From NCBI GenBank assembly GCA_028869005.1, contig JAGWTJ010000009.1, positions 1 to 33,254 of the forward strand: a DNA stretch of 33,254 bases, in the 5' to 3' direction. This DNA comes from Burkholderiales bacterium. Its GTDB lineage: Bacteria > Pseudomonadota > Gammaproteobacteria > Burkholderiales > Burkholderiaceae_C. Each line of letters begins with the position of its first letter. Positions within the stretch are counted from its first letter, which is position 1. Below, in pieces: positions 1-33,254 of this stretch. Below the pieces are notes generated by a model. It was not told the origin of the DNA, did no database searches, and saw only the letters and a list, made by a program, of their open reading frames with translations. The translations under genes and the position numbers were made by a program.

Positions 1-1565
1 TCGCCGGTGTCGGTGTCGCGGTATTCGTGGTCCTGGATCCAGTAGTCGGCGTAGGTGACGTAGCGGTCGAAGATGTTCTGGCCGTACTCGCTGTAGCTCT
101 CGAGGTAGGCGGTCTGGATCTCCTTGCCGATGAACTCGGCGTAGCGCGGCGCCAGCAGCTCCTTGACGAAACCGGTGTACTTCTGCTCGAGATCCTTGGC
201 GAACTGCTCGCGCTCGATCTGCTGCTCGAGCACGTACATCAGATGCACCGGGTTGGCGGCGATCTCGGCGCTGTCGAAGTTGAAGACCTTGGAGAGGATC
301 TTGTAGGCGAAGCGCGTGCTGACGCCGGCCATGCCTTCGTCGACACCGGCGTAGTCGCGATACTCCTGGATGCTCTTGGCACGCGGATCGGTGTCCTTGA
401 GGTTGTCGCCGTCGTAGACCAGCATCTTCGAGTACAGCGAGCTGTTCTCGGGCTCCTTGAGCCGCGTCAGGATCGCGAACTGCGCCATCATCTTCAGCGT
501 GCCCGGCGCGCAGGTGGCCTCGGCCAGGCTCGAGTTGCGGATCAGCTTCTCGTAAATCTTGATCTCTTCGCTCACGCGCAGGCAGTACGGCACCTTGACG
601 ATGTAGATGCGGTCGAGGAAGGCCTCGTTGTTCTTGTTGTTGCGAAACGCCTTCCACTCGCTCTCGTTGCTGTGCGCCAGCACCACGCCGTCGAACGGGA
701 TCGCGCCGAAACCCTCGGTGCCCTTGAAGTTGCCCTCCTGCGTCGCGGTGAGCAGCGGGTGCAGCACCTTGATCGGCGCCTTGAACATCTCGACGAACTC
801 GAGCAGGCCCTGGTTGGCCAGACACAGGCCGCCCGAGTAGCTGTAGGCGTCGGGGTCGTCCTGCGCGTAGGTCTCGAGCTTGCGGATGTCGACCTTGCCG
901 GTGAGCGAGCTGATGTCCTGGTTGTTCTCGTCGCCGGGCTCGGTCTTGCTGATCGCGACCTGCCTGAGGATCGACGGGTAGCGCTTGACGACGCGGAACT
1001 TGCGGATGTCGCCGCCGAACTCGTCGAGCCGCTTGACCGCCCAGGGGCTCAGCACGCGAGTCAGGTAGCGGCGCGGGATGCCGTACTCGTTCTCGAGAAT
1101 GGCGCCGTCCTCGTCGACGCCGAACAGGCCGAGCGGGCTTTCGTTGACCGGCGAGCCCTTGAGCGCGTAGAACGGCACCTGCTCCATCAACTGCTTGAGC
1201 CGCTCGGCGATCGAGCTCTTGCCGCCGCCCACCGGACCGAGCAGATAGAGGATCTGCTTCTTCTCCTCGAGCCCCTGCGCGCCGTGGCGGAAGTAGGCCA
1301 CCACCTGCTCGATCGCATCTTCCATGCCGTAGAACTCGGCGAAGGCCGGGTAGACCTTGATCACCTTGTTGGCGAAGATGCGGCTCAGGCGCGGATCGTT
1401 GCGCGTGTCGATCGACTTGGGCTCGCCGATCGCCTTGAGCATGCGCTCGGCGGCGCTGGCGTAGGCCAGCGGATTGCGCTTGCATTCGGCGAGGTATTCC
1501 TCGAGCGAGAGCTCTTCCTCGCGCGTGCGCTCGTAGCGCGCGGCATAGTGGCTGATCACGTCCAT
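1..1565 (-). CDS. prkA: PrkA family serine protein kinase (3' end outside window)
   Basis: The minus strand is open from ATG at 1565 to the window edge, giving the first 521 residues of a family that is usually about 640 long. The N-terminal AAA-type domain is clear: a P-loop GPVGGGKS at residues 110-117, then the typical PrkA stretches PVNESPLGLF and GLLEFVEMFKAPIKVLHPLL and the segment AHSNESEW. The C-terminal kinase-type domain is mostly cut off. PrkA is a cytoplasmic stress and stationary-phase ATPase/kinase, often encoded with yeaH and spoVR-like ycgB; those would lie outside the window. The start is supported by GGAGG six bases upstream. A 20-base palindrome lies in the leader. Confidence 0.93.
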   Translation of the reverse strand, partial: MDVISHYAARYERTREEELSLEEYLAECKRNPLAYASAAERMLKAIGEPKSIDTRNDPRLSRIFANKVIKVYPAFAEFYGMEDAIEQVVAYFRHGAQGLEEKKQILYLLGPVGGGKSSIAERLKQLMEQVPFYALKGSPVNESPLGLFGVDEDGAILENEYGIPRRYLTRVLSPWAVKRLDEFGGDIRKFRVVKRYPSILRQVAISKTEPGDENNQDISSLTGKVDIRKLETYAQDDPDAYSYSGGLCLANQGLLEFVEMFKAPIKVLHPLLTATQEGNFKGTEGFGAIPFDGVVLAHSNESEWKAFRNNKNNEAFLDRIYIVKVPYCLRVSEEIKIYEKLIRNSSLAEATCAPGTLKMMAQFAILTRLKEPENSSLYSKMLVYDGDNLKDTDPRAKSIQEYRDYAGVDEGMAGVSTRFAYKILSKVFNFDSAEIAANPVHLMYVLEQQIEREQFAKDLEQKYTGFVKELLAPRYAEFIGKEIQTAYLESYSEYGQNIFDRYVTYADYWIQDHEYRDTDTG

Positions 1566-1596
1566 GCGGACCTCCGGTGGCCAGCAGCGCCTGCGG

Positions 1597-1616
1597 TGCG
1601 GACGGCCCCGTCCGCA
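1597..1616. promoter_or_regulatory. Perfect inverted repeat in the prkA leader
   Basis: TGCGGACGG and CCGTCCGCA (9-base arms, 2-base centre) lie about 32 bases upstream of the prkA start codon. In the transcript this would form a GC-rich hairpin just before the ribosome binding site; as DNA it could be an operator. The function is not known. Confidence 0.4.
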
Positions 1617-1749
1617 TGCGCTCCTGGGAAGTTCTGATGAAGTCCCGGCTTCACGGGCCCGGGCGCCATCAGAGCTTTCCGGTCGGCCGCGCCACCCGCA
1701 CGGGCGGCACCACGGCTCATGTTCAGGATGATCGATTCTGCGCGCAGCC

Positions 1750-1772
1750 GTTCCCGGAGAACAGCCGGGAAC
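1750..1772. promoter_or_regulatory. Inverted repeat GTTCCCGG-N7-CCGGGAAC
   Basis: Perfect 8-base arms are separated by seven bases in the divergent prkA/MFS intergenic region. The spacing suits a dimeric regulator or an RNA hairpin. No specific regulator is recognised. Confidence 0.35.
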
Positions 1773-1944
1773 CGATGGCAATTCCACCGAAAGCGTGATC
1801 TGCGCGCCGGACCCGCCATCCTTGCCTGCGCTCGTCGCAGGCTCTCGCCTTACGGCCACAACGCGCGGGCTGCGCGGCGCGCCGACAGAGATCGCACGCT
1901 CCGGCAGGCGCTGGCGCATTGCAATGTGTGAGAGCATGCGCGCG

Positions 1945-3129
1945 ATGAATCGAAACCTGCTGCTGCTGACCTTCTGTCAGGGCATGTTCCTCACCAACAA
2001 CGTCACCTTCATCGCCATCAACGGCCTGGTCGGACTGGCACTCGCGCCGCGCGGCTGGATGGCCACGCTGCCGGTGATGGGATACGTGGTCGGTGGCGCG
2101 TTGAGCGCGCCGCTCGTCGCGCACATACAGCGGCGCCTCGGACGCAAGCGCTCGTTCCAGCTCGGACTCGTGGTGGCCGCACTCGCCGCCGCTTCGTGCG
2201 CGTGGGCGGCGTGGGCGCATCACTTCTGGTGGCTGGTCGGCTCGACGCTTTGCGCAGGCTTCTACAGTGCCAACGCGTCGCTGTACCGCTTCGCCGGACC
2301 CGAACTGGCCGCGCCCTCGTACAAGGAGAAGGCGATTTCGTGGGTGCTGGCCGGCGGCATCGTCGGCGCCTTCGTCGGTCCCAACCTGGCCAGCGCGACG
2401 CGCGACCTGCTGGCCGCGAAGTTCGTCGGCAGTTATCTCGCGCTGATAGTCGCTGCGCTGCTGTCGTTCGTGGCGCTGTCGTTCATCCGCTTTCCCGACC
2501 ACCACGCGCCGGCGCCGGGCGATGCGAGCGGCCGGCCGCTCGCCGAGATCGTGCGCCAGCCGCTGTTCATCGTCGCCGTGGCCAGCGCAGCACTCGGCTA
2601 CGGCGTGATGAACCTGCTGATGGCGGCCACGCCGATCGCGATGCAGCAATGCAGCCACCCGTTCTCGAGCGCCGCACTGGTGCTCGAATGGCATGTGCTC
2701 GGCATGTTCGTGCCCAGCTTCTTCACCGGTCACCTGATCCGGCGCCTGGGCGCGCTCACGGTGATGTCGGCGGGCGTCGTTCTCGAGCTCGTGTGCGTGC
2801 TGGTCGCGCTGTCGGGCGTGGAACTGATGCACTTCCTGGCCGCCTTGTTCGCGCTCGGCGTCGGCTGGAACTTCCTCTACACCGGCGGCACGACGCTGCT
2901 GACCGCGGTCTACCGGCCCGAAGAGAAGAACAAGGTGCAAGGCGCGATGGACACCTGCGTGTACTCGACGATGGCGCTGACGTCGTTCTCGTCGGGCGCG
3001 CTGGTGACGACACAGGGCTGGCAATGGCTGAACCTCGGCTCGCTCGTACCGATCGCCGCCGTTTCGCTGGCGCTGCTGTGGCTGGCGGCGCTGCAACGAC
3101 GAACGGGCGACCTGCGCACGGCACCCTGA
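1945..3129 (+). CDS. Major facilitator superfamily transporter
   Basis: The product of about 394 residues is strongly hydrophobic with roughly twelve membrane segments. A basic loop QRRLGRKRSF between the early helices is the MFS loop 2-3 motif, and RRLGALTVMSAG in the second half is the matching repeat. It should act as an inner-membrane secondary transporter; the substrate cannot be told. Three in-frame ATGs (1924, 1936, 1945) precede the first helix. I chose 1945 because GAGAG at 1930-1934 is suitably spaced and the protein then begins MNRNLLLLTF. It is convergent with parB, 30 bases away. Confidence 0.85.
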   Translation: MNRNLLLLTFCQGMFLTNNVTFIAINGLVGLALAPRGWMATLPVMGYVVGGALSAPLVAHIQRRLGRKRSFQLGLVVAALAAASCAWAAWAHHFWWLVGSTLCAGFYSANASLYRFAGPELAAPSYKEKAISWVLAGGIVGAFVGPNLASATRDLLAAKFVGSYLALIVAALLSFVALSFIRFPDHHAPAPGDASGRPLAEIVRQPLFIVAVASAALGYGVMNLLMAATPIAMQQCSHPFSSAALVLEWHVLGMFVPSFFTGHLIRRLGALTVMSAGVVLELVCVLVALSGVELMHFLAALFALGVGWNFLYTGGTTLLTAVYRPEEKNKVQGAMDTCVYSTMALTSFSSGALVTTQGWQWLNLGSLVPIAAVSLALLWLAALQRRTGDLRTAP

Positions 3130-3159
3130 TCGGCGCACGCCCGGGGCGGTGCGGCTGCG

Positions 3160-4056
3160 TCAGGATTCGCCGGCGCCGAGCCGATCGAGCAGGCCCTCGA
3201 GTTCGTCCAGCGAATCGAAACGGATCACGATCTGGCCGGCCTGTCCGCGCGCCGTCTTGCGGCCAATGCGGATGTCGACCGCAGCCGCGAGGTGATCCGC
3301 GAGCCGCTCCTCGAGTCGCACCACGTCGCGCGAGCGGGCGGCGGCGGGCGCCGCCCTGCGGCCCGCGGCGCTTGGCGCGTCGCCGCGCAACTGGCGCGCC
3401 ACCAGGGCTTCGGCCTCACGCACGCTGAGTTGCCTGGCGACCACCTGCTGCGCCGCCAGCACCTGCTGCGCCGCGGGCAGCGCCAGCAGCGCGCGCGCGT
3501 GCCCCATGTCGAGGTCGCCGGCCATCAGTTGCTGACGCACGGGCTCGGCCAGATTGAGCAGCCGCAGCAGGTTGCTCGCGGCGCTGCGCGAGCGGCCGAC
3601 CGCCTGCGCCGCCTGCTCGTGCGTGAGCTTGAACTCGGCCACCAGGCGCTGCAGTCCCTGCGCCTCCTCCAGCGGGTTGAGGTCCTCGCGCTGGATGTTC
3701 TCGATCAGCGCCATCACCGCGGCCGACTCGTCGGGCACGTGCCGAACCAGCACCGGCACGCGTTCGAGTCCGGCCAGCGCCGCGGCGCGCACGCGGCGTT
3801 CGCCGGCGATGATCTCGTACTGGCCGCCCTCCACCGGACGCACCAGCACCGGCTGCATCACGCCCTGGCTGCGGATGCTCTCGGCCAGCTCGTACAGGGC
3901 GCCCTCGTCCATCCGGGTGCGCGGCTGGTACTTGCCCGGCCGGATGTGGGCGAGCGGCAGCTCCGTCGGCACACCGTCCGACGCCGCCGCGCCCACCGCG
4001 GGGCCGAGCAGCGCTTCGAGGCCGAGGCCCAGGCCCTTGGGTTTCTTGGTCGCCAT
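3160..4056 (-). CDS. parB: Chromosome-partitioning protein ParB
   Basis: This 298-residue protein is full length for chromosomal ParB. It starts MATKKPKGLGLGLEALLG, the usual basic ParA-interacting tail. The ParB/Sulfiredoxin-type CTPase domain follows, with GERR at residues 85-88 and ENIQREDLNPLEEA at 119-132. A helix-turn-helix spans about 145-170 (THEQAAQAVGRSRSAASNLL). The C-terminal dimerisation segment is acidic and leucine-rich after an Ala/Arg-rich linker. ParB loads on parS, spreads as a CTP-dependent clamp and works with ParA to move origins. Unusually, parA is not directly upstream: a small membrane protein gene, argC and a GNAT gene lie between. Confidence 0.95.
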   Translation of the reverse strand: MATKKPKGLGLGLEALLGPAVGAAASDGVPTELPLAHIRPGKYQPRTRMDEGALYELAESIRSQGVMQPVLVRPVEGGQYEIIAGERRVRAAALAGLERVPVLVRHVPDESAAVMALIENIQREDLNPLEEAQGLQRLVAEFKLTHEQAAQAVGRSRSAASNLLRLLNLAEPVRQQLMAGDLDMGHARALLALPAAQQVLAAQQVVARQLSVREAEALVARQLRGDAPSAAGRRAAPAAARSRDVVRLEERLADHLAAAVDIRIGRKTARGQAGQIVIRFDSLDELEGLLDRLGAGES

Positions 4057-4070
4057 CGGTCGATTGTGAG

Positions 4071-4595
4071 TCAGCGCGACGGGCTCGAGCGCTCGCGCCG
4101 CCGCGCGGCCGGAAACAGCAGTTCGCGCTCGAGATAGCGGCGCAGGCGCACCGTACGCGGCTCCATGCGGCCCGGTGCCGCAGCCAGCCGCTCGACCACC
4201 GAGTCGACGCGCAGCAGCACCCGGCCCCGGGCGTCGCGGCGCCAGCGGCCGGCGTGGCGCGCGGCAAGCACGTCGGACGCGTCGGCCGTGCGCAGCGCGC
4301 GCTGCAGGTCGCTGCCGTCGATCCACACGAAACGGCCGTCGTCCTCGACGTGCAGGCTCAGGCCTTCGAAGGCGTGGTGCCGCCCCGCCTCGTGGCGCCA
4401 GAGCAGTTCGCGCGCCTTGTCTTCGGCGGCATCGAGCAATCGCACGCCCAGACGCGGAGCGAAGTACGCGACCAAGCCCGCAACGAGCGCCAGCGCGCCC
4501 AGCAGCGGCAGACCGACGCCGAGGCGGTGCAGCAGGTACAGGCTGCCGGTGAGCAGCACGGCGAACACGAGGGCCCCGCGTGTGTAGCGCTTCAT
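4071..4595 (-). CDS. Conserved small inner-membrane protein, function unknown
   Basis: The product of 174 residues begins with two hydrophobic segments (about residues 7-23 and 28-47), then a long soluble, arginine-rich part with no motif that I recognise. The tail contains DDGRFVWIDGSDLQRAL, which could bind a partner or nucleotide, but this is not established. It ends 14 bases upstream of parB on the same strand, so the two are probably cotranscribed. A link to chromosome segregation is only suggested by position. Confidence 0.7.
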   Translation of the reverse strand: MKRYTRGALVFAVLLTGSLYLLHRLGVGLPLLGALALVAGLVAYFAPRLGVRLLDAAEDKARELLWRHEAGRHHAFEGLSLHVEDDGRFVWIDGSDLQRALRTADASDVLAARHAGRWRRDARGRVLLRVDSVVERLAAAPGRMEPRTVRLRRYLERELLFPAARRRERSSPSR

Positions 4596-4708
4596 CCGGG
4601 CAGCGGCCTCCCTGCGACCTGCGGTGCGGCACCGGCGCCGTCGTCAGCGCCGATTCGTCTTCCTGACGTATGCTCGATACGCGCATTGTGGCGCCCGAGA
4701 GCTCACCC

Positions 4709-5647
4709 ATGACTCACGCCGTGTTCGTCGACGGCCAGGAAGGCACGACCGGACTTCGCATCCACGAATACCTCGCGGCGCGACGCGACGTGGAAGTGCT
4801 GCGCATAGCCCCGGAACGACGCAAGGACGTTGCTGAGCGCGCGCGACTGCTCAACGCCGCCGACGTGGCCTTCCTGTGCCTGCCCGACGCTGCGGCGCGC
4901 GAGGCGGTGGCGCTGATCGATAACCCGAACACCTGCGTCATCGACGCGAGCACGGCGCACCGCACGCTGGCAGGCTGGACCTACGGGCTGCCCGAGCTGG
5001 CGCCGGGACAACGCGACGCGATCCGCCGCAGCAAGCGCATCGCCAATCCGGGTTGTCACGCGTCGTCGTTCATCCTGCTGCTGCGGCCGCTGGTCGACGC
5101 CGGCGTCGTGCCGGCGCGCGCCGCGGTGAGTGCGATGTCGATCACCGGCTACTCGGGTGGCGGCAGGAAGATGATCGAGCAGTACGACGCGCGGCCGCAG
5201 CCGGCACCGCTGGCCTCGCCGCGCCAATACGGCCTGACGATGACGCACAAGCACGTGCCGGAGATGATGGCGCACACGGGCCTCGAAATGGCGCCGATCC
5301 TGATGCCGGTGGTGGGCAACTTCTACAAAGGGCTCGCCGTCTCGGTGCCGCTCGACCTCGCCGGCCTCGGCACCACGGTCGAGGCCATCCAGCGCGTCTA
5401 CGAGCAGCGCTACGCCGGCGAGCGCTTCGTGCGCGTGATGCCGCTGCGCGATGCGGCCACGCTCGAGGGCGGCTACTTCGACGTGCAGGGCTGCAACGAC
5501 ACCAATCGCGTGGACCTCTTCGTCTTCGGCGACGACACGCGCGCCGTGCTGATCGCCCGCCTGGACAACCTCGGTAAGGGTGCCAGCGGCGCGGCCGTGC
5601 AGGCGATGAACGTCCATCTCGGCGTGCCGGAGGCGCTGGGGCTGTAG
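4709..5647 (+). CDS. argC: N-acetyl-gamma-glutamyl-phosphate reductase (short type)
   Basis: This enzyme reduces N-acetyl-glutamyl phosphate to the semialdehyde in arginine biosynthesis, using NADPH in the cytoplasm. The 312-residue length and sequence fit the short (type 2) AGPR subfamily. Visible features are the Rossmann glycine motif GQEGTTG (residues 9-15), the catalytic Cys116 in NPGCHASS, the SGGGRKMIE segment and a basic HKHVPEM segment. The start at 4709 places the Rossmann strand at the N-terminus; an in-frame ATG at 4670 would add 13 unlikely residues. It is transcribed against its neighbours and separates the parA and parB halves. Confidence 0.93.
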
Positions 5648-5682
5648 CCTCGGCGCTGGGCCGCGGATCGCTCCGCAGGTTG

Positions 5683-6471
5683 TCAGGGCACGCCCTTCGG
5701 CACGCGATAGTGGTAATCGTAGCCGTCGGCGAAGCCCAGGCGCTCGTAGATCCGCCGTGCCGGCGAGTTGGAAGCACTCACTTGAAGATACGCGATCTCT
5801 GCGCCTTCATTGAGTAAAATTGAAAGCATGCGCTCACATAATAGCGTTGCCAGCCCGACACCGCGCTGTGCCGGCGCGGTGAAGACGTCGTAGATGCCGA
5901 CCAGCGCGCCTTCACGGGCGAACTGCCCGCAGGCTCTGACCGTGCCGCTTTCGGCATCGACAAAGGCGTAGCCGCGGTACGGCGTGGGTGACAGGCGCAG
6001 CCGCTCGGCGTGCGCCGCGCGCTCGACGGCACTCGATCCGCGCAGCGCACCGACCGCGTCGGCGAACGTCGCCGCGTCGAGCGGTATCCAGCGCAGGCCG
6101 GCAGGGTCGGGCCGCACAGGCTGCGCGTCGCGGGCGGCGGACGCCGCGCGGACCATGACATGCGTGTCCTCGATCGCGCTCCACCCCTCGGCCTCCAGAT
6201 GGGCGTCGAGCCGCGCCGGCATCGAGAACGGCGTGATGCGCGCGTGCATCGGCAGCCCGGCCTCCCGATAGACGTCGGCGGCCAGCGCCAACTTGACGTC
6301 GATCGGCAGTCGCCCCGCCGCCACCGCGTTGATCGAGCGCGCCCGTCGCGCCTTGCCCGGCGAGAAGCGCACCAGCCAGCCGTCGATCCAGCGCTGCTGG
6401 GGCGGCGCGCTCGCGTTCAGCGACGCGTCTTCGATGCGCGACAGCAGCGTCGAATCGAAGCGCTCAGCCAA
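5683..6471 (-). CDS. GNAT family N-acetyltransferase
   Basis: The 262-residue product ends with a GNAT fold: FTAPAQRGVGLATLLCERML is the acetyl-CoA pyrophosphate-binding motif (consensus Q/RxxGxG/A) and NSPARRIYERLGF is the conserved final motif. The N-terminal half (PPQQRWIDGWLVRFSPGKARRARSIN) resembles the extra domain seen in two-domain GNAT proteins of related bacteria. The acceptor is unknown. The start is probably TTG at 6471, overlapping the parA stop by eight bases, with GAGATGG upstream; longer forms run into parA. A short patch around 5775-5852 uses rare A/T-rich codons (CTA, TTA twice, TCA, ATT). Confidence 0.85.
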   Translation of the reverse strand: MAERFDSTLLSRIEDASLNASAPPQQRWIDGWLVRFSPGKARRARSINAVAAGRLPIDVKLALAADVYREAGLPMHARITPFSMPARLDAHLEAEGWSAIEDTHVMVRAASAARDAQPVRPDPAGLRWIPLDAATFADAVGALRGSSAVERAAHAERLRLSPTPYRGYAFVDAESGTVRACGQFAREGALVGIYDVFTAPAQRGVGLATLLCERMLSILLNEGAEIAYLQVSASNSPARRIYERLGFADGYDYHYRVPKGVP

Positions 6472-7225
6472 GACGTGCTGCCATCTCGCGCGCGAACTCG
6501 ACGAAGGCCTGTGCGCCCTTGGAGGTCGGGTCGAACACCACGCCGGGCTGGCCATAGCTCGGCGCCTCGGCCAGGCGCACATTGCGCGGGATCACGGTGT
6601 CGAACACCTTGCCGCCGAAGTGCGCCTTGAGTTGCTCGCTGACCTGCTGCTGCAGCGTGATGCGCGGATCGAACATGACGCGCAGCAGACCGATGATCTG
6701 CAACTCGGGGTTCAGGTTGGCGTGCACCTGCCTGATCGTGTTCACGAGGTCCGACAGGCCTTCGAGCGCGAAGTACTCACACTGCATCGGCACGATCACG
6801 CCGTGCGCTGCCACCAGCCCGTTGAGCGTCAGCAGGCTCAGGCTGGGCGGGCAGTCGATCAGCACGAAATCGTAGTCGTCGCACACGACGGCGAGCGCCT
6901 GCCGCAGGCGTCGCTCCCGATGCTCCAGTTCGACCAGTTCGACCTCGGCCCCGGCCAGTTCTCGATTGGCGCCGACGACGTCGTAGCCGCCCTTGTCACT
7001 GCGCCGACGCGCTTCGGCGATGCCGGCCGACTCGAGCAACACGTCGTAGACCCCGAAGTCGAGCTGCCGCTTGTCGACGCCCGAGCCCATCGTGGCGTTG
7101 CCCTGCGGGTCGAGGTCGACCACCAGCACCCGCCGGCCCAGCTGCGCAAGTCCGGCCGCCAGGTTCACCGTCGTCGTGGTCTTGCCGACGCCGCCCTTCT
7201 GGTTGGCGACGCAGAAGATGCGCAT
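6464..7225 (-). CDS. parA: Chromosome-partitioning ATPase ParA (Soj)
   Basis: The 253-residue protein starts MRIFCVANQKGGVGKTTTT, with the deviant Walker A motif KGGVGKTT at residues 10-17. It continues with VLVVDLDPQGNAT and FVLIDCPPSLSLL (Walker A' and B) and ends in a short helix typical of type Ib chromosomal ParA. It binds DNA non-specifically as an ATP dimer and is released by ParB. An in-frame ATG at 7243 adds six residues that are not conserved, so 7225 is preferred. The gene follows rsmG after 178 bases and overlaps the start of the GNAT gene; parB is about 2.4 kb further on. Confidence 0.95.
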   Translation of the reverse strand: MRIFCVANQKGGVGKTTTTVNLAAGLAQLGRRVLVVDLDPQGNATMGSGVDKRQLDFGVYDVLLESAGIAEARRRSDKGGYDVVGANRELAGAEVELVELEHRERRLRQALAVVCDDYDFVLIDCPPSLSLLTLNGLVAAHGVIVPMQCEYFALEGLSDLVNTIRQVHANLNPELQIIGLLRVMFDPRITLQQQVSEQLKAHFGGKVFDTVIPRNVRLAEAPSYGQPGVVFDPTSKGAQAFVEFAREMAARLG

Positions 7226-7403
7226 GCCGCCGGCGCGGTTCACGGCGCACCCGGCCGGGTCGGCGGCGACGAAGGCGCGAAGTCTGGGAGGAATGGCACG
7301 GGCGGGGTAAGCGTGACTAAGGGCGTGATGGATGCATCGCAGCGCTATGGCGGCGGCCGAGGCCGCGAGGGTATCGCAAGAAGCGCGCTGGCCCGCTGGG
7401 AGC

Positions 7404-8071
7404 TCACCCGGCGCGCGCTGGAGCGTTGTCCCGACGCCGCATCCAGACCAGGCAACGCTGCGCCGCCAGTCCCGGCACGGCCAGCGGTTCCACGTGGAAC
7501 ACGCTGACGTCGGGCGGCAATTCAGCGATCTCGTCGGCCGGCGCGCGCCCTTTCATCGCCAGCCAGACGCCGCCCGGAGCCAGCAGGTGCGCCGTCCAGC
7601 GCACGAGGTCGGGGAGGCTGGCGAATGCGCGCGCCGTGATCAGGTCGAACTTAGGCGCCTGGAGCGCCTCGACGCGCGCCTGTTCGGCATGCAGGTTCGG
7701 CAGCGGCAGCGCGCCGGCGACTTGCCGCAGGAACGCGGCCTTCTTGGCCACCGCGTCGACACAGGTCACGTCCCAGCCGGGCCGCATGATGGCGATGACG
7801 ACGCCCGGCAGTCCGCCGCCGCTGCCGACGTCGAGCAGCCGACCGCCGCCGGCATGGCGTTCCAGCGCCGGCACGATCGCCAGGCAGTCGGCCAGATGCT
7901 GGGACAGCATCGCGGCACGGTCACGCACCGCCGTCAGGTTGTAGGCGGCGTTCCAGCGCTCGAGCAGATCGAGATAAGCCAGGAGGGCGCCGATCTGCGC
8001 GTCGCTCGGCGCCAGGCCGAGTTGGCGCGTCCACGCGGCCAGCGTCTCGCGCTCGACGGCCGAGCGCTGAT

Positions 8072-8075
<4 letters not shown>
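7404..8075 (-). CDS. rsmG: 16S rRNA (guanine527-N7)-methyltransferase RsmG
   Basis: RsmG methylates G527 of 16S rRNA using S-adenosylmethionine. The 223-residue product has the family hallmarks [21 protein letters not shown] and the SAM-binding loop [14 protein letters not shown], followed by [15 protein letters not shown]. No ATG exists at the expected place; TTG at 8075 overlaps the mnmG stop codon (TTGA) and gives the normal family length, so translational coupling is likely. A parS-like palindrome lies near the 3' end of this gene. Confidence 0.94.
7486..7501. promoter_or_regulatory. parS-like ParB-binding site inside rsmG
   Basis: The inner 14 bases GTTCCACGTGGAAC form a perfect palindrome. 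The 16-base site matches the bacterial parS consensus TGTTTCACGTGAAACA at 13 positions, with a symmetric T-to-C/A-to-G change that is also found in natural parS sites. It lies within the rsmG 3' end, close to parA. Confidence 0.7.
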
Positions 8076-10060
<1,985 letters not shown>

Positions 10061-10449
10061 GGGGGCGACGATTCTACGAGGCTGGCGCGGCTCGCGCAGG
10101 CGCCGGGTCGCCCGTGAGTGCCGAAGTCATGCGTCGTTCGGCCCGCCGCGCGCCAGCGGCCGGCAAGCGACCCAGCCCGCGTGGAGTCCACTGAATTGCC
10201 TTCGCATGCACGAAAGCCTGCGCTTACTTTCGAACTGTGATCGTGGCCTGGGTATGCGCCGATTCGACCTCGCCGGCCCGGCCCGCGCACCCGCGTCACC
10301 GGCGTCACGCGCGCCGCTCCGCCGCGCCACTTGGCGTCGTCACACCGCTCGCGAATCCGCGCCCCGATCGCGGTCACCGATCCCGCCGCCGCAGGAGCGC
10401 ACACTGCGCATCGACGGCGATCCTGCCGCGCCCCATCCGGGAGTCAACC
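10061..10449. other. Divergent intergenic region between mnmG and the DUF2892 gene
   Basis: These 389 bases should hold the promoter of the mnmG operon (leftward) and of the small membrane-protein gene (rightward). I see an inverted repeat CGAAAG-N10-CTTTCG at 10211-10232 in a locally less GC-rich stretch, which may be part of a promoter or operator. No DnaA-box cluster and no supported gene are visible. Confidence 0.45.
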
Positions 10450-10644
10450 ATGCAAACCAACATCGGCAGCCTGAATCGGCTGGTCCGCGTGATCGTCGGC
10501 CTCGTGCTCATCGGCCTGACGCTGGCCGGAACGATCGGCGTCTGGGGGTGGATCGGCGTCGTGCCGCTGGTCACCGGCGCGGTGGGGTGGTGTCCCGCCT
10601 ATCGCTTGCTGGGCATCCACGGCGGCGCGGCCAAGAAGACCTGA
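10450..10644 (+). CDS. DUF2892 (YgaP-type) small membrane protein
   Basis: The 64-residue product begins MQTNIGSLNRLVRVIVGLVL and has two membrane segments (about residues 12-30 and 33-48), followed by GWCPAYRLLGI. This N-G-x-x-(D/N)R-x-x-R and CPxYxxLG pattern is the DUF2892 signature, found alone or fused to rhodanese in YgaP. It sits in the inner membrane; its role is unclear. The ATG at 10450 is chosen because the family starts exactly there; longer forms add non-conserved residues. Confidence 0.82.
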   Translation: MQTNIGSLNRLVRVIVGLVLIGLTLAGTIGVWGWIGVVPLVTGAVGWCPAYRLLGIHGGAAKKT

Positions 10645-10667
10645 GTCGCTCGCGCCGGCCCCTCGGA

Positions 10668-10692
10668 GCGCCGGGAGCCGACCGCCCGGCGC
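10668..10692. terminator. Inverted repeat between convergent genes, likely terminator
   Basis: GCGCCGGG and CCCGGCGC (8-base arms, 9-base loop) lie in the 62-base gap between the DUF2892 gene and the converging exporter gene. There is no T-run on either side, so intrinsic termination is uncertain. Confidence 0.4.
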
Positions 10693-10706
10693 CCAGCCGT
10701 CGGCGC

Positions 10707-12839
10707 CTAATGCATCGGCGCCTGCGACGGCACCGTGCGCAGATCCTGCGCGACGCGCCCGTCGTGCAGCGCCACCACGCGCGACGCGCTGGCGATGGTT
10801 TCCGGCCGATGGGCGACCACGATGCGCGTCAGCGCGAGTTGCCTCACAGCCTGGTTGACCGCGCGCTCGCGCTCCACGTCGAGCGAACTCGTCGCCTCGT
10901 CGAGCATCAGCACCGCCGGCTGCCGGTACAGCGCGCGCGCCAGCAGCACGCGCTGCCGCTGTCCGCCCGACAGCGCCGTGCCCATGTCGCCGATCAGCGT
11001 GTCGTAGCCCATCGGCATCGCCTCGATCTCGTCGTGCACCGCCGCCACGCCCGCCGCGCGCTCGATGCGGGCGCGGTCGGGAGTCGGGTCGAAGAAGGCG
11101 ATGTTGTCGGCGATCGAACCCGAGAACAGCGGCTCGTCCTGCATCACGACGCCCACCGCGGCGCGCCAGGCGCGCACGCCGCGCCGCGCCAGCGGCTCGC
11201 CGCCCACCAGCACCTCGCCTTCGGTGGGCGCGCGGATGCCGAGCAGCAGCTTGAGCAGCGTCGTCTTGCCGCAGCCCGACGGTCCGACGATGGCCACCGA
11301 CTCGCCCGGCTCGATGACGAGATTCACGCCGCGCAGCACATCGGGCTCGCCGTCGGCGTAGCGGAAGCTCACGTTGCGCAGCTCGATGCGCGGCGACGCG
11401 GTGATCGGCACGCCGCTGCCGCCTTCGGCTTCGGGCGCGGCCAGCACGATGTCGGCCAGCCGCTCGCCGTGCAGCTTGAGCATCTTCAGCTCGGCCACCT
11501 TGTCGACCAGCGAACTCACGCGCTGTGCGAAGGTCTCCTTCCACGCGAAGAACGCAAACAGCATGCCGACGCTGAAGCGGCCGTCGAGCACGAGCAACGC
11601 GCCCAGGCCGATCACCACCACGCGCTCCAGCCCGAACAGGCCGCGATGCAGCACCGAGAACATCAGTTCGAGGCGACGCGTCGCGATCTGCGCGTTCATC
11701 GTCTCGACCACCAGGCTGGCGAAGCGCGAGCTGCGCTCGGCCTGCGCCCCGAACAGCTTGATCGCCTGCACGCCGCGCAGCGACTCGAGGAAGTGGCTCG
11801 ACTGCCGGGCCTCGAACACGAGCGCCTCCTCCGACGCCTCGCGCAGCGGCCGAAAGAACGCCCAGCGCAGTGCGCCGTAGGCTGCCACCGCCGCCAGCGC
11901 CACCGCGGTGAGGCGCAGGCTGTAGGCGAGCATCATCGCCAGCGTCAGCAGCACCAGTACGCCGTCGAGCAGCGCCTCGACGAAGCTGGTCGTCAGCGTG
12001 CGCTGGATGTGCTGCACGGCGCCGAAGCGCGACCAGACATCGCCGACATGGCGCTTTTCGAACCAGGCCACCGGCAGCCGCAGGAGATGCACGAAGACGT
12101 TGACCAACCACTGCAGGTTGAGCGTGGCCGACATCACCAGCACCGCCCACGAGCGCGCCGCCGCGGTAACCACCTGCAGGACGACCAGCAGCGCGAAGCC
12201 GACGACCAGCGTGAACAGCAGGTCGCGATCGGCGCTCACCACCACGCCGTCGACCACCCACTGCATGAGAAACGGTCCGAGCAGAACGAAGGCTTCGAGC
12301 GCGAGCGCAAGCACGACGATCTGCGCCAGCGAACGCCGCCAGCCGCTGACCGGCCCCACCAGTTGCGAGAGCGTGATGCGCTGACGCTGCACTTCTGGCC
12401 GAAAGCCCGGAGCCGGCTGCAGCTCGAGCGCGACGCCGGTGAAGTGGCGCGAGAACTCCTCGCGCTTCATGCGCCGCGTGCCGCGCGCCGGGTCGTGGAT
12501 CACGATCATCCCGCGCGAGACGCCGACGAGAACGACGAAATGGTTCAGGTCCCAGTGCAGGATGCAAGGCCGCTGCAACTGGTCGATCTCGTCGAGCTCG
12601 GCGCGCAGCGCGCGTGGCGCGAGGTCGAGCGCCTCGGCCATGCGCACCAGGTCGACCAGCGTCACGCCCTTGATCGACAGCGAGAAGCGCTGGCGCAGGC
12701 TCGGCAGGTCGGTGTCGTAGCCATGCGCCGAGGCCACCATCGCCAGGCAGGCCAGGCCGCATTCGGCGGCCTCGGTCTGCAGCACCAGCGGCACGCGGCG
12801 GCTGCCGATGCCCAGATGCAGCGCGTCGGCCAGGCCCAT
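10707..12839 (-). CDS. C39-peptidase ABC exporter for double-glycine peptides
   Basis: The 710-residue protein is a peptidase-containing ABC transporter (PCAT; CvaB/LagD/RaxB type). An N-terminal C39 protease (about 15-140) has Gln21, Cys27 (QTEAAECGLACL), His100 (HWDLNHFVVL) and Asp116 (HDPARG), so the catalytic set looks complete. Membrane segments span about 170-430. The ABC domain has Walker A GPSGCGKTT (519-527), signature LSGGQ (623-627), Walker B VLMLDE (643-648) and His677. Such proteins cut the leader after Gly-Gly and export the core peptide. The start codon overlaps the adaptor's stop by one base (TGATG). The GG-leader gene 14249-14443, two genes upstream, is the obvious substrate. 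Confidence 0.93.
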   Translation of the reverse strand: MGLADALHLGIGSRRVPLVLQTEAAECGLACLAMVASAHGYDTDLPSLRQRFSLSIKGVTLVDLVRMAEALDLAPRALRAELDEIDQLQRPCILHWDLNHFVVLVGVSRGMIVIHDPARGTRRMKREEFSRHFTGVALELQPAPGFRPEVQRQRITLSQLVGPVSGWRRSLAQIVVLALALEAFVLLGPFLMQWVVDGVVVSADRDLLFTLVVGFALLVVLQVVTAAARSWAVLVMSATLNLQWLVNVFVHLLRLPVAWFEKRHVGDVWSRFGAVQHIQRTLTTSFVEALLDGVLVLLTLAMMLAYSLRLTAVALAAVAAYGALRWAFFRPLREASEEALVFEARQSSHFLESLRGVQAIKLFGAQAERSSRFASLVVETMNAQIATRRLELMFSVLHRGLFGLERVVVIGLGALLVLDGRFSVGMLFAFFAWKETFAQRVSSLVDKVAELKMLKLHGERLADIVLAAPEAEGGSGVPITASPRIELRNVSFRYADGEPDVLRGVNLVIEPGESVAIVGPSGCGKTTLLKLLLGIRAPTEGEVLVGGEPLARRGVRAWRAAVGVVMQDEPLFSGSIADNIAFFDPTPDRARIERAAGVAAVHDEIEAMPMGYDTLIGDMGTALSGGQRQRVLLARALYRQPAVLMLDEATSSLDVERERAVNQAVRQLALTRIVVAHRPETIASASRVVALHDGRVAQDLRTVPSQAPMH

Positions 12840-14113
12840 CAGGCCCCCACGGCGCCGCGGCTGCGCCAGGCCAGCAGCGGCTCGAACAGCCAGGCCACCA
12901 GCCGGCGCCGGTCGAGCAGCACGTCGGCCGTCAGGCGCATGCCGGCCGCCAGTGGCGTGGACTCGGCGTCGGCCCTCGCATCCAGAGCCAGCGTGATGCG
13001 AAAGAGCGGCTCGCCCGCTGCCGCCGCCGCGGCGCTGGTGGCCGGCAGCGCGAGCGCGGCAAGTTCACTCGGCGCCAGCGGCACGCGCGAGACCTCGACC
13101 ACATGCGCCGGCCAATGGCCGAAGCGCTCGAATGGAAAGGCCTCGAAGCGCAGTTGCACCGGCATGCCGACGCGCACGAAGCCCACCGCGCTCGACGGCG
13201 CGTAGAGCTGGGCCTGCAGCCTGGCGCCGGACGGCACCAGACTGGCCAGCGCCGACGACGGCGAGACACTCTGTCCTGTCTCGGCCAATACCGCGCTGAT
13301 CGTCCCGGACTGTGGCGCACGCACGACAATGCGACGCTCGCCCTGCTGCTCTGCGCTCTCGCGCCGCAGCCGCGCCAAGTCGCGCGTAATGCCGCCGACG
13401 GCGCTTTCGGCCAGCAGCGGCAACGTCTGGCGCTCGCCCTCGAGCTCGGCGCGCTCGCGCTCCAGCGCTGCGCGCTGCCGCGCCAGCGCCTGTTCGGCTA
13501 CGCGCAGCCCGAGCAGTTCCTCGGTCTTGGACTGGACCTGCGCCTGCGAGATGAACTGCTGTGCCTCCAGCGACTTCAGCCGCGCCAGGGCGTCCTCGGC
13601 AAGCGTGCGGCGCTGGCGCTGCAAAGCCGCCTCGCCCTCGAGCTGCGTCGCCTCGCGCTCGAGCGCGGCCAGGCGGCGATCGAGCGCAGCACGACGCGCG
13701 TCGGCCAGCACCTGCTGCTGGCGCGCCGCATCGGCCAGGCTGCGGCTGCGCTCTTCGAGACTGCGCCGCACCTGCACCTCGTCGGCGTCGGCCAGTTGCG
13801 TGCGCTCGAGTCCCAACACGAACAGCACGTCGCCGCTGGCCACGGTCTGTCCTTCGGCCACATTGCGCTCGAGAACCGTCCCCGCCGCCGTCGGCACGAG
13901 GCGGATCAGGCCGCGGTCGGGCACCAGCACACCGGGGACCGTTGCGCGCCGCGTGTATTGGGCGATCGTCAGAAAAGCGATCGCGGCGGCGAGCGCGACG
14001 AGCACGCCGACGGTCAGCAAAGACAGCGAGAGCGGCCGCACCAACTGGACGCGGCCCAGCCAGGGCTGCGCCTGCGCCTCGAGCGCTTCGGGCCGGAATA
14101 GCGAGCGCGTCAT
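12839..14113 (-). CDS. HlyD/CvaA family periplasmic adaptor
   Basis: The 424-residue product has a short cytoplasmic tail, one membrane segment (about 30-52, LSLLTVGVLVALAAAIAFLTI) and the adaptor core. GVLVPDRGLIRLVPTAAGTVLERNVAEGQTVASGDVLFVL is the lipoyl-like half, in two parts around a long Arg/Glu/Ala-rich coiled coil (about 115-240), and IVVRAPQSGTISAVLAETGQSV is the second lipoyl half. This membrane-fusion protein connects the ABC exporter to an outer-membrane channel, which is not encoded here (a TolC-like protein elsewhere is expected). It is cotranscribed with the exporter gene and lies 135 bases downstream of the GG-peptide gene. Confidence 0.92.
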   Translation of the reverse strand: MTRSLFRPEALEAQAQPWLGRVQLVRPLSLSLLTVGVLVALAAAIAFLTIAQYTRRATVPGVLVPDRGLIRLVPTAAGTVLERNVAEGQTVASGDVLFVLGLERTQLADADEVQVRRSLEERSRSLADAARQQQVLADARRAALDRRLAALEREATQLEGEAALQRQRRTLAEDALARLKSLEAQQFISQAQVQSKTEELLGLRVAEQALARQRAALERERAELEGERQTLPLLAESAVGGITRDLARLRRESAEQQGERRIVVRAPQSGTISAVLAETGQSVSPSSALASLVPSGARLQAQLYAPSSAVGFVRVGMPVQLRFEAFPFERFGHWPAHVVEVSRVPLAPSELAALALPATSAAAAAAGEPLFRITLALDARADAESTPLAAGMRLTADVLLDRRRLVAWLFEPLLAWRSRGAVGA

Positions 14114-14248
14114 CGGCCGGCCCAGACCCGACTCCGATCCAAAGCCGCAACAAACCGACGAACGACCACCGACGACGCGCTGGGATCCGGTGCGCGCCGC
14201 CGTCCTGTATTCAGACGTCTCCGCTCAGGAAGACGCAATGGAGGTCTC

Positions 14249-14443
14249 TTACCAGCCGCCCTTCGGCGACAGGGTGGCATTCCCGGCGGCTGCCCAGCCA
14301 CCCTTCGGCGATCCGCCGCCACATACCGCCTCGAATTGCGCGGAATCTAGCGCAACCGGCCCACTTAACGGGCGCTGAGACGGGCGCTGATCCTGTGTGC
14401 GGACGAACCGAGTGATAACGCGATGGGCAAACTGACGCAGCAT
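14249..14443 (-). CDS. Small peptide precursor with double-glycine leader and two SPKGGW repeats
   Basis: A 64-codon gene begins with ATG at 14443 behind a strong ribosome binding site (AGGAG, eight bases upstream). Residues 32-43, LDSAQFEAVCGG, match the double-glycine leader pattern (Leu -12, Phe -7, Val -4, Gly-Gly -2/-1). Cleavage after GG would release 21 residues: Gly, then SPKGGW, AAAGNATL and a second SPKGGW that ends the protein. The core is cysteine-free with Gly, Ala, two Lys and two Trp. It lies between luxR and the HlyD/C39-exporter genes on the same strand, which fits an exported bacteriocin or signal peptide. A longer start at 14494 lacks a ribosome site. I do not recognise the family; the identity rests on leader, repeats and context. 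Confidence 0.8.
   Translation of the reverse strand: MLRQFAHRVITRFVRTQDQRPSQRPLSGPVALDSAQFEAVCGGGSPKGGWAAAGNATLSPKGGW
14252..14311 (-). repeat. Direct repeat encoding the two SPKGGW units
   Basis: The 18-base units at 14252-14269 and 14294-14311 differ at one base (silent, Gly codon GGC/GGT) and start 42 bases apart. The near identity suggests duplication within the core-peptide coding region. Confidence 0.85.
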
Positions 14444-14449
14444 GGCAGG

Positions 14450-14457
14450 CTCTCCTC
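14450..14457 (-). promoter_or_regulatory. Ribosome binding site that fixes the peptide start
   Basis: The minus strand reads GAGGAGAG here, ending six bases ahead of the ATG at 14443. It is among the strongest ribosome binding sites in the window and rules against the longer open frame. Confidence 0.8.
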
Positions 14458-14521
14458 GGCAGCAATCGTGTGCGATATGCACGGACAAGCGCATTGGAGC
14501 TGTCGCCCATCCCGGCGTGTA

Positions 14522-14537
14522 CTGTCATCTCTGACAG
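14522..14537. promoter_or_regulatory. lux-box-like operator upstream of the peptide gene
   Basis: CTGTCATCTCTGACAG is a perfect inverted repeat (6-base arms, 4-base centre) that fits the CT-N12-AG pattern of LuxR-type binding sites. Its centre is about 86 bases upstream of the peptide's start codon, a reasonable place for an activator site near -42 of a promoter. It is the best candidate target of the adjacent LuxR protein. Confidence 0.7.
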
Positions 14538-14558
14538 GGTACGCAACGGGGTGTTTCG

Positions 14559-14574
14559 GGCCGCCCAGGCGGCC
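14559..14574 (-). terminator. GC-rich hairpin after luxR
   Basis: GGCCGCC-CA-GGCGGCC lies 25 bases beyond the luxR stop codon and before the lux-box-like site. It could terminate luxR transcription so that the peptide operon uses its own promoter. It has no T-run. Confidence 0.35.
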
Positions 14575-14598
14575 GCTGCGGCCGGGGCCGCCGGCGCG

Positions 14599-15312
14599 TC
14601 AGTGGATCAGGCCGAGTCGCAGTGCCTTGAGCACCGCTTGGTGCTTGTTGGCGCAGCCGAGCTTATGGGTCGCCGAGCCGACGTGCAGGTTGGCGGTGCG
14701 CTCGGTGATCCCCATCATGGCGCCGACCTCCCACGCCGTTTTGCCTTCCATCGTCCAGCGCAGCGCTTCGGCTTCGCGCGGCGTGAGGGCCGGTCGCTCG
14801 GGCTGCTGCGCCGCTGGCAGCAGTAGCCGCATCGCGGCATCCTGCGCGAGCACCGCGAAGAGCTGCAGGTCGGCCACGATGCGCTGCAATTCCTCGGGGT
14901 TGTCAGGCAGAGCGCGGTCGCGGTCGACGCCGAGCATGAAGTGCCGCCCCTCAGGCATGTGCAGCGCCATCGCGATGCCGGTGCGGTAGCCGAAATGCGC
15001 CTGCTCCTCCCACAGGTCGCCCGCATCGTGGCAGAGATAGGTCTGCTGGTTCCAGATGATGGGCATCGTCTGTCGCCTGCAATGCTGCATCACCGGATCA
15101 CGGCGATAGACGGAGGGGTTGCCGTAGGACTCCGAAAACGCCTGGGGCGTGTTGTCGACAGTGATGAACTCGCTGCGCCCCGGCGCACGGTCGATCACCG
15201 CCATCGCGGACACCGTCTCGAAGCCCAGGCGCTGCGTGAAGCGCACGACGTTGTCGCGGAAGTCCTCGCGACTCCGCGCCTTCAGTACCTCGTCGTATCC
15301 ACCAGGGAGCAT
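14599..15312 (-). CDS. LuxR-type quorum-sensing transcription regulator
   Basis: The 237-residue protein has an autoinducer-binding domain (about 10-160) and a GerE-type helix-turn-helix (about 175-237, LTPREAEALRW...TANLHVGSATHKLG). By TraR numbering, the pocket residues Tyr61, Asp70, Pro71 and Trp85 are kept as Tyr63, Asp72, Pro73 and Trp87, with the same spacing. Trp57 is replaced by Phe59. The DNA-binding invariants Glu178, Leu182 and Gly188 correspond to Glu180, Leu184 and Gly190. It should bind an acyl-homoserine lactone or a related ligand and control nearby promoters. GGAG precedes the ATG. No luxI lies in the window, so it may be a solo or use a distant synthase. Confidence 0.92.
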   Translation of the reverse strand: MLPGGYDEVLKARSREDFRDNVVRFTQRLGFETVSAMAVIDRAPGRSEFITVDNTPQAFSESYGNPSVYRRDPVMQHCRRQTMPIIWNQQTYLCHDAGDLWEEQAHFGYRTGIAMALHMPEGRHFMLGVDRDRALPDNPEELQRIVADLQLFAVLAQDAAMRLLLPAAQQPERPALTPREAEALRWTMEGKTAWEVGAMMGITERTANLHVGSATHKLGCANKHQAVLKALRLGLIH

Positions 15313-15343
15313 CGCGCTCCGGCCCCTAATTTGTCACAGAGCC

Positions 15344-15359
15344 CTGACAGGGTTGACAG
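15344..15359. promoter_or_regulatory. Second lux-box-like site between luxR and the divergent gene
   Basis: CTGACAGGGTTGACAG fits CT-N12-AG and agrees with the site at 14522-14537 at 11 of 16 positions (CTG.CA....TGACAG). It contains a perfect TTGACA -35-like hexamer at 15353-15358 on the plus strand, though no good -10 follows. It lies about 32 bases from the luxR start and 37 from the RsaM-like start, so it could control either gene. Confidence 0.5.
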
Positions 15360-15395
15360 TTCCCAACTGGCCCCATGGTGCCAAAAGATACTGCC

Positions 15396-15812
15396 ATGAC
15401 GCGCACCGCCAATTTTCTTCCCGATCCCGTCGTACCCCCGGTAACACCGTGGTCGTTGCGCGCGTGGCCGCCGCTATTGTGGCAGCTCGACGCTGCGACA
15501 CGCGTGCGATTCCGCCACTTGGACACGCGCATCACCTTCGTCGGCGATGCCAGCAGCCCACCCGCCGGTCAGACCGTCTGGGCGACGCAGGGCGACGACG
15601 GCTCGGCCGGCATGGCCTGGGACTGGGTCGAGGTCACGCAAGGCATCGTCACCATGGCCGACCCGATGTCGGTCATCACCAACCTGCGGCTGCTGGGCGG
15701 CGAGGGCGAAGTGCTCACCGCCTACGCCGCAGCCCGCTACCTGAACGAATTCGTGCGTGCGCTGCCTTGGCAAAGCGAGGTTCACCGCGCGCTCCGTGGC
15801 CTGACGCACTGA
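15396..15812 (+). CDS. Small tryptophan-rich protein, probable RsaM/DUF4902-type quorum-sensing modulator
   Basis: The 138-residue soluble protein is rich in tryptophan (TPWSLRAWPPLLWQLD, AWDWVEVTQGIVTMADPMSV, ALPWQSEV). The last two segments, with ITNLRLL between them, match my memory of the DUF4902/RsaM family, whose genes lie next to luxI/luxR in burkholderias and pseudomonads and repress quorum sensing. No alignment could be run, so this is a moderate assignment. It is divergent from luxR, across the second lux-box-like site. It is not a LuxI synthase: the conserved Arg/Phe/Trp residues of LuxI are absent. ATG 15396 is preferred over 15375, but neither has a clear ribosome site. Confidence 0.65.
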   Translation: MTRTANFLPDPVVPPVTPWSLRAWPPLLWQLDAATRVRFRHLDTRITFVGDASSPPAGQTVWATQGDDGSAGMAWDWVEVTQGIVTMADPMSVITNLRLLGGEGEVLTAYAAARYLNEFVRALPWQSEVHRALRGLTH

Positions 15813-15853
15813 ACGCTCGCCGGCCGCCGCGGCGCATGCGGCGCCATTCGACC

Positions 15854-17017
15854 CTATCCCACCGCAGCCCGCCGCAGCCGCTGTGCGACGAACCCCAAAG
15901 CGAGCGCGGCGAGCAGTGCGCAACTCACCAGCGACGCCAGCAGCTCGGGCAGCGGCAGCGCCGCGCCTTCGAGCACGCGACTCATCAGCGTCATCTGCGC
16001 CAGCGCCGGCACCCACAGGTGCCACGGACGCTCGCCTTCCTGGTTGAACAGCGTGACCATCGGCGCCAGCGTCACCGCCAGCATGATCACGGTGGCATTG
16101 GCCTGCGCCTCCTTGACGCTCTTGCAGCGGATCGCCACCGCCATCAGCAGCGCGGCGACGGCGCCGGCCAGCGGCGCGAGCAGCGCGATGAACCAGGCGG
16201 CCTCGTGCACGCCGAAGCGAAACAGTGCCGCCAGCGTCTCGCTCCTCAGCAGCCACTGCCCCGGCAGGAAGCTCGCGCACGACAGCACCGCCACCAGCAT
16301 CGCCACGCTGGCCACCGCCGCCCACTTGCCGAGAACGAGTGCCCATAGCGCCGCCGGATTCATCAGCAGCGGCTCGAGCGAACCGCGTTCGCGTTCGCCC
16401 GCGGTGCTGTCGAGGGCCGCGTTGAGCGCGCCGTAGAGCACTGCCATCAGCACGAAGAACGGCACCATCTTCGTGAGCTGCGCGGCACGCGCGCCGGCGT
16501 CGGCCAGGTCGCGTTCCTCGATGCGGATCGGCTCGGTCACGAGCGGCGCGACGCCGCGCAGCGCCAGCCGCAGCGTGGCCTGCTCCCGACTGAAGCCGCG
16601 CAGCAGCCGCAGCACGGCGGCATGGCCGGCCTGCGCACGCTGGTTGGAGCTGCTCGACACCACCGCCAGCAACGGCGGCTCGGCGCGCTGCAACCCGGCC
16701 TCGAAGTCGGCCGGCACCACCACCACCGGGTCGCCGAGCTGGCTCTTGCGCAGCTCGTCTTCGTAGTCGACGGGCGCCTTGCGCACGGTATAGGTCTGGC
16801 GCGCGATGTAGTTGGCCAGCGTCGGCGCATGCTCGATGCCGGCCACCACGACCTCGCGCGCCTCGGCGCGCTTCTCCATCGCGCCGACGAGCGAGGACAG
16901 CAGCAGCAGCACCAGCGGCCCCATCGCCACCGAGCTCAGCAGCACCGTCATCAGCGTGCGGCGGTCGCGCAGCGCGTCGACCAGTTCCTTGAGATAGACG
17001 ATCCAGGCCGCCGCCAT
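15854..17017 (-). CDS. ABC-2 type permease, NatB-like
   Basis: The 387-residue product has one N-terminal membrane segment (about 25-45), a large extracytoplasmic domain (about 50-180) and five or six C-terminal segments. It carries the motif STAGERERGSLEPLLMNPAA, typical of NatB and related ABC-2 permeases. With the preceding ATPase it forms a two-component exporter; NatAB in Bacillus exports sodium, but the substrate here is unknown. The ATG at 17017 has AGGCGG upstream and follows the ATPase stop by ten bases. Confidence 0.88.
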   Translation of the reverse strand: MAAAWIVYLKELVDALRDRRTLMTVLLSSVAMGPLVLLLLSSLVGAMEKRAEAREVVVAGIEHAPTLANYIARQTYTVRKAPVDYEDELRKSQLGDPVVVVPADFEAGLQRAEPPLLAVVSSSSNQRAQAGHAAVLRLLRGFSREQATLRLALRGVAPLVTEPIRIEERDLADAGARAAQLTKMVPFFVLMAVLYGALNAALDSTAGERERGSLEPLLMNPAALWALVLGKWAAVASVAMLVAVLSCASFLPGQWLLRSETLAALFRFGVHEAAWFIALLAPLAGAVAALLMAVAIRCKSVKEAQANATVIMLAVTLAPMVTLFNQEGERPWHLWVPALAQMTLMSRVLEGAALPLPELLASLVSCALLAALALGFVAQRLRRAAVG

Positions 17018-17027
17018 CACATCCGCC

Positions 17028-17846
17028 TCATGTCGCCGCACCCGCCGCCGCACTGGCCGCACCCGCCGCAACCCTGGCCGCCGCCGCACCGGCGCGCTCG
17101 TCGGCCGTGAAGGCCAGCCGCACGAAGGCGTCCTCGAAGTCGGCGCAGCCGGCGCGCTCGCACAGCGCCGCCACCGAGCCCTCGGCCACCGCACGGCCAT
17201 GCGCGACGACCACCACCTGGTCGCACAGGCGCTCCACCTCCTGCATGATGTGCGTGGAGAACACGATGCACTTGCCTTCGTCGTCGCGCAGCCGGCGCAG
17301 CGCCTCGCGCAGCGAACGCGTGGCCAGCACGTCCAGGCCGTTGGTCGGCTCGTCGAGGACGATGTTCGGCGGATCGTGCACGAGCGCGCGCGCCAGCGCC
17401 GTCTTCATGCGCTCGCCCTGGCTGAAGCCCTCGGTGCGGCGGTCGAGCAGCGGCTGCAGCTCGAGCAGCGTCGCGAGCTGCTCGGCGCGCGCCTGGGCGG
17501 CGTCCTGCGCCAGGCCCTGCAGCCGGCCGTAGTAGACGATGTTCTCGCGCGCCGTCAGCCGCGGGTACAGGCCGCGCGCGTCGCTCAGCACGCCCATGCG
17601 CGCGAGCGCCGCGCGCGGACGGCTCGTGACGTCGATGCCGTCGACCTCGATGCGGCCGCGGTCGGGCGCGACGAGCGCGGCCACCGCGCGCAGCGCCGTC
17701 GTCTTGCCGGCGCCGTTCGGCCCGAGCAGCGCCGTGATGCGGCCATCGGCGGCGCGCAGGTCCAGCCCCGCCAGCGCATGCACCTCACGTGCCTTGCGGC
17801 CGCGCCCCTGCACGAAGCGCTTGGCCAGATCGCGCACGACGATCAC
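17028..17846 (-). CDS. ABC transporter ATP-binding protein, NatA-like
   Basis: The 272-residue ATPase has Walker A GPNGAGKTT (residues 42-50), a FSQGE signature variant (usual LSGGQ), Walker B NIVLDEPTNGLD and the switch histidine in FSTHIMQEVE. It energises the NatB-like permease encoded just downstream. Start is GTG at 17846, overlapping the hydrolase stop as GTGA. The last 25 residues are a low-complexity Ala/Gly tail, matched in the DNA by an imperfect GCC/GCG repeat at about 17037-17096, and are unlikely to be part of the nucleotide-binding fold. Confidence 0.92.
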   Translation of the reverse strand: MIVVRDLAKRFVQGRGRKAREVHALAGLDLRAADGRITALLGPNGAGKTTALRAVAALVAPDRGRIEVDGIDVTSRPRAALARMGVLSDARGLYPRLTARENIVYYGRLQGLAQDAAQARAEQLATLLELQPLLDRRTEGFSQGERMKTALARALVHDPPNIVLDEPTNGLDVLATRSLREALRRLRDDEGKCIVFSTHIMQEVERLCDQVVVVAHGRAVAEGSVAALCERAGCADFEDAFVRLAFTADERAGAAAARVAAGAASAAAGAAT

Positions 17847-19405
17847 CGGCGACCTCCCGCCGGGCTGCCGGGCGGCACGAAGACGCCCGGCCGCGGCATC
17901 GCACGCGCGCAGTCCGCGTCGATCGCCAGCGCCTGCGCATCATCCTCTGCGTCGATGAAGCGGAAGATCACGTCGCGCATGCACGGCAGCGCCAGCGTGC
18001 CGTGTCCGGCCGCAGGCACGACGACATGGCGCGCCTTCGGGCCGAGCGCGCGCGCCACCTGTTCGCCGTGGCGCGGCGGCGTCACCGGATCGGCGCCGCC
18101 CGACAGCACGAGCGTCGCGCTGGCCGTCGGCGCGATCGTGTAGAAGGCCGCCGGCACGGCGCCGCGCGGCCAGTCGGCGCACACGCGGCGGTACAGCCCG
18201 GCGAAGTCCTGCCCGAAGTCGGCCCCCGGCCGGTCGGTGGCGGCGGCCAACCGCGGCATGTCCTCCGAGCAGATGACCGAGAAGTGCATGCCTTCGGCCA
18301 GGCGCAGCGCGCGCGAGCCGCCGCCGGCGACCACGCTGGCCAGTCCGATCAGCGCGTCGAAGCGCCCGCGCGCTGCCTCGTCGATGGCCTCGGGCAGCGC
18401 GGCCGCGACCCAGGGCGCGTACAACGCCGAGCGCACGAGGCCAAGCACGAAGTCGCGGTCGATGGTGATGCGCTCGGCGGCGCCGGTCACGGGCTGCGTG
18501 ACGCCGGCCTCGCGCGGCAGGGTGGCGAGCAGTCGCTCCCAGGCCGCGTGCAGGTCCCCATGGCGCTCGCGGCAGCGCGGCTCGGCACGGCAGGCGGCGA
18601 ACATCGCGTCGAGCGCCGCCTGGTTGTCGGTCGAGAACGACGCCGGCAGCACCATGTCGGGCGGTGCCACGCCGTCGATCACGGTGCGACGCACGGCGCG
18701 CGGGAACTGACGCAGGTATTCGAGCGCCGCGCGCGTGCCGTAGCTGCCGCCGACCAGATCGATGCGCTCGGCACCGAGCGCGATGCGCACGGCATCGATG
18801 TCCTGCATCGCGACCCAGGTCGTGTACTGGCGCAGGTCGCCATAGGGGAGCTTTTGCAGCCCGACGCGGCAGTCGGCTAGGCGTGCCACCTGCCGCTGGC
18901 CGGACGCGGCCAGCGCCAGCGGCGCGGTCGCCGGCAGTTCGGGGCAGTACAGCGGCGCGCTCGCGCCCGTCCCGCGCTGGTCGACGAAGACGAGGTCGCG
19001 GCGATTGGCGAGTCGCCCGAGCAGACTCTCGACCGTGCCCGCCAGCGCGATCGCGCTCTGTCCCGGCCCTCCGGCGAAGAAGAACACCGGATCGGGCTTC
19101 TTCTGCCGCGCCAGCGCCGGCAGCACCGCGAAGTGCACGTCGATCTTCGCGCCGTCGGGCCGCGCCGGATCGAGCGCGCGGCGCACCTGAGCGCACAGCG
19201 CGCCATGCTCGACGCCCTCCAGCCGGCAAGGGGTGAGCGCCGCTGCAGGCTCGGCGCCGGACGCTGCAGCCGCGCCTGCCGCCGCGGCGGCAAGCACGGC
19301 GAGGCCGGCACGCAAGAGAGAGCGCGCACCACGCCACCCACCACGCCGCGGCGCCCGCGGCGTCCGCAGCACCCGCGCCGCAGGCGATGAAAACGACGCG
19401 CTCAC
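17843..19405 (-). CDS. Exported alpha/beta hydrolase, S33 peptidase/TAP-like
   Basis: The 520-residue protein has a long basic leader and a hydrophobic signal segment (about 28-50). The hydrolase core shows the S33 marks: GGPG (112-115, oxyanion), VDQRGTG (141-147), nucleophile Ser221 in GGSYGTR, a C-terminal Asp in GGADPVTP and His in AAGHGTL. The family includes proline iminopeptidases and TAP-like tripeptidyl aminopeptidases, so a periplasmic peptidase or esterase is likely. GTG at 19405 overlaps the upstream stop as GTGA. It is cotranscribed with the NatAB-like exporter, but the functional link is unknown. Confidence 0.88.
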   Translation of the reverse strand: MSASFSSPAARVLRTPRAPRRGGWRGARSLLRAGLAVLAAAAAGAAAASGAEPAAALTPCRLEGVEHGALCAQVRRALDPARPDGAKIDVHFAVLPALARQKKPDPVFFFAGGPGQSAIALAGTVESLLGRLANRRDLVFVDQRGTGASAPLYCPELPATAPLALAASGQRQVARLADCRVGLQKLPYGDLRQYTTWVAMQDIDAVRIALGAERIDLVGGSYGTRAALEYLRQFPRAVRRTVIDGVAPPDMVLPASFSTDNQAALDAMFAACRAEPRCRERHGDLHAAWERLLATLPREAGVTQPVTGAAERITIDRDFVLGLVRSALYAPWVAAALPEAIDEAARGRFDALIGLASVVAGGGSRALRLAEGMHFSVICSEDMPRLAAATDRPGADFGQDFAGLYRRVCADWPRGAVPAAFYTIAPTASATLVLSGGADPVTPPRHGEQVARALGPKARHVVVPAAGHGTLALPCMRDVIFRFIDAEDDAQALAIDADCARAMPRPGVFVPPGSPAGGRR

Positions 19406-19767
19406 CCGAGCATGCGCCGCAGCTCGCCGCTGGCGACGAGCCGCGCCAGATCGTCGGCGCCGCCGATCAGCATGCCCTTGACGAAGACCATCGGAAAGGT
19501 CGGCCAGCCACTCCACATCTTCAGCGCGTTGCGCCGGCGCCAGTCGCCGAAGTAGCTGCCGTATTCGAGGTAGTGGCAGGGCAGCCCGGCCTGTGCAAGC
19601 AGCCGCCGCGCCTTGCGCGGAAATGGGTTCATCGCCATGCCGACCACGACCACCGGGTGCGCGGCCACGGCCGCCTGCACTTCGTCGACCAGGTCGCGAT
19701 GCAGACTGGCGACGCGCTCGCGGATCGCGGGATGCAGGCGGGATTCTTCGAGGATGGCGCGCGACAT
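19402..19767 (-). CDS. Glutaredoxin-like protein lacking the active-site cysteine
   Basis: This 121-residue product has the thioredoxin-fold order of a monothiol glutaredoxin: a strand VVVVGMAMNPFPRKARRLL, GLPCHYLEYG, and WPTFPMVFVKGMLIGGADDL with the cis-proline (Pro92) and the glutathione-binding Gly-Gly (102-103). The position of the CPYC/CGFS cysteine reads NPFP (47-50), so no catalytic thiol is present there; the only cysteine is Cys64. It may be structural or regulatory rather than a redox enzyme. ATG at 19767 fits the domain. It is first in the operon with the hydrolase and NatAB-like genes. Confidence 0.8.
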   Translation of the reverse strand: MSRAILEESRLHPAIRERVASLHRDLVDEVQAAVAAHPVVVVGMAMNPFPRKARRLLAQAGLPCHYLEYGSYFGDWRRRNALKMWSGWPTFPMVFVKGMLIGGADDLARLVASGELRRMLG

Positions 19768-19918
19768 GATGCCCGGAGTGTAGGAGAGCAGGCGCTGCGG
19801 CCGGCGCCCGCTGCTTCGGCCGACAAGCCCTTCGAACGCCGCGTTCACCCTGTCGCAACGAGCGGATTTTGCCGCCCGCGTATCCTCCGCCGCTGGACCC
19901 ACAGCCCTGGAGATCGCA

Positions 19919-20527
19919 ATGAAGCTGTACTACAGCCCCGGCGCCTGCTCGCTCGCCCCGCACATCGTGATGCACGAAGCCGGCGTCGCGTTCCAGCCAG
20001 TGCTGGCCAGCACCAAGACCAAGAAGCTGGCCGACGGCACCGACTACCTCACGATCAACCCGCTCGGCTACGTGCCGCTGCTCGAGCTCGACGACGGCCA
20101 GCGCCTGCACGAATGCGCCGTCATCGTCCAGTACATCGCCGACCAGGCACCGGCCAAGAAGCTCATCCCCGCCGCCGGCACGATGGAGCGCTACCGCGCG
20201 CTGGAGTGGCTGAACTTCATCTCGAGCGAGATCCACAAGAGCTACTCGCCGCTGTTCAACGCCGCCATGCCCGAAGAGGGCAAGAAGGTCTATCGCGCGC
20301 GAGTGCTCGACCGCCTCAAGTGGGTCGACGCGCAGCTCGAAGGGCGCGACTACCTGATGGGCGCGCACTTCAGCGTGCCCGACGCGTACCTGTTCGTCGT
20401 CACGGGCTGGGGCAAGCATGTCGGCGTCGACATCTCCGGCTTCAAGCACCTGAGCGCCTTCATGGCGCGCATGGCGGCGCGGCCGGGGGTGCAGGCGGCC
20501 ATGAAGACCGAGGGCCTGCTCAAGTAA
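19919..20527 (+). CDS. Glutathione S-transferase, beta class
   Basis: The 202-residue product matches bacterial beta-class GSTs: MKLYYSPGACSLAPHIVMHEAG with Cys10 at the catalytic position, the cis-Pro motif NPLGYVPLLELDDG, ECAVIVQYIAD for the gamma-glutamyl group, and an all-helical C-terminal domain with SVPDAYLFVVTGW. It conjugates or reduces electrophiles with glutathione in the cytoplasm. The gene is divergent from the glutaredoxin-like gene, 151 bases away. GGAG precedes the ATG. Confidence 0.95.
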   Translation: MKLYYSPGACSLAPHIVMHEAGVAFQPVLASTKTKKLADGTDYLTINPLGYVPLLELDDGQRLHECAVIVQYIADQAPAKKLIPAAGTMERYRALEWLNFISSEIHKSYSPLFNAAMPEEGKKVYRARVLDRLKWVDAQLEGRDYLMGAHFSVPDAYLFVVTGWGKHVGVDISGFKHLSAFMARMAARPGVQAAMKTEGLLK

Positions 20528-20548
20528 GCAGGCGGGCCGCGCCGCCGC

Positions 20549-22180
20549 TCACGCCAGGTGCGCCGCCGCCAGCAGTTCCTTCGTGTAGCTCTGGCGCGGC
20601 GCAGCGAACAGCGCCTCGGCCTCGCCTTCTTCCACCAGGTCGCCGTCCTTCATGACGATCACGCGGTGCGACATCGCGCGCACCACGGCGAGGTCGTGGC
20701 TGATGAAGAGGTAGCTCAGCGCGTAGTGCTTCTGCAGCGTCGCCAGCAGCGCCAGCACCTGCTGCTGCACCGAGACGTCGAGCGCCGAGGTCGGCTCGTC
20801 GAGCACCAGCACCTCGGGCCGCAGCACCACCGCGCGCGCGATCGCGATGCGCTGTCGCTGGCCGCCGCTGAACTCGTGCGGATAGCGCTGCAGCACGCCG
20901 GCCACGCCGTGGCGCTCGGCCAGGCCGACCTCGTCGAGCATCTCGAGCACCAGCCGCTCGCGCTCGGCCGGCGCCAGCTCGGGCCGATGCAGCGCCAGCC
21001 CCTCGCCGACGATCTGGCCGATCGTCATGCGCGGACTCAGCGAGGCGAACGGATCCTGGAACACCACCTGCATGCGCCGCCGCATGCGTCGCAGCGCCTC
21101 GCGCGGCGCGTTGTCGATGCGCTCGCCTGCGAGCCGCACCGCGCCGCCGGCGAGCGGCTGCAGCGCGAGCAGCGCCATGCCGAGCGTGGTCTTGCCCGAA
21201 CCCGACTCCCCGACGATGCCCAGCGTCTCGCCGCGGCGCAGCGTCAGCGTCGCTGCCTTCACCGCAGCGAACTGGCGCTTGCGAAAGAGTCCTTCGCTGA
21301 ATGCGAAGGTCACGCCCACCGCTTCGGCCTGCAGCAGCGGCGGCGCGTCCTCGGGCAGCGGCTGCACGACGCGCACCGGACGGCTGGCGAGCAGCCGCTG
21401 CGTATAGCTGTGCTGCGGCCGCGCGAACACCTCGTCGGTGGCGCCGCTCTCGACCAGACGTCCCCTTTCCATCACGCCGACACGATGCGTGAAACGCCGC
21501 ACCAGGTTCAGGTCGTGCGTGATGAACAGCAGCGCCATGCCCATCTCGGCCTGCAGTTCGTCGAGCAGCGCCAGGATCTGCGCCTGGATCGTGACGTCGA
21601 GCGCCGTCGTCGGCTCGTCGCACAGCAGCAGCCGCGGCCGGCAAGCCAGCGCCATCGCGATCATCGCGCGCTGGCGCTGGCCGCCCGAGAGCTGGTGCGG
21701 GTAGACGTCGACGCGCTTTGCGGGCTCGGGGATGCCGGTACGCGCCAGCAGCTCGATGGCGCGCGTGCGCGCCGCATTCGGCCGTATCGCCTCGTGCAGC
21801 TCGAGCACCTCGGCGATCTGGTTGCCGATCGTGTACAGCGGGTTGAGCGCCGTCATCGGCTCCTGGAAGATCATGCCGATGCGGCTGCCGCGGATGGCGC
21901 GCATCTGGCGCTCGGACTTGCGCACCAGGTCTTCGCCCTCGAAGCGGATCTCGCCGCTCGTCGTCGCCGCGTCCACCAGTCGCAGCACGGAGAGCGCGGT
22001 GATCGACTTGCCCGAACCCGATTCGCCGACCAGAGCGAACTTCTCGCCCGGCGCGATCGACAGCGACACGTCGTTCACCACCACGCTCGCGCCGAAGCGC
22101 ACCGTGAGGTGGCGCACGTCGAGCAGCGGTGCTGCAGGCGCGGGGTCGCGGCCGGGTTCGAGGCGTGCATCGGCAGCCAT
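20549..22180 (-). CDS. yejF: Peptide ABC transporter ATP-binding protein YejF (two ABC domains)
   Basis: The 543-residue protein is a fusion of two ABC ATPases, the arrangement of YejF. Domain 1 has GESGSGKS and [15 protein letters not shown], and domain 2 has GESGSGKT and [15 protein letters not shown]. Each has a Walker B ([24 protein letters not shown]) and a switch histidine (FITHDL, FISHDL). It powers import of oligopeptides; in enterobacteria YejABEF also imports microcin C. ATG at 22180 lies five bases past the yejE stop. It is the last gene of the operon. Confidence 0.95.
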
Positions 22181-22185
22181 CGTCC

Positions 22186-23262
22186 TCAACCCTTGCGCGT
22201 ATCGAAGGCGTCGCGCAGCGCGTCGCCGATGAAGGTCAACAGCAGCATCGTCACCACCAGCACGACGAAGGTCGGCACGATGACCCACCACGAATCCAGG
22301 TTGTCCTTGCCGATCTTGAGCAGCTCGCCCAGCGACGGCACCGACGGCGGCACGCCCAGGCCGAGGAAGTCGAGCGAGGTCAGCGCCAGGATCGCACCGC
22401 TCATGCGAAACGGCAGGAAGGTGATCACCGGCGTCATCGAGTTGGGCAGCACGTGGCGCCGGATGATCTGGCCGTTGGACAGGCCCAGCGCGCGCGCCGC
22501 CTTCACGAACTCGAGACTGCGATTGCGCAGGAACTCGGCGCGCACGTAGTCCGACAGACCCATCCAGCCCCACAGCGACAGCAGCACCAGCAGCAGCAGC
22601 AGCGAAGGCTCGAAGATCGACGCGAAGATGATCAGCAGATAGAGCTCGGGCACCGAGCCCCAGATCTCGATCAGGCGCTGCAGCACGAGGTCGACGCGGC
22701 CGCCGAAGTAGCCCTGCAGCGCGCCCATCGCGATGCCGATCGCAGTGCCGACCACGGTGAGCGCAAGCGCAAACCAGATGCTGACGCGAAAGCCGTACAG
22801 CAGCCGCGCCAGCATGTCGCGGCCCTTGGAGTCGGTGCCGAGCCAGTTCGTCGCCGACGGCGGCGCCGGGTCGAGCGCCGGGCTGAAGTAGTCGATCGAG
22901 TTCGCCGAGTGCCGGTTGAAGGTCATCAGCGCCCAGTTGCCGGGCCGCGCCACGATCTGCGCGACGAGCGGGTCGGTCCAGTCGGCGGGCGTGCCGAAGT
23001 CGCCGCCGATGGCCTTCTCGCTCGGATTCGAGAACATCGGCGCGACCCAGCGGCCGTCGATGTGCGCGACGATGGGCCGGTCGTTGCTCAGCAGCTCGGC
23101 GCCGCTGGCCAGCACCAGCAGCACGGCCATGATCCACAGCGACAGGTAGCCAATGCGGTTGCGCCTGAAGCGCGCCCAGGCGCGCTGGTTGGGCGACATC
23201 GGCGCGGCGGCGGGCGCGGCTGTTGTCGCAACGGCGGCCGGAGGCTGCAGCACGGCACTCAT
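22186..23262 (-). CDS. yejE: Peptide ABC transporter permease YejE
   Basis: The 358-residue inner-membrane protein has an N-terminal helix after SPNQRAWARFRRNRIGYLSLWI, a large periplasmic loop with FNRHSANSIDYFSPALDP and WLGTDSKGRDMLARLLYGFRVS, then five membrane segments. The EAA loop is EFVKAARALGLSNGQIIRRHVLPNS. It pairs with YejB. ATG at 23262 is near the yejB stop with 14 bases between, and the Ala/Pro-rich start is not conserved. Confidence 0.95.
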   Translation of the reverse strand: MSAVLQPPAAVATTAAPAAAPMSPNQRAWARFRRNRIGYLSLWIMAVLLVLASGAELLSNDRPIVAHIDGRWVAPMFSNPSEKAIGGDFGTPADWTDPLVAQIVARPGNWALMTFNRHSANSIDYFSPALDPAPPSATNWLGTDSKGRDMLARLLYGFRVSIWFALALTVVGTAIGIAMGALQGYFGGRVDLVLQRLIEIWGSVPELYLLIIFASIFEPSLLLLLVLLSLWGWMGLSDYVRAEFLRNRSLEFVKAARALGLSNGQIIRRHVLPNSMTPVITFLPFRMSGAILALTSLDFLGLGVPPSVPSLGELLKIGKDNLDSWWVIVPTFVVLVVTMLLLTFIGDALRDAFDTRKG

Positions 23263-23276
23263 GCGTCGGCCTTCAC

Positions 23277-24323
23277 TCAGCGGCCGGCAGCGCCGAACTG
23301 CACGCGCGGATCGACCACCGTGTACAGCAGGTCCGACACCAGCTTGACGACGAGCGCGATCAGCGTGAACAGGTACAGCGACCCGAGCACGACCGGGTAG
23401 TCGCGCCGCACGATGCTGTCGAAGCTCAGCAGCCCGAGGCCGTCGAGCGAAAAGAGCGTCTCGATCAGCACCGCACCGGCGAAGAAGGCCCCGATGAAGG
23501 CCGCCGGAAACCCGGTCACCAGCGGGATCAGCGCATTGCGGAAGATGTGCTTGTAGAGCACGCGCCGCTCGCCCAGGCCCTTGGCACGCGCCACCAGCAC
23601 GTACTGCTTGCGGATCTCCTCGACGAAGGTGTTCTTGGTCAGCAGCGTGATGGTGGCAAAGCTCTGGATCACCAGGCAGACGAGCGGCAGCGTCAGGTGC
23701 CAGAAGTAATCGGTGATCTTGTGCCAGGTCGACAGCTCGGCCCAGTTGTCGGAGGTCAGGCCACGCAGCGGGAACCACTCGACGAAGCTGCCGCCGGCGA
23801 ACAGCACGATCAGCAGCACCCCGAGCACGAAGCCGGGGATCGCGTAGCCCAGCAGCACGAGGAGAGTGGTGGCGGTGTCGAAACGCGAGCCTTCGTGCAC
23901 CGCCTTGGCCACGCCGAGCGGGATGCTGATGGCGTAGCTCACGAGGAAGGTCCACAGCCCGAGCGAGATCGACACCGGGAGCTTGTCCTTGATGAGCTGC
24001 CACACGGGCTTGTTCTGCATGAAGCTGCGCCCGAGGTCGAAGCGCGCGAAGTTGCCGAGCATCTCGAAGTAGCGCACGTACGCGGGCTTGTCGAAGCCGT
24101 ACAGCTTCATCAGCTCCTCGCGCTGCTTCTTGTCCAGATCACGCCCGGCCTTGTAGCCGCCGCCCTCGCCGCCGGCGCCGCCGCCGGCGCTGGCGCGCGC
24201 CTCGGCCATGATCTGCTCGACCGGCCCGCCGGGAACGAACTGCATGACGACGAAGGTGACGGTCAGCACGCCCAGCAGCGTGGGCAGCATCAAGGCCACG
24301 CGCTTGAAGATGTAGCCCCACAT
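23277..24323 (-). CDS. yejB: Peptide ABC transporter permease YejB
   Basis: The 348-residue permease has six expected membrane segments, the start MWGYIFKRVALMLPTLLGVLTVTFVVMQFVPGGP typical of oligopeptide permeases, and the EAA loop YVLVARAKGLGERRVLYKHIFRNALIP. A glycine-rich stretch at about residues 45-60 is a loop variation also common in YejB. It forms the membrane channel with YejE. The start is six bases after the yejA stop. Confidence 0.95.
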   Translation of the reverse strand: MWGYIFKRVALMLPTLLGVLTVTFVVMQFVPGGPVEQIMAEARASAGGGAGGEGGGYKAGRDLDKKQREELMKLYGFDKPAYVRYFEMLGNFARFDLGRSFMQNKPVWQLIKDKLPVSISLGLWTFLVSYAISIPLGVAKAVHEGSRFDTATTLLVLLGYAIPGFVLGVLLIVLFAGGSFVEWFPLRGLTSDNWAELSTWHKITDYFWHLTLPLVCLVIQSFATITLLTKNTFVEEIRKQYVLVARAKGLGERRVLYKHIFRNALIPLVTGFPAAFIGAFFAGAVLIETLFSLDGLGLLSFDSIVRRDYPVVLGSLYLFTLIALVVKLVSDLLYTVVDPRVQFGAAGR

Positions 24324-24329
24324 GTGCGC

Positions 24330-26321
24330 TCAGCCCTTGTTCTGCGGTGCGGCGGCGGCGCCGCCGCGGCCGAGCGACTTGTCCCACCAGGTCCACAGCG
24401 GCCAGGGACCGAACTCGACGAAGCCGCTGATCAGCGTATCGGCCTGGAAATAGTCGGCCATCGTCTTCGGGATGCCGAACTTGTTCCAGTACGACAACGG
24501 CTCCTGTGCCGAGTACAGGTCGGGGATCGCCCAGAAGCTCCACATGATGACGCGGTCGAGCGCGCGCGTCGCGTTGCGCAGCTCGGCGAGCGTGCGCGCA
24601 CGGTTCATCGCTTCGATCAGCGTGTCGACGGCGCGGCTCTTGACGCCACGGTAGTTGCCGTTGCCGGGCTCGTCGGCCGACTTGCTGCCCAACGAGGCGG
24701 CCAGGTCGGTGCCCTGCGGCAGCGTGAAGCGGCCCTCGACGATGGCCACCATGTCGAAGTCGTACTGGTCGAGGCGGCGCGCATAGAGCGCGAAGTCCAC
24801 CACCCGCACGCGCATCTCGATGCCGAGCTTGTCGAGGTTGCGCTGCCAGTCGACGACGCTCGACGCGTTGGGCTGCAGGTACTCGAAGACGAAGGGCTCG
24901 CCCTTGGCGTTGCGGAGCCGGCCCGCGGCGTCGACCTTCCAGCCGGCCGCATCGAGCAGCGCGCGTGCCGCGAGCAGGTTGCGCCGCAGGCGGTTCGGGT
25001 CGGCGCCGGTGGTCGGCGCCACGTAGGCCGGGCCGAAGACGCGCGGCGGCAACTCGGCGCGAAACGGCTCGAGCAGCGCCAGCTCGGCCGCCGAGGGCAA
25101 GCCCTGGGCCGCGAACTCGGAGTTGTTGAACATGCTGTTGCAGCGCTTGAAGGTGTGCGTCTTGTTGTTCAGCGTGTCGAAGTCGTAGGTGTAGACCAGC
25201 GCCTCGCGCACCCGCATGTCGTGGAAGATCGGCCGGCGCAGGTTGAGCTGGTAGCTCTGCATGTAGTAGCCGAAGCGCGTCGGCAGCACGGCCTTGACGA
25301 TGCGTCCGTCGTCCCACTTGATGCCGGCGTGCTGACGCACGAAGGCGCGGCTGCTGTACTCCTTCATCAGGTCGTACTCGCCGGCCTTGAAGGCCTCGCG
25401 CGCCACCGCGCTGTCCGAGTACATGCGGTAGACGACGCGCTCGAAGTTGAAGTGGCCGCGCCGCACGGCGAGCTGCCGGCCCCAGTACTGCGGGTTGAAG
25501 CGGAATTCGATGCGCCTCGGCATCTCGTAGCGGTCGATCACATACGGGCCGCTCAGGATCGGCGGCTCGGCGACGATGTCGTCGAATTTCCTGCCGGCGC
25601 CCCACTTGCGGCTGAAGACGGGCATCGTGCCGGCGACGAAGGCCTGCTCGCGCGTCTTGTCGCGCATCTCGAAGCGCACCGCGCGCGCATCGACCACGAC
25701 CACGCGCGCGATGCCGGCGAGCAGTTGCTGCACACCCGGCGACGCCCCCTTGCCCGACAGCAGCGCGAAGCTGTGGCGCACGTCTTCGGCAGTGACGGGG
25801 TCGCCATCGGAAAACCGCGCCTCGCTACGCAGGCGAAAGCTCACGCTGGAAAAGTCGGGCGCGACCTGGATGGCCTCGGCGAGCAGGCCGTACATCGTCA
25901 TCGGTTCGTCCTGCGCCAGATGCGCCAGGCCCTCGACCATCCAGATCATCACGCCGGCCGGCGCGTTGCCGCGCGTCGTCCAGGGGTTGAACTTGTCGAA
26001 GCTGGAGCGCCGGTCCGGGTTCTTCAGCTTGAGCGTGCCGCCGCGCGGCGCGTCGGGGTCAACGTAGTCGAAGTGCGCGAACTCGGGTCCGTACTTGGGC
26101 GCACCATAAGCGGCGAAGGCGTGCACCCAGCGACCGGTGAAGTCGACGTCGGCCGGCGCCTCGGGCGGCCGCGACGCGGGCGACGCCGCCAGCCCCTGCA
26201 ACGGCGCGGCCTTGGCACGCTCGAGGCGCACCGCCAGCGGCGTGCCCGCGAGCAGCGCCGCAAGGCGGCGCCGGGCGGCATCGACGTCGCGCGCGGGCGC
26301 GCTCGATGCAGGCGGCCTCAC
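24330..26321 (-). CDS. yejA: Extracellular peptide-binding protein YejA
   Basis: Solute-binding component of the Yej importer, SBP family 5. The mature part starts near DFTGRWVHAFAAYGAPKYGPEFAHFDYVDP, the usual YejA opening, followed by APRGGTLKLKNPDR and the family segment FNPQYWGRQLAVRRGHFNFERV. The product is 663 residues from GTG at 26321, which overlaps the thioredoxin-like gene's stop as GTGA. The N-terminal 50 residues contain a basic stretch and a short hydrophobic run (RRRLAALLAGTPLAV) but no clean signal peptide, so either the leader is weak or Tat-like, or the true start differs. Position in the operon supports the function. Confidence 0.92.
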   Translation of the reverse strand: MRPPASSAPARDVDAARRRLAALLAGTPLAVRLERAKAAPLQGLAASPASRPPEAPADVDFTGRWVHAFAAYGAPKYGPEFAHFDYVDPDAPRGGTLKLKNPDRRSSFDKFNPWTTRGNAPAGVMIWMVEGLAHLAQDEPMTMYGLLAEAIQVAPDFSSVSFRLRSEARFSDGDPVTAEDVRHSFALLSGKGASPGVQQLLAGIARVVVVDARAVRFEMRDKTREQAFVAGTMPVFSRKWGAGRKFDDIVAEPPILSGPYVIDRYEMPRRIEFRFNPQYWGRQLAVRRGHFNFERVVYRMYSDSAVAREAFKAGEYDLMKEYSSRAFVRQHAGIKWDDGRIVKAVLPTRFGYYMQSYQLNLRRPIFHDMRVREALVYTYDFDTLNNKTHTFKRCNSMFNNSEFAAQGLPSAAELALLEPFRAELPPRVFGPAYVAPTTGADPNRLRRNLLAARALLDAAGWKVDAAGRLRNAKGEPFVFEYLQPNASSVVDWQRNLDKLGIEMRVRVVDFALYARRLDQYDFDMVAIVEGRFTLPQGTDLAASLGSKSADEPGNGNYRGVKSRAVDTLIEAMNRARTLAELRNATRALDRVIMWSFWAIPDLYSAQEPLSYWNKFGIPKTMADYFQADTLISGFVEFGPWPLWTWWDKSLGRGGAAAAPQNKG

Positions 26322-27892
26322 GCGTCCTTCTTCGCGGCGGCCGCGGGCCGAAGCAGGCTCGTGCAGCCGGCGCGCTCGGCCGCGTCGACCTTGGCGCACA
26401 CGCCGTCGAGCTGTGTCTGCAGGCGTCGCATCACCGCGGCATGCCGGCCCTCGCCGCTCCAGCCGGCCAGCTTGCTGCCGGCGCGTGCCAGCGCGCGCGC
26501 GCTGCGGCCGTCGAAGGCCGCGCTGTCGGCGCCGGCCTCGCGCAGCAGTTGCGAGGCGACCTTCTCGATGCGCACCGCGTCCTTGGGCGCCAGCTCGATC
26601 AGCGCCGCCAGATAGCCCGCGCCCCACTGCAGCCGCGTCGCCGGGCCCTGGCTCTTGTCGAAGGCCTCGCCGTACCAGCGCAGCGCCTCGTCGTTGCGAC
26701 CGAGCTTGCGCGCGTTGCTGCCGAGCTGGCTCATCAGGTAGTAGGGCGAGTGACTCCTGGCCAGATTGCCCTCGAGCAGCGCGTTGCTCTCGCTCCACAG
26801 CCCGGCGCGGCCGAGCGCGTAGGCGGCGGCGGTGATGACGGCCTGGCGCTCGTAGCCGTCGACGATCTCGCGGTCGGCGCCGGCCGCGAAGGCGCGCACA
26901 TCGGCCAGCAGCGGCGCGGGCAACTTCGGGCGCAAGGCGTCGTGGTCCGGGTCGGCCAGGCGCGCGAGCTGGATGCGCGCGATCAGCGCGCCCAGCCGAT
27001 CGGCGCGCGACAGCGTGGCATCGGCCTCGAGGCGCTTCATCGCCGCGTCGTAGCTCGCCAGCAGCGCCGCGCGGCGCGGCGAGAGCTCGTCTTCGAGCGC
27101 CTGCACGATCTCGGGCGCGCCGTTGGTCAGCACGTCCATCATCGAGCGCGCCGTCGCGGGGTCGGCCAGCACGCGCTGCGCGCGCTGGCGCAGCGCGTCG
27201 TCGGCCTTGACGCCCTTGCCGTCGTCGCTGGCGGCCAGCGCGCGCAGCCACAGCCGCGTCGTCGTCTCGGCGTCACCGGCACCGGCGCTGGCGGCGGCCA
27301 GCCGCGCCAGCAGGGCCGGCACCTCGTCCTTGGGTACGAGCTGGCCCTCGTCCGTCTCCCACGAGTAGAAAGCCAGCATGCGCCAGTCGGCCGCCGCGAG
27401 CGGCTTGCTGCCGAGCGCATCGGCCAGCACCGCCTTGATCGGCCGCCCGCCGGCCAGCCCTTGCTGCAGCAGCGCCAGCACCTGCGGCGCGTCCGCCTCG
27501 CCCGGCAGCCGCGTGATCTCCTGCCCATCGGCGCTGAACAGCACCACCGTCGGGTAGCCGCTCACCTTGAAGCGCTGGCCGAGCTTTTGCGCGCCAGGGC
27601 GGTCGCCATCGACGTGCACGGCGACGAAGCCCTTGGACAACTCGGCGAAGTCCTGCCGGTTGAACAGCGTCGCCTTGAGCTGGTTGCACGGCGGGCACCA
27701 GGTGGCGCCCCAGTACAGCAGCACCGGCTTCTTGTCGGCGCGGGCGCGGGTGAAGGCGCGCTCGATGTCGGCGTCGGCTGCCGCCGCCTGCCAGGCGACG
27801 TTGGTGGAGGGCGCAGACGGTGCCGCCCAAGTCGCCGGTGAGACCGAGGCGGCCGCCAAGCCGAGCAGGATTGCGCTAAGCGTTGCTTTCAC
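26318..27892 (-). CDS. Exported thioredoxin-like protein with TPR-like C-terminus
   Basis: The 524-residue product has a signal peptide (KATLSAILLGLAAASVSPATWAA) and then a thioredoxin domain with the CXXC motif WCPPC (Cys66, Cys69) and the cis-proline segment VSGYPTVVLF. The remaining 350 residues are helical and alanine-rich, with repeat-like segments near the end (GRNDEALRWYGEAFDKSQGPATRLQWGAGYL). It should act in the periplasm as a disulfide reductase/isomerase or redox chaperone. Start is GTG at 27892 with GAGGAC six bases upstream. It is cotranscribed with yejABEF, by overlap with yejA. Confidence 0.87.
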   Translation of the reverse strand: MKATLSAILLGLAAASVSPATWAAPSAPSTNVAWQAAAADADIERAFTRARADKKPVLLYWGATWCPPCNQLKATLFNRQDFAELSKGFVAVHVDGDRPGAQKLGQRFKVSGYPTVVLFSADGQEITRLPGEADAPQVLALLQQGLAGGRPIKAVLADALGSKPLAAADWRMLAFYSWETDEGQLVPKDEVPALLARLAAASAGAGDAETTTRLWLRALAASDDGKGVKADDALRQRAQRVLADPATARSMMDVLTNGAPEIVQALEDELSPRRAALLASYDAAMKRLEADATLSRADRLGALIARIQLARLADPDHDALRPKLPAPLLADVRAFAAGADREIVDGYERQAVITAAAYALGRAGLWSESNALLEGNLARSHSPYYLMSQLGSNARKLGRNDEALRWYGEAFDKSQGPATRLQWGAGYLAALIELAPKDAVRIEKVASQLLREAGADSAAFDGRSARALARAGSKLAGWSGEGRHAAVMRRLQTQLDGVCAKVDAAERAGCTSLLRPAAAAKKDA

Positions 27893-28120
27893 GGCGTCCT
27901 CATGGGTTGCTTGCCGCCACCCGGTTCGCGGGGGTGCCGCCGGCACGGCGCCGTGGGCGCGGGTCTGCAGCGAGCGCCGATTGTGCGCGATGGTGTCAAT
28001 TTCGTCGGCTTCCGGGCGCCTTCCTGCGCTGGGGATTCCCCGCACCGGTGGGTTCGCCGCTCACAATTACAGCTTGTAACGCCGCGTGACATGGTCGTGG
28101 CACGTGAGAGGACCCTGCCC
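27893..28120. other. Divergent intergenic region (thioredoxin-like / prsT-like)
   Basis: The 228 bases hold the leftward promoter of the thioredoxin-yej operon and the rightward promoter of the PrsT-like gene. A small palindrome at 28067-28079 is listed separately. I see no perfect sigma-54 or sigma-70 promoter. Confidence 0.4.
28067..28079. promoter_or_regulatory. Small palindrome TTACA-GCT-TGTAA upstream of the PrsT-like gene
   Basis: Five-base arms with a three-base centre lie in a locally less GC-rich stretch 41 bases ahead of the GTG start. It could be part of the promoter or an operator. It shares TTACAG with the inverted repeat upstream of the PEP-CTERM gene, which may be chance. Confidence 0.3.
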
Positions 28121-30928
28121 GTGACTCTGCGTCTATCCCTTCGTCCCATCCTGCTGGCATTGGCCGCAGCCCTGGCGATGTCGGCCACCCAGGCGCAAAG
28201 CAACGTCCAGCGCGCCGCCCAGTACTACGAATCGGCGCTGGCGCGCTTCGACAAGAAGGATCTCGCCGGCACCGTCATCGAGCTGAAGAACGCGCTGCGC
28301 TACGACCCCAAGTTCCTCCCTGTGCACGTGTTGATGGGCCAGGCGCTGCTGGCGCGAGGTCAGGCGGCGGCGGCCGAGATCTCGTTCAACGAGGCGCTCA
28401 GGCTCGGCGTGAACCGCTCCGAGGTCGTGGTGCCGCTGGCGCGCGCCATGGTCGCGCAAGGCAAGCAGGCGGAGGTCGTGGAGCCGCTGCGGCTCCCCAC
28501 CGACGGACTGCCGCCGGGCGTGCAGGCGCAACTGCTGCTGGTGAAGGCCGCCTCGTTCGGCGATCTCGGTGAGCCGCGCGCGGCCCTCAAGGCCGTCGAG
28601 CAGGCGCGCGGACTGGCGTCCTCGTCGGCCGACGGCTGGCTGGCTGAGGTTCCGCTGCGTCTGCGCGCCGGCCAGCTCAAGGAGGCGCAGGAGGCCCTCG
28701 ACCAGGCGCGCAAGCTCGAGCCCGCATCGGCGGCCTTGCAGCTGCAGTTCGCCTCCATCTTGCACCTGCAGGGCAACCTGACGGGCGCGCTCGACGCCTA
28801 CGGTAAGGCGCTGGCCACCGAGCCCGATCTCATCGACGCACGGGTGGCGCGCGCCGGCCTGCTCATCGACCTCAAGCGCGACGCCGAGGCCGCCAAGGAC
28901 GTAGCGATCCTGACCCGGAACGCGGCCATCGAGCCGCGCGGCTGGTACCTCGCCGCCGTTCTCGCAGCGCGCGAAGGCAAGAGCCAGGCCGTGCGCGACG
29001 CGTGCAAGCGGATTGCCGAGCTGCTCGACCCGGTGCCGATCGCAGTGATCCGCTACCGGCCGCAGTTGCTGATGCTCGGCGGGCAGGCTCACTACAGCCT
29101 GGGCGAGGTCGAGAAGGCCACGCCGTACTTCGAGTCCTTCCAACGTCTGCAGCCGGGCAGCCCGGCCGCCAAGATCCTCGCATCGATCTATCTTGCGCAG
29201 GGCAATCAGGGCCGCGCCATCGACACTCTCGAGACCTACCTGAGAACCGCAGCCAACGATTCGCAGGCTATGGCCCTGCTGGCCTCGGCCTACATGGCCC
29301 AGGGACGCAGCTCTCGTGCCGCCGACTTGATGCAGCGCGCCCTGCGCACGCACGGCGCGGCCGAGCTGTACACCGCCTACGGCATGAGCCTGCTGGGCAC
29401 CGGCCAGGCCGGGGACGCGGTCAAGCAGCTCGAGACCGCCTTTGCCAAGGACCCGGCGCAGGTGCAGGCCGGCGCGGCGCTGGTCGGCCTGTACCTGCGC
29501 GGTGGCCAGACGACCAAGGCCGTGAGCGTGGCCGAGGCCCTGCTAAAGCAGCAACCGAAGAACCCGAGCTTCATGAACCTGGCCGGGATGGCACGCGCGC
29601 AGGCGCGCGACTATGCCGCTGCGCGCTCGGCCTTCGGCCAGGCACTCAAGCTCGACCCCTCACTGCTTCAGGCACGCGTCAATCTGGCACGGGTGGAGAT
29701 CGCCTCGGGCGCCGCGGACCACGCCGCCGCGCTGCTCGACGAGGTGTCGAAGGCCGACCCGTTCAATACCGAGGCCATGTACGAGCAGGCCATGCTGGCC
29801 GACCGGCGCGGAAAGGCCGACGACGCGCTGCGCTGGCTGCAGCGTGCCTACGACGTTGGCGGCGCCAAGGACTTGCGCGGCAGCTTGGCGCTCGTGGACT
29901 ACCAGCTGCGATCGGGCAAGTACGCCGATGCCCTGAAGGCGGCCAAGAGCCTGGCCGCCTCCGCACCCGACAGCTTGCCGGTGCTGCTGGCGCTGGCCCG
30001 CGTGCAACTGGCAAACGGCGACCCTGCCGGAGCCCGCACCAGCCTCACTACCGCGGGCCGGCTGGCCCCCTACGAGGCTCCCGTCCACGTCGAGATCGCA
30101 CTGCTGCAGCTGGCCGCCGCCGACTTGACCGGCGCCGCCTACAGCTTGGACAAGGCGCTCACCGCCAAGCCCGACGACCTGCGCGCTCAGGTGCTGATGA
30201 CCGAGGTCGAGATGCGCCAGGGTCAGCTCGACAAGGCGGAGAGCCGCGCCTTGCAGGTCGTGCGGCGCGAACCGAAGCTGGCCATCGGCTCGAGCCTGCA
30301 GGGCGACATCGCGCTGGCGCGCAAACATCCGGAACGGGCCCTGGAGATGTACCGCAAGGCGTTCCAGCTCGAGCCGTCGTCCGACACCGCGGGGCGCCTT
30401 TTTCGGACGCAGGCGCTCGTCGATCCGAAGGGCGCCAAGGCGATGGCCCAGCAGTGGCTGGCCAAGGCGCCCAAGGACGGCGCAGTGAGGCGCCAGTACG
30501 CGGAGTTCCTCGTTCGCAGCGGCGACATGGGCGGTGCACGTGCCGAGTACGAGCACTTGCGCCTGCTCGTGCCCAAGGATGCCGAGGTGCTCAACGACCT
30601 GGCCAATGTGCTGGCGCGCGTGGGCGATCCGCAGGCCGGCCCGATCGCCGAGCAGGCACTGGCCCTGGCCCCGACCAACGTGACCATTGCCGACACCGCG
30701 GGCTGGATCGCATTCCAGGCCGGCAGGACCGACCGTGCCATCCAGTTGCTGCGCGACGCGCGCCTGCGTGACCCGGAAAATCCCGTCGTCCGCTATCACC
30801 TGGCAGCCGCACTGGCCAAGCTGGGGCGACCGGCCGAAGCGCGCGAAGAAGTGACCGCGGCCCTGAATTCCAAGCTGGCGTTCGACGAGCGAGGGCCCGC
30901 CGAATCGCTGCTGCGTACCCTCAAGTGA
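28121..30928 (+). CDS. PrsT-like TPR-repeat protein of the PEP-CTERM system
   Basis: The 935-residue product starts with a signal peptide (TLRLSLRPILLALAAALAMSATQAQS) and is otherwise TPR-like repeats of about 34 residues across the whole length (for example AAQYYESALARFDKKDLAGTVIELKNALRYDP, which is a typical start of PEP-CTERM system TPR protein PrsT). PrsT is a periplasmic or envelope factor tied to exosortase and exopolysaccharide secretion. No lipobox cysteine is seen, unlike PrsT lipoproteins. GTG at 28121 has AGAGGA eight bases upstream; an in-frame ATG at 28091 would add ten residues. The gene stands alone next to a PEP-CTERM protein gene. Confidence 0.85.
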   Translation: MTLRLSLRPILLALAAALAMSATQAQSNVQRAAQYYESALARFDKKDLAGTVIELKNALRYDPKFLPVHVLMGQALLARGQAAAAEISFNEALRLGVNRSEVVVPLARAMVAQGKQAEVVEPLRLPTDGLPPGVQAQLLLVKAASFGDLGEPRAALKAVEQARGLASSSADGWLAEVPLRLRAGQLKEAQEALDQARKLEPASAALQLQFASILHLQGNLTGALDAYGKALATEPDLIDARVARAGLLIDLKRDAEAAKDVAILTRNAAIEPRGWYLAAVLAAREGKSQAVRDACKRIAELLDPVPIAVIRYRPQLLMLGGQAHYSLGEVEKATPYFESFQRLQPGSPAAKILASIYLAQGNQGRAIDTLETYLRTAANDSQAMALLASAYMAQGRSSRAADLMQRALRTHGAAELYTAYGMSLLGTGQAGDAVKQLETAFAKDPAQVQAGAALVGLYLRGGQTTKAVSVAEALLKQQPKNPSFMNLAGMARAQARDYAAARSAFGQALKLDPSLLQARVNLARVEIASGAADHAAALLDEVSKADPFNTEAMYEQAMLADRRGKADDALRWLQRAYDVGGAKDLRGSLALVDYQLRSGKYADALKAAKSLAASAPDSLPVLLALARVQLANGDPAGARTSLTTAGRLAPYEAPVHVEIALLQLAAADLTGAAYSLDKALTAKPDDLRAQVLMTEVEMRQGQLDKAESRALQVVRREPKLAIGSSLQGDIALARKHPERALEMYRKAFQLEPSSDTAGRLFRTQALVDPKGAKAMAQQWLAKAPKDGAVRRQYAEFLVRSGDMGGARAEYEHLRLLVPKDAEVLNDLANVLARVGDPQAGPIAEQALALAPTNVTIADTAGWIAFQAGRTDRAIQLLRDARLRDPENPVVRYHLAAALAKLGRPAEAREEVTAALNSKLAFDERGPAESLLRTLK

Positions 30929-30944
30929 GGGGTCAATCAGTGCA

Positions 30945-30968
30945 GTAAAGTGCGTCGAACGGCTTTAC
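30945..30968. promoter_or_regulatory. Inverted repeat GTAAAG-N12-CTTTAC, possible activator site
   Basis: Six-base perfect arms lie 65 bases upstream of the -24 element of the sigma-54 promoter. This is the distance at which enhancer-binding activators such as PrsR-type regulators commonly sit. The role is inferred from position. Confidence 0.4.
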
Positions 30969-31033
30969 AGTTGGTTTCCAGCGCCGCCCGACGATCCACA
31001 CAAAGTCGTTGATTCAAAAGAAGTTCGCGGTCG

Positions 31034-31048
31034 TGGCACAGCGCTTGC
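31034..31048 (+). promoter_or_regulatory. Sigma-54 (RpoN) promoter of the PEP-CTERM gene
   Basis: TGGCAC at 31034-31039, a five-base spacer and TTGC at 31045-31048 match the -24/-12 consensus TGGCAC-N5-TTGC exactly. Transcription would start near 31060 and give a leader of about 45 bases. PEP-CTERM genes in related bacteria are known to be controlled by RpoN with PrsK/PrsR. Confidence 0.75.
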
Positions 31049-31106
31049 GCCAGGTTGGTCATCGAGTATTTCGCGGGCTCGCCTCGCGAGTTCAATTGGG
31101 GTCGAC

Positions 31107-31967
31107 ATGAATAAGCACGCTTTGAATTGCCTAGGCGCCCTGGTCCTAGGATTGGGGGTAGCGTCCGGCGCGCATGCCAATTGGACTTTCACGGGCACGG
31201 GCACGATTTCCGATTCGAACGCGACCGGCATCACCGTCTCGACGAGCGGCGCTTACGCGGCCAACGGCGGCACGTACACCACTACTTGTAATAACAAGAC
31301 GATCTCGGGCACGGGGTACTCGGCCTGTGGCGGATCCGGCTTCGCGTCCGGGGCCAAATGGACGGTCGGCGCGTCGTCGAACCTGGTGGCTTACTCGGGC
31401 GGGCTGGGGATGTCGTCCGACAGCTTGGGCTCGACTGCGCCAAATCACGCCCTTGACAACGGGCCCTCGACGACCCTGGATGGCAATAGCTTCGTCAATG
31501 GCGTCGGTAACACCGAGTCGATCCTGCTGAGCTTCAGCAGCAGCATCGTGCTGAAGAGCATCGGCCTAGGCTACATCGCCAACGACGCCGACATCTCGTT
31601 GTTCCGCTACACCGGCTCGGGCGCGCCGACGATCAACGGCACGGGCGCCACGCTGGCGCAAATGACGACTGCTGGTTGGTCGCTGGTTGGCAACTACGGC
31701 GATCTCGCCCAGGACACGTCATCGCCATACAACTCCGTCAACGCCAGCGGTCTGGCCTCGAGTTATTGGCTGATTTCGGCCTACAACAACAACTACGGCG
31801 CCGCCACCAGCGGCTCCGTCAACCAGGGCAACGACTACTTCAAGGTCTACGCTGTCGACGGCACGGCGGCGCCCGGTGGCAAGACGCCCGAGCCGGCTTC
31901 CTTCGCCCTCGTGGGTGTGGCGCTGGCCGGCGCCGGCATCGCCCGCCGTCGCGGCCGCCGCGCCTGA
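31107..31967 (+). CDS. PEP-CTERM exosortase-substrate surface protein (XDP1-like)
   Basis: The 286-residue protein has a signal peptide (residues 1-24, ALNCLGALVLGLGVASGAHA), a Ser/Thr/Gly/Asn-rich body and a C-terminal sorting signal: TPEPASF (Pro-Glu-Pro at 261-263), a membrane segment and the basic tail RRRGRRA. Such proteins are anchored, then cut by exosortase, and end up in the cell surface or matrix. The segment with LDNGPSTT...LLSFSSSIVLKSIGLGYIANDADISLFRYTG recalls the XDP1 family, but this is from memory. GGGG lies before the ATG. It has its own sigma-54 promoter and terminator. Confidence 0.9.
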   Translation: MNKHALNCLGALVLGLGVASGAHANWTFTGTGTISDSNATGITVSTSGAYAANGGTYTTTCNNKTISGTGYSACGGSGFASGAKWTVGASSNLVAYSGGLGMSSDSLGSTAPNHALDNGPSTTLDGNSFVNGVGNTESILLSFSSSIVLKSIGLGYIANDADISLFRYTGSGAPTINGTGATLAQMTTAGWSLVGNYGDLAQDTSSPYNSVNASGLASSYWLISAYNNNYGAATSGSVNQGNDYFKVYAVDGTAAPGGKTPEPASFALVGVALAGAGIARRRGRRA

Positions 31968-32000
31968 GCGCCTCGCCAAGCGGCCCGGGCCGCGACCTTG

Positions 32001-32026
32001 CAAACGCCCGACGAGTCGGGCGTTTG
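32001..32026 (+). terminator. Intrinsic terminator of the PEP-CTERM gene
   Basis: CAAACGCCCGA and TCGGGCGTTTG form perfect 11-base arms around a CGAG loop, starting 34 bases after the stop codon. The right arm ends in TTTG and TCGTTT follows, so RNA polymerase would meet short U-runs. Confidence 0.85.
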
Positions 32027-32081
32027 TCGTTTCAGGCTGCAGTGAAGTCCGCGGCGCCGCACGGCGGCGCCAAGTGTCCGC

Positions 32082-33254
32082 TCACACCCGCGTGCCCGCC
32101 TGCAGCAGTTCCGCCGCCCAACGCCAGGCCTTCTCGGCCTCCACCAGGGCCGCCTCGCTGCCGCCCAGCGACGCCGTGGCGGCGTCGAGTGCGGCCTGAT
32201 CGTCGCCTTCCAGCACATCGGCCAGCGCCAGATACACCTCCCAGGGGCCCTGGCGGTGCAGCAGTGCTTCGCGCGCCGCGTCAGGCAGGCGCAGCGGCTC
32301 GAGGGCGGCCGCCATCGGCGTGCGCAGCAGCAGGTCGAGCTGCGACAGCAGGCCGAGCGTGAACAGGGCCTCCGGCCGGTCGCGCCCGTTGCGGCGCGCC
32401 AGCGCCTCGAAGAGCCGACCGCGCGCCAGCGCGTGCTCCTGCAGCGCCGCCGCAGCGGGCCGCACGCTGGCTGCGCCCAGCAGCAGCACCGACAGCCAGC
32501 GCTGCAGTTCGGTGCGGCCGAGCAGCGTCACTGCGTCCTCGGCGGTGTCCACGCCGCGTGCCAACCCGATGGCCGGGCTGTTGGCGTAGCGCAGCAGCCG
32601 GTAGCTGAGCGCCACGTCGGCGCGCACGGCGTCGGCGATGACCGCGGTGTCGTGGTCCATCGCCAGGTGGTTCATCAGCTGGCAGATGCGGTGCGCGGCG
32701 GCGTCGAGCCGGCGCGGCGGCAGCGCCTCGCCGCGCGCGTCGAGCCGGCCGCCGGCCAGCGTGAAGCCTGCCTGCAGCACGCGCTCGACTTCGTCGATGC
32801 CGGTGAGCCCGGTGGCCACCAGGGGCACGCCGGGCAGCGCCTCGTGCCAGCGCTGGGCCGACAGCAGCAGCGTGTCGACGCCGCCCGCGGCCGCGCGCAG
32901 CACCACGAAATCGGGCCGTGCCAGCGCCGGCTCGGCGCCAGCCAGTTGCTTCGGAGGCCCGTCCGGCGCGCCGACCTGAGCGCCGCGCTCGCGCAGCGCC
33001 AGTACTGCCGCGGCTTCGGGCGGGGCGGCGCGCCAAGCCAGCATGACGCCGGTGCCGGCCGCCTGCCGCACGGCGGCGCGCTCGAGCAGGGGCCCGTCCA
33101 GCACGACGAGCGCGCGCCGACCGTCGCCGGCGGCCAGCCGCGCGGCGGCGACGAGCGCGGTGGCCTGGGCTGCCGCGGCGTCGTCGTGGCGGCCGATGAG
33201 GCGCGTCTCGAGGGCCGGCGGCCAGCGCAGCTCGAAGCCGGCCAGCTTGCCGCT
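32082..33254 (-). CDS. HDOD-domain signalling protein with degenerate EAL-like N-terminus (5' end outside window)
   Basis: The minus strand is open from the window edge to the stop at 32082, giving 390 residues without the true start. The C-terminal half is an HDOD domain: DAAAHRICQLMNHLAMDHDTAVIADAVRADVALSYRLLRYANSPAIGLARGVDTAEDAVTLLGRTELQRWLSVLLL. HDOD proteins act in signalling and regulation. The N-terminal part (GFELRWPP, later LVATGLTGIDEVERVLQAGF) resembles an EAL domain that has lost its catalytic glutamates and metal ligands, as in YuxH/CdgJ-type proteins. GTG at 33104 is only an internal codon. Confidence 0.82.
   Translation of the reverse strand, partial: SGKLAGFELRWPPALETRLIGRHDDAAAAQATALVAAARLAAGDGRRALVVLDGPLLERAAVRQAAGTGVMLAWRAAPPEAAAVLALRERGAQVGAPDGPPKQLAGAEPALARPDFVVLRAAAGGVDTLLLSAQRWHEALPGVPLVATGLTGIDEVERVLQAGFTLAGGRLDARGEALPPRRLDAAAHRICQLMNHLAMDHDTAVIADAVRADVALSYRLLRYANSPAIGLARGVDTAEDAVTLLGRTELQRWLSVLLLGAASVRPAAAALQEHALARGRLFEALARRNGRDRPEALFTLGLLSQLDLLLRTPMAAALEPLRLPDAAREALLHRQGPWEVYLALADVLEGDDQAALDAATASLGGSEAALVEAEKAWRWAAELLQAGTRV

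What the first reader, a model, noticed from the sequence alone, without database searches (positions are those of the whole stretch)
14249..14443. Undescribed double-glycine peptide with twin SPKGGW repeats beside its own C39 exporter
The sequence shows a 64-codon gene with a strong ribosome site, a GG-type leader (LDSAQFEAVCGG) and a 21-residue core carrying two SPKGGW hexapeptides separated by AAAGNATL. HlyD and C39-peptidase ABC genes follow on the same strand. From knowledge of PCAT systems, the leader would be cut after GG and the core exported. The core is cysteine-free, so it is not a lantibiotic or disulfide bacteriocin; the two Lys/Trp units suggest a signal, a membrane-active peptide, or a substrate for modification. 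I know no family with this motif.
Basis: partly seen in the sequence, partly recalled or inferred. Interest (0 to 1): 0.92.

Follow-up and report, generated by a model that had tools for sequence, protein, structure and literature searches.

The report
LuxR-paired repeated hexapeptide signal precursor
A tiny bacterial gene encodes the same six-residue peptide twice beside an exporter and a LuxR-type sensor, and relatives repeat this design with their own version of the peptide, which suggests an undescribed kind of cell-to-cell peptide signal.

Summary
The peptide is real and conserved. Of 81 genomes of the genus, 42 carry the neighbouring LuxR gene, and 41 of these have a GG-leader peptide (GA in one) just downstream. 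The core holds 1-5 copies of a unit, typically [LASG]P[KRN]xxW (up to 7 in a leaderless form). Units are identical within a precursor in 39 of 44 multi-unit precursors yet differ between species; their codons differ synonymously.

A LuxR-type dyad lies about 92 nt before the peptide start in 41 of 42 promoters. In five genomes searched it is the only site at up to 1 mismatch. LuxI is in 3 of 81 genomes, none with the cassette.

In 11 of 80 named loci the exporter is missing; there the peptide lacks the leader but keeps the unit. A second LuxR clade is also paired with leaderless mini-peptides. Unit divergence tracks the LuxR ligand-binding domain, not its DNA-binding domain or the exporter.

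Best reading: a peptide pheromone system with the LuxR solo as regulator and probable receptor. Linkage, repeats and dyad are shown; secretion, sensing and receptor are inferred. No Pfam or NCBIfam family and no paper turned up in my searches; preprints were not searchable.

The parts
14249..14443 (-). precursor peptide gene (64 codons + stop)
   Evidence: a homologue just downstream of luxR in 41 of 42 genus genomes that have this LuxR
14294..14311 (-). unit 1, SPKGGW
14252..14269 (-). unit 2, SPKGGW (one synonymous codon difference from unit 1), at the C-terminus
14312..14443 (-). leader, residues 1-44; cut expected after G43 or G44
   Evidence: alignment A1; the cut itself is inferred from C39 biology
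14450..14456 (-). ribosome binding site AGGAGAG
14522..14537 (-). LuxR-type dyad CTGTCAGAGATGACAG, 94 nt before the peptide start
   Evidence: a dyad of this kind in 41 of 42 promoters scanned; the only site in this genome matching CTGTMAGANNTGACAG at up to 1 mismatch
14599..15312 (-). LuxR-family regulator with autoinducer-binding domain, probable receptor
   Evidence: PF03472 and PF00196; model matches QscR, SdiA, RhlR; no LuxI found in the genome, which is 92.5% complete
12839..14113 (-). HlyD-family adaptor
10707..12839 (-). C39 peptidase-containing ABC exporter
   Evidence: PF03412 E 4.6e-36
15375..15812 (+). DUF4902/RsaM-like protein, divergent from luxR
   Evidence: 18 of 18 members of alignment A3 match DUF4902 at E up to 0.5, best 8.3e-06, window protein 0.026 and below cut-off; a homologue in 80 of 80 named loci

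Best explanation
The gene encodes the precursor of a short secreted peptide signal. C39 cuts the leader after GG and, with HlyD and an outer-membrane channel, exports the core; further proteolysis frees one or more copies of an xP[KRN]xxW hexapeptide (SPKGGW here). The peptide is taken up by general oligopeptide import and acts on the solo LuxR encoded just upstream, which binds the dyad before the peptide gene and raises its own signal's production. The unit differs between species and co-varies with the LuxR ligand-binding domain. Shown: gene, conservation, unit repetition and identity, conserved dyad, linkage, near-absence of LuxI in the genus, leaderless forms where the exporter is missing. 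Inferred: cleavage, export, processing, import, binding to LuxR, autoinduction.
For: Linkage: peptide just downstream of luxR in 41 of 42 genus genomes with this LuxR; the exception, G032, lacks peptide, HlyD and C39 together. In 80 named loci (about half repeat the genus genomes) a peptide in 79; the other contig ends 140 nt past luxR. In fetched family loci 63 of 71 LuxR genes pass a strict detector against 208 of 20,000 control windows; the other 8 have a peptide by eye. Units identical in 39 of 44 multi-unit precursors; re-pairing gives 2.1 on average and 0 of 100,000 reach 39. Identical units differ at 60 of 134 four-fold sites in the genus set. Dyad in 41 of 42 promoters, unique in 5 of 5 genomes. 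LuxI in 3 of 81, none with the cassette. Eleven exporter-less loci carry leaderless forms that keep the unit. A second LuxR clade is paired with mini-peptides at 26 of 27 loci by eye. Unit distance against the LuxR ligand-binding domain, given a neighbouring gene: partial r 0.25, 1 of 1000 permutations; DNA-binding domain -0.02, HlyD -0.04, C39 0.07. pN/pS 0.43 in 16 GG-type pairs and 0.31 in 8 second-clade pairs. Precedent: PipR, a LuxR homologue, responds to a tripeptide (PMC4981722, abstract and passages).
Against: No experiment. LuxR keeps AHL-pocket residues D70, P71, W85 and G113 in all 43 first-clade sequences compared, so it may bind an AHL. The dyad was found once per genome at up to 1 mismatch, so no output genes are visible. 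No linked importer or unit-freeing protease was identified. How leaderless forms would leave the cell is unknown. Five of 44 multi-unit precursors have non-identical units, and L224, outside the pattern, has one unit unlike its other four. A subclade has LPRV, LPRI or LPRA units without Trp. RsaM-like divergence also tracks the unit, more weakly (0.18, 24 of 1000). The test on single pocket residues was weak (p 0.046). Four leaderless pairs show no overall protein-level constraint (pN/pS 0.93). Several LuxR genes under 55% identity in the family sample, above all in tandem arrays, have no peptide. No tree-aware test was run. AHL synthases other than LuxI, and LuxI outside the genus, were not searched.
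Confidence: 0.55

Rival explanations
1. The LuxR solo senses an AHL made by other bacteria, and the peptide is a secreted effector (public good, surface or host factor) under its control, not the LuxR ligand.
For: AHL-pocket residues D70, P71, W85 and G113 retained in all 43 first-clade sequences compared; LuxR solos that sense foreign AHLs are known (PMC10134790, passages); the dyad has lux-box form (form recalled).
Against: Leaderless forms with no exporter beside them keep the unit; W57 and Y61 vary; 8 of 10 paralogue sequences have Tyr at W85 (one of the 10 is an outlier from the G031 LuxI locus), and the second clade is peptide-paired too; unit divergence follows the ligand-binding domain and not the exporter.
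Confidence: 0.2
2. The peptide acts inside the producing cell as a cofactor, chaperone or anti-activator of LuxR; export only adjusts its level, so there is no communication between cells.
For: Leaderless forms (L328 as short as 10 residues) and the second-clade minis, several with a hydrophobic half.
Against: In 67 of 80 named loci HlyD and/or C39 is found and the peptide has a GG or GA leader, and repeated units suit a released product.
Confidence: 0.15
3. A class II microcin or bacteriocin: a small antimicrobial exported by its C39 system.
For: GG leader, C39 and HlyD are the microcin layout.
Against: No room for an immunity gene between luxR, peptide, HlyD and C39 in the loci mapped, though flanks were not screened; the core can be a single hexapeptide; leaderless forms exist; species-specific units suit a signal better.
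Confidence: 0.06
4. A multi-core RiPP whose units are enzymatically modified.
For: Repeated cores after a GG leader; one relative gives a weak match to XyeA (E 0.04, 14.1 bits against cut-off 33).
Against: The genes mapped as cassette are LuxR, RsaM-like, peptide, HlyD and C39, none a modification enzyme; flanks and distant loci were not screened for one.
Confidence: 0.04

Closest known systems
PipR/OryR subfamily of LuxR solos (PMC4981722 and PMC10134790, passages read)
   Same: LuxR-type regulator without LuxI; PipR responds to a small peptide (Ser-His-Ser) and needs a peptide ABC transporter
   Different: The genes listed around pipR are peptidases and the transporter, with no peptide precursor; the subfamily is marked by proline iminopeptidase neighbours and other pocket changes. 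Here a dedicated precursor gene is paired with luxR
ComS/XIP with ComR and other RRNPP systems of Gram-positives (recalled; RRNPP receptors and Opp import in PMC13220807 section 7)
   Same: Short peptides imported and sensed by a cytosolic regulator; ComS is leaderless with the signal at its C-terminus (recalled)
   Different: The regulator here is LuxR-type; most precursors have a GG leader and a C39 exporter
ComC/CSP-type GG-leader pheromones with C39 exporters (recalled)
   Same: GG leader cut and exported by a C39 ABC transporter
   Different: No histidine kinase among the mapped cassette genes; very short repeated units; Gram-negative host
Yeast alpha-factor-type multi-copy pheromone precursors (recalled)
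   Same: Several identical short peptides in one precursor, sequence differing between species
   Different: Eukaryotic secretion and receptor
LuxI/LuxR quorum sensing with RsaM (rsaM between luxR and luxI: PMC10134790, passage)
   Same: LuxR-type regulator, lux-box-like dyad, RsaM/DUF4902-like neighbour
   Different: No LuxI found; a peptide gene lies where one might expect the synthase

Membership tests
GG-leader substrate of a C39 peptidase exporter (PCAT) | conserved leader ending in GG, next to a C39 ABC gene | tested here: met
GG-leader substrate of a C39 peptidase exporter (PCAT) | cleavage after GG and export | not testable with these tools
   needs mass spectrometry
LuxI/LuxR AHL quorum sensing | cognate LuxI synthase (PF00765) | tested here: not met
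   0 in the own genome (92.5% complete), 3 of 81 in the genus and none with the cassette; the 14 control genomes did not ring, but the 3 genus hits show that the search can find the family; not searched outside the genus
LuxI/LuxR AHL quorum sensing | AHL-pocket residues | tested here: inconclusive
   D70 P71 W85 G113 kept, W57 to Tyr/Phe, Y61 variable (TraR numbering recalled)
OryR/PipR LuxR solos | proline iminopeptidase gene directly beside luxR | tested here: not met
   in the window and the loci mapped, the luxR neighbours are the peptide and the RsaM-like gene; the TAP-like hydrolase further off also occurs in genus members without the cassette
RRNPP peptide-sensing regulators | TPR-type receptor | tested here: not met
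   the regulator is PF03472 + PF00196 and its model resembles QscR and SdiA
Class II microcins | immunity gene beside the precursor | tested here: inconclusive
   none fits between luxR, peptide, HlyD and C39; flanks not screened
Class II microcins | antimicrobial activity | not testable with these tools
   needs a bench assay
RsaM (DUF4902) for 15375-15812 | profile match above the curated cut-off | tested here: inconclusive
   18 of 18 members match at E up to 0.5, best 8.3e-06; window protein 14.9 bits against cut-off 25; best PDB profile hit 4o2h BCAM1869, E 0.24; model too poor to decide
Any described peptide family | match in Pfam or NCBIfam | tested here: not met
   0 families for the window peptide; nothing above cut-off for ten relatives

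The most novel reading that the evidence does not exclude
LuxR-type receptors, textbook sensors of acyl-homoserine lactones, have in this family (Rubrivivax, Roseateles, Rhizobacter, Methylibium and kin) become receptors of ribosomally made hexapeptides, each encoded beside its receptor under a dedicated lux box. The system has an exported multi-copy form like a bacterial alpha-factor and a stripped-down leaderless form with a gene of 10-20 codons, and at least two LuxR clades carry it. This would be a peptide quorum-sensing class of Gram-negative bacteria with diversifying signal-receptor specificity.
Probability: 0.42. Interest if true: 0.96.

Novelty: categorically new. Interest (0 to 1): 0.9.

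Why it matters
Peptide quorum sensing is treated as the Gram-positive paradigm (PMC13220807, section 7), and many LuxR solos have no known ligand. Here dozens of LuxR genes, solos in the genus where LuxI was searched, sit beside a gene that spells out a candidate ligand in six residues, also in cultured named strains. Both the ligand question and the question whether Gram-negatives use ribosomal peptide pheromones become testable with synthetic peptides. Units that are identical within a precursor but differ between species also offer a system for studying signal-receptor co-evolution.

Tried and rejected
Chance repeat: rejected by shuffles and by conservation. Recent DNA duplication as the sole cause of identical units: not supported, as codons differ synonymously in all but one of the 21 genus precursors compared. 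ABC-2 permease, ABC ATPase, TAP-like hydrolase and glutaredoxin genes as cassette parts: rejected, because G012, G457 and G444 lack the cassette but keep the first three beside another LuxR (two of them also glutaredoxin and MnmG), and G300 has the cassette without them. RsaM-like fold check: model confidence 67, no useful match. Pocket-residue association with units: weak, p 0.046. A loosened mini-ORF detector gave 70 of 71 and 11 of 26 LuxR genes but also 988 of 4000 random windows, and was dropped for the strict one. In one search the strict kind of ORF occurred 19 times elsewhere in 1.43 million strand-bases, one of the 19 being the cassette peptide of L253. First order-wide peptide profile search: 24 of 399 genomes gave a match at E up to 0.05; G300 was taken further, G240 was looked at, the rest were not inspected. 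Plasmid search with LuxR: all 844 records under 60% identity. LuxR at E up to 1e-40 in the order: 3 of 399 genomes, one outside the family, with no peptide found there. Rfam and tRNA scans of the window: nothing. Papers: ten searches showed no paper with these motifs or this pairing; one search's one hit is an unrelated obesity-mapping paper. Preprints and most subscription journals are not in that library. PMC5539150: outline and abstract only, not used.

Full report
Observation. The ORF at 14249-14443 (minus strand) reads MLRQFAHRVITRFVRTQDQRPSQRPLSGPVALDSAQFEAVCGG-GSPKGGWAAAGNATLSPKGGW. It has an AGGAGAG ribosome site and is followed by HlyD and a C39 ABC gene on the same strand. It matches no Pfam or NCBIfam family.

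Conservation in the genus. A profile of ten members (the window peptide and nine relatives) was searched in 81 genomes of the genus, own genome included: 48 gave a match at E up to 0.05, the weakest of them noise. Linkage is the better test. An orthologue of the neighbouring LuxR (65% identity or more) is in 42 of 81 genomes. Just downstream of it lies a GG-leader peptide in 41 of 42 (for G017 seen, with GA in place of GG). HlyD was mapped behind the peptide in 39 of the 41; the G005 contig ends, and in G460 C39 but no HlyD was detected. The exception, G032, lacks peptide, HlyD and C39 together and keeps LuxR and the RsaM-like gene. One locus of another genus of the family, G300, has the same cassette.

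Anatomy of the precursor. After the GG come one to five copies of a short unit, usually the first directly after GG and the last at or near the C-terminus. Examples: SPKGGW twice (window), LPRGGW twice, LPKGTW three times, LPRGTW four times, GPNGGW five times, APKGTW twice, and single SPFHRW. In 83 precursors from distinct LuxR loci, 44 have more than one recognised unit and in 39 of 44 all are identical; 37 have one, and two (G449, L224) fall outside the pattern. Re-pairing first and last units at random gives 2.1 matches on average, at most 10, and never 39 in 100,000. Related species are in this set, so this is not a phylogenetic test. In the genus set, comparing all pairs of identical units, 60 of 134 four-fold sites differ, so the units have been kept alike at the protein level; only G452 has no codon difference. 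All 71 six-residue W-type units have Pro at position 2 and Trp at 6, by construction of the pattern. A subclade has LPRVS, LPRVG, LPRIG or LPRAG instead.

Control element. In 42 promoters (41 genus, G300) a CT-N12-AG dyad lies 90-95 nt before the start codon in 40 and 109 nt in one; G014 has only a partial site. The commonest form is CTGTAAGAGCTGACAG; the window has CTGTCAGAGATGACAG at 14522-14537. The pattern CTGTMAGANNTGACAG with up to one mismatch was searched in five genomes of my choice. It occurs in each only at the peptide promoter; the reversed control pattern gave two matches in one genome and none in the other four. That it is the LuxR site is inferred from its form and linkage.

The cassette. 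Tblastn mapping with window proteins shows that the ABC-2 permease, ABC ATPase, TAP-like hydrolase, glutaredoxin and MnmG genes are genus neighbours: genomes without the cassette keep several of them. The cassette is the DUF4902/RsaM-like gene, LuxR, peptide, HlyD and C39. LuxI (PF00765) is in 3 of 81 genomes and in none of the 42; several genomes are incomplete, and other synthase families were not searched.

Beyond the genus. A search with the LuxR alignment found 159 relatives in named genomes, of which the best 80 were kept, from records named Rubrivivax, Ideonella, Rhizobacter, Aquabacterium, Methylibium, Roseateles, Mitsuaria, Paucibacter and others. About half repeat genus genomes already counted: 40 LuxR sequences were new. 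The RsaM-like gene is detected in 80 of 80 and a peptide in 79 of 80; the remaining contig, L240, ends 140 nt past luxR. The automatic finder found 76; L241, L242 and L253 are seen. In a family sample, 102 of 399 genomes have a LuxR at E up to 1e-35. I fetched 85 of these loci; at least 13 further matches at 55% identity or more, several of them partial, were not fetched. Of 71 fetched LuxR genes at 55% or more with at least 250 nt downstream, 63 have a strict-pattern peptide within 350 nt, against 208 of 20,000 control windows. The other 8 have one by eye: L318, L323, L338, L339, L343, L344, L345 (unit not terminal) and L354. This sample overlaps in species with the 80 loci.

Leaderless forms. 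In 11 of the 80 loci no HlyD or C39 is detected in the 4.5 kb downstream (L222, L223, L224, L225, L227, L237, L238, L239, L243, L244, L255). All eleven have a short gene behind a dyad of the same kind that ends in a unit and lacks an intact GG leader: for example MQATHQTQTTTLLPRNGW, MQAVKTVSTRPVQLPRAGW, three LPKSGW units in L239, seven GPRGTW units in L223. L237 has a degenerate leader, and L244 appears to start at CTG. In the family sample, L328 reads MQVLLPRNAW from its ATG; a GTG three codons upstream overlaps the ribosome site, and I did not check whether an exporter lies further on. The unit is therefore what stays when leader and exporter are gone; overall pN/pS of four leaderless pairs was 0.93, so the rest of these genes looks unconstrained.

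A second LuxR clade. Genus genomes also hold LuxR paralogues at 37-54% identity. At 27 loci (29 genes; L174-L180, L262-L281) I found a leaderless mini-gene with an [LFI]P..G-type motif near luxR at 26, by eye and on either strand, for example MWEIICEILSLPRTGGW, MLDFILELLGIPRGGGW and MSYSTNTSFPRGGWGAVLDWLFGA. L264 is a weak case and L267 has none. Many, which I did not count, lie behind a different dyad (CTACAAGCCTTTGTAG type). pN/pS in eight chosen pairs is 0.31. No chance control was run for this clade. The RsaM-like gene was not detected at the seven loci where I looked for it (L174-L180), so LuxR and peptide are the parts that both clades were seen to share. In the family sample several low-identity LuxR genes lack a visible peptide, above all in tandem luxR arrays.

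Which protein does the peptide speak to? In 35 genus loci, unit distance correlates with divergence of the LuxR ligand-binding domain (rho 0.38; partial 0.25 given the neighbouring ABC permease, 1 of 1000 permutations reach it), not with its DNA-binding domain (-0.02), HlyD (-0.04) or C39 (0.07). The RsaM-like protein is intermediate (0.18, 24 of 1000), and the ABC permease itself, as a stand-in for species relatedness, has rho 0.36. Association of single LuxR pocket positions with unit changes is weak (p 0.046; LasR pocket list recalled). LuxR keeps D70, P71, W85 and G113 but varies at W57 and Y61, and its model resembles QscR, SdiA and RhlR. A LuxR homologue that answers to a peptide is on record: PipR responds to Ser-His-Ser and needs a peptide transporter (PMC4981722; abstract and passages).

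Reading. The parts fit a peptide pheromone circuit: LuxR solo, dyad, precursor, exporter. Identical units within a precursor and different units between species are what a multi-copy pheromone precursor looks like. Secretion, release of units, uptake, binding to LuxR and autoinduction are inferred. The main rival is a LuxR that senses foreign AHLs and drives a secreted effector. The leaderless forms, the second clade and the ligand-domain co-variation speak against it, but none of them is proof.

Novelty. Ten paper searches showed neither the motifs nor the pairing. Two surveys of LuxR solos, of which I read passages found by search terms (PMC10134790, PMC4338825), showed no such context there. 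[quoted passage not shown] Preprints are not held. I rate the pairing categorically new; this falls to a new variant of a GG-leader peptide system if LuxR is not the receptor.

Noticed in passing
L174-L180, L262-L281 (near luxR): A second LuxR clade is paired with leaderless mini-genes of about 16-28 residues with an [LFI]P..G motif, many behind a CTACAAGCCTTTGTAG-type dyad; several have a hydrophobic N- or C-terminal half.
   Followed up: partly
L327, L336, L347, L353: Tandem arrays of two to four extra luxR genes next to the peptide-paired luxR, without visible peptides of their own.
   Followed up: no
window 15344-15359: CTGACAGGGTTGACAG, a CT-N12-AG sequence of lux-box length but not a full dyad, just before the RsaM-like start; conservation not tested.
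   Followed up: no
L149 (G032) 7205-8080: Where peptide and exporter are missing, an ORF with a PEP-CTERM-like C-terminus (recognised by eye) follows luxR.
   Followed up: no
window 10450-10644 +: Small membrane-protein-like ORF between MnmG and C39 (MQTNIGSLNRLVRVIVG...); a similar sequence seems to lie convergently just past the peptide in several exporter-less loci (by eye).
   Followed up: no
window 17843-19342 -: Alpha/beta hydrolase with TAP-like C-terminal domain beside an ABC-2 transporter pair; also present in genus members without the cassette.
   Followed up: partly
L278: Two near-identical mini-genes in tandem (MLELILSYFFDLPRGGGGWA and MLELILSYFYDLPRGGGGWA) behind one dyad.
   Followed up: no
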